DNA of 64,000 bases from Polaribacter sp. Q13 (GTDB lineage: Bacteria > Bacteroidota > Bacteroidia > Flavobacteriales > Flavobacteriaceae), in NCBI RefSeq assembly GCF_016858305.2, contig NZ_CP074436.1, positions 950,001 through 1,014,000 on the forward strand, read 5' to 3'. Shown piece after piece: positions 1 through 64,000 of the stretch. The notes under the pieces were generated by a model that saw only the letters and a list, made by a program, of their open reading frames with translations, had not been told where the DNA came from and did not search any database. The translations under genes were made by a program, and so were the position numbers. Each line of letters begins with the position of its first letter. The stretch's first letter is position 1.

Positions 1-67
1 AATGCCGAAGTCATAATTACTTCAAACCAAATAAAAACACTTTCATTAAAATAAATAAAGATTAAAT

Positions 68-700
68 ATGGAATTATTAGATAAATTAAACTGGAGATAC
101 GCTGCAAAAGCAATGAATGGAGAAAAAGTTTCTGAAGATAAAATAGAACGTATTTTAGAAGCTGCACGTTTATCACCAACGTCTAGTGGATTACAACCTT
201 TTGAGATTTTTGTAATTAAAAATCAAGAAATTAAAGAAAAAATTAAACCTATAGCTTGGAATCAATCTGTAATTACAGACTGTTCTCACCTACTCGTTTT
301 TGCTGCTTGGGACACCTATACAGTAGAGCGTATTAATTATATGTTCGATTTAACCAATGAAATTCGTGGTTTTAAAAACGAAGGTTGGGAAGATTATCGT
401 CAAATGTTATTAGGCATGTATCCTCAAAGAGATGCAGAAGAAAACTTTAATCATGCTGCAAAACAAGCATATATTGCTTTTGCCAACGCAATTACAGCGG
501 CTGCTTATGAAGGCGTAGATGCTACTCCTTTAGAAGGTTTTGACCCTAATGCGGTAGATGAAATTCTAGGCTTGAGAGAAAAAGGTTTGCGTAGCGCTGT
601 TTTATTACCATTAGGTTATAGAGCAGAAGATAAAGATTGGTTGGTAAACTTGGTAAAAGTTAGAAAACCTATGAAAGATTTAGTTACTGTAATTGAATAA
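68..700 (+). CDS. NfsB-type nitroreductase family oxidoreductase
   Basis: FMN-dependent NAD(P)H oxidoreductase of the nitroreductase fold, probably cytoplasmic; members reduce nitro compounds, quinones or other electrophiles. The 210-residue length is normal for the family. An N-terminal RY (10-11) and the SPTSSGLQP segment (36-44), which contacts FMN in this family, are visible, and the C-terminal part has the usual LPLGYRAEDKDWL segment. It is the first gene of four closely spaced same-strand genes (gaps of 8-13 bases) with an MDR reductase, an iron-type alcohol dehydrogenase and a DJ-1 protein, which points to detoxification of reactive carbonyls or electrophiles. The natural substrate cannot be told from sequence. 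Confidence 0.88.
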   Translation: MELLDKLNWRYAAKAMNGEKVSEDKIERILEAARLSPTSSGLQPFEIFVIKNQEIKEKIKPIAWNQSVITDCSHLLVFAAWDTYTVERINYMFDLTNEIRGFKNEGWEDYRQMLLGMYPQRDAEENFNHAAKQAYIAFANAITAAAYEGVDATPLEGFDPNAVDEILGLREKGLRSAVLLPLGYRAEDKDWLVNLVKVRKPMKDLVTVIE

Positions 701-711
701 AAAAAAGTAAA

Positions 712-1707
712 ATGAAAACGATTTTATTAAATAATAGACCCGTAGGAAAACCAACAACTTCTAATTTTGAATTTGTTACAGAAGACACGCAATTGGTAAT
801 AAAAGATGGAGAAATTCTTTTAGAAGCTACTTACGTTTCCGTAGACCCTTATTTAAGAGGAAGAATGAGTGCTGCAAAGTCATACGTTCCTTCTTTTGAA
901 TTAAACAAACCAGTACATTCTGGAGTAATTGCTAAAGTAATAGCTTCTAAAAACGAAAACTTTAAAGAGGGTGATTATGTTTCTGGGATGTTAAATTGGC
1001 AAACACAACAAGTTTCTAATGGAGAAGGTCTTTTAAAAGTCGATGGTTCTAAAGCACCATTAAGTGCCTATTTAGGCATTTTAGGAATGACTGGTTTAAC
1101 TGCGTATTTAGGTTTACACCAAATAGGGAAACCTGTTGCAGGAGAAACCATAGTGGTTTCTGGTGCTGCTGGAGCTGTAGGTTCTGTAGTTGGACAAATT
1201 GCTAAAATATTAGGACTAAGAGTTATTGGAATTGCTGGTACTGATGAAAAAATAGCAATGCTTAAAACCAAGTTTGGTTTTGACGCTGGTATTAATTACA
1301 ACACAAGTAAAGATATTAGTGCTGATATTAAAACATTGGCGCCAAACGGAGTAGATATTTATTTTGATAACGTAGGCGGACCAATATCTGATGCAGTATT
1401 ATTTAATATTAACCGTTTTGCTAGAATGATTATTTGTGGTGCAATTTCTGTTTACAACAATACAGAAACTCCAAAAGGGGTAAGTGTACAACCATTTTTA
1501 GTTAAAAATAGTGCCTTAATGCAAGGCTTTATTGTTTCTAATTATGCAGATAAATTCCCAGAAGCTATAAAACAATTATCAAGTTGGTTATCAGAAGAAA
1601 AACTTACTTACACAGAAACTATCGTAGATGGTTTCGATAATATACCAAATGCTTTTATCGACTTATTTGAAGGTAAAAACAAAGGAAAAATGATCGTTAA
1701 AATTTAA
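712..1707 (+). CDS. NADP-dependent MDR oxidoreductase (CurA / LTB4 dehydrogenase-like)
   Basis: Medium-chain dehydrogenase/reductase without catalytic zinc, of the leukotriene B4 12-hydroxydehydrogenase/CurA group, which reduces the C=C bond of alpha,beta-unsaturated carbonyls with NADPH. The N-terminal GroES-like part contains YVSVDPYLRGRM, typical of this group. The Rossmann part has SGAAGAVGSVVGQIAK near residues 150-165, and a C-terminal GKNKGKMIVKI end. The 331-residue length fits. It begins 11 bases after the nitroreductase stop, so translation is probably coupled in one operon. A role in reactive-electrophile removal is inferred from family and neighbours. Confidence 0.9.
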   Translation: MKTILLNNRPVGKPTTSNFEFVTEDTQLVIKDGEILLEATYVSVDPYLRGRMSAAKSYVPSFELNKPVHSGVIAKVIASKNENFKEGDYVSGMLNWQTQQVSNGEGLLKVDGSKAPLSAYLGILGMTGLTAYLGLHQIGKPVAGETIVVSGAAGAVGSVVGQIAKILGLRVIGIAGTDEKIAMLKTKFGFDAGINYNTSKDISADIKTLAPNGVDIYFDNVGGPISDAVLFNINRFARMIICGAISVYNNTETPKGVSVQPFLVKNSALMQGFIVSNYADKFPEAIKQLSSWLSEEKLTYTETIVDGFDNIPNAFIDLFEGKNKGKMIVKI

Positions 1708-1720
1708 ATAAAATAAAAAA

Positions 1721-2881
1721 ATGGAAAATTTTGAATTTAAAAACCCAACCAAAATCATTTTTGGAAAGGATACTATTAAACAATTAGAAACCGAAATTCC
1801 TAAAAACGCTAAAATATTATTACTCTACGGTGGAGGAAGCATCAAGAAAAATGGTATTTACGACCAAGTAAAAACGGCTTTATCAAAATTTGATATTGTT
1901 GAGTTTGGCGGTATACCTGCAAACCCTGAGTACGCAACCTTAATAGAAGCTTTACAAGTAATAAAAGAAGAAAGTATTACTTTTTTATTAGCTGTTGGTG
2001 GTGGTTCTGTAATAGATGGAACTAAATTTTTATCTGCAGCTGCTGTATTTGAAGGTGAAACTCCTTGGGATATTTTAACAAAAAATATAAGAACAGAAAT
2101 TGGAATGCCTTTTGGAACTGTTTTAACAATGCCAGCTACAGGTTCTGAAATGAATTCTGGAGCGGTAATTACCAGAAGAGAAACCAAAGAAAAATTAGCT
2201 ATGGGAGGTCCTGGTTTATTTCCTGTATTTTCAATATTAGATCCACAGGTAATTAGTTCTATTCCACAACGCCAATTGGCAAACGGATTAATGGATTCTT
2301 TTACACACGTTTTAGAGCAATATATGACGTATCCTGTTGATGGATTATTGCAAGATCGTTTTGCCGAAAGTATTTTACAAACCATTATAGAGGTGGCTCC
2401 AAAAATATTAAAAGATCCAACAGATTATAATGCAGCGGCTAATTATATGTGGAGTTGTACCATGGCTTTAAATGGATTAATTCAAAAAGGAGTTCCTGGA
2501 GATTGGGCTGTTCATGCAATGGGCCATGAGTTAACCGCTTTATTTGGTATCGATCACGCTCGTACTTTAGCTGTAATAGCACCAAGTCACTACAGATTTA
2601 ATTTTGAAGCTAAAAAAGAAAAATTAGCACAATACGGAGAACGTGTTTGGAAAATAAAAGAAGGAAGCAAAGACGATAGAGCGCAAGCTGCCATTGAGAA
2701 AACAGAAGCCTTTTTCCATAAATTAGGTATCGATACAAAATTATCTGATTACACCGAAGATTATAAAGGAACTGCCGAAGAAATAGCAAAACGTTTTACA
2801 GATAGAGGTTGGTTAGGTATAGGTGAGCACAAAAACTTATCGCCAGATAAAGTAGAAAAAATTGTAAAAATGGCGTACTAA
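1721..2881 (+). CDS. Iron-type alcohol dehydrogenase, YqhD-like aldehyde reductase
   Basis: Group III (iron-containing fold) alcohol dehydrogenase resembling E. coli YqhD and clostridial butanol dehydrogenases, which use NADPH to reduce many aldehydes. Visible motifs are the glycine-rich GGGSIKKNGIY near residue 40, AVGGGSVIDGTK near 90, ATGSEMNSGAVIT, the metal-site segment MDSFTHVLEQY near 190-200, and the second metal segment HAMGHELTALFGIDHART with its spaced histidines. Length 386 residues is typical. Third gene of the stress operon, 13 bases after the MDR gene. Assignment to YqhD rather than BdhA is by motif resemblance only. Confidence 0.9.
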   Translation: MENFEFKNPTKIIFGKDTIKQLETEIPKNAKILLLYGGGSIKKNGIYDQVKTALSKFDIVEFGGIPANPEYATLIEALQVIKEESITFLLAVGGGSVIDGTKFLSAAAVFEGETPWDILTKNIRTEIGMPFGTVLTMPATGSEMNSGAVITRRETKEKLAMGGPGLFPVFSILDPQVISSIPQRQLANGLMDSFTHVLEQYMTYPVDGLLQDRFAESILQTIIEVAPKILKDPTDYNAAANYMWSCTMALNGLIQKGVPGDWAVHAMGHELTALFGIDHARTLAVIAPSHYRFNFEAKKEKLAQYGERVWKIKEGSKDDRAQAAIEKTEAFFHKLGIDTKLSDYTEDYKGTAEEIAKRFTDRGWLGIGEHKNLSPDKVEKIVKMAY

Positions 2882-2889
2882 TTTTATAT

Positions 2890-3696
2890 ATGAAGATTAC
2901 AAAAATTATAGCTTTAACGCTTACAATTATTACAGCTTCTAGTTGTAAAAATGCAGAAAAAGAAGCAACTTCTAAAAAAGTTTCAGAAGTAAAAACAACC
3001 ATTAAAAAAGATAAAAAAATGAATATATTATTTGTATTAACATCACACGATAAATTAGGTGATACAGGAAAAAAAACAGGATTTTGGGTAGAAGAATTTG
3101 CAAACCCATATTACACATTGTTAGATAAAGGTGCAACGATTACCATTGCAACTCCAAAAGGTGGTGCTGCCCCAATAGATCCAAGTAGTGATGCTCCAGA
3201 TGCAGCAACAGCAGATACAGATCGTTATAATAATGATGCAGATGCTAAATCTAAAATTGCCAATACAAAAGTATTAGCAGATATGAATGCAGACGATTTT
3301 GATGCTGTTTTCTATCCTGGTGGTCACGGACCTTTATGGGATTTAACCAACGATAAAGTATCTGTTGCATTGATAGAGAAATTTAATAATCAAGCCAAAC
3401 CAATTGCATTTGTATGCCATGCACCAGCTGTATTAAAAGATGTTAAAAATGCAGAAGGAAAAGCATTAGTTAAAGGTAAAAAAGTAACTGGTTTTTCTAA
3501 TAAAGAAGAAGCAGCTGTTGGTTTAACAGAAATTGTACCTTTATTATTAGAAGATATGCTAATAGAAAGTGGCGCATTTTATTCTAATGGAGAAAACTGG
3601 GCACCTTATGCCGTGCAAGATGGTAATTTAATTACTGGTCAAAACCCTGCATCATCAGAATTAGTTGCAGAAAAATTATTAGCTAGTTTAAAATAG
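2890..3696 (+). CDS. DJ-1/PfpI (Hsp31-like) family lipoprotein
   Basis: DJ-1/PfpI-superfamily protein of the Hsp31 type; relatives act as glyoxalase III, deglycase or chaperone. The nucleophile elbow is AFVCHAPAV with Cys176 followed by His177, preceded by YPGGHGPLWDL. Unlike the cytosolic relatives it starts with a lipoprotein signal ending TASSC (Cys19), so it is probably membrane-anchored outside the cytoplasm. A second Met at residue 43 starts the catalytic domain proper, but the intact lipobox favours the upstream start. Last gene of the four-gene operon; a strong terminator follows. Confidence 0.85.
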   Translation: MKITKIIALTLTIITASSCKNAEKEATSKKVSEVKTTIKKDKKMNILFVLTSHDKLGDTGKKTGFWVEEFANPYYTLLDKGATITIATPKGGAAPIDPSSDAPDAATADTDRYNNDADAKSKIANTKVLADMNADDFDAVFYPGGHGPLWDLTNDKVSVALIEKFNNQAKPIAFVCHAPAVLKDVKNAEGKALVKGKKVTGFSNKEEAAVGLTEIVPLLLEDMLIESGAFYSNGENWAPYAVQDGNLITGQNPASSELVAEKLLASLK

Positions 3697-3750
3697 TTAG
3701 TTTTAAATTAGATTTTAAACAGTCGTAAATAAGAAAAACTTTACGATAAT

Positions 3751-3782
3751 AAAAAAGGCTCGCTATTTGCGAGCCTTTTTTA
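3751..3782 (+). terminator. Rho-independent terminator of the stress operon
   Basis: Stem GGCTCGC (3757-3763) and GCGAGCC (3769-3775) with a five-base loop, flanked by an A run before and a T run after, 60 bases after the DJ-1 gene stop. The flanking A and T runs would also let it work from the other strand. Confidence 0.9.
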
Positions 3783-3929
3783 TTATAATAGTTAACAATA
3801 AACCAAATTTCGGTTATCCTTTTCGTAGAAACTTAAATTAAAGCGCATTTAATCGTAAAAAATAAATAGTTTGGTTTATAAATACAAATATTGTTATTAT
3901 TTCCTTCTTAGTCAATACCCATAAATAGG

Positions 3930-3937
3930 TATATTTG
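3930..3937 (+). promoter_or_regulatory. -7 box TATATTTG, possible leaderless promoter
   Basis: Perfect match to the Bacteroidota -7 consensus TAnnTTTG, ending only five bases before the ATG at 3943. Transcription would start at or next to the start codon, so the mRNA may be leaderless. No clear -33 element is seen. Confidence 0.5.
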
Positions 3938-3942
3938 TACTA

Positions 3943-4740
3943 ATGAAAGAAATAAGTAGTATTCACAACTCGTATATAAAAAACCTGCTAAAACTTCAAG
4001 AAAAAGCAAGGGAACGAAGAAAACAAGCGTTATTTATTATTGAAGGAAAACGAGAAATATCTTTAGCAATTACGGCTAATTATCAATTTGATACCATTCT
4101 ATTTTATCCTGATTTAATTTCAGAAAATGAAATTTTACACCTTTTTAATTCAAATGTAAATAGAATAGTAATCTCAAAAGAAGTGTATCAAAAATTAGCT
4201 TATAGAGATTCTACAGAAGGTATTATTGCGGTTACAAAAGCAAAAGATTTCTCTTTAAATAATATTCTTTTTGAAAATAAAAACCCTTTAATCTTGGTTG
4301 CAGAAGGTGTTGAGAAACCAGGAAATATTGGAGCCTTATTAAGAACAGCCGATGCAGCAAATATAGACGCTGTATTAATAGCAAATCCTAAAAGCGATTT
4401 GTACAACGCTAATATTATTAGATCTAGTGTTGGTTGTGTTTTTACCAATCAAATTGCCACAGGAACATCCGAAGAAATAATTTCTTTTCTAAAAGAAAAA
4501 AATATCAATATATACGCTGCTACCTTGCAAAATTCAAATGAATATCACCAAGAAAATTATACAGAAAGCTCCGCAATTGTTGTAGGTACAGAAGCAACAG
4601 GTTTAACAGATGTTTGGAGAGAAGCTGCTACACAAAACGTAAACATACCTATGCAAGGACAAATAGATTCTATGAATGTTTCTGTTTCTGCTGCTATTAT
4701 TTTGTTTGAAGCAAAAAGACAAAGAAAATTTAAAAAATAA
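3943..4740 (+). CDS. SpoU/TrmH-family RNA 2'-O-methyltransferase
   Basis: S-adenosylmethionine-dependent ribose methyltransferase of the SPOUT class acting on rRNA or tRNA in the cytoplasm. An N-terminal L30e-like RNA-binding domain (about residues 1-105) contains the IIEGKREI segment. The catalytic domain has the three SpoU motifs: EKPGNIGALLRTADA (motif 1), VVGTEATGLTD (motif 2) and IPMQGQIDSMNVSVSAAI (motif 3, forming the trefoil knot). Length 265 is usual. The target nucleotide cannot be assigned. It is followed after three bases by ppgK. Confidence 0.9.
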   Translation: MKEISSIHNSYIKNLLKLQEKARERRKQALFIIEGKREISLAITANYQFDTILFYPDLISENEILHLFNSNVNRIVISKEVYQKLAYRDSTEGIIAVTKAKDFSLNNILFENKNPLILVAEGVEKPGNIGALLRTADAANIDAVLIANPKSDLYNANIIRSSVGCVFTNQIATGTSEEIISFLKEKNINIYAATLQNSNEYHQENYTESSAIVVGTEATGLTDVWREAATQNVNIPMQGQIDSMNVSVSAAIILFEAKRQRKFKK

Positions 4741-4743
4741 AGA

Positions 4744-5493
4744 ATGAAAGTATTAGGAATTGACATTGGAGGATCTGGAATTAAAGCCGCAATTGTAAAC
4801 ACAAAAAACGGAGAATTACTTTCTGAAAGACATAGAATTGATACGCCAAAACCTGCAGAACCTAAAGCGGTTGCAAAGGTTATTAAAGAAATGGTAAAAC
4901 ATTTTGATTGGAAAGGTCCGGTTGGTTGTTGTTTTCCTACTATTATTGTTGATGGACAATGCAAACATCATGGAAATTTAAGTGAAGAATGGGTAGATGT
5001 TAAAGTAAATAAACTCTTTAAAAAAGCATGCGACGGAGTTAAGTTCTACGTAAGTAATGATGCTGATTTAGCTGGAGTTGCTGAAATGAGTTTAGGTGCA
5101 GGAAAAGATGTAAAAGGAAAAGTTTTTGTAATTACAATTGGTACAGGACTTGGCTCTGGTCTATTTTATGATGGTAAATTGATACCGAATGTAGAATTGG
5201 GTAGAATTTATCATACTAACGGGGAAATTATAGAAAGATTTGCCGCAGATTCTGCGAGAAAGAGAGAAGAATTAACTTTAACAGAATGGGCTAAAAGATT
5301 TGATATTTTTTTAAATCATGTGAAAACATTGCACACTCCTACTTTATTTATTTTAGGTGGAGGAATTAGTAAAAGATATGATGAATTTAAAAAACACTTA
5401 ACGGTAGATGTACCTATAGAAGTTGCTGAATTTAAAAATAATGCAGGTATTATTGGCGCAGCAATGTTTGCTCATAAAAAACATAAGAAATAA
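4744..5493 (+). CDS. ppgK: Polyphosphate glucokinase, ROK family
   Basis: Phosphorylates glucose using polyphosphate (and often ATP) as donor, feeding glycolysis. The N-terminal phosphate-binding loop GIDIGGSGIKAAIV, the central NDADLAG with the catalytic-region Asp, ITIGTGLGSGLF, and the C-terminal LGGGISK segment are those of ROK-fold polyphosphate glucokinases. It lacks the cysteine-rich zinc motif of classical ROK repressors and kinases, as expected for this subgroup, and 249 residues is typical. It lies three bases after the methyltransferase gene, so the two are probably co-transcribed. Confidence 0.88.
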   Translation: MKVLGIDIGGSGIKAAIVNTKNGELLSERHRIDTPKPAEPKAVAKVIKEMVKHFDWKGPVGCCFPTIIVDGQCKHHGNLSEEWVDVKVNKLFKKACDGVKFYVSNDADLAGVAEMSLGAGKDVKGKVFVITIGTGLGSGLFYDGKLIPNVELGRIYHTNGEIIERFAADSARKREELTLTEWAKRFDIFLNHVKTLHTPTLFILGGGISKRYDEFKKHLTVDVPIEVAEFKNNAGIIGAAMFAHKKHKK

Positions 5494-5590
5494 AAAAAGT
5501 TATAGTAGACCAAATATTTCTCGTTATTCAATCCACAATACACCTACTTACAGATTTAGAATTAGACAAAAGCGCATAATTTAATTTAGA

Positions 5591-6043
5591 ATGAACTTTA
5601 GAAAAGCAACCAAAAACGACATTTCAATCATCGTTGAAATGATGGCTGATGATATATTAGGAAAAAAAAGAGAAAGCTTTCAGAATCCTTTACCTAACTC
5701 CTATTTAGAAGCATTTAAAAAGATAGATGCTGATGAAAATCAAGAACTTATTGTTGTAGAAAATAATAACTTAGAAGTTATCGGAACTTTACAAATTACT
5801 TATATTCAATACCTAAGTTATTGTGGCGGAACTAGAGCACAAATAGAAAATGTATTTATTAGAAGTGATCAAAGAGGACTCGGAATTGGAAAAAAAGTCT
5901 TTGAATGGGCAATAAACAGAGCCAAAGAAAAAAAGGTACATGTAGTACAATTAACTTCGGATAAAAAAAGACCTAGAGCCATTAAATTTTATGAAGATTT
6001 AGGATTTAAAGCGACTCATGAAGGAATGAAAATGCACTTTTAA
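5591..6043 (+). CDS. GNAT family N-acetyltransferase
   Basis: Single-domain Gcn5-related acetyltransferase of 150 residues. The acetyl-CoA-binding motif A is seen as RSDQRGLGIGKKVFEWA (about residues 97-113), preceded by the beta-strand ENVFI, with a C-terminal FYEDLGFKATHEGMKM (motif B). The substrate, whether a protein N-terminus, an antibiotic or a metabolite, cannot be inferred. It stands alone, 97 bases after ppgK. Confidence 0.88.
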   Translation: MNFRKATKNDISIIVEMMADDILGKKRESFQNPLPNSYLEAFKKIDADENQELIVVENNNLEVIGTLQITYIQYLSYCGGTRAQIENVFIRSDQRGLGIGKKVFEWAINRAKEKKVHVVQLTSDKKRPRAIKFYEDLGFKATHEGMKMHF

Positions 6044-6103
6044 AAAGTAATTTTCTAGACAATAATTAGAATCAAATAGATTAAGAAATTTTTCAACATA
6101 TTT

Positions 6104-7336
6104 ATGCAACCAACCACCTTATTTTACATCATTATCTCCATATTAATTATCAGTTTTATTATTGATAAAATATTAGACTACTTAAATGAGAAACGTTTTG
6201 ATGCTGAAATTCCGGAGAAACTAAAAGATGTTTATGATGAAGATGAATACAAAAAATCGCAAGCTTATAAAAAGACAAGTGCTAAATTTTCGAACATCAC
6301 TTCATTGTTTTCTACATTATTAACCTTAGTATTCTTTTTTGCAGACGGATTTAAATATGTAGATGATTTTGCAAGAACTTATACAGATAACCCAATTTTA
6401 GTAGCTTTAATTTTCTTTGGAGTTATTATGTTGGGATCAGGAATATTGACCACACCTCTCTCCTATTATAGTACTTTTGTTATCGAAGAAAAGTTTGGTT
6501 TTAACAAATCGACAAAGAAAACTTTCTGGTTAGATAAACTAAAAGGTGCACTCATGAGTGTTTTATTAGGTGGTGGAATTTTAGCTTTAATTATTTGGTT
6601 TTATCAATTAACCGGAGAAAACTTCTGGATTTATGCTTGGGCTTTAGTGGCTGTTTTCTCTTTGTTTATGAACATGTTTTACGCAAAATTAATTGTTCCT
6701 TTATTCAACAAACAAAGTCCGTTAGAAAATGGAGAATTAAAAACGGCTATAGAAAAATATGCTAAAAGTGTTGGTTTTACGATCAATAATATTTTTGTGA
6801 TCGATGGTTCTAAACGTTCTACAAAAGCAAATGCCTATTTTTCTGGTTTTGGTTCTCAAAAAAGAATTACATTATACGATACGTTAATTAACGATTTAAA
6901 TACAGATGAAATTGTTGCTGTTTTAGCACATGAAGTAGGCCATTATAAAAGAAAACATATTATTTTTAATTTAATTTCATCGATTTTATTAACCGGATTT
7001 ACTTTGTTTATTTTATCACTTTTTATTAATACACCTCTTTTATCAGAAGCATTAGGCGTTTCCATACCCAGTTTTCATATTGGTTTAATTGCATTCGGAA
7101 TTTTATATTCGCCCATATCTGAAATAACAGGACTGTTCATGAATTATATGTCTCGAAAATTTGAATATCAGGCAGATAATTTTGCCAAAGAAACTTTTGA
7201 AGGAAATGCACTAATTACATCACTTAAAAAATTATCAAAAAATAGTTTGAGTAACTTAACGCCACATCCGGCGTATGTTTTTGCACATTACTCACATCCA
7301 ACTTTGTTGGAAAGAATTACTAATTTAGAAAACTAA
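6104..7336 (+). CDS. M48 family (Ste24/CAAX-type) membrane metallopeptidase
   Basis: Integral membrane zinc protease of the Ste24/HtpX superfamily. Zinc site HEVGH with His276, Glu277 and His280, preceded by VLAH and followed by YKRKH; the third ligand region is EYQADNFA. Several hydrophobic segments (N-terminal anchor near residues 5-22, segments near 70-85, 100-120, 150-172, 178-197, 290-310 and 325-345) match the membrane-chamber architecture, and 410 residues fits. Bacteria do not prenylate proteins in the eukaryotic way, so a role in membrane-protein quality control is the likeliest inference. The stop overlaps the convergent downstream gene by four bases. Confidence 0.9.
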   Translation: MQPTTLFYIIISILIISFIIDKILDYLNEKRFDAEIPEKLKDVYDEDEYKKSQAYKKTSAKFSNITSLFSTLLTLVFFFADGFKYVDDFARTYTDNPILVALIFFGVIMLGSGILTTPLSYYSTFVIEEKFGFNKSTKKTFWLDKLKGALMSVLLGGGILALIIWFYQLTGENFWIYAWALVAVFSLFMNMFYAKLIVPLFNKQSPLENGELKTAIEKYAKSVGFTINNIFVIDGSKRSTKANAYFSGFGSQKRITLYDTLINDLNTDEIVAVLAHEVGHYKRKHIIFNLISSILLTGFTLFILSLFINTPLLSEALGVSIPSFHIGLIAFGILYSPISEITGLFMNYMSRKFEYQADNFAKETFEGNALITSLKKLSKNSLSNLTPHPAYVFAHYSHPTLLERITNLEN

Positions 7337-7800
7337 TTTTTTTCTATAACAGAATTCACTATTTCTGTTAGCATCATTTTATCTTTAGCATCTGCGTTAA
7401 CAGCAAGCATGGTAGTTAACTCTATACAGGTGTTTTTATCTTGTTTTATGTAATATTTTTGTTTTGTAAATTCAGTTCCTTTTTTAATAACTTTACCAGA
7501 TAACAATAAAATATTTTTGTTATTTAACTTTTTTTCTCCTTTAAATTCCAATCCTTTTACAATCGGTTTTCTATTTATTTTTGCTTTTTGATCCTTATAA
7601 GAAATAGGTAAAAATAAAGCTATAATTAAAGCATCCGGATTTTTTGACACATACATATTTGTAGTAACATTTGTAAAAACATTCCTATCTATATCAATTT
7701 CTACTTTCCTTTTTTGAAGTTCAAAAAGAGAGTTTGTGTTTTGAGAATAATGATTAAAACTTAAAAATAAAACCACTAAAACGACACCAATTTTCTTCAT
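7333..7800 (-). CDS. Small secreted protein, unrecognised
   Basis: 155-residue protein with an N-terminal signal peptide (about residues 1-20, ending near SFNHYSQ) and no lipobox, so exported to the periplasm or surface. The mature part is Lys- and Ile-rich and contains short strands such as KKNILLLSGKVIKKG and KYYIKQDKNTCIELTTML; no catalytic motif is recognised. It is convergent with and overlaps the M48 protease gene by four bases, and its start lies about 100 bases from the divergent spoT. No function is proposed. Confidence 0.7.
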   Translation of the reverse strand: MKKIGVVLVVLFLSFNHYSQNTNSLFELQKRKVEIDIDRNVFTNVTTNMYVSKNPDALIIALFLPISYKDQKAKINRKPIVKGLEFKGEKKLNNKNILLLSGKVIKKGTEFTKQKYYIKQDKNTCIELTTMLAVNADAKDKMMLTEIVNSVIEKN

Positions 7801-7906
7801 TTGGCGAAAATAAGAAATAATTACATTTAGAAAACAAAATATTTGTATGTTAAAATTCTTATTGCTAAATTCACTTTAAGTTAACCCCTATATTAAAATC
7901 ATTTTT

Positions 7907-10126
7907 TTGGAATATACAGCAACCATAGACGAGGAAAATAAAGAAATAGCAAAACGATACAAAGATTTGCTTAAAGGTACTTATGAAATTTTATCTAAAG
8001 AAGATAAAGAACTCATAAGAAAAGCCTTTGATATTGCCGTAGATGCACATTCTGACCAACGTAGAAAAACGGGAGAGCCCTATATTTATCACCCAATTGC
8101 CGTTGCAAAAATTGTTGCTTATGAAATTGGTTTAGATGCCGTTTCTATAGCTTCTGCCCTACTGCATGATGTTGTGGAAGATACAGAATACACGATAGAA
8201 GACATAGAAAATCTTTTTGGTGAAACCATTGCAAAAATAGTAAACGGACTTACCAAAATATCTCGTTTAAACAAAGAACAAGACGCTTCTATACAAGCAG
8301 AGAATTTTAGAAAAATGCTCTTAACATTAAATGATGATGTTAGAGTTATTTTGATAAAAATTGCAGACAGACTGCACAATATGCAAACAATGGATGCAAT
8401 GCCTGCCCACAAACAGGTTAAAATAGCATCGGAAACATTATATATTTATGCTCCTTTGGCGCATAGATTAGGGTTGTATAATATTAAAACCGAGCTAGAA
8501 GATTTAGGCTTAAAATACACAGAACCCGAAGCCTACTATGGTATTTTAGGTAAGATAAAAGAAAGTAAAGAAGATCAGCAAAAATATTTACAACAATTTG
8601 AAGATACCTTAAAAGCGGGTTTAGATAAAGAAAACTTCGAATATGAAATAAAAGGTAGGTTTAAATCTATTTATTCTATTCGTAGAAAAATGATCAATCA
8701 AAATGTAACTTTTGATGAAGTTTATGACAAATACGCTATTAGAATTATATATAAACCCAACACAAATGATGATAAATTTGATGCTTGGAAAATATATACC
8801 ATTGTAACAGACTACTTTAAACCAAATCCTACGCGTTTAAGAGATTGGATTTCTCAACCAAAATCTACAGGTTATGAGGCCTTACATATTACGGTAGTGG
8901 GTCCTGATTCTCAATGGGTAGAAGTACAAATTCGTTCTAGTAGAATGAATGAAATTGCAGAAAAAGGATATGCGGCACATTTTAAATACAAACAAGGTGT
9001 AACTAAAGACAACGGATTAGAAGATTGGTTAAATAAATTAAAAGAAACCTTAGAAACACAGAGTTTAAATGCGGTAGATTTTGTAGAAAATTTTAAACTG
9101 AATTTATATTCAAAAGAAATTTATGTTTTTACACCTAAAGGCGATTTAAAATCACTTCCAAAAAACGCAACCGCTTTAGACTTCGCTTTTTCAATACACA
9201 CAGATGTAGGTTTAAAATGTAGAGGTGCTAAAGTAAACGGAAAGTTAATGCCTTTAAGTCATCAATTAAAAAGTGGTGACCAAATAGAAGTAATTACTAC
9301 TGCTTCTAACAAACCAAATGCTAGATGGTTAGATTTTGTAATTACCGCAAGAGCAAAAGCAAGAATTAGAGCGGCTTTAAATGAAGAAGAAAAATTAATT
9401 GCAGAAGAAGGAAAAGCCATCTTAACCCGTAAGTTACGCCATTTAAAAATTACTTTTAATGATAAAACCATAAATGAACTTGTTAACTATTTTAAGCTAA
9501 AAACAAGTTTCGACTTATTTTTTAGAGTTGGAAGTGGTACTATTGATAATACACAATTAAAAGCTTTTGTTTCTCAACGAAACAGTAAAATTTTAAATTT
9601 CTTTAAATCTAAGTTAAGTAGAAATACTTCAGAAAAAGAATACGTAGATTCAGACACTGTTACCAATAAGTATGACTCCTTAGTTTTTGGTAAAGAAGAG
9701 CAAAAACTAGACTATAAACTCTCTAAATGTTGTAATCCTATTCCGGGAGATAAGGTTTTTGGATTTTTAACAATTAATGAAGGCATAAAGGTTCATAAAA
9801 TGAACTGTCCGAATGCTATTTCCTTACAATCTAATTATGCCTATAGAATTATGCAGGCAAAATGGATAGATTCTTCACAAAAAGATTTTAAAGTTATATT
9901 AGAAATATCAGGCGTTGACAATCAAGGGATGGCAAATGATGTAACCCGTACTATTTCTAATAACATGGGTGTTTTTATTAATAGCATAAATATTAAAGGA
10001 GATGAAGGTGTATTTGAAGGAAAACTCGCTATAAATGTTAAAAATAGTTCACAATTAGATAAATTAATAAAAAACCTTCTTAAAATAGAAGGAGTTAAAA
10101 AAGTAGATCGTGTTAATACTTTGTAA
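7907..10126 (+). CDS. spoT: Bifunctional (p)ppGpp synthetase/hydrolase (RelA/SpoT homologue)
   Basis: Long RSH protein controlling the stringent response. Domain order: HD hydrolase (YIYHPIAVA near 60, LLHDVVEDT near 86), synthetase (EVQIRSS and AAHFKYK near 340-360), TGS (VFTPKGDLKSLPKNATALDFAF near 400), zinc-finger-like CCNPIPGDKVFGF near 605, and C-terminal ACT. The intact HD motif indicates hydrolase capacity. Length 739 is typical of Bacteroidota RSH enzymes. The only plausible start is a TTG at 7907 (reading MEYTATIDEEN); no ATG occurs in the first 140 codons and the N-terminal region is conserved, so TTG is well supported. Confidence 0.95.
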   Translation: MEYTATIDEENKEIAKRYKDLLKGTYEILSKEDKELIRKAFDIAVDAHSDQRRKTGEPYIYHPIAVAKIVAYEIGLDAVSIASALLHDVVEDTEYTIEDIENLFGETIAKIVNGLTKISRLNKEQDASIQAENFRKMLLTLNDDVRVILIKIADRLHNMQTMDAMPAHKQVKIASETLYIYAPLAHRLGLYNIKTELEDLGLKYTEPEAYYGILGKIKESKEDQQKYLQQFEDTLKAGLDKENFEYEIKGRFKSIYSIRRKMINQNVTFDEVYDKYAIRIIYKPNTNDDKFDAWKIYTIVTDYFKPNPTRLRDWISQPKSTGYEALHITVVGPDSQWVEVQIRSSRMNEIAEKGYAAHFKYKQGVTKDNGLEDWLNKLKETLETQSLNAVDFVENFKLNLYSKEIYVFTPKGDLKSLPKNATALDFAFSIHTDVGLKCRGAKVNGKLMPLSHQLKSGDQIEVITTASNKPNARWLDFVITARAKARIRAALNEEEKLIAEEGKAILTRKLRHLKITFNDKTINELVNYFKLKTSFDLFFRVGSGTIDNTQLKAFVSQRNSKILNFFKSKLSRNTSEKEYVDSDTVTNKYDSLVFGKEEQKLDYKLSKCCNPIPGDKVFGFLTINEGIKVHKMNCPNAISLQSNYAYRIMQAKWIDSSQKDFKVILEISGVDNQGMANDVTRTISNNMGVFINSINIKGDEGVFEGKLAINVKNSSQLDKLIKNLLKIEGVKKVDRVNTL

Positions 10127-10168
10127 ATATCCTTTCATTAAAAGGCCTATTTTATTAAGAATTAACTG

Positions 10169-10176
10169 TAAATTTG
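10169..10176 (+). promoter_or_regulatory. -7 box TAAATTTG of the Fur-family gene
   Basis: Exact TAnnTTTG box 24 bases before the ATG at 10201. It overlaps a TTG at 10174 that would otherwise extend the reading frame, so it argues for the internal ATG as the true start. Confidence 0.5.
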
Positions 10177-10200
10177 TTTTTTGTAAAAAATCATTCACAA

Positions 10201-10650
10201 ATGAGTAATTCTCTTGAAAATCAAGAAATCGTAAAAAAAGTTTTCACTACGTATTTAGGGGAACATAAGCATAGAAAAACTCCAGAACGCTATGCTATTC
10301 TTCAAGAAATATACGTTGCTGATGAGCATTTTGATATAGAATCTCTCTATATTAAAATGAAAAATAAAAATTATAGAGTTAGTAGAGCTACACTTTATAA
10401 TACCATAGACCTACTTTTAGATTGCGGTTTGGTTAGAAAACATCAGTTTGATGGACAATCTATGGCGCGTTATGAAAAAAGTTATTTTGATAAAAATCAT
10501 GACCACGTTATTTTTACAGATTCTGGAGAAGTAAAAGAATTTTGTGATCCACGAATTCAAATTATAAAGAAAACCATAGAAGACGTTTTTGATATTGACA
10601 TTCAGAATCATTCACTGTATTTTTACGGAACAAAAAAGAACAAATCTTAA
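10201..10650 (+). CDS. Fur family transcriptional regulator
   Basis: Metal-responsive repressor of the Fur/Zur/PerR superfamily, 149 residues from the ATG at 10201. The N-terminal winged helix includes [15 protein letters not shown] and the recognition region [23 protein letters not shown]. The dimer/metal domain has [18 protein letters not shown], but only one Cys in the usual zinc position (EFCD) and no C-terminal CxxC, so it lacks the structural four-Cys zinc site found in many family members. This leaves the sensed metal (Fe, Zn or peroxide via Fe) open. An upstream in-frame TTG is rejected because it falls in the -7 box. purA follows 38 bases later. Confidence 0.88.
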
Positions 10651-10688
10651 TTAACAACACAACATAAACAACAATTAACACAACTATA

Positions 10689-11960
10689 ATGGCTGTAGAT
10701 TTATTACTAGGATTACAATGGGGAGATGAAGGAAAAGGTAAAATTGTAGACGTACTTACAAGAAACTATGATATCATTGCACGTTTTCAAGGAGGTCCAA
10801 ATGCGGGACACACTTTAATTTTTGATGGACATAAACATGTCTTACATACAATTCCTTCTGGAATTTTTCATAAAACTGCTTTAAATGTAGTAGGTAATGG
10901 AGTTGTAATAGACCCTGTAATCTTTAAAAAAGAATTAGAAAATCTAGACGTACACAAAATAGATTATACATCTAAATTGTTAATTTCTAGAAAAGCGCAC
11001 TTAATCTTACCAACGCATAGATTATTAGATGCAGCATCAGAAACTTCTAAAGGAAAAGCTAAAATTGGTTCTACATTAAAAGGAATTGGCCCAACTTATA
11101 TGGACAAAACCGGTAGAAACGGAATGAGAGTTGGTGATTTAGAATTAGACAACTGGAAAGAAAAATATGATGCTTTAACAGAAAAGCACATTAAAATGTT
11201 AGAATTCTTTGATGTTCAGGTTGAATATGATTTAAAAGAATTAGAAGCAGAATTTATTAGAGGAATTGATAAATTAAGAACATTAGCATTTATTGATAGT
11301 GAAGAGTTTTTAAACCAAGCTATAAAAGATAAAAAAACAATTTTAGCAGAAGGAGCACAAGGTTCATTATTAGATATAGACTTTGGTACCTATCCTTTTG
11401 TAACATCTTCTAATACTACTGCAGCAGGTGCTTGTACTGGTTTAGGAGTTGCACCAAATAAAATTGGTGAAGTATTTGGAATCTTTAAAGCGTATACTAC
11501 TCGTGTTGGTTCAGGACCTTTCCCTACAGAATTATTTGATAAGGATGGTGAAGATATGGCTAGAATTGGTCATGAATTTGGAGCAACAACAGGTAGACCA
11601 AGACGTTGTGGTTGGTTAGACTTAGTGGCTTTAAAATATGCAGTAGACGTAAACGGTGTTACTAAATTAATGATGATGAAAGGTGATGTTTTATCTGGAT
11701 TCGATACTTTAAAAGTATGTACTTCTTACAATTATAAAGGAGAAGAAATTAACCATTTACCTTATAACATTGAACCAGAAAACGTTTCTGTTAACTATTC
11801 TGAATTTAAAGGTTGGGATGAAGATTTAACTAAAATGACTTCTGCAGATCAATTACCACAGAATTTACTAGACTATGTTGCTTTTATTGAAAAAGAAACT
11901 GGAGTTCCTGTATCTATCGTTTCTGTTGGTCCAGATAGAAAGCAAACAATTAATAGATAA
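10689..11960 (+). CDS. purA: Adenylosuccinate synthetase
   Basis: GTP-dependent ligation of IMP and aspartate, the first committed step to AMP. Motifs: N-terminal GDEGKGK P-loop (residues 12-18), GGPNAGHT (36-43), LKGIGPTYMDKTGR, and TTTGRPRRCGWLDLVALKYA toward the C-terminal third. Length 423 is standard. It follows the Fur-family gene after 38 bases and ends at a strong terminator. Two nucleobase permeases lie downstream, so the region has a purine theme. Confidence 0.97.
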   Translation: MAVDLLLGLQWGDEGKGKIVDVLTRNYDIIARFQGGPNAGHTLIFDGHKHVLHTIPSGIFHKTALNVVGNGVVIDPVIFKKELENLDVHKIDYTSKLLISRKAHLILPTHRLLDAASETSKGKAKIGSTLKGIGPTYMDKTGRNGMRVGDLELDNWKEKYDALTEKHIKMLEFFDVQVEYDLKELEAEFIRGIDKLRTLAFIDSEEFLNQAIKDKKTILAEGAQGSLLDIDFGTYPFVTSSNTTAAGACTGLGVAPNKIGEVFGIFKAYTTRVGSGPFPTELFDKDGEDMARIGHEFGATTGRPRRCGWLDLVALKYAVDVNGVTKLMMMKGDVLSGFDTLKVCTSYNYKGEEINHLPYNIEPENVSVNYSEFKGWDEDLTKMTSADQLPQNLLDYVAFIEKETGVPVSIVSVGPDRKQTINR

Positions 11961-11980
11961 TAATCTATAATTAATAAATG

Positions 11981-12016
11981 AAAAGCATCTTTCAGAAATG
12001 AAAGATGCTTTTTTAT
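11981..12016 (+). terminator. Terminator after purA
   Basis: Stem AAAAGCATCTTTC / GAAAGATGCTTTT with a short loop and T run, 20 bases after the purA stop. The core stem GCATCTTTC/GAAAGATGC is identical to the terminator at 15926-15962. Confidence 0.9.
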
Positions 12017-12245
12017 TTTTATTAAGGTCATAGTACTCGGTTAATTCTACTTTTATCCAATACTATTAGAAAAGTAATCTAGTTCAATACCAGAATTATG
12101 AACGCTACCTTTTGCAGCCATTCAGCTCACAATTCCCCCTTTTTACCTTCAAATTATCACTAACATTACTACCTACAATTCTCTAACAGTAAGTTTCTTT
12201 AATTTAATTTTTATGATTACTTTTAAAAAAAATTAAACCCTCGTA

Positions 12246-13478
12246 ATGCAAAATACCGAAGAACTAGAAACTATTAATCTAGACAATCCTATCAAGAGAA
12301 CCCTTGTTGGAATTCAATTTTTATTTGTTGCCTTTGGAGCAACTGTATTAGTACCACTTTTAATAGATATTGACCCATCTGTTGCTTTATTTACTGCAGG
12401 TGTTGGAACACTAATTTTTCATTTAATTACAAAAGGAAAAGTCCCGGTGTTTTTAGGAAGTAGTTTTGCCTTTATTGCTCCAATTATAGCGGCTACTAAA
12501 TTATATGGTTACGCCGGAACCTTAGGAGGTTTAATTGCTGTAGGTTTGGTATACGGAATTGTATCCGCAATCATCAAACTTTGGGGATTACGAGTTATTG
12601 AAAGAATATTCCCTTCCATTGTTGTTGGTCCTGTAATTATGATTATTGGATTATCTCTAGCTCCTGTTGGAGTTAATATGGCTAAAACAAACTGGCTTAT
12701 TGCTCTTTCTGTATTAGTTACAGCTATTGTTATTGTTATCTATTCTAAAGGACTTGTAAAATTGATTCCTATTTTTATTGGAATTGTTGTAGGATACCTT
12801 ATCTCTATAATTTCTGGATTGGTTGACTTTTCATCAGTTAATGAAGCAGCTTGGTTTGTGTTACCTAAATTTACAAGACCAGAATTTAATTGGGGAGCCA
12901 TCATTTATATGATTCCTGTTGCCATTGCTCCTATTATTGAACATATTGGCGATATGTACGCTATTGGTGGTGTTGCAAACAAAAAATTTGTAAAAGATCC
13001 AGGATTGCATAGAACATTATTAGGCGATGGTGTTGCCACTGCTTTTGCTGGTTTTTTAGGAGGACCTCCAAACACTACTTATTCCGAAGTTACTGGAGCT
13101 GTTGCTTTAACTAAAATAGTGGATCCTCGTGTGTTACGAATTTCTGCTGTAACAGCAATCGTTTTTTCATTAGTTGGAAAGATAAGCGCAGTACTAAAAA
13201 CCATACCAGAAGCTGTTTTAGGAGGAATTATGCTACTTTTATTTGGGATGATAGCCAGTATTGGAATTAAAACATTAGTAGATGCTAAAACCGATTTTGG
13301 TAAAACTAGAAATCAAGTGATTGTTTCTATTATTTTAACGATTGGTATTGGAGGAGCTGAAATTTCTTATGGTAATTTTTCATTGGCAGGAATTGGGTTA
13401 GCTTCGATTGTAGGTGTACTATTAAACCTAATTTTACCAAATAAATCAACACCTATAAAAGGAAGTCACGAAGAATAA
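12246..13478 (+). CDS. NCS2 uracil/xanthine-type permease (UraA-like)
   Basis: Nucleobase:cation symporter-2 protein of the inner membrane, closest in appearance to the uracil permease UraA. It has about 14 hydrophobic segments and the family's half-helix motif EHIGDMYAIG with Glu232, the substrate-binding acidic residue in this subfamily, and GGPPNTTYSEVTGAVALTK downstream. Length 410 is typical. It is convergent with an AzgA-type permease and shares a perfect palindromic terminator with it. Uracil as substrate is the best guess; xanthine is possible. Confidence 0.87.
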   Translation: MQNTEELETINLDNPIKRTLVGIQFLFVAFGATVLVPLLIDIDPSVALFTAGVGTLIFHLITKGKVPVFLGSSFAFIAPIIAATKLYGYAGTLGGLIAVGLVYGIVSAIIKLWGLRVIERIFPSIVVGPVIMIIGLSLAPVGVNMAKTNWLIALSVLVTAIVIVIYSKGLVKLIPIFIGIVVGYLISIISGLVDFSSVNEAAWFVLPKFTRPEFNWGAIIYMIPVAIAPIIEHIGDMYAIGGVANKKFVKDPGLHRTLLGDGVATAFAGFLGGPPNTTYSEVTGAVALTKIVDPRVLRISAVTAIVFSLVGKISAVLKTIPEAVLGGIMLLLFGMIASIGIKTLVDAKTDFGKTRNQVIVSIILTIGIGGAEISYGNFSLAGIGLASIVGVLLNLILPNKSTPIKGSHEE

Positions 13479-13490
13479 ATGAAATATAAT

Positions 13491-13544
13491 TTAGTATAAA
13501 AAAAGCCTTTTAGAAATATTTCTAAAAGGCTTTTTTTATACTAA
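13491..13544. terminator. Perfect 54-bp palindromic bidirectional terminator
   Basis: Every base from 13491 to 13544 pairs with its partner across the dyad centre at 13517/13518, with A runs and T runs flanking the AAGCCTTTTAGAAA arms. It sits between two convergent genes whose stops are 12 and 10 bases away, so it can terminate both transcripts. Confidence 0.92.
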
Positions 13545-13554
13545 ATTTTTAGAA

Positions 13555-14850
13555 TTACATCATAAACTTAATTATAAATAACACTGAAATCACGTACATT
13601 ATAGGCTTTATTTCTTTATATTTTCCTGTAAATAATTTTAACAGTACAAAAGACAACATACCAAATACAATTCCTTCCGCAATACTATACGTTAAGGGCA
13701 TCATAATAATAGTAAAAAAAGCAGGAATTGCTTCCGTAAAATCCTCTAAATCAATTTTTGTAATAGGAGTTATCATCATTAAACCAACAATTATTAAAGC
13801 TGGAGCTGTCGCTGCAGCAGGAATAATCATAAATATTGGTGCAAAAAATAATGAAAGCGCAAACATAATAGCAACCGTTAAAGCGGTCATACCTGTTTTT
13901 CCTCCTTCAGCAACACCTGCAGCACTTTCAACATACGTTGTTACTGTAGAAGTTCCTAAAATTGCACCTACAAATGTACCTATAGAATCTGCAAATAATG
14001 CTTGTTTTACTCTTGGCACTCTTCCTTGTTCATCTAACATTCCAGATTTTGAAGATACACCTACTAAGGTTCCAACGGTATCAAACATATCCACAAATAA
14101 GAATGTAAATAATACTATTAGCATATCTATTGTAAATACTTGAGAAAAATCAAACTTAAAAAAGATAGGTTCAATTGATGGAGGTAAGCTAACGAATGTG
14201 AAATTTTCTGGAATAACAGTAACTCCAACAATTAAGCCTATAAGTGTAGAGGATAGAATTCCGATTAAAATGGCTCCTTTCACTTTTTTTACCAATAAAA
14301 CACCAATAATTAATACACCTGCTAATCCCACCCAAACTGCTGGGTTTTTCATATTTCCTAAAGTTACTAATGTTGCAGAATTATCTACAACTACACCAGT
14401 TCCTTTTAAACCTATAAAAGCAATAAATAACCCAATACCAACAGATACGGCGTGCTTTAAATTTAATGGTATTGAATTTACAATCAATTCACGAATATTA
14501 AATGCTGTTAATAATAAGAATACAATTCCCTCTAAAAACACTGCCGTTAAAGCAAATTCCCATGTATACCCCATTCCCAAAACTACAGTGAATGCAAAAA
14601 ATGCGTTCAGCCCCATTCCGGGAGCTAATGCAAAAGGTAATTTAGCCACTAATGCCATTACTAATGTTGCAATTACTGCAGACAAGGCAGTTGCTGTAAA
14701 AACAGCATCCTTATCCATACCTGCCGCACTTAAAATACTTGGATTTACAGCTAAAATGTAAACCATTGTCATAAACGTAGTGATACCTGCAATAATCTCA
14801 GTTCTTAAAGTTGATTTATTTTCGGTAATTTTAAAATATTTATCTAACAT
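13555..14850 (-). CDS. NCS2 AzgA/PbuG-type guanine/hypoxanthine permease
   Basis: Inner-membrane purine permease of the AzgA branch of NCS2. The N-terminal TEIIAGITTFMTMVYILAVNP, LAPGMGLNAFFA (about 75-86), DMFDTVGTLVGVSSK (about 256-270) and GTSTVTTYVESAAG segments are hallmarks of this branch. Length 431 and 12-14 membrane segments fit. It is the second gene after a DUF5020 outer-membrane protein (15-base gap), suggesting coupled purine passage across both membranes. No purine riboswitch was found upstream. Confidence 0.9.
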   Translation of the reverse strand: MLDKYFKITENKSTLRTEIIAGITTFMTMVYILAVNPSILSAAGMDKDAVFTATALSAVIATLVMALVAKLPFALAPGMGLNAFFAFTVVLGMGYTWEFALTAVFLEGIVFLLLTAFNIRELIVNSIPLNLKHAVSVGIGLFIAFIGLKGTGVVVDNSATLVTLGNMKNPAVWVGLAGVLIIGVLLVKKVKGAILIGILSSTLIGLIVGVTVIPENFTFVSLPPSIEPIFFKFDFSQVFTIDMLIVLFTFLFVDMFDTVGTLVGVSSKSGMLDEQGRVPRVKQALFADSIGTFVGAILGTSTVTTYVESAAGVAEGGKTGMTALTVAIMFALSLFFAPIFMIIPAAATAPALIIVGLMMITPITKIDLEDFTEAIPAFFTIIMMPLTYSIAEGIVFGMLSFVLLKLFTGKYKEIKPIMYVISVLFIIKFMM

Positions 14851-14865
14851 CTTTTCGTTATTTTA

Positions 14866-15522
14866 TTATAGATTCCATTTAACAGCTAAAGTAGGTCTTC
14901 CTTTAAAAGCATAAGTACTTGCAAAGTTATTTGATAGTTCAAGTTCACCTCCTACAGAAAAAGTTTTATTTAAGTGATACCATAATTGAGGCTCTGATAA
15001 GAATACCGTTTTATCACTTAATCCATTTTCAGACCATAAATCTGCAAATCCAGAAAAAGTTAATTTGTTAGCAATGATATTCCAATACCAAGTTCCTGTT
15101 ACTTGGTAGTTTCCTTTACTAGTACCTTTAAATGTTTTGTAACCAGCATATGTAGAAAATCCCCAAACGGCATTTGACTTACTGTAGTTAGCTCCAAAAA
15201 TCCAAGCATTATTTATGGTATAACCATTTAAACTTTCTCCAACTTCAAAAGTTCCTAATCCACCATTATATTCCACGTGCAAACCAACAGGCATTTTTTT
15301 AGTTTTTAAAACACGTGCAATTTCAAAATACGCTTGACTAATTCCATTATTGGCATTAAAATCAAAATCGGTAAAAGTGTAAGTGTTTCCGTAGTTATCG
15401 GGTTTAAACATTTCAAAGGTTAAAGTAACATGTTCACGTGCTAAATCATAGTGACCTTGAAAATTTTGAGCACTTAAAGTGACAACTGTAAAAAAAGCAA
15501 AAAGAGTAGTAATTTTTTTCAT
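14866..15522 (-). CDS. DUF5020 family, Tsx-like outer membrane protein
   Basis: 218-residue exported protein: signal peptide (residues 1-18, cleavage near LSAQ) then alternating amphipathic strands rich in aromatic residues (for example TYTFTDFDFN, GFSTYAGYK, WYWNIIANKLTFSGFADLW) and a C-terminal PTLAVKWNL strand, consistent with a small beta-barrel. It resembles the DUF5020 family of Bacteroidota, related to nucleoside channel Tsx. It lies directly upstream of an AzgA-type purine permease, so nucleoside or purine passage across the outer membrane is a reasonable inference. Confidence 0.78.
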   Translation of the reverse strand: MKKITTLFAFFTVVTLSAQNFQGHYDLAREHVTLTFEMFKPDNYGNTYTFTDFDFNANNGISQAYFEIARVLKTKKMPVGLHVEYNGGLGTFEVGESLNGYTINNAWIFGANYSKSNAVWGFSTYAGYKTFKGTSKGNYQVTGTWYWNIIANKLTFSGFADLWSENGLSDKTVFLSEPQLWYHLNKTFSVGGELELSNNFASTYAFKGRPTLAVKWNL

Positions 15523-15545
15523 TATAATAAGTTGAAATTAAGCCT

Positions 15546-15553
15546 CAAACTTA
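15546..15553 (-). promoter_or_regulatory. -7 box for the DUF5020-azgA operon
   Basis: CAAACTTA on the + strand reads TAAGTTTG on the minus strand, an exact TAnnTTTG match, 24 bases upstream of the DUF5020 start codon. Confidence 0.5.
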
Positions 15554-15925
15554 CCTTAAAACATAGAAAACAGCCTTTTATAAATAGTTCAATTATCAAC
15601 AATATACTTTTACAGACTTAAGGTTAATTACCTGTAAATCAATCACTAAAGAACTTTAATATAAAATTAAGAAGTGAAATAAAAAAATGTTAATAAGTTT
15701 TACTCATTAATACGCTAAACATCTCTTAATAAAAGCTAAATAGACCTCTTTTTATAAAAGAGATTTTCAACACTTAATTCAAGAATTAAATCGTTAAACT
15801 TCAATATTTTATACTGTAAATTACAAATACCTATTTTAGAAAACAATCAAGACTCTTTCTTGTAGCTCCATAAATAAATAGCTTAAGTTGTAGCACTATT
15901 TCTTGATGAGACAAATTAATAAATA
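15554..15925. other. AT-rich intergenic region without a recognised gene
   Basis: Between the promoter of the DUF5020 operon and the terminator of the cytochrome gene. No ORF, tRNA or riboswitch was recognised. It was read specifically for a purine riboswitch because of the neighbouring permease, and no conserved purine aptamer core was seen. Confidence 0.6.
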
Positions 15926-15962
15926 AAAAAGCATCTTTCATTCTTTTGAAAGATGCTTTTTT
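15926..15962 (-). terminator. Terminator after the cytochrome c gene
   Basis: Stem GCATCTTTC (15931-15939) with GAAAGATGC (15948-15956) flanked by A and T runs, about 75 bases beyond the 3' end of the minus-strand cytochrome gene. The stem core matches the purA terminator. Confidence 0.8.
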
Positions 15963-16037
15963 ATAAAAGGATATTAACCTAAATTAAAATAGTTCTACTT
16001 AGACTATATTAGGAGAACCTATTAATTAAGATTTATA

Positions 16038-16541
16038 TTATAAAGTTCTAAAATATTCTAAAATTAATCTACTTTCTTTTTCAGTTAAATGTTGATTAGC
16101 CATTGGTACACCCTTAAATTGAATTAACAATGCTTTTGCAATTGGGTCACTTTTAACCATTTCTTCAGGATTTAAAATCATATTCATTACCCATTCTGGA
16201 GAACGTCTATCTAAAATTCCTTCAGGACTAGGTCCTATAAATTTTCTATTAGCCTTATGACAAGAAGAACATTTATTTTTAAATAATAATTTTCCTTCTC
16301 CTGCCATTTTTTGATCTACTGCTCCTAAAGTTAAAGATTTTACAGGACCAATTCCTTTATTACTTAAATCTACTGCAATTGCATTTTCTTTTACAACTTT
16401 CGTTTTTTCTGCTTTTACAGGTGCTTTTTTAACAGCAGCTTTTTTAACAGGCATATCATTTGTAGATTTCTTTTTTTCATTGCCTCCACAACCAACAAAT
16501 AGTAATACGGAAAGCACTGCTACTAAACTTCTTAATTTCAT
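16038..16541 (-). CDS. c-type cytochrome lipoprotein (class I, NosZ-associated type)
   Basis: Mono-haem c-type cytochrome of 167 residues. Lipoprotein signal ends LLFVGC (Cys18); a Lys/Ala/Val-rich linker (about 25-65) leads to the haem motif CSSCH near residue 90, and a Met ligand is probable in GVPMANQHL near residue 149. Cytochromes of this appearance are commonly next to nosZ in Bacteroidota, but no nosZ is in this window. Its promoter has a Crp/Fnr-type palindrome at -41.5 like that of nirK, so it is probably an electron carrier induced with nitrite or NO respiration. Confidence 0.85.
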   Translation of the reverse strand: MKLRSLVAVLSVLLFVGCGGNEKKKSTNDMPVKKAAVKKAPVKAEKTKVVKENAIAVDLSNKGIGPVKSLTLGAVDQKMAGEGKLLFKNKCSSCHKANRKFIGPSPEGILDRRSPEWVMNMILNPEEMVKSDPIAKALLIQFKGVPMANQHLTEKESRLILEYFRTL

Positions 16542-16632
16542 TTTTTATTTATTTAAGGGTTAATTGTTATTTTTATATAGTTACTAGTTTTTAGAAAACT
16601 TTTCGTTGCTAGTTCATTTGTCTTATTCCTAA

Positions 16633-16640
16633 CAAATTTA
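16633..16640 (-). promoter_or_regulatory. -7 box of the cytochrome c promoter
   Basis: CAAATTTA on the + strand reads TAAATTTG on the minus strand, an exact TAnnTTTG match. Its centre (16636.5) is 33 bases from the centre of the Crp/Fnr-type box at 16663-16676. Confidence 0.6.
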
Positions 16641-16662
16641 AAAAAGTAAACAGCTAAAAAAC

Positions 16663-16676
16663 ATGACTATTATCAC
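16663..16676 (-). promoter_or_regulatory. Crp/Fnr-type operator (site 1)
   Basis: ATGACTATTATCAC has the TGA-N6-TCA skeleton of Crp/Fnr-family sites and an A run in front, with the centre at 16669.5. With the -7 box centre 33 bases away, it would lie near -41.5, the class II activation position. Sites at 18729, 22607 and 25920 share sequence and spacing. Confidence 0.7.
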
Positions 16677-16811
16677 ATTTAAAAGACTTTTTTCTCTTTT
16701 ATAAAACCAACTATTCCTTTAAAACAAACCCAATATAATCCATTAATAACAAGATTCATATGTAAATTATTCAATTATAGATAAAGAAAACAACTTCGTT
16801 TATAAACATAA
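16677..16811. other. Intergenic stretch between site 1 and the next terminator
   Basis: The 322-base gap between the cytochrome gene and the 598-aa gene holds the cytochrome promoter, the operator and a terminator. This remaining AT-rich part shows no ORF or RNA signature. Confidence 0.5.
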
Positions 16812-16845
16812 AAAAAGTCTCTTTTAATATTAAAAGAGACTTTTT
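16812..16845 (-). terminator. Terminator of the 598-aa protein gene
   Basis: Perfect 34-base palindrome, arms AAAAAGTCTCTTTTAAT / ATTAAAAGAGACTTTTT, 18 bases after the minus-strand stop codon at 16864. Confidence 0.88.
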
Positions 16846-16863
16846 CATGATAAATATACTTCC

Positions 16864-18660
16864 TTATAGATTCTCTATTTCTAAACCTATTAACTCTAAT
16901 TTTTGTTCCTCTATTTTAAGTGAATTTAGCAATGCTTCTTTACTATCAATAAAAGCTTCTTTCTTCGATAAAAACAACTCATTATAATAAGTAATTCCTG
17001 CTTCTAAATTCTTTTTAAACTTTGTTAAAGATCTCAATTGTTTTTTATCAATTATTCCTCTAGCTTCATCTACCTTATCTTGTAAATGAGTTATATAAAG
17101 AGATAATTCTTTTACAAAAACATTAGGTCTATCGTTTCTAGTTATCATATTTTTTCTACCATAAATATGGTCTGTAATATCACCCAAACTCATTATCTGA
17201 TCATAATATGCCATATTAGGTCCAGGGCAAATAGAAACTCCATCGCCCGTTTTCTTTGTACTCATATTATTCAAAATTAGTGTTGATGTACCTAAACCAA
17301 CACAAATACAAGACTTTTCTGTAACCTGATTTATTTTTTTCTCTTTTTCTTCTGAAGAAATTTCTAAAGCATCTATTTCTTTTAATTTTAAATGCTGATA
17401 CTCTCTAGAAGCAGTACATAAACCCGTTTCTTTAAACTCATGATTTAAGGCGATAAATTTATTAGGACAAGAAGTACCTGGTCTTCCTTTGTCTATAAGC
17501 ATTTGTCTTTGAACATCTTTTGTATTTCCTTTTAAGGTATTAAAAGGAACTCCTAAAGGAGAACTGTTACTTAAATATAGATCTTGTTCTTTTGCTTTGG
17601 CTAATTGTGCTACTGTTTTTTTATCTACACTCGTTGCTTCTGGAACCAGTAAAAACGGACTTCCCCACCCTACAGAATCTAATTGGTATTCTTCTAATAA
17701 AAAAGAATGTTCTTCACCTGTACCAACACCACCTTGGGTGGTAATTTTTAATTCTAAATCTTTTGTAGGTACTATTCTATCTGCATCTTGTAAAGCTTGC
17801 AGCATTAATTCTTTTGTTTGACTTATTAAAGTTTCCTTGTTTTCTTTAAATTCTTTTAAAACAGGGCCCATTAAAAAACCTTCTGTTGCAAAAGCATGTC
17901 CTCCACAATTTAAACCAGATTCTACCCTATATTCAGAGACCCATAATCCTTTTTTAGCCAAAAATTTTCCTTGAATAAAAGCAGATCTGTAATCACTTAC
18001 TTTTAAAATAATCTTCTTTTTGATGTTTCCGTTTGTATCAGGATAAAAATCATCAAAATTACTCATGTAAGTATATAATCTAGGATTCATACCTGCAGAA
18101 AGAATTAAAGACGAAGATAATTTACTATTAGAATACCCTCTTAATGCCGCATGTGCATCATTGTATTCTATAGGCAGTAACTCTTGGTCTACATAATTTC
18201 CTTTATCAATTTTGGTCATAATATTAACATCAATACTACCCTTTGATAAATTTTTATTTGCCCAATCTTTAATCTTAGAAAAATCTACCCCATCTTCAGT
18301 CAGTTTTAAAAACTCTTTTTTTAATGAAGAATATTCTGGTAACATGTGAATATAATCCATTAAAGCTTTGCTTTTTTCTGAAGTTATATTTTTAAGTTGG
18401 TTAAATTTAATTTCTGTTTGATCATGTAATAAATCTAAATAAGAAGTAATTCTCTTTGCTCTAAAATCATCTACTTTATCTGAAATTTCTTTATAAGGAA
18501 GTTCAAATTTTTCGCTGTAAATTTTTCGCATTTTTTCTACAAGAATATCATCAACTAAAGAAATAACAGAATCTATACCAAATTGCGCTACTTTTAAAGG
18601 TGAATCTATCGTAAACCCAATTCCCATTACTGGGATATGAAATGAATGTGCGTTTTTCAT
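16864..18660 (-). CDS. Unrecognised 598-aa cytoplasmic protein, possible flavin TIM-barrel, NO-regulon candidate
   Basis: No family is recognised with confidence. There is no signal peptide or membrane segment, so it is probably cytoplasmic. The start (HIPVMGIGFTIDSPLKVAQF, residues 8-27) and the middle (GLNCGGHAF 249-257, QGGVGTGEEH 309-318, VGWGSPFLLVPEA 330-342) resemble glycine-rich loops of FMN TIM-barrel proteins such as nitronate monooxygenases, but this is only a resemblance. Six cysteines (252, 398, 415, 451, 453, 478), four of them between 415 and 478 including CIC, could bind a metal or Fe-S cluster. The C-terminal 90 residues look like a coiled coil. Its promoter carries the same Crp/Fnr box as nirK, and it lies between the cytochrome and the nirK operon, so a role in nitrite/NO metabolism is inferred. 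Confidence 0.75.
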   Translation of the reverse strand: MKNAHSFHIPVMGIGFTIDSPLKVAQFGIDSVISLVDDILVEKMRKIYSEKFELPYKEISDKVDDFRAKRITSYLDLLHDQTEIKFNQLKNITSEKSKALMDYIHMLPEYSSLKKEFLKLTEDGVDFSKIKDWANKNLSKGSIDVNIMTKIDKGNYVDQELLPIEYNDAHAALRGYSNSKLSSSLILSAGMNPRLYTYMSNFDDFYPDTNGNIKKKIILKVSDYRSAFIQGKFLAKKGLWVSEYRVESGLNCGGHAFATEGFLMGPVLKEFKENKETLISQTKELMLQALQDADRIVPTKDLELKITTQGGVGTGEEHSFLLEEYQLDSVGWGSPFLLVPEATSVDKKTVAQLAKAKEQDLYLSNSSPLGVPFNTLKGNTKDVQRQMLIDKGRPGTSCPNKFIALNHEFKETGLCTASREYQHLKLKEIDALEISSEEKEKKINQVTEKSCICVGLGTSTLILNNMSTKKTGDGVSICPGPNMAYYDQIMSLGDITDHIYGRKNMITRNDRPNVFVKELSLYITHLQDKVDEARGIIDKKQLRSLTKFKKNLEAGITYYNELFLSKKEAFIDSKEALLNSLKIEEQKLELIGLEIENL

Positions 18661-18699
18661 TGTTTAATTTAAATGTTTAACTAAATTTAATTAAGCTCG

Positions 18700-18706
18700 C
18701 AATTTA
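18700..18706 (-). promoter_or_regulatory. -7 box of the 598-aa protein gene
   Basis: CAATTTA on the + strand reads TAAATTG on the minus strand, one T short of the TAnnTTTG consensus. Its centre (18703) is 32.5 bases from the centre of the operator at 18729-18742, and it lies 40 bases before the start codon. Confidence 0.45.
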
Positions 18707-18728
18707 TAATTATTTGCATTTTAAAAAT

Positions 18729-18742
18729 ATGACTATTATCAT
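18729..18742 (-). promoter_or_regulatory. Crp/Fnr-type operator (site 2)
   Basis: ATGACTATTATCAT, with ATGA/TCAT half-sites and N6 spacer, 12 of 14 positions shared exactly as ATGACTATTATC with site 1. Centre 18735.5, placed at about -41.5 of the 598-aa gene promoter. Confidence 0.7.
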
Positions 18743-18763
18743 TTTAAAGAAATAAACACTATA

Positions 18764-18800
18764 AAAAAAACTGATTATCAATAAATTAACAATCAGTTTT
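18764..18800 (-). terminator. Terminator of the nirK-nirV-sco-ric operon
   Basis: On the minus strand AAAACTGATT and AATCAGTTTT arms enclose an AT-rich loop and are followed by a T run, about 33 bases after the ric stop codon. Confidence 0.75.
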
Positions 18801-18832
18801 CGGTACGTTTTAGGGGGAATAAGATAATTTTA

Positions 18833-19552
18833 TTAATTAATTTTCTTTTCTAAGAGAATGGCTTTAGGGAATAAAATATTGTTCTCTAAATGTATATGTT
18901 GATGTAAATCTTGCTCAAACTCATCTAACTTAGCATACAAAGCTTTAAACGTATTACACGCTCCTTCTGGTGGTGTATAATTATTAGAAAGTCGTTTTAT
19001 TTCTTTTAAAATATCCCCTGCACTTTCATGTTCTTCTTCCATCATTCTAATAGGGTTATTTACCGTACCAAAGTGTTGTTTTGGTGTTTTTACTCCTTCT
19101 TTCTCTGCCTTTACTAATTGCTTAATAAACGGAAATAATACGTTTTCTTCTTTTTTAAGATGCGCTGCTAATTCATTTGCTACCTCAATAAAAAGTTTAT
19201 TAATTTCTATAACTTCTGTATAATGATGTCCATGTACTTTTGCCACTTTAGCCGCATATTGCAATATTATAGGTGTACTTTCTTGTACATAAGCATGGTG
19301 AATGTTTATAATATGATCTACTAAAAATTCTAGTTTCCAACCATCATAATTATAAGCATTAGAGGTTGGGTTATTTATGTTTAATAGTTCTTGTTCCATT
19401 TCTTCAAAAGAAACATTGTGTTTTTTACATGCTTTTTCTATAGAAATTCCTCCACCACAACAAAAATCTATTCCATGCTTTTTAAACACATCTGCTGTTT
19501 TAATATTGTAAGTTACTACTTCTGCGACTGTATTGTCTTTTGTTATTTTCAT
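18833..19552 (-). CDS. ric: Iron-sulfur cluster repair di-iron protein (RIC/ScdA/DnrN/YtfE)
   Basis: Di-iron protein that repairs Fe-S clusters damaged by nitric oxide or oxidants. The N-terminal ScdA domain has GIDFCCGGG with the Cys31-Cys32 pair; the hemerythrin-like four-helix part carries the histidine/glutamate sets IHHAYVQE (85-91), AHLKKEEN (130-137), EEEHESAGD (172-180) and HIHLENNILFP (219-229). Length 239 is typical. Last gene of the nirK operon, one base after sco, which links it to NO arising from nitrite reduction. A paralogue lacking the Cys pair lies at 25999-26712. Confidence 0.93.
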   Translation of the reverse strand: MKITKDNTVAEVVTYNIKTADVFKKHGIDFCCGGGISIEKACKKHNVSFEEMEQELLNINNPTSNAYNYDGWKLEFLVDHIINIHHAYVQESTPIILQYAAKVAKVHGHHYTEVIEINKLFIEVANELAAHLKKEENVLFPFIKQLVKAEKEGVKTPKQHFGTVNNPIRMMEEEHESAGDILKEIKRLSNNYTPPEGACNTFKALYAKLDEFEQDLHQHIHLENNILFPKAILLEKKIN

Positions 19553-19553
19553 T

Positions 19554-20270
19554 TTAATATGCTTTAATTGTTTCTATAATCTTTTTAATTGTCTCCTTAT
19601 TATCAACACCTAAACCTTCTTGTTGATGTACTAATTCTCCTTCTGGATTAAAAACACTAATAATATTAGAGTGCGAAAAATCTAAAGGTGAAATCTGTTT
19701 GTATTTTACGGCTAAAACATTTGCAAACTCTCTAACACCACTTTCTGTACCTTGTAATAAAGTCCATTGGTTACCGGCAAGAAAATTTTCTTTAGCAAAC
19801 TCTTTCAACTTTTTTGGCGTATCATTTATAGGATCTATACTTACCAAAACAAACTCAACATCATTTTTTAAATCCGTAGGAATTTTTTCTTCAATATTTC
19901 TCATATCTGCTGTTAACCTTGGGCAAGCAGCTTTACACGTAGTATAAATCATTACCATTACTAAAGTTTTACCTTTTAGTTCTTTTAACTCAATTTCCTT
20001 ATCATCTTGCGTATTCCATTTTGAAGTTAGGTTGAAAATAGATTCATCAGAAATCATGGTAGACAAAACCTTTTTTACAATTTTTGAAGTTGGTCTTAAT
20101 TTCATTTCACAAACCGGACAAGAGCCTTCTGCTGCATATACTTTATCTCCTTCACATTTCATGGGACATTGATAAGCTACTGTACTACTTTCTTTAGAGG
20201 CTGCTTTATTACACGAACTTAACGTAGTAATTGTAACCATCAGTACCAATATGTATTTAAATATTTTCAT
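19554..20270 (-). CDS. SCO1/SenC copper chaperone lipoprotein with N-terminal heavy-metal-binding domain
   Basis: Copper-delivery thioredoxin-fold protein. Lipobox LSSC (Cys20) anchors it to the periplasmic face. Residues 34-58 form a small heavy-metal-binding motif with Cys35, Cys39, Cys51 and Cys54 (YQCPMKCEG, GSCPVCEMKL). The SCO domain follows with the copper ligands TTCKAACP (Cys112, Cys116) and DFSH (His200). Fusion of the extra metal domain to SCO is common in Bacteroidota. Placed between nirV and ric in the nirK operon, it most likely supplies copper to NirK, with cytochrome oxidase as the alternative client. Confidence 0.9.
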   Translation of the reverse strand: MKIFKYILVLMVTITTLSSCNKAASKESSTVAYQCPMKCEGDKVYAAEGSCPVCEMKLRPTSKIVKKVLSTMISDESIFNLTSKWNTQDDKEIELKELKGKTLVMVMIYTTCKAACPRLTADMRNIEEKIPTDLKNDVEFVLVSIDPINDTPKKLKEFAKENFLAGNQWTLLQGTESGVREFANVLAVKYKQISPLDFSHSNIISVFNPEGELVHQQEGLGVDNKETIKKIIETIKAY

Positions 20271-20274
20271 TTTT

Positions 20275-21045
20275 CTATTTTTTATTATCTTTTACACATC
20301 TAAAACCTAGGTTTTTCATGGTATATTTTGCTTTTAAACTTCCTCTAATGGCATATCTCATAAAGGCTGCATAATTCATTAAATCCGTTGCGTTTATAGC
20401 TGCACTTCCACAGAATAGATTATTATCTGTATCTACATCTTTTCTAGACTCTCCAGAAATTAACACCGAATTAAAATCGGAAGTCCATTCCCAAACCAAG
20501 CCATGTAAATCATACACGTTCCAATAATTTTTAAACGTAGAACCTATCGTTTGATTAAAGGTTTTAGGTTTTTCATACCACCCCAAAATAAAAGCATTGT
20601 ACTCTTTTTCTTTTCTAGCATCTGGTATTGTTTTATTAGCCATCGCTACATATTCCCATTCATCTACTGTTGGCAACCTTTTTCCTTGACATTCACAATA
20701 TTCTTTTGCAGCAAACCAAGATACTTGGGTTATTGGAGATTGCTCTTTTTGATTTTCACCTAAAATAGTATCCGATTTCCATGCTCGTAAATAGCTTTCA
20801 TCAGCAAATAATTTTATGACTTTACTTTTTTGCCATTTTGGATATTTCTTTACAAAATCTATATACTCTTTATTGGTTACAGGATACACGTCCATTAAAA
20901 AATCATTTATTTTAACTTTCATAGAATCTCTGCCATATAAAGGAATATATTCTCCTCCTTTAATTGATACCATTTTAGATTGACAACTTGTATAAGTTAC
21001 ATTTAGGAGGATTAAAAAAATTGTCAATCTTAAAATAGTTTTCAT
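20275..21045 (-). CDS. nirV: NirV-like FGE-sulfatase (SUMF1) domain lipoprotein
   Basis: Formylglycine-generating-enzyme-like domain protein, 256 residues, with a lipoprotein signal ending TYTSC (Cys21). Domain landmarks are VSIKGGEYIP near 27, VYPVTNKEYIDFV, QVSWFAAKEYCECQGKRLPT, DLHGLVWEWTSD and the terminal NLGFRC. The catalytic Cys pair of true formylglycine-generating enzymes (usually within a SxCHRY-like segment) is not present: the corresponding segment reads NYAAFMRYA. It is therefore probably not a sulfatase activator. Position directly after nirK matches nirV genes of denitrifiers, whose exact role is unknown. Confidence 0.85.
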   Translation of the reverse strand: MKTILRLTIFLILLNVTYTSCQSKMVSIKGGEYIPLYGRDSMKVKINDFLMDVYPVTNKEYIDFVKKYPKWQKSKVIKLFADESYLRAWKSDTILGENQKEQSPITQVSWFAAKEYCECQGKRLPTVDEWEYVAMANKTIPDARKEKEYNAFILGWYEKPKTFNQTIGSTFKNYWNVYDLHGLVWEWTSDFNSVLISGESRKDVDTDNNLFCGSAAINATDLMNYAAFMRYAIRGSLKAKYTMKNLGFRCVKDNKK

Positions 21046-21064
21046 TGAATTTGAATTAAAATTA

Positions 21065-22519
21065 TTAGTGACTGCTTTTTACTTCTTGTACTGTCTTAAT
21101 AGAAACATTAGTTTTATTATTTCCCCAAGAATTATAAACATAAGTTAAAACATCTGCTATTTCTTCTTCAGAAAGTGTTTGTTTGGTCATTACACTATTA
21201 TATTTATTACCATTTACAGTAATTTCTCCTGTTTTTCCATGTAATACAATACCCACAGCTCTTTTAACATCTGCATTTAAATAATCTGATTTTGCTAAAG
21301 GAGGAAATGCATTTGGAATTCCTTGTCCTTCTGCCTGATGACAAGCAAAACAAGTAGTCATGTATAATTGTTTTCCATCTGCTATTTTTTTAGCTAAAGG
21401 CTTTTCTGTAGTACTCACAACTACTTTTTCCTTATTATCATTTGGCATTGTTTGAATTGTACCTCCTTCTGGATGATAAATTCCTTCTTGTTTAATACCA
21501 GAATATAATTTTTTATTCTCTTCTCCTGTTACTTTAAGCATTCCTAAAGCACCTTTATTAAAGGCTCTAAAAATAGCATGATCTACAATAATAAATGTTC
21601 CAGGAACTTCTACTTTAAATTCTACAATTGCTGCACCACCTGAAGGAATTGATGTAGTTTGTACGTTTGTATTGATTAAATCTCCACCTTCTACATGTAC
21701 TTTATCAAAAATTTCTCCAATAACATGAAAAGATGATGTTAAGTTTGGTCCACCATTACCAACAAATAAACGAACCGTTTCTCCTACATTTGCAGTAATT
21801 GCATTATCACCTGTTAAAGCACCTACTTTACCATTAAAGACAACATAATCAGCATCTTCTTTTATCGCCTTTGTCATATCAAAAGGTTGTAATCCTTTTT
21901 CATCCGTAGCTCCTTTTGTGTAAAAATCTCCTTGCATAATGTAATATTCTTTATCTACTTTTGGTAAACCTCCTGCTGGTTCCACTAAAATTAAACCATA
22001 CATTCCGTTTGCAATATGCATTCCTACAGGTGCAGTAGCACAATGGTACACAAACAACCCTGGGTTTAATGCTTTAAAAGAAAACGTTTTATTATGACCT
22101 GGTGCTACAAAAGAAGAAGTTGCTCCTCCTCCAGGACCTGTTACAGCATGCATATCTATATTATGTGGTAATTTATTATCTGGATGATTAGATAATGTAA
22201 ATTCTATTTCATCTCCTACTCTAGTTCTAATAAAACTACCAGGAACAGAACCTCCAAAAGTCCAATAAACATATTTAACACCATCTGTCATTTCACCTTC
22301 TTTTTCAAGAATTTCCATATTAACTAACAGCTTTTTAGCTGTTCTATTTCCTACAGGTTCGGGTACAAAAGGTGGCGAAGTTAATTCCGCATCCATAGTT
22401 CCTTTAATATAAATAGTTGAGCTATCTACCTTTGCTAATTCTTTTTTAGATTCTTCTTTGCAGCTCGTCAGCAATAAGCTTGCAACAATTAATAAAAATA
22501 CTGGTTTTAATAATTTCAT
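21065..22519 (-). CDS. nirK: Copper nitrite reductase with C-terminal cytochrome c domain
   Basis: Periplasmic, lipid-anchored NO-forming nitrite reductase (lipobox LLTSC, Cys20). The two cupredoxin domains (about 55-335) carry type 1 copper ligands His119, Cys160, His168 and Met173, type 2 ligands His124, His159 and His314, and the catalytic pair Asp122 (in HNIDMH) and His265 (in SFHVIG). A mono-haem cytochrome c domain follows at 380-470 with CFACH (390-394) and probable ligand Met444, so the enzyme carries its own electron donor. All key residues are intact. First gene of nirK-nirV-sco-ric; the promoter has a Crp/Fnr-type box at -41.5. Confidence 0.96.
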   Translation of the reverse strand: MKLLKPVFLLIVASLLLTSCKEESKKELAKVDSSTIYIKGTMDAELTSPPFVPEPVGNRTAKKLLVNMEILEKEGEMTDGVKYVYWTFGGSVPGSFIRTRVGDEIEFTLSNHPDNKLPHNIDMHAVTGPGGGATSSFVAPGHNKTFSFKALNPGLFVYHCATAPVGMHIANGMYGLILVEPAGGLPKVDKEYYIMQGDFYTKGATDEKGLQPFDMTKAIKEDADYVVFNGKVGALTGDNAITANVGETVRLFVGNGGPNLTSSFHVIGEIFDKVHVEGGDLINTNVQTTSIPSGGAAIVEFKVEVPGTFIIVDHAIFRAFNKGALGMLKVTGEENKKLYSGIKQEGIYHPEGGTIQTMPNDNKEKVVVSTTEKPLAKKIADGKQLYMTTCFACHQAEGQGIPNAFPPLAKSDYLNADVKRAVGIVLHGKTGEITVNGNKYNSVMTKQTLSEEEIADVLTYVYNSWGNNKTNVSIKTVQEVKSSH

Positions 22520-22576
22520 TTTTTCGGTTTTTTGTTTTTAGTTGATAATAAAAGACCTATTCATCTTTTTATATAG

Positions 22577-22584
22577 CAAAAATA
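22577..22584 (-). promoter_or_regulatory. -7 box of the nirK operon
   Basis: CAAAAATA on the + strand reads TATTTTTG on the minus strand (exact TAnnTTTG). Centre 22580.5 is 33 bases from the operator centre at 22613.5. The start codon of nirK is about 58 bases downstream. Confidence 0.65.
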
Positions 22585-22606
22585 TTAATGATTGTTAATT
22601 AAAAAC

Positions 22607-22620
22607 ATGACATATATCAT
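22607..22620. promoter_or_regulatory. Crp/Fnr-type operator (site 3), between divergent promoters
   Basis: ATGACATATATCAT, ATGA/TCAT half-sites with N6 spacer. The centre is 33 bases from the minus-strand -7 box of nirK and 34 bases from the plus-strand -7 box of the Rrf2 gene, so one site could act at about -41.5 on both promoters. Confidence 0.7.
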
Positions 22621-22643
22621 ACTAAAAGATAATTTTATCTTTA

Positions 22644-22651
22644 TATTTTTG
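22644..22651 (+). promoter_or_regulatory. -7 box of the Rrf2/NnrS-like operon
   Basis: TATTTTTG, exact TAnnTTTG, ending 13 bases before the ATG of the Rrf2 gene. Confidence 0.6.
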
Positions 22652-22664
22652 TATAAAAAATATA

Positions 22665-23099
22665 ATGTTATCAAATTCTAGTAAATACGCAATTAGAGCT
22701 GTACTTTACCTTACCGAAAAAGCATCTAAAGATCTTAAAATTGGTTCAAAAAAAATTGCAGAAGACCTAATAATGCCGGCTCCATTTTTAGCTAAAACAC
22801 TGCAAGAATTAACTAAAAAGAACATCATAAGTTCTGTAAAAGGACCACATGGTGGATTTTATCTATCAGAAACAGATGAAAAAAACTCACTATTTGATAT
22901 TATAGAATGTATAGATGGTGCAGATAAATTTAATGACTGTTATTTAGGTCAATTAGAGTGCAGTGATACCAATCCTTGTGTTGTTCATCATTTATACGTT
23001 CCCTTTAAAAATAAGTTAATTTCTAAGTTAAAAAAGAAAACTATTTTAGAAATGTCTATTGAATATGCTGAAAATAAGAATATTATAAATACTTTATAA
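22665..23099 (+). CDS. Rrf2 family regulator, NsrR-like
   Basis: Winged-helix regulator of 144 residues. N-terminal SKYAIRAVLYLTEKA, MPAPFLAKTLQELTKKNII and the wing VKGPHGGFYLS are typical of Rrf2. Three cysteines in DCYLGQLEC and NPC (about residues 85-100) have the arrangement that ligates an Fe-S cluster in NsrR and IscR. It is divergent from nirK and two bases upstream of an NnrS-like membrane protein, so an NO-sensing NsrR-type role is inferred; IscR or RsrR-type sensing cannot be excluded. Confidence 0.88.
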   Translation: MLSNSSKYAIRAVLYLTEKASKDLKIGSKKIAEDLIMPAPFLAKTLQELTKKNIISSVKGPHGGFYLSETDEKNSLFDIIECIDGADKFNDCYLGQLECSDTNPCVVHHLYVPFKNKLISKLKKKTILEMSIEYAENKNIINTL

Positions 23100-23101
23100 T
23101 A

Positions 23102-24322
23102 ATGGTAAAAGCCAAAACACAAAGTTTTGTGGCACTTATATATTTTTTAATAGCCTCCTCTTTGGGACTCTTATTACGTCTTTTTCCTATTATTGATATA
23201 AATATTGATTATAAATTTTTTGTACATGCACACTCTCACGTGGCTCTTTTAGGTTGGGTATATATAGGATTAACCACATTAATTTTTCATTTATTTATTA
23301 AAGAGGAATCCAAAAAAAAATACACAAAATTATTTTTAATTACTCAAGTTACTATTTTAGGAATGCTATTCAGTTTCCCGATAACGGGTTATGCACTTTT
23401 TTCCATCATTTTTTCTACACTATTTATACTTTGCTCTTATTGGTTTTATGCTTTCTTTAGAAAAAACAATAATTTTAATAAAGACAGTTATGCTTTCAAA
23501 TTTATAAATGCTGCTCTTATTTTTATGATTATTTCTAGCATTGGCCCTTGGGCTTTAGGAATTATTATGAACACCTTAGGAAGCACTTCTCATTGGTATA
23601 AAAATGCTATTTATTTCTATTTACATTTTCAATATAATGGATGGTTTATTTTTTGTTTACTGGGACTTTTTTTCTCTTTTCTAGAAAAAAATAATAAAAC
23701 AATTTTAAAGAATAAAATGATTGTTTTTTTTAGATGGATGGTATTCAGTTGTATCTTTACTTTAGCCTTATCTTTTCTTTGGATAAAACCACCTTTAACT
23801 ATTTATATATTAGCAGCATTAGGTGCAATTACTCAACTAATTACTTTAATACAGTTTTATCAAATAGTAAAGCTTCAAAAAACATTTTTAAAAGAGAAAA
23901 TAACACCTTTTTTCTACCGATTAATCAGCTTTATTTTCGTGTTATTTTCTTTAAAAATTCTGATGCAAACTCTTACAGTAATTCCTTATTTTGCAACCTT
24001 ATCCTATCAAATAAGAGATTTTGTTATAGGATATTTACACCTTGTCTTTTTAGGAATTATTAGTTTAAGTATCTTCTTTTTTTTACATCAAAACAAACTT
24101 TTAAAATTACCAAAAGTTTGGATGTATCTGTACTTATTTGGTTTTATTTTTTCTGAAATATTAATCTTCTACAAAGGTTTTTGCAATTGGCAACAGTTTT
24201 CAATTATCAATAATTATTATACTGTTTTAGTACTCATTTCTGCATTTATGCCAATTGGAGTTTTAGGAATATTTATTTCTAATATAAAACCTACTTTTTC
24301 CACTCTAAAAGAACCTGTCTAG
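23102..24322 (+). CDS. Polytopic membrane protein with His-rich helix, NnrS/haem-copper-like
   Basis: 406-residue integral membrane protein with about 12 hydrophobic segments and little soluble sequence. Helix 2 contains HAHSHVALLGW (His42, His44, His46), and later helices have HFQYNGWF and YLHLVFLG. Histidines on helices in this manner are seen in NnrS proteins and in haem-copper oxidase subunit I-like families. It starts two bases after an NsrR-like gene and is divergent from nirK, which supports an NO-related role. The exact family is uncertain, and no second subunit is present. Its 3' end overlaps the convergent decarboxylase gene by 32 bases. Confidence 0.75.
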   Translation: MVKAKTQSFVALIYFLIASSLGLLLRLFPIIDINIDYKFFVHAHSHVALLGWVYIGLTTLIFHLFIKEESKKKYTKLFLITQVTILGMLFSFPITGYALFSIIFSTLFILCSYWFYAFFRKNNNFNKDSYAFKFINAALIFMIISSIGPWALGIIMNTLGSTSHWYKNAIYFYLHFQYNGWFIFCLLGLFFSFLEKNNKTILKNKMIVFFRWMVFSCIFTLALSFLWIKPPLTIYILAALGAITQLITLIQFYQIVKLQKTFLKEKITPFFYRLISFIFVLFSLKILMQTLTVIPYFATLSYQIRDFVIGYLHLVFLGIISLSIFFFLHQNKLLKLPKVWMYLYLFGFIFSEILIFYKGFCNWQQFSIINNYYTVLVLISAFMPIGVLGIFISNIKPTFSTLKEPV

Positions 24323-25727
24323 CAAATTCTTCACATTGATCTAAAGTATCTGTAACATGTTTTAAAGTAGTTTTAGGATTGATTAAACACATTCTAATTA
24401 CAATCTGGTTCTGTAAAACTGTAGTTACTAAAAATGCTTCTCTAGAATCTACTACTCTCGTAGAAATTTCTTGATTTAAAAGATCTAATTCTTCTTCTGT
24501 TAAGTCTTTATTTAACGGATTATATCTAAAATTAATAATTGCTAAAGTAGCAGGAGAAACAATTTCCCAATTTTTACTTCTTCTAAGAATATCTTCTGTT
24601 TGATCTGCTAAATCTATGTTGTAAGAAATTGCTTTCTTAAAAGCATTTAAACCATATGTTTTTATAGACATATAAAATTTTAAAGCTCTAAACCTTCTTG
24701 TTAATTGAATTCCGTAATCATAAAAATTAATTTCAGACTCATTCCCTTCAATATCTCTTAAATACTCTGGTTTTTCACTAAATGTATTACTTAACCAAGA
24801 GGCATCTTTTACTAATAAACAACCAATTTCATAAGGTTGAAAAAACCATTTGTGAGGATCTACTGTTAAAGAATCTGCACGTTCTATTCCGCGTAAAACT
24901 CTACTACCTTTTTTAGATAAAATTGCGGCAGCACCGTAAGCACCATCTATATGAAACCACAGATTTTCTTTTTCACAAATATCTGCTAAATCATCTAAAG
25001 GGTCTACAGTACCTGTATTTGTAGTACCTGCAGAAGCGATAATACAGAATGGTTTTTTCCCTTCTAACTTATCTTTCGCTATTTCATTTTTAAGTTTATT
25101 CATACTAAACTTAAATTCTAAATCTGTAGGAATTATTTTTATTTGTTCCTTTTTAAAACCTAAAACCCCAATTGCTTTAATATTTGAAGAATGTGCTTGG
25201 TCTGATAAATAAATAATGGATTTAGAAAAATCATCACCACATTTTATTCTTCTAGCCGTAGTTAAAGCTGTTAAATTAGCCATAGAACCACCACTTGTAA
25301 AAATCCCTCCTCCTTTTGTAACAGGAAAATCAAACATTTTTAACAACCAATTTAAAGTAACAATTTCTAGCTCTGCTGCAGCCGGAGAAACAATCCATCC
25401 ACCAGAAAAAATATTAAATCCAGTTGCTAAAGAGTCTGCCATAGTGCTTATAAAGTTACTTGGGCCTGGCACAAAAGAAAAAGATTTAGGATGCGTAGAT
25501 ATATTACTATTTGGTAATACATTTTTAGACACAAAATCTAAAACTTCATCAGCAGGAGTTGCATTATCTGGAGCTTCGCTTAAAAACATTGTATCCATTT
25601 CTTTTCTAGAAGCTTTAATTACTGGTTTTTTACTTTCTTCTTCTATATAATGGTCTACAATAATATCTACTATTTTATAGCCATAAGACTGCATTTCTTC
25701 TTTTGTTAAATAAAAAGGTGATTTCAT
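24291..25727 (-). CDS. PLP-dependent group II decarboxylase (aromatic amino acid type)
   Basis: Pyridoxal-phosphate enzyme of the AADC/glutamate decarboxylase family, 478 residues, cytoplasmic. Motifs: GGIFTSGGSMANLTAL (about 138-153), IASAGTTNTGTVDP (about 230-243), HIDGAYGAA (about 257-265) and the PLP-binding lysine in VDPHKWFFQPYE (about 290-301). Resemblance is to aromatic-L-amino-acid decarboxylases; the substrate is not determined. It lies between two NO-related units but shows no shared operator. Its stop codon region overlaps the NnrS-like gene by 32 bases tail to tail. Confidence 0.88.
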   Translation of the reverse strand: MKSPFYLTKEEMQSYGYKIVDIIVDHYIEEESKKPVIKASRKEMDTMFLSEAPDNATPADEVLDFVSKNVLPNSNISTHPKSFSFVPGPSNFISTMADSLATGFNIFSGGWIVSPAAAELEIVTLNWLLKMFDFPVTKGGGIFTSGGSMANLTALTTARRIKCGDDFSKSIIYLSDQAHSSNIKAIGVLGFKKEQIKIIPTDLEFKFSMNKLKNEIAKDKLEGKKPFCIIASAGTTNTGTVDPLDDLADICEKENLWFHIDGAYGAAAILSKKGSRVLRGIERADSLTVDPHKWFFQPYEIGCLLVKDASWLSNTFSEKPEYLRDIEGNESEINFYDYGIQLTRRFRALKFYMSIKTYGLNAFKKAISYNIDLADQTEDILRRSKNWEIVSPATLAIINFRYNPLNKDLTEEELDLLNQEISTRVVDSREAFLVTTVLQNQIVIRMCLINPKTTLKHVTDTLDQCEEFARQVLLEWKK

Positions 25728-25919
25728 TAAATTTTAATTTTGCTGCAAATTACATTAACTTAAAATTATATTAATCATAGAAACCAAATTATATCTATAA
25801 TAATAAATATATTTCTTCCGGTCTTAAACTTTATTAAAATGTAATTTATTCATCATTTAACGCTTACTTTTCCGAAAATCATATCATTTTTACAAAAAAA
25901 ATTATAATTATTTAAATTA

Positions 25920-25933
25920 GTGACAAAAGTCAT
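25920..25933 (+). promoter_or_regulatory. Crp/Fnr-type operator (site 4)
   Basis: GTGACAAAAGTCAT, with TGAC/GTCA half-sites and TGA-N6-TCA skeleton. Centre 25926.5 is exactly 33 bases from a weak -7 box CAATTTTG (25956-25963), the same geometry as sites 1-3, upstream of the second RIC-like gene. Confidence 0.6.
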
Positions 25934-25998
25934 TTTTTATTCTTAAAAACTACATCAATTTTGTAATAAATTCTAAGTCTCTTATTGTGATAACTCTA

Positions 25999-26712
25999 AT
26001 GAATAAAAGTGTTGCTACTATTGTTATAGAAAACATTAATACTGCAGCTGTTTTAAAAAAATATAAAATAGATTTTAGTATTCATGGAAACATGCTTTTG
26101 TATAAAGCTTGTGAAGAAAAAAACACCAATTTAAAACATATTATTAGAGATTTAAAAGCGGTGAATAATAAGGTTTATTATTTAAAAGATTATAATTCTT
26201 GGAAATTAGATTTCTTAATAGATTTTTTAATAAAAATACAACACGAATACAAAGAAGAAAATACACTATTCTTAAAAGAATATGGTAAAAAAGTAGCTAA
26301 TATTTATGGGCAAGAATATAAAGAACTCATAGAAATTAATCTTTTAATACAAGGAATAGCAGATGGTATTCTTGAGCACATGAAAAATGAAGAAAGCACT
26401 ATTTTTCCATATATTAAGAAACTTATAAATGCTAAAAATAAAAAGATTGTAATTAATACTAGTAATTCACCTTTAAATGAACCTATTGAAGTTATAGAAG
26501 ATGATCACGAAAAAGTAAGTAAAACTTTTAAGAAAATTGCTGAATTAACTAATAATTACAAAATACCAGAAAATGCTTGCATCTCTTTTAAAGTACTGTA
26601 TCTTAAGCTACAACAGTTTGAAGAATTATTAAATAATCATATTCATATAGAAAATAATATATTATTTCCGAAAGCAAAAAAGTTAGAACAATCTTTACTT
26701 TTCCTTTCCTAA
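25999..26712 (+). CDS. RIC/ScdA-like hemerythrin protein lacking the Cys-Cys pair
   Basis: 237-residue paralogue of the ric product at 18833. The N-terminal domain aligns (MNKSVATIVIENINTAAVL) but the GIDFCCGGG loop is replaced by KIDFSIHGN, so the two cysteines are gone. The hemerythrin-like metal ligands are kept: IQHEYKEEN, LEHMKNEES, EDDHEKVSK and NHIHIENNILFP. It probably still binds a di-iron centre but may have lost the cluster-transfer or thiol function. A GTG 12 bases upstream is also in frame; the ATG at 25999 fits the paralogue better. The Crp/Fnr-type box upstream indicates co-regulation with nirK. Confidence 0.85.
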   Translation: MNKSVATIVIENINTAAVLKKYKIDFSIHGNMLLYKACEEKNTNLKHIIRDLKAVNNKVYYLKDYNSWKLDFLIDFLIKIQHEYKEENTLFLKEYGKKVANIYGQEYKELIEINLLIQGIADGILEHMKNEESTIFPYIKKLINAKNKKIVINTSNSPLNEPIEVIEDDHEKVSKTFKKIAELTNNYKIPENACISFKVLYLKLQQFEELLNNHIHIENNILFPKAKKLEQSLLFLS

Positions 26713-26766
26713 ATTTATTTCAACTAATTTTCACTTTTCTTTAATAGGTAGCCATTTTCTTTTCAT

Positions 26767-26774
26767 TATTTTTG
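26767..26774 (+). promoter_or_regulatory. -7 box upstream of the OstA-like gene
   Basis: TATTTTTG matches TAnnTTTG; it ends 16 bases before the TTG start at 26791, giving a leader of about ten bases. Confidence 0.45.
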
Positions 26775-26790
26775 CGATAAATTCATTATT

Positions 26791-28425
26791 TTGAAAAGAA
26801 TCCTTTTTTTATTGCTTGTTATTTCATCCTTCGTTTCTTTTTCGCAAGAAAAAAGAAAAATTGAATATTATGCCGAACAGCAAGAAGCTGATGAAGAAAA
26901 ATATCCTGGAGCAACATTGTTAATTGGAAACGTTAAAATGATTCACGATGGAATTATTTTAACCAGCCAACAAGCATTATACTATAAAGATAAAAACTTC
27001 TTTAAAGCCATTGGAAATGTGTTGATTAAACAAGGAGATACCATAACACAGACTAGTAATTATACAGATTACGATGCCAATTCTATGCAGGCTCTTTCTT
27101 GGGGAAATGTGGTTTTAAAAGATCCAACAATGACCTTAACAACAGATACGTTGCATTTTGACAGACTAAACCAAAAATTATATTACAGAAGTTACGCTAC
27201 CATAAAAGACCAAACAAATACTTTAAAAAGTAAAAATGGAAATTTTTATTTAGCCGATAAAAAATTCACTGCAACCACAAGGGTTACTGTTGTAAACCCA
27301 GAACATCACTTAGAATCTGATCATTTAGACTATTATACCAACTCTGGAATTGCATATTTATACGGTCCGTCTACGATAACAAATACCCAAAATGACAATA
27401 GAATTTATTGTGAAAAAGGGTTTTATAATACAAAAACAGATGTTTCTCATTTTGTAAAAAACGCAAAACTCTATTTAAAAGAAAGGACTGTAGAAGGTGA
27501 TAGTTTGTATTATGATAAAAGAAAAGGTTTTGCTTCTGCAACCAATAATATTCAAGTTATAGATACTGTACAGAATTTTATAACAAGAGGAAATTACGCA
27601 GAAATATTTGAATTGAAAGATTCATTGTATATTATTAAAAAAGCCTTAGCCATTTCTATTATAGACAAAGATTCTATGTTTATTCATGGAGATACTATTT
27701 TAGTTACAGGCAAACCTGATAAAAGAATTGTACGAATCTATCATAATGTAAAAATTTTTAAATCTGATTTACAAGGAAAGTGCGATTCTATACATACAAA
27801 TCAAGTAAATGGATTAACCAGAATGTTTAAAAATCCGGTAATTTGGTCTGATCAAAATCAAATTACAGGAGATACCATTCATTTACTTTCTAATGTAGAA
27901 ACAGAAAAATTAGATTCTTTAAAAGTATTAAATAACTCTTTTATCGTTTCTAAAGATTCTATTTCTAAAGAAGATTTCAACCAAATTAAAGGTAGAAATA
28001 TGTTTGGGAAGTTTAGAGAGAATAAATTGCACTTACTTTTGGTTAAAGGAAATGCCGAATCTGTTTATTTCAACAGAAATGAAGATACTCAAGTTTTAGA
28101 AACGATTACTAAAGAAATATCTAGTAATATCGAATTCACTTTAGAACAAGGACAGATTGAAACTATCAAATATTTAAAAAAATCTGATGGTAACACCTAT
28201 CCTCCATCTAAACTACCAGATGATGTTAGAAAGCTAAAAGGTTTTATTTGGCGAGAAGATGAACAACCAAAAAAAATGGAAGATATTTTTATACATGATG
28301 ATAAAAGTAAAAAACCTCTTAAAGAGGAAGTAAAAAGCAAAAAACCTTCTGTTAATCTTGATAAAAAAAAGAAAGTAAAAACAAAAGGAAAGCCTAAACC
28401 TAATAGATCTCCTAAAAAACAATAA
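26791..28425 (+). CDS. OstA-like (LptA/LptD N-terminal type) exported protein
   Basis: 544-residue secreted protein with a signal peptide (residues 1-19, ending VSFSQ). It contains repeated short beta-strand units of the OstA fold (for example GNVKMIHDGIILTSQQA, GNVLIKQGDTITQ, GNVVLKDPTMTLTTDTL), as in LPS transport proteins LptA and LptD, and a Lys/Pro-rich, probably disordered tail (about residues 500-544). Such proteins are conserved in Bacteroidota; a periplasmic LPS-bridge role is inferred. The start is TTG at 26791, supported by the signal peptide that follows directly. The aminotransferase gene begins two bases after the stop. Confidence 0.82.
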   Translation: MKRILFLLLVISSFVSFSQEKRKIEYYAEQQEADEEKYPGATLLIGNVKMIHDGIILTSQQALYYKDKNFFKAIGNVLIKQGDTITQTSNYTDYDANSMQALSWGNVVLKDPTMTLTTDTLHFDRLNQKLYYRSYATIKDQTNTLKSKNGNFYLADKKFTATTRVTVVNPEHHLESDHLDYYTNSGIAYLYGPSTITNTQNDNRIYCEKGFYNTKTDVSHFVKNAKLYLKERTVEGDSLYYDKRKGFASATNNIQVIDTVQNFITRGNYAEIFELKDSLYIIKKALAISIIDKDSMFIHGDTILVTGKPDKRIVRIYHNVKIFKSDLQGKCDSIHTNQVNGLTRMFKNPVIWSDQNQITGDTIHLLSNVETEKLDSLKVLNNSFIVSKDSISKEDFNQIKGRNMFGKFRENKLHLLLVKGNAESVYFNRNEDTQVLETITKEISSNIEFTLEQGQIETIKYLKKSDGNTYPPSKLPDDVRKLKGFIWREDEQPKKMEDIFIHDDKSKKPLKEEVKSKKPSVNLDKKKKVKTKGKPKPNRSPKKQ

Positions 28426-28427
28426 TC

Positions 28428-29609
28428 TTGAAAACAGATTTTTTTAAGTACCAAGCACAAACTTCACCTCACCCATTTGCTATAGAAATTGCCAAAGCAA
28501 AAGGAAGTTATATTTACGACACTTCTGGTAAAAAATATTTAGATTTCGTGGCAGGTGTATCTGCAAATAGCTTAGGTCATAATCATCCAAAAGTTACAGA
28601 CGCTATTAAAAACCAATTAGATGCGTATGCACATGTTATGGTTTACGGCGAATTTATTCAGCAACCACAAGTAGAATTATGTAAGTTATTAGCACAAAAT
28701 TCTCCTGAGAATCTAAACGCAGTTTACATTACAAATTCTGGAACAGAAGCTACAGAAGGCGCTTTAAAATTAGCCAAAAGAGTTACCAATAGAGCCGAAA
28801 TAATTGCTGCCAAAAATTCTTATCATGGAAACACAATGGGTTCTATGAGCGTTTCTGGGGTAGAAAAACAAAACCAAGCGTTTAGACCTTTAATTCCCGG
28901 AACAAGGTTTATTGAATTCAATAATGACGATGAAATTGATAAAATTACCACTAAAACTGCTGCTGTTATTTTAGAAACCATACAAGGTGGAGCTGGCTTT
29001 ATTGAGCCTAAAAATGGTTTTTTATCAAAAGTAAAACAACGTTGTTTAGAAGTTGGAGCGTTATTAATTTTAGATGAAATACAAACAGGAATTGGTAGAA
29101 CAGGTATGTTCTGGGGATTCGAAAACTATAATGTAATTCCAGATATTGTAATTACAGGCAAAGGTTTAGGGGGCGGAATGCCAATTGGCGCATTTATTGC
29201 TGATTTCCAAAAAATGAGCTTATTAAAAGACAATCCTAAATTAGGACATATTTCTACATTTGCAGGTCACCCGGTAATTGCTGCCGCAGGTGTTTCCACT
29301 GTAAAAGAAATTACTGAAAATAACTTTATTAAAGAATCTTTACGAAAAGAAGCGCTTATTAGAAAACATTTGGTACATCCTTCCATTATAGAAATTAGAG
29401 GAAGAGGACTCATGTTAGCTGCTATTTTAGAAACTGCGGAATTAAATGAAAAGGTAGTTTTAAAATGTTTAGAGAACGGTTTAATTCTATTCTTTTTATT
29501 ATTTGAAACTAGAGCCATGAGAATTACGCCTCCTTTGAATATTTCTGATGAAGAAATTATAAAAGGCTGTAATATCATTTTAAAAACTATTGATGAAGTT
29601 CTAAAATAA
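28428..29609 (+). CDS. Class III PLP aminotransferase (ornithine/acetylornithine type)
   Basis: 393-residue cytoplasmic aminotransferase. Motifs: FVAGVSANSLGHNHP (about 41-55), NSGTEATEGALKLA (about 104-117), LILDEIQTGIGRTGMFWGFE (the PLP-contacting Asp) and the Schiff-base lysine in VITGKGLGGGMPIGA. The resemblance is to acetylornithine/ornithine aminotransferases, but there are no arginine biosynthesis genes nearby, so the amino donor is open. TTG start at 28428; the gene is coupled to the OstA-like gene with a two-base gap. Confidence 0.88.
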   Translation: MKTDFFKYQAQTSPHPFAIEIAKAKGSYIYDTSGKKYLDFVAGVSANSLGHNHPKVTDAIKNQLDAYAHVMVYGEFIQQPQVELCKLLAQNSPENLNAVYITNSGTEATEGALKLAKRVTNRAEIIAAKNSYHGNTMGSMSVSGVEKQNQAFRPLIPGTRFIEFNNDDEIDKITTKTAAVILETIQGGAGFIEPKNGFLSKVKQRCLEVGALLILDEIQTGIGRTGMFWGFENYNVIPDIVITGKGLGGGMPIGAFIADFQKMSLLKDNPKLGHISTFAGHPVIAAAGVSTVKEITENNFIKESLRKEALIRKHLVHPSIIEIRGRGLMLAAILETAELNEKVVLKCLENGLILFFLLFETRAMRITPPLNISDEEIIKGCNIILKTIDEVLK

Positions 29610-29779
29610 AGCAATTTACTATAAATTTTAACCGAAAATAAAAACAGAAAAGAGGTTATATAAAATGATTTTTTTTGTCAATCTTAAGTTATTTTAGATT
29701 CTTATGAAGAACGAATTTCAATAAGTTAGACAACAATAAAAGTTCATTCCTTATAATAATATTTAGTCCTTTTTATACA

Positions 29780-29818
29780 GAAAAGGGCAATTATTAAAAA
29801 ATAATTACCCTTTAAATA
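29780..29818 (-). terminator. Probable terminator of the RskA-like lipoprotein gene
   Basis: AAAGGG-AATTATT and AATAATT-CCCTTT arms with one internal mismatch around an A-rich loop, located 40 bases past the minus-strand stop at 29859. The T run is short. Confidence 0.55.
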
Positions 29819-29858
29819 AATCAACCATTAACATAATAGTAGATTGTATTTTTTTCTG

Positions 29859-30749
29859 TTATCTTATTACACTTCCCGTTAAAGATACTTGTGGTCCTGA
29901 TCCCATATTTATTACCGTACCGTTCATTGCATCCGCAGGAACTTCATGTGCTAAAGGTTTTAAAGTAAAAGGTGCTGGGCTATTGTCTGGACTAGGCTCT
30001 ACAGAAATAACTACAGTAACTCCTTTTAAATCTGTTGGAAAATCTACTCCTGCAGCAGATCCTGTAACAAAATCTTCTCCAGGATAACCTGGTCCATTTC
30101 CTGCAGATCCTTTATAAGGTGAAGTTGCAGCATTATCATCTGCAGCATTTACATCTGTAAATGTACCTGTACTAACTGGTGTTCCGTTTAAAACCACCCA
30201 TCCTTCATATTTCCATCCATCAGGCAAAGTTGGTAAACCTAAACCTGCAATTGCTGGAGGGTTCGCGTTATCTAAAAACCAAATTCCACTTGCTTCATTT
30301 GTACTATCAGTATCTGTTGGTGTTGCTAAAATATATTTACCCCAAGAAGTACTAAAATCTCCAACAATACCTGCTGAAGTTACACTTGCAGAACTTCCAG
30401 AAAAATCTCCTGCTAAAATCTTAGTTGCTGCTGGTGCTAACGCATCTGCTCCTGTTTCACCTGCTGGCTCAATAGATAAAACAAATGTTGTTGCCGCTTG
30501 TAAATCATCTATTGCAACAGTATATGTTTGTGGAAAAGTAACACTTGTAAAAGTACCAGTACTTACTGGGCTTCCATTTACAATTAACCATCCTTCATAC
30601 ACATAATCTGCACCTAATGCTTCTAAACCTGTAAAATCTACTGTTAAATCTCCTGTTGTTGGTAAAGTACTGTTGTTGTCATCATCGCTACAAGCTACAA
30701 ATGTTGTTGCGATTGCAATTGCGATTGCTAAATTTAAAATTTTTTTCAT
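29859..30749 (-). CDS. Lipoprotein with two RskA-C-like domains
   Basis: 296-residue lipoprotein with lipobox TTFVAC (Cys20) followed by SDDDNNS, a common Bacteroidota surface-export-type acidic tail. Two domain copies are visible: YEGWLIVNGSPVSTGTFT near residue 51 and YEGWVVLNGTPVSTGTFT near 181, each followed by a strand ending in VLSIEP or VISVEP. The YEGW...GxPVSTGTF pattern resembles the extracytoplasmic domain of anti-sigma-K factor RskA, here without a transmembrane anti-sigma part. It is downstream of a Crp/Fnr gene and has a matching palindrome at -41.5, so it is a likely target of that regulator. Confidence 0.78.
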   Translation of the reverse strand: MKKILNLAIAIAIATTFVACSDDDNNSTLPTTGDLTVDFTGLEALGADYVYEGWLIVNGSPVSTGTFTSVTFPQTYTVAIDDLQAATTFVLSIEPAGETGADALAPAATKILAGDFSGSSASVTSAGIVGDFSTSWGKYILATPTDTDSTNEASGIWFLDNANPPAIAGLGLPTLPDGWKYEGWVVLNGTPVSTGTFTDVNAADDNAATSPYKGSAGNGPGYPGEDFVTGSAAGVDFPTDLKGVTVVISVEPSPDNSPAPFTLKPLAHEVPADAMNGTVINMGSGPQVSLTGSVIR

Positions 30750-30778
30750 CTTATTAATATTTATGTTAATGTTGATGA

Positions 30779-30786
30779 CAAAATTA
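30779..30786 (-). promoter_or_regulatory. -7 box of the RskA-like lipoprotein
   Basis: CAAAATTA on the + strand reads TAATTTTG on the minus strand, exact TAnnTTTG; 30 bases before the start codon. Its centre is 33 bases from the palindrome at 30808-30823. Confidence 0.6.
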
Positions 30787-30807
30787 TAAGTTTAATAAGT
30801 ACTGAAA

Positions 30808-30823
30808 TGTTAGCTAGCTAACA
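30808..30823 (-). promoter_or_regulatory. Perfect palindrome TGTTA-N6-TAACA, candidate Crp/Fnr operator
   Basis: TGTTAGCTAGCTAACA is a perfect 16-base palindrome with the N6 spacing of Crp/Fnr sites, immediately after the Crp/Fnr gene stop and centred 33 bases from the -7 box of the next gene. Confidence 0.65.
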
Positions 30824-30824
30824 C

Positions 30825-31496
30825 TTATGCTATTTTTTGAAGTAATCTTATTTCTTTTCTATTAAAAGTGATAATATTTTCCTCTTTTAATTCATTCATT
30901 AATACATTTAAGTTAGATCTAGAAGTACCAATTAATGAAGCTATATCTTTTTGTGTATAAGGATGTTCTATTATTTTATCTCCTGTTTTTTCACAATCAT
31001 GGCCAAACTCTTCACATAATTCTTTCATAAATTCTAAAAACCTAGTTTTAGAATCTTTAAATAAAATTAATTGTAATCGTCTTTCTAGCTTTTTAAAACG
31101 AAGTCCTAAAAACTTATAAATTTTTAAACTAAAAGTTTTATTATCACGCATTAAATCGTGCATAGTGTCTACTCCTATCGGACAGATTGAAGTAGAAGCA
31201 TCCACCGATTGAGCGAATTCATTTCTTGTTTCTTCACCTAAAATGGCTTTTTCTCCAAACAACTCTCCTTTTGTTAAAATAGCTTTCACTACCTCCGTAC
31301 CATCTTCATTATAGTACCCTAACTTAACTTTTCCTTTTTCTATAAGGTAAATTTTACTTGCCGCGTCTTCTTCAAAATAGATGTAATCACTTTTTTTATA
31401 AGCATCAAAAGAATGCCCCTTTTTATATTCTTTAAATTTATGCGGACAAAGTAAGTTGAACAGGTTTACGTTATCAAAAAACCATAAGTTATTCAT
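30825..31496 (-). CDS. Crp/Fnr family transcriptional regulator
   Basis: 223-residue regulator with an N-terminal cyclic-nucleotide-binding-type barrel (IYLIEKGKVKLGYYNEDGTE near 49-68, GELFGEKAILGEE near 77-89) and a C-terminal winged helix. The helix-turn-helix reads QKDIASLIGTSRSNLNVLM (182-200). Compared with CRP (SRETVGRIL), the first Arg is retained but Glu181 is Ser and Arg185 is Val, so it should prefer a different half-site from TGTGA. There is no N-terminal Cys cluster as in Fnr, so an oxygen-sensing Fe-S role is unlikely; the signal is unknown. The TGTTA-N6-TAACA palindrome just downstream is the best operator candidate. Confidence 0.9.
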   Translation of the reverse strand: MNNLWFFDNVNLFNLLCPHKFKEYKKGHSFDAYKKSDYIYFEEDAASKIYLIEKGKVKLGYYNEDGTEVVKAILTKGELFGEKAILGEETRNEFAQSVDASTSICPIGVDTMHDLMRDNKTFSLKIYKFLGLRFKKLERRLQLILFKDSKTRFLEFMKELCEEFGHDCEKTGDKIIEHPYTQKDIASLIGTSRSNLNVLMNELKEENIITFNRKEIRLLQKIA

Positions 31497-31566
31497 AAAA
31501 AAATATTTTAATTTTTGTTATTCAATAAGTCTATAAATTAAGGAATTACTTACAGAAAACAAGCAA

Positions 31567-32262
31567 TTACGCCTTCAATTTTAATAATAAATTAGGGTTC
31601 GGACAATTATTTACATAAAACTCAATATTTTCTTCGGATGATACTCCAGGATAATCACCATAATTATCTTCTAAATTTCTAATAATTTGAAAATGTAAAT
31701 GTGGTGCATACTCTCCATTTACAGATGAATCTCCTAAATATCCTATACAATTTCCTTGTAAAACAGTATCGCCAATCATTATATTTTCTATAGAAGCTAA
31801 AGACAAATGTCCATATAAACTATAGAAAATTTCATTTTCTAATTGATGCTTTAAAATAATTGTTGGACCATAATCTCCGTAATTATTATTAAAATTAAAA
31901 CTATGAATTTCACCATCTAAAGCCGCTAACACTTTGGTGTTTTCTTTACACCATAAATCAATTCCTAAATGAATATTTCGCTGTTTTTCTTTAGATTGAT
32001 TTTTAAAATAATCACTTCTGTCATAAATATTTCTTTTTTCTAAATAGCCTCCAAAAGCTACTTTAGCATTATTTTTAGCTAGAAAGGTTTCTAAATATTT
32101 TTCCCACGCAGTGGAAGATGAAATATCAAATTTTAATAAATCTTTATTTTTTGATGAAATAGCTATTGGCACATAACCTTCAATAGCAATATTTGAATCA
32201 ATAACTTGTATTGGTTCTTTTGATATTTGATTTAATAAATGATTGAATTTTTCTATATTCAT
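31567..32262 (-). CDS. M23 family peptidase (LytM-type)
   Basis: 231-residue protein with a LytM/M23 zinc endopeptidase domain: HLGIDLW supplies the first His and Asp (about residues 95-101), and HLHFQ the HxH pair (about 190-194). No signal peptide is seen at the N-terminus, which is unusual for a peptidoglycan hydrolase. The start is placed at the ATG at 32262 (MNIEKFNHLL) rather than at a TTG 18 bases upstream, which lies in a hairpin tail. Substrate and location are uncertain. Confidence 0.8.
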   Translation of the reverse strand: MNIEKFNHLLNQISKEPIQVIDSNIAIEGYVPIAISSKNKDLLKFDISSSTAWEKYLETFLAKNNAKVAFGGYLEKRNIYDRSDYFKNQSKEKQRNIHLGIDLWCKENTKVLAALDGEIHSFNFNNNYGDYGPTIILKHQLENEIFYSLYGHLSLASIENIMIGDTVLQGNCIGYLGDSSVNGEYAPHLHFQIIRNLEDNYGDYPGVSSEENIEFYVNNCPNPNLLLKLKA

Positions 32263-32280
32263 AGTTTGTGTAGAGATCAA

Positions 32281-32308
32281 AAAAACTTTTGAAATACATC
32301 AAAAGTTT
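32281..32308 (-). terminator. Hairpin with T tail between tlpA-like and M23 genes
   Basis: Arms AAAACTTTTGA (32281-32291) and TCAAAAGTTTT (32298-32308) with a six-base loop, followed on the minus strand by a T run. It ends only 19 bases before the M23 ATG, so it may terminate the upstream TlpA transcript or act in the leader of the M23 gene. Confidence 0.55.
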
Positions 32309-32443
32309 TATATTTAAAGACTTAAAATATAATGCATTTTCTTAAAGGTTTCAATATGATTTAAAAACGTTTGACGAAATTTTTATACATTCCGAATAAC
32401 TACTTTTTTAATAAATTCTGATTTAAATAAAGAGTAAACTCCA

Positions 32444-33004
32444 TCATTTTAACAATTCATCTATAGTAGCCCTAACCTTTTCACTATTCCAATTTGCAGC
32501 ACCAGATTCATCTATAATAATTTGACCTTCTTTATTTAATAAAAAAGTTCTTGGAATACTTTTTACATTAAAGGTTGTTGGAGGTGCTGTTAAAGGTCTA
32601 TAGGTTTTAAAATTGTAATTTTTCTTTTTCAAAAAAGAATTTATAACTTCTTGTGTTTCATTAGACACCAAAACAAATTCAATTTTATCACTATAATCTG
32701 TGTACAATTCTTGAATTGAAGGCATTTCTGCAATACAAGGAGGGCACCAAGTTGCCCAAAAATTCACCAATATAACTTTGCCTTTTGCTTCATTAAAATT
32801 ATAGGTATTGCCTTCTAAATCTATCAACTTCCAATTATAACCACTTACTAATTTTGCTTCATCTGCTTTTTCTATACTTGGACTTAATTTTGCAATAACT
32901 GTTTGCAAACCTATTTGAATTTGTTGTCTTGTTTTTGGTATAATTAACAATCCAATTATTATTACATAAACGATATTCTTTATTGTACTTTTATTTTTTA
33001 TCAT
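32444..33004 (-). CDS. TlpA/ResA-like thioredoxin-fold protein
   Basis: 186-residue membrane-anchored thiol-disulfide oxidoreductase. An N-terminal hydrophobic segment (about 10-23) acts as anchor, and the thioredoxin domain has the redox motif WATWCPPC followed by IAEMPSIQELY, then the cis-proline region KSIPRTFLLNKEG. TlpA/ResA proteins keep cysteines of apocytochromes or copper proteins reduced in the periplasm. Nearby genes do not reveal the client. Terminators flank it on both sides, so it appears monocistronic. Confidence 0.88.
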   Translation of the reverse strand: MIKNKSTIKNIVYVIIIGLLIIPKTRQQIQIGLQTVIAKLSPSIEKADEAKLVSGYNWKLIDLEGNTYNFNEAKGKVILVNFWATWCPPCIAEMPSIQELYTDYSDKIEFVLVSNETQEVINSFLKKKNYNFKTYRPLTAPPTTFNVKSIPRTFLLNKEGQIIIDESGAANWNSEKVRATIDELLK

Positions 33005-33022
33005 ACTTTTTGTTATAAAATT

Positions 33023-33055
33023 AAAAAGCGCTAATTTTTCAATTAACGCTTTTTA
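33023..33055 (-). terminator. Terminator of acnA
   Basis: AAAAAGCG-TAATT / AATTA-CGCTTTTT arms with one bulge, between the acnA stop (33075) and the tlpA-like start (33004). Confidence 0.75.
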
Positions 33056-33074
33056 AAATTAAGATTTATAAACT

Positions 33075-35345
33075 TTATTCTGCGTTCTCCTTTTTAATTA
33101 AGTTTAAAGCAGAACCTTCATTATACCATTCAATCTGTCCTTGGTTATAGGTATGATTTGCAATAATAGTATCTTTAGATTCATCTGCATGCACAACCTC
33201 TATAGTTAAAGGTTTACCTGGAGCAAATTTATTTAAATCTAAAAAGTTAAACGTATCATCTTCTTGAATTAAATCATAATCTGCTTCATTAGCAAATGTT
33301 AAACCTAACATTCCTTGTTTCTTTAAGTTGGTTTCATGAATACGAGCAAAAGATTTTACTAAAACAGCAGCAACACCTAAATGTCTTGGCTCCATTGCCG
33401 CATGTTCTCTAGAAGAACCTTCTCCATAATTATGATCTCCTACCACAATAGTTTTAATTCCTGCAGCTTTATATGCTCTTGCAGTATCTGGCACACCACC
33501 AAACTCACCTGTTAATTGGTTCTTAACAAAGTTTGTTTTTTTACCATATGCATTTACGGCCCCAATTAAACAGTTGTTAGAAATATTATCTAAATGACCT
33601 CTATAACGCAACCATGGTCCCGCCATAGAAATATGGTCTGTAGTACATTTTCCGAATGCTTTTATTAGTAATTTAACCCCTGTTAAATCATTTCCTAAAG
33701 GTGTAAATGGTTCTAATAACTGTAATCTTTCTGAAGTTGGATTTACTTTAATTTCCACTCCACTCCCATCTTCTTCTGGAGCTAAAAATCCATCATCTTT
33801 TACCTCAAAACCTTTTGGTGGTAATTCCCATCCTGTTGGTTCATCTAGCATTACTTCTTCTCCGTTTTCGTTTATTAAGGTATCCTTCATTGGATTAAAA
33901 TCTAAACGACCTGCAATTGCTACAGCTGCAACCATTTCTGGTGATGCTACAAAAGCATGTGTATTAGGATTACCATCTGCACGTTTTGCAAAGTTTCTAT
34001 TAAACGAATGAATTATAGAGTTTTTTGGCGCATTTTTTGGATCATCATAACGAGCCCATTGCCCAATACAAGGTCCACAAGCATTGGTGAATATCTTCGC
34101 ATCTAATTTTTCGAAAATGCCAATAATACCATCTCTATCTGCAGTATATCTAACTTTTTCAGAACCTGGATTAATTCCTAATTCCGATTTTATTTTTAAA
34201 CCTTTATCAAGAGCTTGTTGCGCAATAGAAGATGCTCTCGATAAATCTTCATAAGAAGAGTTGGTACAAGAACCTATTAAACCCCATTCTACTTTTAATG
34301 GCCAATCATTATCATTAGCAGCTTTTGTCATATCTGCACCTACTTTTGTAGACAAATCTGGCGTAAAAGGTCCGTTTAATAAAGGACTTAATTCTGATAA
34401 ATTAATTTCTATAACTTGGTCAAAATATTCTTCTGGGTTAGCATACACTTCTGCATCACCAGTTAAATATTCTTTTACTTTATTTGCCGCATCTGCAACA
34501 TCACTTCTATCGGTTGCACGTAAATAACGCTCCATTGAATCATCATAACCAAAAGTAGAAGTAGTTGCACCTATTTCGGCTCCCATGTTACAAATGGTAC
34601 CTTTACCTGTACAAGACATAGAAGTTGCTCCTTCTCCAAAATATTCTACAATAGCACCTGTTCCTCCTTTTGCAGAAACAATACCTGCTACTTTTAAAAT
34701 TACATCTTTTGGTGCTGTCCAACCAGATAGTTTTCCGGTTAACTTTACTCCTATTAATTTAGGAAACTTTAATTCCCAAGCCATACCTGCCATTACATCT
34801 ACGGCATCTGCACCACCAACTCCAATTGCTACCATTCCTAAACCACCTGCATTTACAGTATGAGAATCTGTACCAATCATCATTCCTCCAGGAAATGCAT
34901 AATTTTCTAAAACTACTTGGTGAATAATTCCTGCACCTGGTTTCCAAAATCCTAAACCGTATTTATTAGAAACAGATTCTAAAAAGTTAAAAACCTCATT
35001 ACTAGTATTTAAAGCCGTTTGTAAATCTGAACTTGCCCCGTTTTTAGCTTGAATTAAGTGATCACAATGCGTTGTTGTTGGCACTGCAACTTTACTTTTT
35101 CCTGCTTGCATAAATTGTAATAATGCCATTTGTGCAGTTGCATCTTGCAATGCAATTCTATCTGGTGCAAAATTAACATAGTCTTTACCTCTTACAAATG
35201 CTTTGTTAGATGTTTTGTCCCACAAGTGTGAGTACAGTATCTTTTCTGCTAAAGTTAAAGGTTTTCCTGTAAGTTCTCGAGCTGCATCTACACGTTTTAC
35301 AACGTTTGAATACACTTTTTTAATCATATTAATATCAAATGCCAT
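33075..35345 (-). CDS. acnA: Aconitate hydratase (mitochondrial-type AcnA)
   Basis: TCA-cycle enzyme that isomerises citrate and isocitrate using a [4Fe-4S] cluster. Cluster cysteines are in [13 protein letters not shown] and [10 protein letters not shown]; further family segments are THCDHLI, GTDSHT and [22 protein letters not shown]. Length 756 and these motifs match the mitochondrial/AcnA-type enzyme of Bacteroidota. A second, unrelated-class aconitase (AcnB) lies at 38391 on the same strand, with a sulfatase between them. Confidence 0.95.
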
Positions 35346-35440
35346 AAGATTTATATATAATTTAGTTGTTAATAATTTATGAGTAGACTAAGGTACAAAA
35401 TATCTACTAGTTTTATAACTGAATTCTACTTAGAAAAGAT

Positions 35441-35533
35441 TTAATACTGATAGTGAAATAAAGAATTTTGATGGAAACTTGAAACCCCCAAAAGAATAGT
35501 CACTAAAACGCCTATGATTACTATTTTTTTCAT
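35441..35533 (-). CDS. Possible 30-aa hydrophobic peptide
   Basis: Short frame MKKIVIIGVLVTILLGVSSF followed by ten more residues and a stop, looking like a bare signal peptide. It may be a tiny membrane peptide or the remnant 5' end of a lost exported gene. No other support. Confidence 0.25.
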   Translation of the reverse strand: MKKIVIIGVLVTILLGVSSFHQNSLFHYQY

Positions 35534-36045
35534 TTTTTAGGTATTTAATTTATGCTCATTAAAATCAACATTAAACGAGCTTATTGAAATAAATATGTAA
35601 TAAACCCAGTATTCTAATTGTTGGTTTAATATGATTTTAAAAATTGATTGGCAGAATCAATATAAAATCACATTTAAGCCTTTGCTAACAATGTAATGAA
35701 AATTGAAATATTAATTCTGAGAATTGTCTAAGGAGATATACAAACAAGTGTTGTAGTGGAAAAGCCATTCGTTTTAAAAGTATTAAAACTTGAATCTAAA
35801 CCAGTATAAAAAGCTCCCATTAAAGAATCTAAAGGGCAAAAACTAACTCTTGAAAAAAACTTTTTTCTTATCATAATAGGTTTTTCTTTTAGAAATCAAT
35901 TGTAATACAAACTTGATTTCATTTACCCTACTTGTTTTAAAAATTTTATGAAAATATATTCACACATCTATTTTTTACTTTTTATAATATATCTCAATCA
36001 TATTATCTAAATTTTGTATCTTGCTGTGTAAAAAATCATATAATC
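35534..36045. other. Intergenic region upstream of the sulfatase
   Basis: Together with 35346-35533 this forms a 700-base gap between acnA and the divergent sulfatase gene. It holds two very short minus-strand frames (35441-35533 and 35728-35874) and an AT-rich stretch before the sulfatase. No RNA gene, transposase remnant or inverted repeat marking an insertion was recognised. Confidence 0.5.
35728..35874 (-). CDS. Possible 48-aa ORF, unrecognised
   Basis: Frame beginning MIRKKFFSRVSFCPLDSLMG and ending LVCISP before a TAG. It has no recognised domain and only weak start context, and may be spurious or a gene remnant. Confidence 0.2.
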   Translation of the reverse strand: MIRKKFFSRVSFCPLDSLMGAFYTGLDSSFNTFKTNGFSTTTLVCISP

Positions 36046-37743
36046 ATGAAAGCTATCTATTTTAAAAAAATCTTTAAGTTTATATCTCTACTTGTTCTTG
36101 TTCTTATCTATGGTTGCTCAGAAACCATAGAAAAAAAGCCTAACGTCTTGTTCATCTTGATGGATGATTTGGGTTATGGACAATTTGGTGTTAATAACGA
36201 TACAATTACGACAGGAGATTTTGATCCTTATTTTGTTCATTTAGTAGACAGCCTGCAAGGGTATTCCGTAGATAAATCCCTAGAATTCTCAAAAACTGCA
36301 ATTCCAACATTGTCCACTTTGGCAAAAGACGGTGTAATTTTCACCAAAGCCTATACATCTAGTAATGTTTGTGCTCCATCACGTATGGGTATATTGACTG
36401 GTAACAATCAAAATAAATACGGTATGTATATCATAGAAGATGTTGATAAAAAAGGGTTTACACCAGGCACGCTTCTACCAGGAATATTACAAAAGAATGG
36501 TTATAAAACCGCGCATATTGGAAAATGGCATATAGGAAGAAGAAACGACAAAATTTTAAATGATATTCTTCGAAAAAATGGTTTAGAGGAGAATCTAAAT
36601 CCTTATGTTTTGGAACAATCACAACCGCAAGTATATGCTCAAATTGATAAAAGTGGTTATATGGGATCTGTGGTGGACGAGCAAAACCCTCTGAACAATG
36701 GTTTTGACTATTATTTCGGCTATAATTATTGGGCAAGCCAATACTATAATTCCAATCTTGTATGGGAAAATTTTAAACATGCTGAAAAACAGAAAGGTTA
36801 TAACACTGATGTTTTTACGGATAAGGCATTGAACTTTATCAGAGAATCTGTTGCGAGCAATAAACCGTTCTATGTGGATTTGCACTACCACGCTGTTCAC
36901 GATTCGGTCGAACCCAAAGCTCCTGCCAAATACTTTAACAAGTTTAAATCCGATTCCTATACACTGAATAATTTTTATGCCCATATAAATGCTGTGGACA
37001 CCAATGTAAAACGAATAGTAGATTTTCTCAAGTCCAAAAACGCCCTTGATAACACGATCATCATTTTTACTTCAGATAATGGAGCCATGGCGGGCGGTTC
37101 TTATGATGGTTTCAAATCGGGATCTCCTCTTCCTGGGAATACGCCTTTCTCGGGAACTAAAGGCAATTATTACCAAGGAGGTTTTAGGGTTCCAATGTTT
37201 ATATATTGGCCAAGTGGAATACACAATTCCAAGCGTTCGGGACAACTGGTTTCTACAATGGATATTTTACCTACAGCCATTGATGCGGCTGGCTTAAAAG
37301 TTCCAAATAAAATAGATGGGAAAAGTCTTCTGCCCATCCTTATGGGAAAAGGAGAAAAACCAATTCATGATCATTTGATTTGGGCTGGCATACATTCTTA
37401 TCGATGGGGATATTTAATCACTAAATCCACCAAGACTCATGGGACCGAACAAAAATTTGCCCCTCCGGCCTGGGTAGTGATCAAAGGTGATTATTTGTTG
37501 AGATATACCGGCATTTTGGAAAAAGGGATCTATTATGACAATATGGAGGGTCGAGGGCCTGTTGTGGAACTATATAATATAAAAAATGACCCCGCTGAAA
37601 CACACAACCTTGCAGAACGATTCCCAGATACTGTCAAAGTTATGGCCAAGGAATATTTTAAGGAATCTTCCGGTTTTCCACCCCCAGTAGCTTGGGAAAA
37701 ATCAAAGTGGGAAGAATTGCGAGACAGTACGCTTTTCCAATAA
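36046..37743 (+). CDS. Type I sulfatase lipoprotein
   Basis: 565-residue sulfatase of the alkaline-phosphatase superfamily, exported as lipoprotein (lipobox LIYGC, Cys24). The metal-binding start is NVLFILMDDLGYGQFG; the formylglycine motif is CAPSR with Cys109, then TGNNQNKYGMY, HIGKWHIG near 160, and FTSDNGAMAGG near 345. Such enzymes remove sulfate from algal polysaccharides or other sulfated substrates. Activation needs a formylglycine-generating enzyme or anSME that is not in this window; the NirV-like protein lacks the needed cysteines. Base composition is clearly GC-richer than its neighbours (about 40-48 percent in sampled lines near the 3' end), which suggests recent transfer. Confidence 0.9.
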   Translation: MKAIYFKKIFKFISLLVLVLIYGCSETIEKKPNVLFILMDDLGYGQFGVNNDTITTGDFDPYFVHLVDSLQGYSVDKSLEFSKTAIPTLSTLAKDGVIFTKAYTSSNVCAPSRMGILTGNNQNKYGMYIIEDVDKKGFTPGTLLPGILQKNGYKTAHIGKWHIGRRNDKILNDILRKNGLEENLNPYVLEQSQPQVYAQIDKSGYMGSVVDEQNPLNNGFDYYFGYNYWASQYYNSNLVWENFKHAEKQKGYNTDVFTDKALNFIRESVASNKPFYVDLHYHAVHDSVEPKAPAKYFNKFKSDSYTLNNFYAHINAVDTNVKRIVDFLKSKNALDNTIIIFTSDNGAMAGGSYDGFKSGSPLPGNTPFSGTKGNYYQGGFRVPMFIYWPSGIHNSKRSGQLVSTMDILPTAIDAAGLKVPNKIDGKSLLPILMGKGEKPIHDHLIWAGIHSYRWGYLITKSTKTHGTEQKFAPPAWVVIKGDYLLRYTGILEKGIYYDNMEGRGPVVELYNIKNDPAETHNLAERFPDTVKVMAKEYFKESSGFPPPVAWEKSKWEELRDSTLFQ

Positions 37744-38170
37744 ATTTTATCAAAAAATCCATGCCATTATAAAAAAGGAATAGAACTAAGTTAGTTTCTA
37801 TCCTAGTTTTACAACCATTTTCATTAGTGGTTGTAAAAACAAAATGGAAATCCAGAGAAAAAAGTTAAAAAGTTTGAAGTGATATCCATTTTAGTGAATT
37901 ACCTTGATGGGCTTGCAGTAAAAAAGCGAACAAATTTTTTAAGATCCATACTACATTTTTGGTTTGATAAAATTCTTGTTCTTCTTTATACTGAGTTTTA
38001 TAGCCCAATGAAGAATACTTTCGTCTTTGTTATAAGGTACGATAAAAGCATTTTGGTGTATCTCAGATACACTAGAAGACTTACAAATGCTTTAGCATTG
38101 GGATTTAACCGAATCTCGATTTGGATGGAAATAGTTAATCGGAATAAACAATTACTTCAATAAATGCTAA
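37744..38170. other. Intergenic region after the sulfatase
   Basis: Holds an 11-bp hairpin (TTTTACAACCA 37807-37817 / TGGTTGTAAAA 37828-37838) without a clear T tail, possibly the 3' end signal of the sulfatase transcript. A 94-codon open frame at 37879-38163 has no recognisable similarity and is not called. Confidence 0.45.
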
Positions 38171-38270
38171 TAGCTTGGGTTAGGGATTGAAGTGAAAATC
38201 CTTTTTGAGAAGCATGAACAAAAAGATTGTAACAAAAAGCCCGACCGCGCCTTTTTTGGCGTGGTAACCC
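38171..38270 (+). ncRNA. Structured element of a type repeated in Flavobacteriaceae genomes
   Basis: The sequence GGATTGAAGTG, ATCCTTTTTG...CAAAAAGAT and AAAGCCCGACC is, from memory, the signature of a short element seen many times in intergenic regions of Flavobacteriia genomes. Foldable parts: outer stem GGGTTA (38177-38182) / TAACCC (38265-38270), a bulged hairpin 38198-38227, and ACCGCGCC (38244-38251) / GGCGTGGT (38258-38265) with T6 loop and one G-U pair. Whether it is a small RNA (for example Flavo-1-like) or a repetitive DNA element cannot be decided here. Confidence 0.5.
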
Positions 38271-38334
38271 CCAAAAACCTTAAATAGGTTATCCTTATTA
38301 AAGACGTATATTAATATATTAAATAAATAAGAGC

Positions 38335-38369
38335 AAAAAAAAGTCTGAGTATAAAACTCAGACTTTTTA
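38335..38369 (-). terminator. Terminator of acnB
   Basis: AAAAGTCTGAGT / ACTCAGACTTTT arms with a five-base loop and A/T runs on both sides, 22 bases after the acnB stop. Confidence 0.88.
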
Positions 38370-38390
38370 ATATAATTTATAGATTTTAGA

Positions 38391-41168
38391 TTATCTAACT
38401 AATTGTTTTGTTGAAGGTTTAAACTTCGTTAAAACAATACCATCTACTGCTTTTTCATATTCGGCCAATGTTGGTGTTCTACCTAAAATTGTAGATAGCA
38501 CCACAACTGGTGTTGATGATAATAAAGACTCTCCTTTTTTCTCTCCATCATCTTTTACAACTCTTCCTTGGAATAATCGTGTAGATGTTGCCATTACTGT
38601 ATCTCCTGGTTCTGCTTTTTCTTGGTTACCCATACATAAGTTACAACCTGGACGCTCTAAATACAACATGTTTTCATACTTTGTACGTGCTAATCCTTTT
38701 GGTGCGCTATCATCGAATTCGAAACCTGAATATTTTACTAAAACATCCCAATCTCCTTCTGCTTTTAACTCATCTACAATATTGTATGTTGGAGGCGCAA
38801 CAACTAAAGGTGCTTTAAACTCTACTTTACCATGTTGTGCTTCTATGTTCTTTAACATTTGAGCTAAAATTTTCATATCTCCTTTGTGAACCATACAAGA
38901 TCCTACGAATCCTAAATCTACTTTTTTAGTTCCTCCGTAGTAAGATAATGGTCTGATGTTATCATGTGTATAACGTTTAGAAACGTCATCATTATTTACA
39001 TCTGGATCTGCAATCATTGGTTCTGAAATTTCATCTAAATCAATCACAACTTCTGCATGATACTTCGCATTTGCATCTGGTCTTAAAGATGGTTTAATAC
39101 CCGTTTTAAGCTCTACAATTCTAGTTTCTGCTTTTTCTACTAAACCTTTAAGAACATTACCTGCATTGTCCATTCCTTTATCAATCATGATTTGGATACG
39201 ACCTTTAGCAATCTCTAAAGATTCAATTAAAGTATCATCTTCAGAAATACAGATAGAAGCTTTTGCTTTCATCTCTGCAGTCCAATCTGTAAATGTAAAT
39301 GCTTCATCTGAAGTTAATGTACCAATATGAACCTCAATGATTCTTCCTTGGAATACGTTTTCTCCACCAAATTGTTTTAACATTTGTTGTTGAGTTGCGT
39401 GAACAACATCACGGAAATCCATATAAGATTTCATTTCTCCTTTAAAAGTAACTTTTACTGATTCTGGAATTGGCATAGAAGCCTCACCTGTAGCAAGAGC
39501 TAAAGCAACGGTTCCTGAATCTGCTCCAAAAGCAACACCTTTAGACATACGTGTGTGAGAATCTCCACCAATAATAATGTCCCAATCTCCTACTGTAAGA
39601 TCATTTAATACTTTATGGATAACATCCGTCATTGGAAAATATTTTCCTTTAGGATCACGACCAGTAATTAAACCGAAGTCGTTCATAAACTTCATTAACC
39701 TTGGTATGTTTGCTTTCGATTTATCATCCCAAACTGAAGCTGTATGACAACCAGATTGGTATGCTCCATCTACAATTGGAGAAATAACTGTAGCAGCCAT
39801 CATCTCTAATTCTTGAGAAGTCATTAAACCTGTAGTATCTTGAGAACCTACAATGTTTACTTCTACACGAACATCTGAACCTGCATGTAAAACTGCACCT
39901 GGAGTTGTACCAACCGCATTTTTATTGAATATTTTTTCAACAGCAGTTAATCCTTGTCCTTCTACAGTAATTTCTTTTGATGCTGCATATACTGGCACAA
40001 CATCAATGTTTAATACTTTAGAAGCAAATGTTTGTAATTTTTTACCAAAAACAACAGCGTAAGAACCACCTGCTTTCATAAACTCCATTTTTTGTGGTGT
40101 AAATGCTGCAGAAATATCTTTTAACTCTTTATCTCCGTTGTATAATTTTTTCTCTTTTGTATTAATTGTAAGAACGGTACCTGTTGCAACAGAATACTCT
40201 TCTTTTAATACTGGATCTCCATTTTCATCACGAATCGTGTTTCCTTCAGCATCTTTTTGTTGTACCCAGTTTTTAAGATCTAAACCAATACCACCTGTTA
40301 CACCAACAGTTGTTAAAAAAATAGGAGAAATTCCGTTTGTACCAGCAATTACCGGAGCAATATTAATAAAAGGTACATAAGGACTCGATTTAATACCTGT
40401 CCATAATGCTACGTTGTTTACACCAGACATTCTTGATGATCCAACTCCCATTGTTCCTTTTTCTGCAATTAACATCACTCTTTTATCAGGATGTTGTGCT
40501 TGTACTGCTTTTAATTCGGCTTGTTGTTCTTTATTATGTTCAAATAAACACTGACCGTGTAATTCTCTATCTGAACGAGAGTGTGCATCACCACCTGGAG
40601 ATAATAAATCTGTAGAAATATCACCTACTCCTGCGATAAATGTTACTACATCTATTTTTTCATCTATTTCTGGAAGTTTTGTGAAAAATTCTGCTTTCGC
40701 ATAACTTTCTATAATATCTTTAGCTATTTCACTTCCATTTTTATACGCTTCTTCTAAACGAGCAGTATCTGCTTCATAAAGAAAAACTTGTGTTTTTAAA
40801 ACATCCGCAGCTTGTTTTGCGATAGCAATATCTGTTCCTAAAGCTAAGTCTAATAAAACTTTTACTGAAGGCCCACCTTTCATGTGAGATAATTGTTCAA
40901 AAGCAGAAGAAGTTGTAATTTCTTTTACGATTGATTCACCTAAAATAATTTCTTTTAAAAATTTAGCTTTCACACCAGCAGCACTGGTAGTTCCTGGTAA
41001 AACATTATAGATAAAAAAGTTCAAAGAATCTTCTCTGTACTCATTATCTAAATCTTTAATTTGCTCAATGATTTTGCTTAATAATTCTGCACCATCAATT
41101 GGCTGTGGATGAAGTCCCTGATCTTTTCGTTCTTCTATCTGCTTAAGGTAGTCTTTATAAATACTCAT
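38391..41168 (-). CDS. acnB: Bifunctional aconitate hydratase 2 / 2-methylisocitrate dehydratase
   Basis: AcnB-class aconitase of 925 residues with the N-terminal HEAT-like domain before the catalytic domains, the order that separates AcnB from AcnA. Fe-S cysteines are in LGFVGSCMVHKGDM and in PGCNLCMGNQEKAE; GGDSHTRMSKGVAFGADSG is also typical. It can work in the TCA cycle and, in some bacteria, in the methylcitrate cycle; no prp genes are nearby. Having AcnA and AcnB within 8 kb suggests functional division, for example stress-resistant AcnA versus labile AcnB as in E. coli. Confidence 0.95.
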   Translation of the reverse strand: MSIYKDYLKQIEERKDQGLHPQPIDGAELLSKIIEQIKDLDNEYREDSLNFFIYNVLPGTTSAAGVKAKFLKEIILGESIVKEITTSSAFEQLSHMKGGPSVKVLLDLALGTDIAIAKQAADVLKTQVFLYEADTARLEEAYKNGSEIAKDIIESYAKAEFFTKLPEIDEKIDVVTFIAGVGDISTDLLSPGGDAHSRSDRELHGQCLFEHNKEQQAELKAVQAQHPDKRVMLIAEKGTMGVGSSRMSGVNNVALWTGIKSSPYVPFINIAPVIAGTNGISPIFLTTVGVTGGIGLDLKNWVQQKDAEGNTIRDENGDPVLKEEYSVATGTVLTINTKEKKLYNGDKELKDISAAFTPQKMEFMKAGGSYAVVFGKKLQTFASKVLNIDVVPVYAASKEITVEGQGLTAVEKIFNKNAVGTTPGAVLHAGSDVRVEVNIVGSQDTTGLMTSQELEMMAATVISPIVDGAYQSGCHTASVWDDKSKANIPRLMKFMNDFGLITGRDPKGKYFPMTDVIHKVLNDLTVGDWDIIIGGDSHTRMSKGVAFGADSGTVALALATGEASMPIPESVKVTFKGEMKSYMDFRDVVHATQQQMLKQFGGENVFQGRIIEVHIGTLTSDEAFTFTDWTAEMKAKASICISEDDTLIESLEIAKGRIQIMIDKGMDNAGNVLKGLVEKAETRIVELKTGIKPSLRPDANAKYHAEVVIDLDEISEPMIADPDVNNDDVSKRYTHDNIRPLSYYGGTKKVDLGFVGSCMVHKGDMKILAQMLKNIEAQHGKVEFKAPLVVAPPTYNIVDELKAEGDWDVLVKYSGFEFDDSAPKGLARTKYENMLYLERPGCNLCMGNQEKAEPGDTVMATSTRLFQGRVVKDDGEKKGESLLSSTPVVVLSTILGRTPTLAEYEKAVDGIVLTKFKPSTKQLVR

Positions 41169-41244
41169 GAAAGAAATCTTTAGTTACAGCAAGCCTTTTA
41201 ATTTTAAAAACCTACCGTAAAATTGTTTGTTAATTATAGTCTGA

Positions 41245-41252
41245 CAAACTTA
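41245..41252 (-). promoter_or_regulatory. -7 box upstream of acnB
   Basis: CAAACTTA on the + strand reads TAAGTTTG on the minus strand (exact TAnnTTTG), 77 bases before the acnB start. Confidence 0.4.
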
Positions 41253-41336
41253 CATTTTTTATATCAAAATTAAAAGATAAATAATAGATTGCTCCAATTA
41301 CTAAATAAAAAAAAGTTATTCTGTAAAAGACTGAAT

Positions 41337-41370
41337 ATTAATCAATAAAAAGTAGCTTTTATTGATTAAT
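41337..41370 (-). terminator. AT-rich hairpin after rnpB
   Basis: Perfect 14-bp arms ATTAATCAATAAAA / TTTTATTGATTAAT with a six-base loop, 30 bases beyond the 3' end of the RNase P RNA. No long T tail, so terminator or 3'-end stabiliser. Confidence 0.55.
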
Positions 41371-41399
41371 TCTGAAGTTTTAATAAAATTATAGAAAAT

Positions 41400-41692
41400 G
41401 CAGACTAATAAGCCGAATCCTGTCCCTTAAAAAGGTTCTTATCATTTATCTAGAGTTACAATTACTCGTAACTTCAATCTGCCTACCCTTTAGAATCGAG
41501 CGAGTAGCTCTCAAGCTCTAATATACATGGCATTGCACCTCATAGAGTTTACCTGGTTTCACTACAGCCTAACTGTACATTCTTTCTGTTGCACTGGTCC
41601 TCAACTCTCGTTGGACGGATGTTATCCGCTATGATACTCTTTGGTGTCCGGACTTTCCTACACGCCGAAGCGTGACGATAAGATAAGTCTGC
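41400..41692 (-). ncRNA. rnpB: RNase P RNA (class A)
   Basis: Catalytic RNA of RNase P, which matures tRNA 5' ends. Read on the minus strand it begins GCAGACTTAT and ends ATTAGTCTGC, which pair as helix P1. The conserved P4 and core segments are present: GTAGGAAAGTCCGGAC near the 5' end, GAGGACCAGTGCAACAGAA, GTGAAACCAGGTAAAC, and GGGACAGGATTCGGCTTAT near the 3' end. Length of about 293 nt is short but within the Bacteroidota range. Confidence 0.93.
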
Positions 41693-41730
41693 AATTTCTA
41701 TATTATATTAATATTTTCTTTCATCATAAA

Positions 41731-41760
41731 AAAAACCCACTCATAAATGAGTGGGAAAAA
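41731..41760 (-). terminator. Terminator between dnaJ and rnpB (distal)
   Basis: CCCACTC (41736-41742) / GAGTGGG (41749-41755) stem followed on the minus strand by eight T. It isolates rnpB from upstream transcription. Confidence 0.8.
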
Positions 41761-41778
41761 TTGCTATGAAAAAGAAAA

Positions 41779-41805
41779 AGTGTTGCCGATAAAATCAGCA
41801 ACACT
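41779..41805 (-). terminator. Hairpin with T tail after dnaJ (proximal)
   Basis: AGTGTTGC (41779-41786) / GCAACACT (41798-41805) stem, followed on the minus strand by a T-rich tail. A TATATTTG box (41807-41814, minus strand) just before it raises the option of a short RNA ending at the distal terminator. Confidence 0.65.
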
Positions 41806-41883
41806 GCAAATATATATTAAATATATGTATTAAAATAACGTATTTAAAAAAAGTCACTATTTTAAAAATACTTTAACACTTTA

Positions 41884-43026
41884 TTAAGAAAACATGTCTT
41901 TTACTTTTTCAAAAAAAGACTTGTCTGACTTATTAGGACTTGGTTTAAAATTATCATTATCAGACATTTTTTCAAAGAATTGCTTTTGTTCTTTATTTAA
42001 TTCTTGTGGAGTCCATACATTAATGTGAATTAAAAAATCTCCCGTTCCATATCTTTCAATACTTGGTAAACCTTTTTCTTTTAGTCTTAAAATTTTACCA
42101 GATTGCGTACCAGCATCAATTTTAATCTTTACTTTACCTGTAACAGTATCTACTTCTTTACTTGTACCTAAAACAGCTTCAGAGAAATTAATATATAAAT
42201 CAAAATGAATATTTGTTCCTTCTCTTTTTAAGGTTTCATGCTGAACTTCCTCTATTAAAACTAATAAATCTCCAGCAATAGAATTCTTACCAGGAGCTTC
42301 ATTACCCTTTCCTCCTACTTTTAATTGAACTCCTTCTGTAACTCCTGCCGGAATGTTAATAGAAACAGTTTCTTCTTTAGTAATTAAACCTTGTGCATCT
42401 GCACCTGCTGGTTTACTATTAATAATTTCTCCAGCACCAGAACAAGTACCACAAGTAGTAGCTGTTTGCATTCTACCTAAAATAGTATTGGTTACTCGCA
42501 TTTGTTGTCCAGAACCATTACAGGTAGTACACGTTTTATACGTTACACCATCTGCTTGTACTTTACGTCTAACTTTTACTTTCTTTTCAACTCCTTTGGC
42601 AATTTCTTCTAAAGTAAGTTTTACACGAATTCGCATATTACTCCCTTTAACTCTTGCTTGTCGTTGACCACCGCCACCGCCAAAACCACCAAAGCCTCCT
42701 CCGAAACCGCCGCCTCCGCCGCCAAAGATGTCTCCAAACTGACTGAATATGTCATCCATATTCATACCGCCGCCGCCAAAACCGCCACCACCTTGTGGAC
42801 CTTCGAAACCAGCATGACCGTATTGATCATAACGTGCTTTTTTGTTTTCGTCACTTAAAATTTCATAAGCTTCTGCAGCTTTTTTAAAATTTTCTTCAGC
42901 TGCCTTATCATCAGGGTTTTTATCTGGATGATATTTAATAGCCATTTTTCTATACCCTTTCTTAATTTCTGCCTGAGTTGCAGATTTAGAAAGACCTAAT
43001 ATTTCGTAAAAATCTTGTTTTGCCAT
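41884..43026 (-). CDS. dnaJ: Chaperone DnaJ with two-motif zinc finger
   Basis: Hsp40 co-chaperone of DnaK. J domain at residues 4-70 with HPD (33-35), then a Gly/Phe-rich linker (75-120) and C-terminal substrate domains. The cysteine-rich region holds only two CxxCxGxG motifs (Cys166/169 and Cys192/195) instead of four: motifs 1 and 4 (zinc site I) are replaced by RKVQADGVTYK and PAGADAQGL, while motifs 2 and 3 (zinc site II) remain. The start is MAKQDFYEIL at 43026, since the in-frame extension of six codons is not conserved. It follows grpE by 66 bases. Confidence 0.95.
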   Translation of the reverse strand: MAKQDFYEILGLSKSATQAEIKKGYRKMAIKYHPDKNPDDKAAEENFKKAAEAYEILSDENKKARYDQYGHAGFEGPQGGGGFGGGGMNMDDIFSQFGDIFGGGGGGFGGGFGGFGGGGGQRQARVKGSNMRIRVKLTLEEIAKGVEKKVKVRRKVQADGVTYKTCTTCNGSGQQMRVTNTILGRMQTATTCGTCSGAGEIINSKPAGADAQGLITKEETVSINIPAGVTEGVQLKVGGKGNEAPGKNSIAGDLLVLIEEVQHETLKREGTNIHFDLYINFSEAVLGTSKEVDTVTGKVKIKIDAGTQSGKILRLKEKGLPSIERYGTGDFLIHINVWTPQELNKEQKQFFEKMSDNDNFKPSPNKSDKSFFEKVKDMFS

Positions 43027-43092
43027 TTTTATTTCAATTATCAATTAACAGTAATCAATGATCAATGGTAATTGTACATTGTTAATTGTAAC

Positions 43093-43641
43093 TTACTGTC
43101 CGATTACCACTTTTGGATAACGAATAATTTTATCACCTAATTTGTATCCTTTTTCTACACAATCAATTATTTTCCCTTTTAAATCTTCTGTCGGAGCAGG
43201 GATTTGTGTAATTGCTTCATGAATTTCAGCATCAAAAGTATCACCAGCATTGGTTTCTACTTTAGACAATCCTTTTAGCTCTAAAGTATTGTAGAATTTT
43301 TGATAAATTAATAAAACACCTTTTCTTAATTCTTCTGCTTCTTTATCATCTTCGATATGTGTCAGTGCACGCTCAAAATCATCAATAATTGGCAGTAAAG
43401 ATGTCATTAATTCTTGTCCAGCAGTTTTAAATAATTCTACTCTTTCTCTGGATGTTCTTTTTTTATAGTTTTCAAACTCAGCAAACAAACGTAAAAACTT
43501 TTCTTTTTCAGCTTGAAGTAACTCTTCCGGTGTTGGCTCTTCTTTTACAACTTCAGCCTCAACCTCTTGATTTTCTTCAACTTGAACAGTTTCTTGTTCG
43601 TTTTTTATTTCTTCTTCTTGGATGTTATCTTTCTTACTCAT
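43093..43641 (-). CDS. grpE: Nucleotide exchange factor GrpE
   Basis: ADP/ATP exchange factor for DnaK, 182 residues. An acidic N-terminal tail (EEEIKNEQETVQVEENQE) leads into the long coiled-coil LLQAEKEKFLRLFAEFENYKKRTSRER, then a four-helix segment and the C-terminal beta domain with VIDCVEKGYKLGDKIIRYPKVVIG. The frame is open further upstream, but the conserved N-terminus begins at MSKKDNIQ (43641). Co-directional with dnaJ; no CIRCE element was found. Confidence 0.95.
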   Translation of the reverse strand: MSKKDNIQEEEIKNEQETVQVEENQEVEAEVVKEEPTPEELLQAEKEKFLRLFAEFENYKKRTSRERVELFKTAGQELMTSLLPIIDDFERALTHIEDDKEAEELRKGVLLIYQKFYNTLELKGLSKVETNAGDTFDAEIHEAITQIPAPTEDLKGKIIDCVEKGYKLGDKIIRYPKVVIGQ

Positions 43642-43693
43642 TATCTTAGTATTCGTTAAAATATCTTCAATTAAAACGCAAAAACGTTGCCAA

Positions 43694-43726
43694 CAAAAAA
43701 ATAGTGTCAGATTGACACTATTTTTT
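43694..43726 (-). terminator. Terminator after the NUMOD4/HNH gene
   Basis: AAATAGTGTCA / TGACACTATTT arms with a three-base loop flanked by A and T runs, seven bases past the stop at 43733 and upstream of grpE. Confidence 0.8.
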
Positions 43727-43732
43727 ATATTT

Positions 43733-44281
43733 TTAAATTTCAACATGTCCCCAATTTTCACCCGTTTTAATTCTGTGAATTTGCATGTCCGAGACTCCAA
43801 ATCGTTTGGCAATCATGGTTATTCTTGTTCTTTTATTTTTAAGTTGCCTTTTAATAATTTTCACTTTTCCTTCTGTAAGCTTATAACTAGTTTTTTTATT
43901 CTTTATAGATTCTACAAACACAGGATTTTTAAATTGATGCAACTCTTTTTCTCTTTTTGATGCCCATTTTAAATTTTGAATGGTATTATCTGTTTTATCA
44001 TAATTTATATGTAAGACAAAAACTTGCTCTTCATTTTCTTTTTCTAAAAAATGTTGAGCAACTAATTTATGTACATACCTACTAGTATGTTTATTATTTA
44101 GAGCTTGTTTTACAGAAATAGTTTCATAACCATTTATAAAACTTTTTTTTCTTAAAAACTCTTTATCGTCTTTACAATAAAGTACTCTTCCGTAATTGGA
44201 AATCTTAAATTTTTTTACATCAGAAATTTTCTCATCAAATTTAACATCTTTCCACTCTTCTTTCCACAAACTTCTTATCAT
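43733..44281 (-). CDS. Orphan NUMOD4/HNH-type protein
   Basis: 182-residue protein with the layout of HNH homing endonucleases. The N-terminus has a NUMOD4-like EEWKDVKF and KISNYGRVLY; the middle has VHKLVAQHFLEK and VLHINYDKTDNTIQNLKWAS, the HNH-type segment; the C-terminus (YKLTEGKVKIIKRQLKNK, then a helix-turn-helix-like IAKRFGVSDMQIHRIKTG) resembles a DNA-binding repeat module. No intron or intein host is present: it lies between murA and grpE as an ordinary gene, 37 bases from murA. It may be a domesticated nuclease or DNA-binding regulator. Confidence 0.8.
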   Translation of the reverse strand: MIRSLWKEEWKDVKFDEKISDVKKFKISNYGRVLYCKDDKEFLRKKSFINGYETISVKQALNNKHTSRYVHKLVAQHFLEKENEEQVFVLHINYDKTDNTIQNLKWASKREKELHQFKNPVFVESIKNKKTSYKLTEGKVKIIKRQLKNKRTRITMIAKRFGVSDMQIHRIKTGENWGHVEI

Positions 44282-44318
44282 AATATAAAAGTAATTTTAA
44301 ATGAATAAAAAACTTTTC

Positions 44319-45629
44319 TTAATCAGCAATTCTTTCAATTTTAGCACCAATAGATTTTAAACGAGCTTCAATATTTTCGTACCCTCTATCTATCTGTTCT
44401 ATATTATTTATAATACTTGTTCCTTTTGCAGATAATGCTGCAATTAATAAGGAGATTCCTGCTCTAATATCTGGCGATGTCATTTTGGTAGCTTTTAACG
44501 AGCTTTCAAAATTCATACCTATTACAGTAGCTCTATGAGGATCACACAAAATTACTTTTGCGCCCATATCTATCAATTTATCAACAAAAAACAAACGGCT
44601 TTCAAACATTTTTTGATGTATTAAAACAGTTCCTTTTGCTTGTGTAGCGATTACCAAAACAATACTCAATAAATCGGGTGTAAACCCAGGCCAAGGAGCA
44701 TCTGCAACCGTTAAGACAGAACCATCTATAAAATTTTGTATTTTATAAGATTCTTGTGCAGGTATATAAATATCATCACCTCTTTTTTCTAGTTGAACAC
44801 CTAATTTTCTAAATACATTTGGTATTTGTCCTAAGTTTTCCCAACTTACATCTTTTATGGTTAATTCAGATCGTGTCATTACAGCAACACCTATCCAAGA
44901 ACCAATTTCAATCATATCTGGTAAAACAGTATGTTCACAACCACCAAGAGCTTTTACTCCTTCTATGATTAATAAATTAGAGCCTACTCCAGAGATTTTT
45001 GCTCCCATCAAATTCAACATTTTACATAATTGTTGAATATAAGGTTCACAAGCTGCATTGTAAATTTTTGTGGTTCCGGTAGCTAAAACAGCCGACATTA
45101 AAATATTAGCGGTTCCTGTTACAGAGGCTTCATCTAATAACATTTCTACACCAAATAACTCTTTGGCTTCTACTCCGTAAAAATGCTCTTCTTTATTATA
45201 TCTAAATTTTGCACCTAATCGTATAAAACCCTCAAAATGGGTATCTAAACGTCTACGACCAATTTTATCTCCTCCTGGTCTTGGAATGTACCCTTTACCA
45301 AAACGTGCTAAAAGTGGTCCAACTATCATAATAGAACCTCGTAAAGAACTTCCGTCTCTTTTAAACTCTGCAGATTCTAGATATTTTAAATTGATTTCAT
45401 CCGCTTGAAAAGCGTAAGAATTTCTACTTAACTTTTCTACTTTTACACCTAATTCTCCTAGAATAAAAATTAGTTTGTTGACATCAATAATATCCGGAAC
45501 GTTATTTACAAGCACTCGTTCTGGTGTTAATAACACTGCACAAAGTATTTGTAAAACTTCGTTTTTTGCTCCTTGCGGAGTAATGGTCCCGCTTAATTTA
45601 TGACCGCCTTCAATTTTAAATGATGCCAT
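44319..45629 (-). CDS. murA: UDP-GlcNAc 1-carboxyvinyltransferase with Asp in the fosfomycin-Cys position
   Basis: First committed step of peptidoglycan synthesis: transfer of enolpyruvate from PEP to UDP-GlcNAc in the cytoplasm. Catalytic Lys22 is seen in GAKNEVL. The active-site loop reads PRPGGDKIGRRRLDTH, where E. coli has PGGCTIGARPVDLH, so Cys115 corresponds to Asp121. This Cys-to-Asp change is known from Mycobacterium and Chlamydia and gives insensitivity to fosfomycin. Length 436 is normal. It begins three bases after the DUF4290 gene, so the two are co-transcribed. Confidence 0.96.
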   Translation of the reverse strand: MASFKIEGGHKLSGTITPQGAKNEVLQILCAVLLTPERVLVNNVPDIIDVNKLIFILGELGVKVEKLSRNSYAFQADEINLKYLESAEFKRDGSSLRGSIMIVGPLLARFGKGYIPRPGGDKIGRRRLDTHFEGFIRLGAKFRYNKEEHFYGVEAKELFGVEMLLDEASVTGTANILMSAVLATGTTKIYNAACEPYIQQLCKMLNLMGAKISGVGSNLLIIEGVKALGGCEHTVLPDMIEIGSWIGVAVMTRSELTIKDVSWENLGQIPNVFRKLGVQLEKRGDDIYIPAQESYKIQNFIDGSVLTVADAPWPGFTPDLLSIVLVIATQAKGTVLIHQKMFESRLFFVDKLIDMGAKVILCDPHRATVIGMNFESSLKATKMTSPDIRAGISLLIAALSAKGTSIINNIEQIDRGYENIEARLKSIGAKIERIAD

Positions 45630-45632
45630 ATA

Positions 45633-46289
45633 CTAATATCTTTTTCTATTTTTATTTTGATTACTGTGTTGTGGTTTCTTGTAAGTAGTTTTAGAAGCTC
45701 CCTGACCTTGTGTACGTGGTTTTCTTAATAGGTTTTTACTTTCAGCAAGTGCCTCATCTGTTTCTCTTAAATCTAATTTACCATCAGATAAATCATATAA
45801 ATGTTTAAAAATTACGGCGTCATCCACAGTATCTTTATTCCAATTAAGGTAACACTTTTTCATGTGATTTGCAATGGTAAATACCAAAGCTTCTTTTTTC
45901 TCGCCTTCTTCCCAGCTTAAAGCAATATCTATCATTGTTTGAATGTTGTTACCATAGTAACGATATCTTGATGCAGATTTTGGATAAGGCAGTCCTTCTG
46001 GCTTTTCTTGTAATTCTTCTTTAGACGGTTGAGGATATGGAGATTCTACATCTAATTTAAAATCTGCCATGATGTATAGTTGATCCCAAAGTTTGTGTTT
46101 AAAATCTGGAACATCGCGTAAATGGGGTTGTAAATTACCCATTACATCTACAATAGCTCTCGCCATTTTATCGCGTTCTTCTTTAGTTTCTAATGCTAAG
46201 CAATGGTCTACTAATTTTTGTATATGTCTGCCGTATTCTGGTATTATCATTAACGGTCTTTCTGAATTGTATTCTAAATCGAATGTCAT
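45633..46289 (-). CDS. DUF4290 family protein
   Basis: 218-residue soluble protein of a Bacteroidota-specific family. The conserved core is IPEYGRHIQKLVDHCL (about 17-32), NLQPHLRDVPDFKHKLWDQL (about 52-71) and LDVESPYP; the tail is basic and Gln/Lys-rich (GASKTTYKKPQHSNQNKN), perhaps nucleic-acid binding. It almost always precedes murA in these bacteria, as here (three-base gap). Function is unknown. Confidence 0.9.
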   Translation of the reverse strand: MTFDLEYNSERPLMIIPEYGRHIQKLVDHCLALETKEERDKMARAIVDVMGNLQPHLRDVPDFKHKLWDQLYIMADFKLDVESPYPQPSKEELQEKPEGLPYPKSASRYRYYGNNIQTMIDIALSWEEGEKKEALVFTIANHMKKCYLNWNKDTVDDAVIFKHLYDLSDGKLDLRETDEALAESKNLLRKPRTQGQGASKTTYKKPQHSNQNKNRKRY

Positions 46290-46418
46290 TTATTTATTTT
46301 TGAGAAGTGTTCTCGATGCATCACACTTAAAAATTATGATACTAGAACTGACAAATTATAGTTTGTAGTTATTTAACGTTGCAAAATAACAATTTATTTT
46401 TAGTTTTATGGATGATTT

Positions 46419-48740
46419 TTAACCAATCACTTTTAATTTAGCAAATTGTAGCAATAATTTCTTCTTACCAACCGTACCAAATTTAATTTCTGCCTTTTTA
46501 TTTGGTCCATTTCCTTCTAGAGCAATTACTTCTCCCGTTCCAAATCTATTGTGCTCTACAAAATTACCAACCACAATATTGCTGTCAAATAAATTTGCTT
46601 TTGAGGTTGCTTGAGATACTTTTTTTAAGTTTTTAGGAATAACAATCTCTTTTTTCTTCACCAAATCACGCTCCATTTTTTTACGTTGAATTGGTTTTTG
46701 AAAACGAATTCCTTTTGGAGCATCATCAAAAATACTTTTATCAACAAAATTATTAATTGCTGGATTTGTACTTTTTGGTGTAATGTAATTTAGATACTGA
46801 TCATCTATTTCTTCTAAAAACCTACTTGGTTCTGCATCTACCAATTTCCCCCATCTATAACGAGTTTGCGCATAACTTAAATAAGCCACTTTTTCTGCCC
46901 TTGTTATGGCCACGTAGAACAATCTTCTCTCCTCTTCTAACTCACTTCTAGTATTCATACTCATTGCAGAAGGAAATAAGTTTTCTTCTAAACCAACAAT
47001 GTACACGTACATATATTCCAATCCTTTAGACTGGTGAATGGTCATTAAAGAAACAGAGGGTTTATCATCATCTTTTTTAGCATCAAAATCTGTAGCCAAA
47101 GCCACATCTTCTAAAAAAGTAGTTAAAGAGGTATCTCCACCTTCTTCAATTTTATCGGTAATAAAGTCTTTAATTCCGTTTAAAAGCTCTTGAACGTTTT
47201 CTACTTTACTAACTGCTTCTGGCGTTCCGTCTTTTTCTAAATCTTTTATTAATAAGGTCTTTTTTACTACCGTTTCTGCAATTTCAAAGGCATTTTTAGT
47301 TTGCGATTCTATTTGCAAACTTTGCATCATCGTCATAAAATTACGGAGCTTATTTTTAGTTCCTGCATTTATTTTTAAATCTATTTTATCAATATATTTA
47401 ATAATATCGAAAATTGATTTTTTATAATGATTAGCAGCAATTGTTAACCTATCTATGGTTGTTGCACCAATTCCTCTAGCAGGATAATTGATAATTCTTT
47501 TTAACGCTTCTTCATCATTTGGGTTGATTAAAATACGTAAATATGATAAAATATCTTTGATTTCTTTTCTTTGATAAAAGGAAATCCCTCCATAGATTTT
47601 ATACTCAATTCCTTTTTTACGTAAGGCATCTTCAATAGCTCTAGATTGTGAGTTTGTTCTATACAATACACAAAAATCATCTGGAGTTAATTGATGGTTC
47701 ATTTGGTTTTCCCAAATAGATTGTGCCACAAAACGACCTTCTTCTCCATCGGAAATAGTACGCATTACATTTATAGCATCTCCAGGATCATTAGAGGTCC
47801 AAACTTCTTTATCTAATTTTGTTTTATTTTTTTCGATTACAGAATTTGCAGCGTTTACAATATTACTTGTAGAACGATAATTTTGCTCTAGTTTAAAGGT
47901 TTTTACTTCTGGATAATCCTTCTGGAAATTTAAAATATTCTGAATATTTGCCCCCCTAAAACTATAGATACTCTGAGAATCGTCTCCAACCACACAAATG
48001 TTTCCAAATTTGTCTGCCAAAGCTCTCACAATAATATATTGAGAGTGATTGGTATCTTGGTACTCATCTACCATAATATATCTAAAACGGTCTTGATATT
48101 TTGCCAAAGTTTCTGGAAAACGGGCTAATAACTCATTGGTTCTTAACAATAAATCATCAAAATCCATTGCTCCTGCTTTAAAGCATCTGTCTACATAAGT
48201 TCTGTAAATATTACCAACTTCTGGTCTACTTGCGTGTAAATCTGCTTCTTGTAAATCTGGATTATTAAAATAGGCTTTTACCGTAATTAAACTGTTCTTA
48301 AAGGAAGAAATTCTTCCTAAAATCTGTTTTGGTTTGTATTGTTCCCTATTTAAATTCTTCTCTTTTATAATGGCTGATATCAACCGAACAGAATCTTGAG
48401 AATCGTAAATTGTAAAATTAGTTGGAAACCCTAATTTATCTGCTTCAGTTCGTAAAATTCTAGCAAAAACGGAGTGAAAAGTTCCCATCCACAGGTTTCT
48501 AGATTCACTATTACCTACAACACCAGCAATTCTTGCCTTCATTTCTTTGGCTGCTTTGTTGGTAAATGTAAGCGATAAAATGTTAAATGAATCTACGCCT
48601 TGCTGCATTAAATGCGCAATTCTATAGGTTAATACACGTGTTTTACCAGAACCCGCACCCGCAATAATAATCATGGGTCCATCTTTCTGTAAGACAGCTT
48701 GTCTCTGTGCTTCGTTTAAAGAATCTAAATATGTGCTCAA
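46419..48740 (-). CDS. UvrD/PcrA family DNA helicase
   Basis: Superfamily 1A 3'-5' helicase used in repair and replication restart, 773 residues. Motifs in order: AGAGSGKT (Walker A, about 27-34), LTFTNKAAKEM (Ia), VDEYQDTN (II), VGDDSQSIYSFRGA (III), LEQNYRST (IV), TIHQSKGLEY (V) and YVAITRAE (VI). The C-terminal 60 residues contain the tudor-like segment HNRFGTGEVIALEG found in PcrA. The gene is named UvrD/PcrA-type because the two cannot be separated here. Confidence 0.95.
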   Translation of the reverse strand: MSTYLDSLNEAQRQAVLQKDGPMIIIAGAGSGKTRVLTYRIAHLMQQGVDSFNILSLTFTNKAAKEMKARIAGVVGNSESRNLWMGTFHSVFARILRTEADKLGFPTNFTIYDSQDSVRLISAIIKEKNLNREQYKPKQILGRISSFKNSLITVKAYFNNPDLQEADLHASRPEVGNIYRTYVDRCFKAGAMDFDDLLLRTNELLARFPETLAKYQDRFRYIMVDEYQDTNHSQYIIVRALADKFGNICVVGDDSQSIYSFRGANIQNILNFQKDYPEVKTFKLEQNYRSTSNIVNAANSVIEKNKTKLDKEVWTSNDPGDAINVMRTISDGEEGRFVAQSIWENQMNHQLTPDDFCVLYRTNSQSRAIEDALRKKGIEYKIYGGISFYQRKEIKDILSYLRILINPNDEEALKRIINYPARGIGATTIDRLTIAANHYKKSIFDIIKYIDKIDLKINAGTKNKLRNFMTMMQSLQIESQTKNAFEIAETVVKKTLLIKDLEKDGTPEAVSKVENVQELLNGIKDFITDKIEEGGDTSLTTFLEDVALATDFDAKKDDDKPSVSLMTIHQSKGLEYMYVYIVGLEENLFPSAMSMNTRSELEEERRLFYVAITRAEKVAYLSYAQTRYRWGKLVDAEPSRFLEEIDDQYLNYITPKSTNPAINNFVDKSIFDDAPKGIRFQKPIQRKKMERDLVKKKEIVIPKNLKKVSQATSKANLFDSNIVVGNFVEHNRFGTGEVIALEGNGPNKKAEIKFGTVGKKKLLLQFAKLKVIG

Positions 48741-48848
48741 TAGTTTATTTTAAAGGAATTTGAAAGTGTGAAATTAACCAAACTATTCGTTTCTATAAAA
48801 GAAGACGAATACTATTTATTCACAATTTTTACATAAGAATCCCAACTA

Positions 48849-48924
48849 TATCTGCCTAAGAACAGATAAACACAATTATCTGCCTATAGACAGATAATTT
48901 AAAATATCTGCTTACAGACAGATA
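48849..48924 (+). repeat. Three 20-bp palindromic operators phased at 28 bp upstream of satD
   Basis: Three copies of TATCTG-N8-CAGATA at 48849-48868, 48877-48896 and 48905-48924, with spacers CCTAAGAA, CCTATAGA and CTTACAGA. The period is exactly 28 bases. The third copy overlaps the start of the -7 box TAATTTTG (48923-48930). This is what a repressor binding cooperatively at the satD promoter would need; autoregulation by the SatD-type protein is the simplest inference. Confidence 0.75.
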
Positions 48925-48930
48925 ATTTTG
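48923..48930 (+). promoter_or_regulatory. -7 box of the satD operon
   Basis: TAATTTTG, exact TAnnTTTG, overlapping operator copy 3 and ending 48 bases before the ATG at 48979. Confidence 0.6.
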
Positions 48931-48978
48931 TTATTTAGCCTAATAAATGATATATTAGCTAAAAATTAAGATTCAAAA

Positions 48979-49593
48979 ATGACTAGTATTTTAACAGGTG
49001 ACATCATCAATTCTAGAAAGAAGGATGATAATTTTTGGTTAGAAACGCTAAAAGAAGTGTTAAGTACTTTTGGTGATTCGCCAAAATATTGGCAGATTTA
49101 CAGAGGAGATAGTTTTCAATTAGAAATAGAAAATTGTGAAAATGCTTTTTACGCAGCTTTAAAGTTGAAATCTCATTTAAAAGCTACTGTAGATATAGAT
49201 GTTAGAATTGGAATAGGAATTGGAGAAAAAGAATTTAATACTCCAGAAGTTACGGCCTCTAACGGTGAAGCCTTCATAAACTCTGGTTATGCGTTTGATA
49301 CGTATTTAAAAAAGCAAACTATTGCTATAAAAACACCTTGGCAAGAAGTTGATGCAGAACTAAATATAGCTTTTGATTTAGCCTTATTAACTATGGATTC
49401 CTGGACAAAAAACTCTGCTGAAGTATTTAAAATTTCCTTAGAATCGGAAAACAGTACGCAGAATGAAATTGCTGCTATTTTAGGAATTACACAAGGACGT
49501 GTTAGCGAACGCCAAAAACGTGCTGGATTTGAACCTATTATGAAACTAGAAAAACGTTTTAGAAAAATTATCAATCAAAAAACACATTTATAA
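48979..49593 (+). CDS. SatD-type regulator with C-terminal helix-turn-helix
   Basis: 204-residue protein of the SatD family. The N-terminal part (ILTGDIINSRKKDD, then IYRGDSFQLEIEN and VDIDVRIGIGIGEKEF) looks like a degenerate nucleotide-cyclase-like or ligand-binding domain. The C-terminal part is an HTH: TQNEIAAILGITQGRVSERQKRAG (about 162-185). It is followed after one base by a DUF3307 membrane protein, a pairing seen elsewhere, and preceded by three phased palindromes that it may bind. The signal is unknown. Confidence 0.82.
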   Translation: MTSILTGDIINSRKKDDNFWLETLKEVLSTFGDSPKYWQIYRGDSFQLEIENCENAFYAALKLKSHLKATVDIDVRIGIGIGEKEFNTPEVTASNGEAFINSGYAFDTYLKKQTIAIKTPWQEVDAELNIAFDLALLTMDSWTKNSAEVFKISLESENSTQNEIAAILGITQGRVSERQKRAGFEPIMKLEKRFRKIINQKTHL

Positions 49594-49594
49594 A

Positions 49595-50314
49595 ATGCTC
49601 TTATTTTTAAAATTTTTGTTGGCACATATTTTAGGAGATTTTGTTTTTCAACCAGAAAAATGGGTTAAAAACAAAGAAGAAAAGAAAGTCAAATCTGTAA
49701 AATTATATTATCACATTGCACTTCATGCCCTATTTTTAGTACTGATACTTCAGTTTAATTTTAAAAAGTATTGGCTTGCTTTTCTGTTAATTATCTGTTC
49801 TCATTATTTGATAGATCTTTTAAAACTCTATCTTCAAAAAAAGAACACAAAACGAATTTGGTTTTTTATAGATCAAATACTACATCTACTATTATTAGCT
49901 TTTGCTACTTCTTTTTATGTTGATTTTTCTTTATCACCAAAAAGCTTAATAACAGATCCAATTTTATTATTGATCGTATTTTTACTGCTGGTAATTTTTG
50001 TTTCTTCTATTGTTATAAAAATAATTATTACCCAATGGAATCCGGAAAATAAAAAAGAAAACGATGATTCTCTGGCAAAAGCCGGACGCTATATTGGTAT
50101 TTTAGAACGATTGTTTGTATTTACCTTTGTAATTACCAATCATTGGGAAGCTATTGGTTTTTTATTGGCTGCAAAATCCGTTTTTAGATTTGGAGATTTA
50201 ACGTCATCTAAAGACAGAAAACTAACAGAATACATTTTAATTGGTACTTTATTAAGTTTTGGTATTGCAATCTTTTTAGGAGTTCTATATTTGTACTCTT
50301 TAAAATTACTTTAA
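49595..50314 (+). CDS. DUF3307 family membrane protein
   Basis: 239-residue inner-membrane protein. The N-terminus LLFLKFLLAHILGDFVFQPEKW is the signature of DUF3307, followed by HIALHALFLVLIL and SHYLIDLLKLYLQ; about six hydrophobic segments are visible. Commonly paired with SatD, as here with a one-base gap. The biochemical role is unknown; control of membrane or envelope response by the SatD partner is only an inference. Confidence 0.85.
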   Translation: MLLFLKFLLAHILGDFVFQPEKWVKNKEEKKVKSVKLYYHIALHALFLVLILQFNFKKYWLAFLLIICSHYLIDLLKLYLQKKNTKRIWFFIDQILHLLLLAFATSFYVDFSLSPKSLITDPILLLIVFLLLVIFVSSIVIKIIITQWNPENKKENDDSLAKAGRYIGILERLFVFTFVITNHWEAIGFLLAAKSVFRFGDLTSSKDRKLTEYILIGTLLSFGIAIFLGVLYLYSLKLL

Positions 50315-50317
50315 TTT

Positions 50318-50830
50318 ATGGAAGAAAGATTAATAGAAAGTGTTGCTTATATTTTACCTGCTGCAGTTACAGGTTTGATGGCTTATTATATATTTAACAG
50401 ATTGATAATAAAGCAAAATTCTGATGATAAAGTAGCACTTTTATCACAAAGAAAAAAAGAAGCTTTACCCATAAAATTACAAGCTTACGAACGTATGTTG
50501 TTGTTTTGTGAACGTATAAACCCTGTAAAGATGTTGGTTAGAATTAAACCAATAACAGAAGATACGCAAGATTATTTACAATTATTGATAGCAAATATAG
50601 ACCAAGAATTTGAACACAATTTAGTGCAGCAAATGTATATTACAGATGATACCTGGACAGCAGTTGTGGCTACAAAAAATACGATTATTAATAAATTAAG
50701 ACAAGTAGCAGAAACTGCAAAAACAGCTAATGAATTGCGTGAAAAGGTGATTGTAGATTACTCTAAAACCTTACCACCGACCGACACTGCCATTAGTTTT
50801 ATTAAGAATGAAGTAAAAAAATTATTGTAA
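50318..50830 (+). CDS. Conserved flavobacterial protein with N-terminal membrane anchor
   Basis: 170-residue protein with one hydrophobic segment (about residues 8-28, AYILPAAVTGLMAYYIF) and a long charged helical domain (KLQAYERMLLFCERINPVKML, then an EFEHNLVQQMYITDDTW segment). No known domain is recognised. It starts three bases after the DUF3307 gene and ends in a terminator shared with btuB, so it is the third member of the satD operon. Confidence 0.8.
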   Translation: MEERLIESVAYILPAAVTGLMAYYIFNRLIIKQNSDDKVALLSQRKKEALPIKLQAYERMLLFCERINPVKMLVRIKPITEDTQDYLQLLIANIDQEFEHNLVQQMYITDDTWTAVVATKNTIINKLRQVAETAKTANELREKVIVDYSKTLPPTDTAISFIKNEVKKLL

Positions 50831-50833
50831 AAA

Positions 50834-50862
50834 AAAAGACCATCTAAAATAGATGGTCTTCT
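50834..50862. terminator. Bidirectional terminator between the satD operon and btuB
   Basis: AAGACCATCTA / TAGATGGTCTT arms with a three-base loop, preceded by an A run (T run on the minus strand), between convergent genes. It ends the minus-strand btuB transcript best. Confidence 0.8.
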
Positions 50863-50894
50863 TCCTCTTTTCGAAAACAGCAAATTTCCCTTTA

Positions 50895-52832
50895 TTAAAA
50901 CTGAAGTCTTACTCCTAATTTAAAGTTTCTACCACGTGTAGAAAATCCTAAAATATCATCGTAATCTTCATTTAAAATATTTGAAACTCCACCAAATAAA
51001 GTTACAGTATCTTCTAATAATTTATAATTAGCAGCAAAATCTAATACTTGGTAACTTTCTAAAATAACATCTTCTCCAGCAGTTCCAAAAGAACCATACC
51101 TATCAAAAATACTTCTATCACCTACATTTTTATATGTAATATTAAAGAATGTATTTGTAAAAGCATTTACATCTAAACCAGCTACAAATTTATTTGCAGG
51201 AATATAATCGTTAAAATCTTCTGTTTTATCTTTATCTACATACGTATAAGAAGCGTTAACAGTTAAAAATTTAAGAGGTGTAATATTTGTATTTATTTCC
51301 AAACCATTTGCATCAGAAGAACCATTACCATATTTGTAAGTAGCATTATCATAAATGATTGCATCTTCTTCTTTTCTATTAAAATAAACTACATTAAACT
51401 GAAGCCAATCTTTATAATTTACATCAAAACCTGCTTCAAAAGTTTCATTAGATTCTGGTTTTAAATCTAAATTACCCGAAAAACCATCATATAATTGATA
51501 CAAACTTGGTGTAATAAAAGCAGTACTATAAGAAGTTAATAATTTTATAGAAGCATTTTCATTCTTTAAAACTGAGTACGCAAGATTCCCGTCATAAACT
51601 GCATGATTACCATATACATTATGAATATTTAATCGTCCACCTACATTGGCACTTAAACCAAAATCTGTTATATACACTACACTTGCATAAGGATCTACAG
51701 TATTAAAATTTGCAATTCCTTTTTCAATTTCTGCAAAAGGAGTAATTGTATTATTACTATGAATTTGGTAATTTAAACCTGTAATTAATTGAATTTTACC
51801 ATCCTTAAAATCATATCTATTTACTAAATCTAAATTTACACTTCTACCAACAAATTCGTAGTTGTCTAAAGCACCCGCAAAAGAATTGAATTGCTCTAAA
51901 TTTCTTTCTACCACATTTGCAGAGGCTAATAAGTAAACTTCTCCTTTATTATAAGTGTATTTTGGTTTTACACCAACTCTAAACTGCTCTTGATCTCCAA
52001 TATTTACATCACTATCAGAAAAAGCCCCTGCGTCAAAATCATAATCAAAATTATCATAATTTAAGAAAGTCTCAATAGAAAACTTATCATTTACTGCATA
52101 ACCTAATTTTAACAACGCATTTTTGCTATAAAAACTATCATTTTCATAAACAGCATTTGTTTTACTTTTTGCAGCAGACATTCCGTCTGTTCCAGTAATA
52201 CTAAAAGAACCTAAGAAATTAAGTTTTCCTAAAGTACCGTTTAAACTTACATTCTGATTATTGTCAGACAATCCACTTCCTTTAATATTTGCGGTATTAT
52301 TTGTACCAACACTTGTTTCAAAAGAACCAGAAATTTTATCTTCTGAAGCTTTCTTTAAAACAACATTAATAACTGCAGTAGCTGCTCCAGAACCGTATAA
52401 TGTAGATGATGCTCCTTTTAAAATTTCAATAGATTCTATTTGACTAACGGCTAATAAACGTAAATCGAATTGCTGATTAATTGCAGATTGATCTGTAACT
52501 GGCACACCATCAATTAAAACTAAAACTTGCCTATTTCTTCCTCCTCTAATATTAATACTTCTTGGTTCTGATGCATTAGAATTTACACCTCTAACATCAA
52601 TACCAACAACATTATTTAGGATTTCAATAACATTTTTACCAGCATTTTGTTGCAATTCTTTTTGAGTAATTTTCTGAATTACCTTACCAGTATTCTCTTT
52701 TTTTAGATTGAATTTTGTTGCCGTAACAACAACTTCATCTAAAGCCTCTACTTTTTCTTTTTGCTGTGCAAAAAGATTTGTGCTAGCAAAACTACATGCC
52801 AAAACACCAACAATTAATAATTGTCTTTTCAT
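50895..52832 (-). CDS. btuB: TonB-dependent cobalamin receptor (BtuB-like)
   Basis: 645-residue outer-membrane TonB-dependent receptor. Signal peptide 1-22 (NLFAQ), TonB box region DEVVVTATKF (about 32-41), plug domain (RSINIRGGRNRQVLVLIDGVP, then SIEILKGASSTLYGSGA) and a 22-strand barrel ending in an aromatic-flanked KLGVRLQF. Substrate assignment rests on the cobalamin riboswitch in its leader and the divergent cobUTS cluster. It imports vitamin B12 or other corrinoids. Confidence 0.92.
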   Translation of the reverse strand: MKRQLLIVGVLACSFASTNLFAQQKEKVEALDEVVVTATKFNLKKENTGKVIQKITQKELQQNAGKNVIEILNNVVGIDVRGVNSNASEPRSINIRGGRNRQVLVLIDGVPVTDQSAINQQFDLRLLAVSQIESIEILKGASSTLYGSGAATAVINVVLKKASEDKISGSFETSVGTNNTANIKGSGLSDNNQNVSLNGTLGKLNFLGSFSITGTDGMSAAKSKTNAVYENDSFYSKNALLKLGYAVNDKFSIETFLNYDNFDYDFDAGAFSDSDVNIGDQEQFRVGVKPKYTYNKGEVYLLASANVVERNLEQFNSFAGALDNYEFVGRSVNLDLVNRYDFKDGKIQLITGLNYQIHSNNTITPFAEIEKGIANFNTVDPYASVVYITDFGLSANVGGRLNIHNVYGNHAVYDGNLAYSVLKNENASIKLLTSYSTAFITPSLYQLYDGFSGNLDLKPESNETFEAGFDVNYKDWLQFNVVYFNRKEEDAIIYDNATYKYGNGSSDANGLEINTNITPLKFLTVNASYTYVDKDKTEDFNDYIPANKFVAGLDVNAFTNTFFNITYKNVGDRSIFDRYGSFGTAGEDVILESYQVLDFAANYKLLEDTVTLFGGVSNILNEDYDDILGFSTRGRNFKLGVRLQF

Positions 52833-52991
52833 TTTTAATGATTTAATTTAAGTCTTCTTCTTTTGCAAGAAAACCATAATGTTTCATTCCTTGCAGAACA
52901 AGGAATCTAAATAAATCAGGTAAATTTGTGTACAAAATAGAATTAGTACATAAACCTTTATCCCGAAAGTTTTAATTGTTATAATCTTTTA

Positions 52992-53180
52992 AATCTAGGC
53001 AGGTCTCCTGGCTTGTTTTTATGTTACTATACCTTCCCAACATACGTCTGTCAGTGGTAAAAGACTTAATAACATCCTTAAATAAGGTACTGAAATAAAT
53101 TCAGCATAAACTTACAGTTGCGGGAACAGCTTCGGTGTTAAACCGAATTCCCTTTTAATTTGTTCCCAAAAAGAACAAAA
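52992..53180 (-). promoter_or_regulatory. Cobalamin riboswitch
   Basis: In the leader of btuB, read on the minus strand: the B12-box-like segment GAAGCTGTTCCCGCAACTGT, followed by a variable region, and the closing AGCCAGGAGACCTGCC near 52995-53010, which is the highly conserved 3' end of cobalamin aptamers. It ends about 160 bases before the btuB start codon, with space for a translation- or transcription-level switch. It represses btuB when cobalamin is plentiful. Confidence 0.93.
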
Positions 53181-53190
53181 CCCTAATTTT

Positions 53191-53497
53191 TGTCAAATGT
53201 AGAATATTTTTAAGTATTAAAAACTAATATTTTGTCATTTATAAGCTAATTCTTTAGCTATCTAAAAACGCTAGGAAATAACAGTTTAGCTAAACAATCT
53301 ATTCTATTTAGCAAAGCATTCTAAAAAAACTGTACTCTTATAAAAAGAGGTAATAAATATTAGTACATATAATTTATAACAAGGCAACTTGCCTTTTTAA
53401 GAAAAGTTAGTTGTTAGTATTTAAAGATAATTCCATTAGATATTCTTTCCTTTTTAAAAAAATGTTTACAACCTTTGTGTTTATATATTTTAAAATT
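53191..53497. other. Intergenic region between the riboswitch and cobU
   Basis: No second riboswitch is seen on the + strand, although cobU is the usual target for one. It contains a short perfect dyad GTTTAGCTAAAC (53284-53295) and a small hairpin AAGGCAA/TTGCCTT near 53382-53396 with a following T run, which could be an attenuator in the cobU leader. Confidence 0.5.
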
Positions 53498-54001
53498 ATG
53501 ATTCATTATATTTCTGGAGGAGAAAGATCTGGTAAAAGTAGTTACGCTCAAAAAATGGCGGAAGACATTTCTAAAACACCTTTTTATTTGGCAACTTCTA
53601 GAATTTGGGATGACGATTTTAAACGAAGAGTAGAAAGGCATATTTCTGATAGAGATGAACGATGGACCACCATTGAAGAAGAAAAAAACATTAGCTCCGT
53701 TATTTCGAAAAACACAACCGTTGTAATAGACTGCGTTACTTTATGGCTTACTAATTTTTATGTTGACACCAATTATGACACGCAAGAATGTTTAAAATTA
53801 GCCAAACAAGAAATAGAAAAACTCACAAAAATAGAAGCTAATATCATTATTATTTCTAACGAAATTGGCATGGGACTGCATGCTACAACAGAATCTGGAA
53901 GAAAATTCACAGAACTACAAGGTTGGGTAAATCAATTTATTGCAAAAAAAGCGAACAAAGCGACTTTTATGGTCTCTGGATTACCACTAAAATTAAAATA
54001 A
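53498..54001 (+). CDS. cobU: Adenosylcobinamide kinase/guanylyltransferase
   Basis: Bifunctional enzyme that phosphorylates adenosylcobinamide and transfers GMP, 167 residues from the ATG at 53498. P-loop GGERSGKSS (7-15), VVIDCVTLWLTN (about 75-86), SNEIGMGLHATTESGRKF (about 116-133) and the C-terminal MVSGLPLKLK are diagnostic. An open upstream extension starting at 53411 is hydrophobic and unlike the family, so the later ATG is used. First gene of the nucleotide-loop assembly operon. Confidence 0.94.
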   Translation: MIHYISGGERSGKSSYAQKMAEDISKTPFYLATSRIWDDDFKRRVERHISDRDERWTTIEEEKNISSVISKNTTVVIDCVTLWLTNFYVDTNYDTQECLKLAKQEIEKLTKIEANIIIISNEIGMGLHATTESGRKFTELQGWVNQFIAKKANKATFMVSGLPLKLK

Positions 54002-54004
54002 CAT

Positions 54005-55042
54005 ATGACTTCAAAAATTACAGCACTTTCTAAAGAAATGCAAACAGCCCTCCAAAAAAAAATAGATTTTAAAACAAAACCTATAGGTTCTTTAGGTTTG
54101 TTAGAAACGATTGCTATTAAAATAGGAAGCATTCAAAATACACTAACTCCAAAAATTACAGAACCAACTATTATTGTATTTGCAGGAGATCATGGTATTT
54201 CAAAATCAAAAGGTGTTAGTCCATATCCACAAGAAGTAACGCAGCAAATGGTGTTTAACTTTTTAAATGGAGGTGCTGCAATTAACGTTTTTTGTAAACA
54301 AAATAAGATCAATTTAAAAATTATAGATGCTGGTGTAAATGCCGATTTTGATAAAAGTGATGCATTAATTTCTGCTAAAACAGCAAAAGGAACAAAAGAC
54401 TTCTCTATAGAAAAAGCCATGACAATGGCACAATGTAATTTAGCTTTAGAAAAAGGAAAAGAAATAGTAAACACATCTTTTCAAAAAAACTGTAATACCA
54501 TTGGTTTTGGAGAAATGGGAATTGGAAACACTTCTTCTGCAGCACTTTTAATGAGTTATTTTACAGCGATTGGTATTGAAGATTGTGTTGGAAAAGGAAC
54601 AGGTTTAAATGATGAAGGTCTTCAACAAAAAAAGACAATTTTAAAAAAAGTATACCAAAAACACATCATAAATATAGACGCACCAACTGATGCACTCGCC
54701 ACTTTTGGAGGTTTCGAAATTGTAATGATTGCAGGTGCAATTTTAGAAGCTGCTGCTTTAAAAATGACTATTTTAATAGACGGCTTTATTGTAACTTCTG
54801 CCTTGTTGGCAGCTCATGCAATTGATAAAAATGTATTAGATTACTGTATTTTTACACATTCTTCTGGAGAACAAGGTCATCAAAAAATATTAAATTTCTT
54901 AAAGGTAAAACCTGTTTTAAATTTAGGTTTACGTTTAGGAGAAGGAACAGGAGCTGCGGTTGCACTGCCTATTATTCAATCTTCAGTGCTATTTTTAAAC
55001 GAAATGGCCACTTTTGAAAGTGCCAATGTAAGCGAAGCTTAA
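54005..55042 (+). CDS. cobT: Nicotinate-nucleotide:DMB phosphoribosyltransferase
   Basis: Activates the lower ligand base to alpha-ribazole phosphate, 345 residues. VFAGDHGISKSKGVSPYP (about 58-75), GEMGIGNTSSAALL (about 169-182), VGKGTGLNDEG (about 195-205) and the C-terminal catalytic region LRLGEGTGAAVALPI with Glu313 are all present. It begins three bases after cobU. No bza or bluB lower-ligand gene is near, so the base is probably scavenged. Confidence 0.95.
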   Translation: MTSKITALSKEMQTALQKKIDFKTKPIGSLGLLETIAIKIGSIQNTLTPKITEPTIIVFAGDHGISKSKGVSPYPQEVTQQMVFNFLNGGAAINVFCKQNKINLKIIDAGVNADFDKSDALISAKTAKGTKDFSIEKAMTMAQCNLALEKGKEIVNTSFQKNCNTIGFGEMGIGNTSSAALLMSYFTAIGIEDCVGKGTGLNDEGLQQKKTILKKVYQKHIINIDAPTDALATFGGFEIVMIAGAILEAAALKMTILIDGFIVTSALLAAHAIDKNVLDYCIFTHSSGEQGHQKILNFLKVKPVLNLGLRLGEGTGAAVALPIIQSSVLFLNEMATFESANVSEA

Positions 55043-55046
55043 AGCT

Positions 55047-55814
55047 ATGAAAAAAGAAATTCATTATTTTTTAACTGCCATATTATTTTTTACGAGAATA
55101 CCTTGCCCAAAGTGGGTAGGACATTCCTCTGAAATGCTAAATAAAAGTAACCGTTACTTTTCTTTAGTGGGTATTTTAGTAGGATCTATTGCTGCTTTGG
55201 TTTACTATTTGGCAACGTTTCTTTTTACTCCAGAAATCTCTATTATTTTAAGTATGATTTCTTCTATTTGGGCAACTGGAGCTTTTCATGAAGACGGTTT
55301 TGCCGATTCTTGCGATGGTTTTGGAGGTGGCTGGACCAAAGAAAAAATCTTACTAATCATGAAAGATTCCAGATTAGGAACTTTTGGAGTTATTGGATTA
55401 TTTTCAATTCTTTTATTAAAATTTTCAGCAATACAAGCGCTTAGTTCATCTGCTATAAATATTCCATTACTTATTATTTCTGGTCATGCTATTAGTCGTT
55501 TTATAGCTACCATCCTACTCTACACGCATCCGTATGTAAGAGATATTGAAACTTCTAAAATAAAGCCGACAACAACACAAATGAGTACAAAATCTTTAGT
55601 GATTTCTTGCTTTTTTGGAGTTTTACCACTTTTCTTTTTCCAAAATTACAGAGTATTTCTATGTCTTATACCTTTATTAATAACGTATTGGTATGTAGCC
55701 CGTTTTTTTAAGAAATGGATTGGCGGACAAACAGGAGATTGTGCGGGTGCTTTGCAACAAGTTGCAGAAGTTGTTTTTTATCTTTTTATACTTGTTTTAT
55801 GGAGATTATATTAA
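55047..55814 (+). CDS. cobS: Adenosylcobinamide-GDP ribazoletransferase
   Basis: Inner-membrane cobalamin-5'-phosphate synthase joining adenosylcobinamide-GDP with alpha-ribazole (phosphate), 255 residues. FFTRIPCPKWVGHS near the N-terminus, HEDGFADSCDGFGGGWTKEK (about 80-99) and DSRLGTFGVIGL are the conserved motifs, and KKWIGGQTGDCAGALQQ lies near the C-terminus; six or so hydrophobic segments are seen. It starts four bases after cobT and its end overlaps cobC by 16 bases. Confidence 0.94.
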   Translation: MKKEIHYFLTAILFFTRIPCPKWVGHSSEMLNKSNRYFSLVGILVGSIAALVYYLATFLFTPEISIILSMISSIWATGAFHEDGFADSCDGFGGGWTKEKILLIMKDSRLGTFGVIGLFSILLLKFSAIQALSSSAINIPLLIISGHAISRFIATILLYTHPYVRDIETSKIKPTTTQMSTKSLVISCFFGVLPLFFFQNYRVFLCLIPLLITYWYVARFFKKWIGGQTGDCAGALQQVAEVVFYLFILVLWRLY

Positions 55815-56326
55815 TTAGACATACAGCTCCCAAAATAGCAAAAGGAATTTGCTACGGACAAGCTGATATTGATGTTACTGATACTTTTTTAGAGGAAATT
55901 AAACCTATTTTAAAGAAAGTTTCTACTTATGATGCTGAAACTGTTTATTATAGTAGTCCACTTAAAAGGTGTAAAAAGCTAGCCGAAAAACTTTCAAATA
56001 AAGTTCTTTTTGATGATCGTTTAAAAGAGTTAAATTTTGGAGATTGGGAACTACAAAACTGGAACGATATCAATAAAACTGAATTAGATATTTGGATGAA
56101 TGACTTTGTAAAGGTTGCTGTAACAAAGGGTGAATCATATTTAGATTTACATGCTAGAACTACAAATTTTCTTTTAGAAATAAGCCAGCAAAAACACAAA
56201 AAGGTTGTTATTATAACGCATGCAGGTGTTATGAGAAGTTTGCATTCTTTTATCAATAAAATCCCTTTAGAAAAATCTTTTGATTTAAAATTACAATACG
56301 CACAAGTTTTAGAAATAAATTATTAA
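55799..56326 (+). CDS. cobC: Alpha-ribazole phosphatase (histidine phosphatase family)
   Basis: Removes the 5'-phosphate from alpha-ribazole phosphate or cobalamin phosphate, 175 residues. Catalytic LIRHTAPKIAKGICYGQ (4-20), SSPLKRC, LKELNFGDWE and the second histidine in VVIITHAGVMRSL are present. The start is ATG at 55799 inside the cobS 3' end (16-base overlap); a longer in-frame start at 55715 would add unrelated residues. btuF1 follows one base after the stop. Confidence 0.9.
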   Translation: MEIILIRHTAPKIAKGICYGQADIDVTDTFLEEIKPILKKVSTYDAETVYYSSPLKRCKKLAEKLSNKVLFDDRLKELNFGDWELQNWNDINKTELDIWMNDFVKVAVTKGESYLDLHARTTNFLLEISQQKHKKVVIITHAGVMRSLHSFINKIPLEKSFDLKLQYAQVLEINY

Positions 56327-56327
56327 A

Positions 56328-57440
56328 ATGAAACATCTTTTAGCTTTCTTAATTATAAGTAGTCTCTTCTTTTCTTGTCAAAAAAAAGCAAATCAAGCAA
56401 CAGTAAAAACAACGCTAAAAAGTAACATAAAGTATGCTAAAGGTTTTGATATAATTACAATAGATAATCAGAAAAAATTAGTCATAAAAAAACCGTATCA
56501 AAACTCTAAAGTAGAATTTACCTACCTACTTGGCGATAAAACGGATCTTAGTAAAAATGAATTAAAAATTCCTATTAAAAACATCGTGGTAACTAGTACT
56601 ACCCATATATCAATGTTAGAACAAATTGGAGCAGAAAAATTTTTAACCGGATTTCCTCAAACAAAGTTTATTTCTTCAGAAAAAACTAGAAAACGTATTG
56701 CTGAAGGTAAGGTTGTTGAGTTAGGTAGTGAACGATCTATGAACACAGAAAAACTACTAGAATTAGCTCCAAATCTTGTAATTGGTTTTGGCTTAAATGG
56801 GAATAACAAAACATATAAAACAATTATGAGAAACGGAATTCCCGTTATTTATAATGGAGATTGGTTAGAAGACACTCCTTTAGGTCGCGCAGAATGGATT
56901 AAGTTTTTTGGTGTTTTATTCAACAAAGAAAAAGAAGCAGACAGTATTTTTAACGTCATTGAGTCTAATTATTTAGCTGTAAAAAAAATAGCTTTAAAAT
57001 CAAAAACTATTCCCACTATTATTTCTGGTAATTTATTTAAAGACACATGGTATATGCCAGCTGGTAAAAGTTTTATTGCTACTTATTTTAAAGATGCCAA
57101 CACAAATTATATATGGAAAAACACCAAAGGAAATGGTAGCTTACCTTTAAGTATAGAAAGCGTATTAGACAAGGGAAAAGATGCCGATTTTTGGATTGGT
57201 TGTGGTTTATTTGAAAGCAGAGAAGAAATGTTAAGATCTAATCAATCTTACAATTCTTTTAATACTTTTAAGAATAAAAACGTGTATACCTATGCCACTA
57301 ATAAAGGAATAACGGGCGGACTTATTTACTTTGAAAAAGCTCCTGTAAGACCAGATTTACTTTTAAAAGACATTATAAAAATTACGCACCCAAATTTGTT
57401 ACCAAATTATAGCTTAACTTTCTTCGCAAAAATGAACTAA
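56328..57440 (+). CDS. BtuF-like corrinoid-binding lipoprotein (copy 1)
   Basis: 370-residue ABC-transporter substrate-binding lipoprotein (lipobox FFSC, Cys17) of the helical-backbone metal/corrinoid receptor family. KNIVVTSTTHISMLEQIGAEKFLTGFP is the type of first-lobe motif seen in BtuF, and GDWLEDTPLGRAEWIKFFG occurs in the second lobe. It lies one base after cobC, so cobalamin or cobinamide is the expected ligand. The BtuCD permease partners are not in the window. A close paralogue lies at 59180. Confidence 0.88.
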   Translation: MKHLLAFLIISSLFFSCQKKANQATVKTTLKSNIKYAKGFDIITIDNQKKLVIKKPYQNSKVEFTYLLGDKTDLSKNELKIPIKNIVVTSTTHISMLEQIGAEKFLTGFPQTKFISSEKTRKRIAEGKVVELGSERSMNTEKLLELAPNLVIGFGLNGNNKTYKTIMRNGIPVIYNGDWLEDTPLGRAEWIKFFGVLFNKEKEADSIFNVIESNYLAVKKIALKSKTIPTIISGNLFKDTWYMPAGKSFIATYFKDANTNYIWKNTKGNGSLPLSIESVLDKGKDADFWIGCGLFESREEMLRSNQSYNSFNTFKNKNVYTYATNKGITGGLIYFEKAPVRPDLLLKDIIKITHPNLLPNYSLTFFAKMN

Positions 57441-57469
57441 ATTAAGTTTCTATAAAAACAATAATTTTA

Positions 57470-58030
57470 ATGAAAAAATTACATCCAAAATCTAACATAG
57501 ATGAGCTTTGTTATCCTTTTATATATGAAGATTCTTCTCTTTGCGATTACGAAATAGAAACAGATCAACTAACTCGTTCAGTAGCTTGGGCTATTAACGA
57601 ACTCTCTGTTTTAATCTTAAATTACCCTAATAGCAAAGAATTAAAAAAATTAGAAAAAGAATTGAACTGGTTATTGCCTCTTTGCTATCATCTTAATGGT
57701 TCTATAAGAGGTAAATTGGCTATTACAGAAAAAGATCATCAACAATTATTAGATCATTATAGAAAGATGAAGTTAGTAGTAGAAGATGCTATTTCTGGTT
57801 TTGTTTTACCCGGAGGAAAATCTCCTGTAGGTATTTTGAATCAGTGTTCTTCACTTTCAAAGAAGGCCGTTAGATTAATGGTAATGATACACAATAATGA
57901 AAACAAAGAAGTTGCAGATATTTTACCAAAATTCGCAAATTTACTTTGTAACTATTTTTTTACAGCAACTATTCTAATCAATAAAGTAACTGGTTTTAAA
58001 GAAATACCTTTTGTTAGTAAGAGTTATTAA
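57470..58030 (+). CDS. PduO-like (corrinoid adenosyltransferase fold) protein, diverged
   Basis: 186-residue protein resembling PduO-type ATP:cob(I)alamin adenosyltransferases through its helical C-terminal half: FVLPGGKSPVGILNQCSSLSKKAV (111-134) matches the enzymes' FILPGG/FILPSGG segment and the helix after it. Key features are missing: the N-terminal ATP-binding TRTGDxGxT loop is absent, and the RRAER pattern of the active-site helix reads KKAVR. It is either a degenerate enzyme or a corrinoid-binding partner of BtuF. Lies 29 bases after btuF1. Confidence 0.65.
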   Translation: MKKLHPKSNIDELCYPFIYEDSSLCDYEIETDQLTRSVAWAINELSVLILNYPNSKELKKLEKELNWLLPLCYHLNGSIRGKLAITEKDHQQLLDHYRKMKLVVEDAISGFVLPGGKSPVGILNQCSSLSKKAVRLMVMIHNNENKEVADILPKFANLLCNYFFTATILINKVTGFKEIPFVSKSY

Positions 58031-58142
58031 TTTATAATAAAATTACATTTCATTTTTATTCGATTTAAACTGATTTCCATCAATAATCTAATAAAACCAT
58101 TTTCAAATTTAATACCTTTATCACTTAACAATTTTGATAGAG

Positions 58143-59180
58143 ATGAGAATAGAAAATGAATTAAAATTAGGTTTTAAAGATGTTATGATTCGTCCTAAAC
58201 GTTCTACACTAAAATCGCGTTCGCAAGTAAGTTTAGAAAGAACATTTACTTTTTTACATAGTGATGTTGTTTGGACAGGAATACCAATTATGGCTGCAAA
58301 TATGGATACCGTAGGTACTTTTGAAATGGCAAAAGCGCTTGCAAAACATGGTCTTTTTACCGCAATTCATAAACATTACACTATTGAAGAGTGGAGAAAT
58401 TTTGCCGCAAAAGCGGATAAAAAAACATTAAATAATATTGCAGTTAGTACAGGAACTGGAAAAGAAGATTCAGAAAAAGTGAAGCAGATTTTATCTGAAT
58501 TTCCTCAAATTAATTTTATTTGTGTGGATGTTGCCAACGGTTATTCTGAACATTTTGTGAATTTTGTACAGAAAATGCGTAAAAATCACCCTAAAAAAGT
58601 AATTATTGCAGGGAATGTAGTTACAGGTGAAATGGTAGAAGAATTATTGTTGGCTGGCGCTGATATTATAAAAGTTGGCATTGGTCCTGGTTCTGTTTGT
58701 ACAACGCGCGTAAAAACCGGAGTTGGTTATCCACAATTATCTGCTATTATAGAATGTGCAGATGCTGCTCACGGAATGGGCGGTCAAATTATTTCTGATG
58801 GAGGTTGTAAAATTCCTGGCGATTTATCTAAAGCTTTTGGAGGTAGTGCAGATTTTGTAATGTTAGGTGGTATGCTTGCTGGTCATGAAGAAAGTGGTGG
58901 TGAATTGATAGAAAAAAATGGTAAAAAATTCAAAGCTTTTTACGGAATGAGTTCTACAACTGCTATGAATAAACATGTTGGTGGTGTTGCAAACTATAGA
59001 GCTTCTGAAGGAAAAACAGTTGACGTTCCTTATAGAGGAAATGTAGATGATACCATTATAGATATTTTAGGCGGAATAAGATCTACATGTACCTATGTTG
59101 GTGCAAGCAGATTAAAAGAATTGACGAAAAGAACTACTTTTATTAGAGTCCAAGAACAAGAAAATCAAGTATATTCTTAA
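58143..59180 (+). CDS. guaC: GMP reductase
   Basis: NADPH-dependent conversion of GMP to IMP, 345 residues from the ATG at 58143. The N-terminus [20 protein letters not shown] aligns with E. coli GuaC, and the catalytic Cys falls at position 186 in GPGSVCTTR, the same number as in E. coli. [16 protein letters not shown] and [10 protein letters not shown] are also typical. A TTG nine bases upstream is in frame but less conserved. It sits inside the cobalamin cluster, and its stop overlaps the btuF2 start by one base. Confidence 0.94.
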
Positions 59181-60310
59181 TGAAAAATTTAAATTTTATT
59201 CTTGTTTTATTCTTTTTAACGTTAACGATTTCTTGTAAAAAAGAAATCGTTAACGTTCATAAAAACTCACAATCCGAAAGTAGTATTAAATATGCGAAAG
59301 GGTTTGATATTATTGATGATCATGGTCTTAAAAAGTTAATTATAAAATCTGCTTATCAAAAATCTAAAGAAGTTTCTGAATATATTATTAAAAACAAATC
59401 CGGAAATAGTTCCTCTTTAAAAAACACCATCTATACTCCTATTCACAAGATTGTCGTTACATCTACAACTCATATTCCTATGGTTGAGTTGTTAAATGAA
59501 GAAACTTCAATTATTGGTTTTCCGTATACTAAATATGTTTCATCAGAAAAAACAAGACAGTTAATTGATGCTGGTAAAATAACTGAAATTGGTAAAGAAA
59601 GTTCTTTAAACACAGAAATTTTGCTAGACCTGCAACCTGAATTGGTTGTTGGTTATAGTGTTTCTTCTGCGGATAAAAGTTTGACAACCGTTAAAAGAGC
59701 TGGTATAAATGTAATTTATAATGGAGATTGGTTAGAAGAAACACCGTTAGGAAGAGCCGAATGGATTAAATTTTTTGGCGTTCTTTTTAATAAAGAAAAA
59801 CAGGCTGACAGTATTTTTAAAGTAATTGAAACAAATTATTTGGAAGCAAAAAATATCGCTATAAAATCAACTAAAAAGCCTACTATTTTATCAGGTGCTA
59901 TCATGAGTAAGGATATTTGGAATTTACCTGCCGGAGAAAGTTTTGTTGCTCAATTTTTTAAAGATGCAAATCTTAACTACTTATGGAAAAATACTAAGGG
60001 AAAAGGAAGTTTATCTTTAAGTTTTGAAAGTATTTTTGATAAAGGACAAAATGCTGATTATTGGATATCTCCTGGTTATTTTTCTGCAAAAGAACAGCTA
60101 TTACAAAGCAATCAAATTTATACTGAATTCAATGCCTTTAAAAATGATGAGATTTATACATCTACAACTAAAAAAGGAAAAACGGGTGGCATCATTTATT
60201 TTGAGTTAGCAGCTACAAGACCCGATTTAGTTTTAAAAGATATTATAAAAATTACAAATCCAGATTTGTTACCTAATTATGAAATGACGTTTTTTGAAAA
60301 AATGAAATAA
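59180..60310 (+). CDS. BtuF-like corrinoid-binding lipoprotein (copy 2)
   Basis: 376-residue paralogue of the protein at 56328, sharing HKIVVTSTTHIPMVELLNEE, NTEILLDLQPELVVGYS and GDWLEETPLGRAEWIKFFG. Lipobox LTISC (Cys19). It starts within the guaC stop codon (TAATG), so its translation is coupled to guaC. A perfect 17-bp inverted repeat lies across the lipobox codons. Duplicated receptors may bind different corrinoids or cobinamide. Confidence 0.87.
   Translation: MKNLNFILVLFFLTLTISCKKEIVNVHKNSQSESSIKYAKGFDIIDDHGLKKLIIKSAYQKSKEVSEYIIKNKSGNSSSLKNTIYTPIHKIVVTSTTHIPMVELLNEETSIIGFPYTKYVSSEKTRQLIDAGKITEIGKESSLNTEILLDLQPELVVGYSVSSADKSLTTVKRAGINVIYNGDWLEETPLGRAEWIKFFGVLFNKEKQADSIFKVIETNYLEAKNIAIKSTKKPTILSGAIMSKDIWNLPAGESFVAQFFKDANLNYLWKNTKGKGSLSLSFESIFDKGQNADYWISPGYFSAKEQLLQSNQIYTEFNAFKNDEIYTSTTKKGKTGGIIYFELAATRPDLVLKDIIKITNPDLLPNYEMTFFEKMK
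59218..59257 (+). repeat. Perfect 17-bp inverted repeat inside btuF2
   Basis: AACGTTAACGATTTCTT (59218-59234) and its exact reverse complement (59241-59257) with a six-base loop, starting 38 bases after the btuF2 start codon and covering the lipobox Cys codon. The chance of such an arm length within coding sequence is small. Confidence 0.8.
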
Positions 60311-60317
60311 AAAAAAA

Positions 60318-60345
60318 CCTTCAATATTTCTACAGAAGGTCTTTC
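60318..60345 (+). terminator. Probable terminator after btuF2
   Basis: ACCTTC / GAAGGT arms around an AT-rich loop, preceded by an A run and followed by TCTTTCTTTCT, ten bases after the btuF2 stop. Confidence 0.6.
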
Positions 60346-60449
60346 TTTCTAATTAGTGGGGGACTTTATATACCTCAAAATTAACTTAAATTTCAATTAT
60401 TTTACCCTATTTAATGGGTAGTTTTAGGGTAGTTTTTAGGTAGCTTACT

Positions 60450-61778
60450 TTATAAAATCTGTTTTTTTATACTGTTTTCAATGATTAAGGCTTCTTTTCT
60501 ATTTTTTATCTCTAATTTTCCGTAAATATTTTTCACATGAAACTTTACGGTATTTACAGAGATGTTTACTTCATTTGCTATTTCTTTATTTGATTTCCCC
60601 GTTACAATTAAATCAAAAATTTCTCTTTCTCTAATACTTAAGTTTTCTAAACTTTCTGTTAAAGGAACTTCCTCTTCTGGTTTTATAAGTTTTTTTAATT
60701 CTTTAGAATATCTTATAATTTCATTCTTCATATAAAAATTATATTTTCTTAAATCTTTCTCTCTATACAATACCCCAAATGATAATACAATAATTTGCAC
60801 AAAGCCCCCTATTTTTAAATTGGTGGGGTTACTTTCAAACAATGAAATTCCCAAGTTTTTTAAAACAAAAAAATCAAAACCACTAAACAATAAGAATACA
60901 TATGAAAATACAAAGAGTTTAGTATGCTTATTTCTTTTAAAAAGTAAAACACCTAAAAACCAATAAAGAAATAAAAATAGTAGTGTTAAAATGCTTAGTA
61001 TGGTATAAAGTACATTAATTTTTAAAAAATAAAATAAGATTACAAATAACACAATATTAAAAAATAAAAAAAAAGTATACTTTTTAACGGTAGGAAAATT
61101 TTTATCTAACATCAAAAAACTATTCCCAAATTTTAATGAACTAAAGCTCAGTAAAATGTAATCTAATAAGATTAAAAGTTCTATATTTTTTGCATCCACA
61201 TTAAATAAATTTAATGATCCATCAAATACTACAAAACTAAAAGAGATACAGATAAGTAAAAAAGCATGATATAAAAAAGCAATATCTTTAAAAAAGTAAA
61301 AATAACTAATACTAAAAAGTATTACTAAAAATGCAGCACCGTAATAAAAACCATTAAGTATTAGCAGTAATTTTTCTCGAAATAAAGAAGCTTCCTCTTT
61401 TTGCAGCACTACAGGATAATAAGAACTAAAATTAGAATTCGTTTTTATATATATTGGATATTTTCTTGAAAATTTAAAGGATACATATCTTTGATTACTT
61501 AATTTCTTAACTTCTTTTAAATTCTGATACGCATGAACATTATTAGCTCTTATGCTATTTATTCGAAAAATATAGTTTAAATAAGTTGAACTTGCAGGTA
61601 CTTTAAACCAATAAGTGGCCTTAGAATTTGGTTCTAAAATCTGTTTTTTTAATAGTTTAAATTCTTCTTTATCAATATTTTTATAAGTAAAATTATTGTT
61701 TGAATCTTTGTAATAATAAACCTCCGATTGCGAAAAGATATTTCCCACAAAAAATAGTAATAGTAAAGTAAACTTCAT
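60450..61778 (-). CDS. 7TM membrane regulator with LuxR-type HTH
   Basis: 442-residue membrane protein: signal peptide (1-16), periplasmic domain (about 17-135, 7TMR-DISM extracellular type), seven hydrophobic helices (about 138-345), a short linker and a C-terminal GerE/LuxR helix-turn-helix (LSIREREIFDLIVTGKSNKE and ISVNTVKFHVKNIYGKL, about 380-425). DNA binding by a membrane-tethered HTH implies a direct membrane-to-promoter signal. The ligand is unknown. The family is common in Flavobacteriia. Confidence 0.88.
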   Translation of the reverse strand: MKFTLLLLFFVGNIFSQSEVYYYKDSNNNFTYKNIDKEEFKLLKKQILEPNSKATYWFKVPASSTYLNYIFRINSIRANNVHAYQNLKEVKKLSNQRYVSFKFSRKYPIYIKTNSNFSSYYPVVLQKEEASLFREKLLLILNGFYYGAAFLVILFSISYFYFFKDIAFLYHAFLLICISFSFVVFDGSLNLFNVDAKNIELLILLDYILLSFSSLKFGNSFLMLDKNFPTVKKYTFFLFFNIVLFVILFYFLKINVLYTILSILTLLFLFLYWFLGVLLFKRNKHTKLFVFSYVFLLFSGFDFFVLKNLGISLFESNPTNLKIGGFVQIIVLSFGVLYREKDLRKYNFYMKNEIIRYSKELKKLIKPEEEVPLTESLENLSIREREIFDLIVTGKSNKEIANEVNISVNTVKFHVKNIYGKLEIKNRKEALIIENSIKKQIL

Positions 61779-61793
61779 GTAAAATACTGCCGA

Positions 61794-62513
61794 TTATTGT
61801 TGCTGTTGCTGTTGTTGTTGCTTATGTTTAGTTGAAAAGTTAAAAGCTGCAGTAGCATGAATTTTAGTAGTATTAAAAACAGGTATAGTAACATCCTCTT
61901 GACTAATTAATAATGGGATTTCTGTACAACCTAAAATAACACCTTCTGCACCATTCTTAATCAATCTATTTATAATTTTCAAATACTTTTCTTTTGAGAC
62001 TGGATTGAGAACTCCAATAGCAAGTTCTTCATATATTACATTATGTATAATATCTCTTTCTGCTACATTAGGAATGATCGTTTCTATACCAAAAGAAGTT
62101 AAAAAATTAATAAAAAAATCTTTCTCCATGGTATATTTTGTCCCTAATAAAACAACCTTTTTTATTTTCTTTTCAATTATTTTTTTTGAAGTTGCTTCGG
62201 CAATATGAATAACAGGAATAGAAACCACTTTTTTAACGGCTTCTATACACAAATGCATAGTATTTGCACAGATAATAATACAAGATGCTCCAGCTTTTTC
62301 TAGACTTTTACCAGTTTCAGCCATTAACAGCTCTAACAAATCCCACCGATTCTCTTTGAGAAGTTTCTCTATTTTGCCAAAATCAAAAGAACTAATAATT
62401 ACTTCTGCAGAATGAGCCTTACCTAAATTTTTAGCATTCAATTCATTTAAAATTCGATAATATAAAATGGTAGATTCTGGAGTAATTCCTCCAATTAATC
62501 CTATTTTCTTCAT
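61794..62513 (-). CDS. Aspartate/glutamate racemase family protein with poly-Gln tail
   Basis: 239-residue cofactor-independent racemase of the Asp/Glu superfamily. N-terminal IGLIGGITPESTILYYRILN, first catalytic Cys in IIICANTMHLC (about 79-89) and second in LGCTEIPLLI (about 198-207) are intact, so activity is likely. The C-terminus ends in eight consecutive Gln codons (CAA/CAG mix, 61797-61820), a microsatellite-like tract. The LuxR-type gene follows 15 bases downstream. Confidence 0.9.
   Translation of the reverse strand: MKKIGLIGGITPESTILYYRILNELNAKNLGKAHSAEVIISSFDFGKIEKLLKENRWDLLELLMAETGKSLEKAGASCIIICANTMHLCIEAVKKVVSIPVIHIAEATSKKIIEKKIKKVVLLGTKYTMEKDFFINFLTSFGIETIIPNVAERDIIHNVIYEELAIGVLNPVSKEKYLKIINRLIKNGAEGVILGCTEIPLLISQEDVTIPVFNTTKIHATAAFNFSTKHKQQQQQQQQ
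61797..61820 (-). repeat. CAA/CAG Gln microsatellite at the racemase 3' end
   Basis: Eight glutamine codons in a row directly before the stop codon. The codons are mixed CAA and CAG, so it is an impure trinucleotide tract that can vary in length without a frame change. Confidence 0.85.
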
Positions 62514-62555
62514 TCTTATTAATTTATTCTATAAAAGTAACTTTTAACCCTTCGT

Positions 62556-62673
62556 TGTTGTGTATGGTTTGTTGCGTGTTTAAGTAGTGAATTTAGTAAA
62601 TAAAACACGAACCACGAAAGTCCCAAAGGACTTTCGTAAGTAAGCGATTACCAGCAATAAATTATACACGGTG
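62556..62673 (+). ncRNA. Structured multi-branched element, flavobacterial repeat type
   Basis: An outer stem 62560-62575 / 62654-62669 (16 pairs, three of them G-U on the + strand, extendable by four more) encloses three hairpins: GTGTTT/AAACAC (62576-62581 / 62603-62608), ACGAAAGTCC/GGACTTTCGT (62614-62637) and GTAA-GCGA-TTAC (62640-62651), the last with a GNRA-type loop. The wobbles pair only on the + strand. Similar sequences are, from memory, repeated in Flavobacteriaceae intergenic regions. The small lipoprotein gene next to it gives a cassette-like look. Confidence 0.5.
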
Positions 62674-62686
62674 TTGTAAGTAGTTT

Positions 62687-63049
62687 TTATTCCGATTTAA
62701 CCCAAATGTCATTATTTTCAATTCGTTTTAAGGTTATTCCATCTTGAATAATAAACGAAATATTAATATTTAAATTATCTGTTGTTTCAATATTAATTTT
62801 GTCGTCAATTATTTCATAATTTCCAATATAAACAATATCACTTCCGTCAATCAAAAGACTAACATTTGTTTCGTCAATAAATTTGATGAATTCTACGCAG
62901 TTAATTTCAAGGTTATCTGTATTATCACAACCTGTAATTGTATGATTGAATTCACCGTTTATTTCAAAATTTTCACTATTGTCATCGTCATTACTTGAGC
63001 AAGATATCATAAATCCAAGTAATAGTAAAATTGTCATTTTTTTAATCAT
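62687..63049 (-). CDS. Small lipoprotein, unrecognised
   Basis: 120-residue lipoprotein with lipobox GFMISC (Cys17) followed by SSNDDDNSEN, an acidic start typical of Bacteroidota surface lipoproteins. The rest is predicted beta-rich with two cysteines (TGCDNTDNLEINC) that could form a disulfide. No function is recognised. Its 3' end abuts a structured palindromic element, and it looks like an accessory gene inserted between the racemase and parC. Confidence 0.75.
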   Translation of the reverse strand: MIKKMTILLLLGFMISCSSNDDDNSENFEINGEFNHTITGCDNTDNLEINCVEFIKFIDETNVSLLIDGSDIVYIGNYEIIDDKINIETTDNLNINISFIIQDGITLKRIENNDIWVKSE

Positions 63050-63127
63050 TATATTATAATTTTATATGGTTCAATTAATAGATGCAGTTTTTTTCATTTG
63101 GTTGCGTCAAATTACTTACTACATAAT

Positions 63128-64000
63128 TTAAAACAACTTCGTCTGGTTTTCATCATCTATTTTCTTCTGTTCTGCCTTTTTTCTTGCTATCGATTTCTGT
63201 AAAGCTATTTTTGCTTTTTCCTCTGCAGAAAGTTCTTCTAAAATAGGTTTTTTAGTTTCCGGTATAGGTATATCAATTGGCAATTCGTTTTCTACAACTT
63301 CTTCATCAACCACCTCTATTTCTTCGGGCGTTTCTTCTATAGGTTCTTCAAAAGGCAAAGCCTCCAATAAATTAACTTGTTTTATTTTATCTATGGATAA
63401 TTGATTTCCTTGAGCTTTAATTCCTTTTACGGCAATAAATTCCTCAAAATTAACTTCTTCATTTTCTAAACTCCTTTTAGAATAAATCACCTCGGCCACA
63501 GGTCTATAATCTGTTGCTACAATTTCTAACTGACTTTTTACGTGATCAGAAATAAACTCTTCTTCTTTTTCTGTTGTTTCTATTAAAAAACGTTTTACAT
63601 AATAACGTTCTTTTTCACCATCATAATAAATGGCAGAAATTGGCTTGTTTGGTTTCCATTTTTCTAAAACAATCATATCATCTTCAAAATGCATCGTTAA
63701 ATTAGGTTTTACCGCTTTAGCTTTTCCACTTTGTGTAATAATCAATAATTTATCTTCTGCTCTAAATTCACCTAACAATTCTCCTCTTTCATCAACATTT
63801 AAACGTTGCACAGTATCATCAAACCAAATTTTACGAGGTTTTAAAGTAGAAACCCCTTCAGATTTAAAATCTACAGATTTAATAGAATGTTTAGTAATTA
63901 AATTTCCTCTTACAGCTCTTCCTTTTACAGCTAAATCTGCAAAATCTATATCCCATTTCAATTTTTTTACACTCCCAACGGAACGTAAATTAATGGTTAC
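63128..64000 (-). CDS. parC: Topoisomerase IV subunit A, C-terminal part (runs off the window)
   Basis: 3' end of a type II topoisomerase A subunit: beta-pinwheel-like segments (KGRAVRGNLITKHSIKSV, WFDDTVQRLNVDERGELLG, LLIITQSGKAKAV) and a long acidic/Lys-rich tail (EEPIEETPEEIEVVDEEVVE). The frame is open to the window edge (codons VTINLRSVGSVKKLKWD precede a TTG at 63961), so the 5' part lies outside. The segment looks like the Bacteroidota ParC tail rather than GyrA; the GyrA box cannot be checked fully. Confidence 0.85.
   Translation of the reverse strand, partial: VTINLRSVGSVKKLKWDIDFADLAVKGRAVRGNLITKHSIKSVDFKSEGVSTLKPRKIWFDDTVQRLNVDERGELLGEFRAEDKLLIITQSGKAKAVKPNLTMHFEDDMIVLEKWKPNKPISAIYYDGEKERYYVKRFLIETTEKEEEFISDHVKSQLEIVATDYRPVAEVIYSKRSLENEEVNFEEFIAVKGIKAQGNQLSIDKIKQVNLLEALPFEEPIEETPEEIEVVDEEVVENELPIDIPIPETKKPILEELSAEEKAKIALQKSIARKKAEQKKIDDENQTKLF

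What the first reader, a model, noticed from the sequence alone, without database searches (positions are those of the whole stretch)
16663..25933. One Crp/Fnr-type box with fixed promoter spacing marks a nitrite/NO regulon
Four palindromes with TGA-N6-TCA skeleton (16663-16676, 18729-18742, 22607-22620, 25920-25933) each lie with their centre 33 bp (32.5-33) from the centre of a -7 box, near position -41.5. The downstream genes are a cytochrome c, an unrecognised 598-aa protein, nirK-nirV-sco-ric and a second RIC-like protein. Constant geometry is stronger evidence than the short motif alone. The regulator is probably an Fnr/DNR-type protein encoded elsewhere.
Basis: partly seen in the sequence, partly recalled or inferred. 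Interest (0 to 1): 0.8.

Follow-up and report, generated by a model that had tools for sequence, protein, structure and literature searches.

The report
Fnr-type oxygen-switch promoters controlling nirK
In this marine Polaribacter, one short DNA signal at an exactly fixed distance from the promoter probably marks genes switched on when oxygen runs low, including the nitrite reductase operon, and a second conserved signal beside nirK may add a nitric-oxide-linked brake.

Summary
Each of the four palindromes lies exactly 22 nt from an 8-nt box (centres 33 bp apart); with the published flavobacterial box position this is -41.5, the class II activator position. Genome-wide, 40 sites fit with at most one mismatch against 5 for the reversed pattern, and 21 of 42 free-gap hits fall at this one spacing. 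The same geometry precedes nirK in 70 of 80 named loci. The likely activator is an Fnr-type protein at 3.593 Mb beside ccoI-hemN-ccoNO; the window's own Crp-family protein lacks the TGA-reading residues. Other Crp/Fnr sub-regulons share the spacing, so it does not identify the regulator. New here: (i) a second palindrome, AAAGAY-N6-RTCTTT, near the start of nirK and in the divergent rrf2 promoter, probably the Rrf2 operator; (ii) the 598-aa gene's box is a conserved TAnnTTGY, like an alternative-sigma motif of Flavobacterium psychrophilum; (iii) a site facing a short terminator-ended stretch without a gene. Nothing was tested at the bench.

The parts
16663..16676 (-). Fnr-type site 1 (GTGATAATAGTCAT), centre -41.5 of the cytochrome c gene
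16633..16640 (-). -7 box TAAATTTG of the cytochrome c gene
   Evidence: 22 nt from site 1
16038..16541 (-). 167-aa cytochrome c
   Evidence: Pfam PF00034 E 2e-6; 3 of 4 homologs in nirK loci have the site with an exact box (gaps 22, 22 and 21), the fourth was a partial match and not scanned
18729..18742 (-). Fnr-type site 2 (ATGATAATAGTCAT), upstream of the 598-aa gene
18699..18706 (-). promoter box TAAATTGC; fits TAnnTTGY (SM5 class), not TAnnTTTG
   Evidence: 15 of 20 site-bearing promoters of this family have TAnnTTGY, all 20 at gap 22, 2 of 22 have no site; SM5 definition PMC9723704
16864..18660 (-). 598-aa protein, no Pfam or NCBIfam match; remote PfaD/enoyl-reductase-like barrel by predicted fold, six cysteines invariant in 44 aligned sequences
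22607..22620 (.). Fnr-type site 3, shared: gap 22 to nirK on -, gap 23 to rrf2 on +
22577..22584 (-). -7 box TATTTTTG of the nirK operon
22551..22568 (.). second palindrome AAAGATGAATAGGTCTTT (read on -), about +5 to +22 of nirK; putative Rrf2 operator
22625..22642 (.). second copy AAAGATAATTTTATCTTT in the spacer of the rrf2 promoter
22644..22651 (+). -7 box TATTTTTG of rrf2-u406
21065..22519 (-). nirK, copper nitrite reductase with C-terminal cytochrome c domain
   Evidence: TIGR02376 E 2e-105, Pfam Cytochrom_C
20275..21045 (-). nirV-like, FGE-sulfatase domain
   Evidence: PF03781; match in 80 of 80 nirK loci
19554..20270 (-). sco (SCO1/SenC)
   Evidence: PF02630; match in 77 of 80 loci
18833..19552 (-). 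ric, iron-sulfur cluster repair protein with CC motif
   Evidence: TIGR03652 E 5e-74
22665..23099 (+). Rrf2-family regulator with C-x6-C-x5-C
   Evidence: PF02082, TIGR00738; cysteine motif in 34 of 35 homologs read (30-71% identical), the other is truncated
23102..24322 (+). 406-aa protein, probably membrane-bound, weak COX1 match below the Pfam cut-off
25920..25933 (+). Fnr-type site 4 (GTGACAAAAGTCAT)
25956..25963 (+). -7 box CAATTTTG (1 mismatch) of ric2
25987..26712 (+). ric2, RIC paralog below the RIC model cut-off that lacks the CC pair (DFSIHG instead of DFCCGG)
   Evidence: TIGR03652 177 bits, cut-off 204.7; similar loss in L063
30825..31496 (-). Crp-family regulator in the window, not the likely regulator of these sites

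Best explanation
The four palindromes are class II binding sites (centre -41.5) of an Fnr-type, probably oxygen-sensing Crp/Fnr activator, most likely the protein encoded at 3,592,546-3,593,229 beside ccoI, hemN and ccoNO. Under low oxygen its dimer would bind ATGAY-N4-RTCAT and recruit RNA polymerase to the box 22 bp downstream. It would turn on cbb3 oxidase and central-metabolism genes, and in this window the nirK-nirV-sco-ric operon, the divergent rrf2-u406 pair, a cytochrome c, ric2 and the 598-aa flavoenzyme-like gene. At nirK a second layer is superimposed: an Rrf2-type protein binds AAAGAY-N6-RTCTTT just after the transcription start and in the rrf2 promoter, and would lift repression when its cluster senses NO or nitrite. 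Shown: sites, spacing, conservation, neighbouring genes, second palindrome. Inferred: binding, oxygen sensing, direction of regulation, the NO signal.
For: Geometry: 21 of 42 hits at one spacing; by a simple reading-frame caller 35 of 40 one-mismatch sites are intergenic, 13 of 13 exact ones too, 12 of the 13 with a gene downstream on the same strand. Conservation: in 80 named nirK loci an exact TAnnTTTG stands at gap 22 in 41, and at one place in total for all other gaps from 5 to 44; 70 of 80 at gap 22 with at most one mismatch within 3.5 kb. Negative control: sco, inside the operon, has 0 of 67 (10 partial matches not scanned). Regulator: solved relatives by sequence are 2gau_A (Crp/Fnr family, best, E 1e-25, without the N-terminus) and then entries named FNR type regulator, aligned from residue 3 or 4 (E 7e-23); best NCBIfam model is FNR, below cut-off; helix T-E-S-A-I-R keeps Glu and Arg. 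The fnr-ccoI intergenic region has the same site in 26 of 30 loci, own included; on the ccoI side the best box is at gap 22 in most, usually with one mismatch. Genomes with a good Fnr ortholog (45% identity or more) have the nirK site at gap 22 in 41 of 44, the others in 1 of 6 (Fisher 1.5e-4). Rrf2 layer: 39 of 73 nirK-type sites have the palindrome within 60 nt after the box, 26 of the 39 at 7-8 nt; it is found in 8 of 8 loci with adjacent rrf2 (7 of which supplied the consensus), in 19 of 72 others (L064, also in the alignment, among them) and before 8 of 27 rrf2 homologs lying elsewhere; the own-genome norB operon has one. Literature: cbb3 oxidase is induced by oxygen limitation in F. psychrophilum (PMC9723704, passage).
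Against: The Fnr candidate lacks the third N-terminal cysteine of the FNR pattern (Asn in the alignment); which residues would hold a cluster is open. Three other proteins in the genome (L006, L007, L008) also keep the TGA-reading residues. L088 has the nirK site but no Fnr match in its 1.7-Mb genome; L113 has the ortholog and no site. The co-occurrence test is confounded by relatedness, its identity threshold was set after seeing the list, and 30 of the 80 genomes were not tested. Seven of 80 loci have no site (three of these have only 1.2-1.5 kb of upstream sequence). ric does not carry the site reliably when it lies outside the nirK operon: 4 of 26. The signal is nearly lost at two mismatches. 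The Rrf2-type palindrome is absent after 34 of 73 nirK-type sites, and its own-genome copies in the stretches read include two inside genes.
Confidence: 0.72

Rival explanations
1. A dedicated NO/nitrite-responsive DNR/NnrR-like activator (for example the Crp-family protein L007 at 2.801 Mb) binds these sites.
For: nirK, two RIC-type genes and a Rrf2 pair are among the targets; in 19 further loci the site lies 0.7-2.2 kb in front of nirK, and in the two of these whose preceding gene I read it is a COX1-superfamily protein that I take for a NO reductase subunit. L007 keeps Glu and Arg in its helix.
Against: The same site precedes ccoNO, pta-ackA, pckA and pfkA-gapA, and no such site was seen in front of the own-genome norB operon.
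Confidence: 0.11
2. One of the two receiver-Crp fusion proteins (L006, L008; each next to a likely sensor kinase gene, in clusters with universal stress or similar genes) drives nirK.
For: Both keep Glu and Arg in the helix and lie among sites with the same 22-nt gap.
Against: The L008-cluster sites all have G or C in the inner four bases (7 of 7) while none of 73 nirK-type sites does. L006 sites are harder to separate (2 of 6 with inner G/C).
Confidence: 0.11
3. The palindrome is itself the operator of the divergent Rrf2 regulator and no Crp/Fnr protein is involved.
For: In the window the rrf2 gene is divergent from nirK and shares the palindrome.
Against: Only 8 of 80 nirK loci have a detected rrf2 within 400 bp yet 70 have the palindrome; the palindrome sits before unrelated metabolic genes; a different palindrome accompanies rrf2.
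Confidence: 0.04
4. The motif-box coincidence is chance in an AT-rich genome.
For: The motif is short and two of the four boxes are inexact.
Against: speak strongly against it.
Confidence: 0.01

Closest known systems
FNR regulons of proteobacteria (E. coli FNR, Paracoccus FnrP, Dinoroseobacter FnrL; features recalled, abstracts of PMC4771820 and PMC5398030 seen in the listing)
   Same: TGA-N6-TCA site, class II position, targets such as cbb3 oxidase and nitrite reductase, regulator with N-terminal cysteines
   Different: Outer bases mostly A..T instead of T..A; the promoter is the Bacteroidetes TAnnTTTG box; third N-terminal cysteine not in the canonical place
DNR/NnrR denitrification regulons (Rodionov et al. 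2005, PMC1274295; passages seen)
   Same: FNR-like palindrome before nirK
   Different: DNR consensus CTTGATnnnnATCAAG; here ATGAY-N4-RTCAT, and the targets reach beyond denitrification
Neisseria norB-nirK region with FNR and NsrR sites (described in PMC1274295, passage)
   Same: FNR activation plus an Rrf2-family (NsrR) site at nirK
   Different: Other operator sequence (that paper gives gATGyAT-N5-ATrCATc for enterobacterial hcp); the Rrf2 protein here is far below the NsrR model cut-off (22.5 of 182 bits)
SM5 promoter class of Flavobacterium psychrophilum (PMC9723704, section 15 read)
   Same: TAnnTTGY box at the position of the -7 box
   Different: There tied to LPS, amino-acid scavenging and gliding genes; the words Fnr and Crp do not occur in that paper's main text. 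Here paired with an Fnr-type site at gap 22

Membership tests
FNR-type regulon | TGA-N6-TCA palindrome at -41.5 of a main-sigma promoter | tested here: met
   box position -12 to -5 from PMC9723704; start sites themselves not mapped
FNR-type regulon | regulator with Glu and Arg in the recognition helix (positions 181 and 185 of CRP) | tested here: met
   GTATESAIR (positions assigned by eye); residue-base rule for 180 and 181 in PMC1274295
FNR-type regulon | four cysteines for a [4Fe-4S] cluster at canonical places | tested here: inconclusive
   C4, C7 and C106 align with cysteines of a solved FNR type regulator, the third N-terminal Cys is Asn; C4, C7, C29, C53, C59 and C106 present in 30 of 30 loci read, own included
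FNR-type regulon | targets include cbb3 oxidase and fermentation genes | tested here: met
   (by site position only)
FNR-type regulon | oxygen-dependent activity | not testable with these tools
   needs expression or binding data
FNR (NCBIfam PRK11161) | score above the curated cut-off | tested here: not met
   107 bits, cut-off 228; it may work like FNR but is not filed under that model
DNR/NnrR NO regulon | targets confined to denitrification and NO genes, NO reductase included | tested here: not met
   central metabolism included, no site seen in front of the own norB operon
NsrR | score above the NsrR model cut-off | tested here: not met
   22.5 bits, cut-off 182
NsrR | three cluster cysteines of Rrf2 Fe-S regulators | tested here: met
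   C-x6-C-x5-C in the window protein and in 34 of 35 homologs, the other truncated
SM5 promoter | TAnnTTGY box at the -7 position | tested here: met
   window and 15 of 20 site-bearing promoters of the 598-aa family, own included
SM5 promoter | read by an alternative sigma factor | not testable with these tools
   the sigma factor is not named in the section read
RIC (ric2, 25987-26712) | TIGR03652 cut-off and CC pair of the ScdA_N domain | tested here: not met
   177 of 204.7 bits; DFSIHG instead of DFCCGG

The most novel reading that the evidence does not exclude
One Fnr-type activator, always 22 bp upstream of the box, works with two promoter classes in the same regulon: the main-sigma box TAnnTTTG (nirK, ccoNO, pta-ackA and others) and a TAnnTTGY box, thought to belong to an alternative sigma factor, at the 598-aa flavoenzyme-like gene. 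The activator would then serve two RNA polymerase holoenzymes from an identical position, putting the uncharacterised enzyme under low oxygen plus a second, sigma-borne signal.
Probability: 0.3. Interest if true: 0.7.

Novelty: new member of a known kind. Interest (0 to 1): 0.52.

Why it matters
I found no description of an FNR-type regulon in Flavobacteriaceae in the listings (open-licence PMC only, so this is weak evidence of absence). The site, its exact spacing and a conserved Fnr candidate give a predicted low-oxygen regulon that can be tested directly, and suggest how nirK is coupled to cbb3 respiration in these marine bacteria. The Rrf2-type palindrome gives a second handle on NO control. 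The TAnnTTGY case makes the question of which sigma factor reads that box experimentally accessible at one conserved promoter.

Tried and rejected
Window Crp-family protein (30825-31496) as the regulator: set aside on its recognition helix. L010 and L011 as regulators: both have Arg at position 180 (assigned by eye), which by the rule in PMC1274295 goes with G before TGA (only 4 of 73 nirK-type sites have G); L011 also has Val for Glu181, and GTAAC-N4-GTTAC-like sites at gap 22 lie next to it and 10 and 30 kb away, in line with that rule; these come from a list that as a whole is hardly enriched.

ric as a context control: at first I took it that ric carries the site whenever it leads its own unit. 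A recount does not bear this out: 1 of 20 copies directly behind sco and 4 of 26 elsewhere have it, 3 not scanned.

Genome-wide search for further Fnr + TAnnTTGY promoters: only the 598-aa gene matches exactly; at one mismatch there is no enrichment over the reversed pattern (6 against 19), so the pairing rests on conservation at one gene family.

Rfam on the short-RNA candidate: 11 matches up to E 1, none above its gathering score. Covariance model R1 in 58 same-genus genomes: strong hits only in the three genomes it was built from; the other matches have E 0.0009 or worse (stricter filters).

Structure of the 598-aa protein: mean pLDDT 68.6, so the PfaD-like match (E 2e-7, TM-score 0.31) is a lead only.

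Literature searches that listed no paper on this site in Flavobacteriaceae: (listings only, apart from passages of PMC1274295, PMC8510549 and PMC9338935, and passages, outline and section 15 of PMC9723704).
Full report

Observation. Two boxes are exact TAnnTTTG, one has one mismatch, and one (TAAATTGC) has two. The four 14-mers exceed chance (0 of 100 shuffles reach 4), as does their coupling to a box (maximum 2 in 200 simulations against 4).

With at most one mismatch, 40 sites fit against 5 for the reversed pattern; with two mismatches the signal is nearly lost (119 against 96). Of the 40 sites, 35 are intergenic by a simple reading-frame caller and 5 lie inside reading frames, as many as the reversed pattern finds; all 13 exact sites are intergenic and 12 have a gene downstream on the same strand.

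Conservation. In 80 named nirK loci (the best 80 of 432 relatives) an exact TAnnTTTG stands at gap 22 in 41, and at only one other place in gaps 5-44. Allowing one mismatch and looking 3.5 kb upstream, 70 of 80 have gap 22, three more have 21 or 23, and seven have none. In 19 of the 70 the site lies 0.7-2.2 kb in front of nirK; in the two such loci where I read the preceding gene it is a COX1-superfamily protein, which I take for a NO reductase subunit. As a negative control, sco inside the operon has no site with a good box in 67 loci scanned (10 partial matches left out). ric is no support: 1 of 20 copies behind sco and 4 of 26 elsewhere have the site.

Position. PMC9723704 places the main-sigma box at -12 to -5 in F. 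psychrophilum (section 15). A 22-nt spacer then puts the palindrome at -48 to -35, centre -41.5, the class II position of FNR and CRP (recalled).

What the regulon is. Genes behind gap-22 sites, named by family models, include ccoNO, pta, ackA, pckA (box with one mismatch), pfkA and gapA; fumC and a copper-type ATPase beside fnr that I call ccoI have the site one base further off. This looks like a low-oxygen programme; a nitrite/NO label fits only part of it. The NorB-like protein of the own genome (Pfam NorB domain) has no such site in front of its operon; one lies downstream, before a 443-aa gene.

Which regulator. Seven Crp/Fnr proteins pass the HTH cut-off. Rodionov et al. (PMC1274295, passages) tie residue 180 to the third base and 181 to the sixth base of the site. 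By eye: L009 (the window's own) lacks Glu181 and Arg185; L010 and L011 have Arg180; L005, L006, L007 and L008 have Glu181, Arg185 and no Arg180, as nirK-type sites need. L005 sits beside ccoI, hemN and ccoNO, aligns with solved FNR-type regulators from residue 3-4 on, though the single best solved match is another Crp/Fnr protein, 2gau, and scores best with the FNR model though below cut-off. The region between it and ccoI has the same site in 26 of 30 loci, own included. Of 50 of the 80 nirK genomes tested, 41 of 44 with an ortholog of at least 45% identity have the gap-22 site, against 1 of 6 with only weaker or no matches. L008's neighbourhood sites have G or C in the inner four bases (7 of 7); none of 73 nirK-type sites does. 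I therefore name L005, at about 72% for the whole model.

What the spacing does not show. Sites of other sub-regulons have the same gap. Spacing points to class II activation; the letters of the site point to the regulator.

The second layer at nirK. An alignment of nine nirK upstream regions, eight with a divergent rrf2, shows two further palindromes. The consensus AAAGAY-N6-RTCTTT, at most one mismatch, is present in 8 of 8 loci with adjacent rrf2, in 19 of 72 others, and before 8 of 27 rrf2 homologs lying elsewhere; seven of the first eight and one of the 19 (L064) helped to define it. In 39 of 73 nirK-type promoters it follows the box within 60 nt, at 7-8 nt in 26 of the 39, so from +4 or +5 to +21 or +22; in 12 of 73 a copy lies upstream of the Fnr-type site. 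In 1.30 Mb of loci there are 48 exact copies: 20 upstream of nirK, 10 of rrf2, 1 of ric, 1 of the cytochrome c, 16 elsewhere; by their coordinates nine of those 16 lie 1.8-2.2 kb upstream of nirK, where longer operons start. In the own-genome stretches read (313 kb plus the window) there are six: two here, one before the cupin-norB operon, one near 3.145 Mb, two inside genes. An Rrf2 repressor is the economical reading; that it senses NO is inference from the family (PMC9338935, passages) and context. The protein scores far below the NsrR cut-off.

The odd box. The 598-aa gene's promoter does not have a decayed box. In 22 upstream regions (14 same-genus loci, own included, and 8 nirK loci), 20 have the Fnr-type site, all at gap 22; 15 of the 20 have TAnnTTGY and none an exact TAnnTTTG. 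TAnnTTGY is motif SM5 of F. psychrophilum, attributed there to an alternative sigma factor that is not identified in the section read. No other place in the own genome has the exact pair.

The 598-aa protein. 7999 homologs among the candidates scored, no Pfam or NCBIfam match; six cysteines invariant in 44 sequences. The predicted model is modest and its best solved matches are PfaD and related enoyl reductases. I treat it as a possible flavin-barrel oxidoreductase with a possible metal or cluster site.

Verdict. The kind is known; the family-specific sites, the Rrf2-type palindrome and the TAnnTTGY pairing are the new parts, all awaiting bench tests.

Noticed in passing
Own genome C1:1651328-1651471 (L053 6329-6472 +): An exact Fnr-type site with box TAAATTTG and no gene on that strand. 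A terminator-like hairpin begins about 60 nt after the box and its T run ends about 93 nt after it, at the 3' end of convergent hemF (fold z -4.9). Site and transcript region are present in 3 of 30 same-genus hemF loci read, own included. Candidate low-oxygen small RNA.
   Followed up: partly
Own genome C1:3137109-3167654: A Crp/Fnr paralog with Val in place of Glu181, with GTAAC-N4-GTTAC-like sites at gap 22 next to it and 10 and 30 kb away; fits the residue-base rule of PMC1274295.
   Followed up: partly
Own genome C1:2836500-2856499 and 4192000-4218000: Two clusters, each with a receiver-Crp fusion protein beside a likely sensor kinase gene and with their own variants of the site at gap 22; the first also has universal stress proteins.
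   Followed up: partly
window 25987-26712: RIC paralog without the cysteine pair of the ScdA_N domain, kept under the Fnr-type site; a similar protein is in L063.
   Followed up: partly
window 23102-24322: 406-aa protein with a weak COX1 match, paired with rrf2; homologs in 33 of 80 nirK loci.
   Followed up: no
Own genome C1:3145101-3145144: An Fnr-type site whose spacer overlaps a copy of the Rrf2-type palindrome, before a small protein with an HCDGKCH motif and a TonB-receptor-like gene; possibly copper supply.
   Followed up: no
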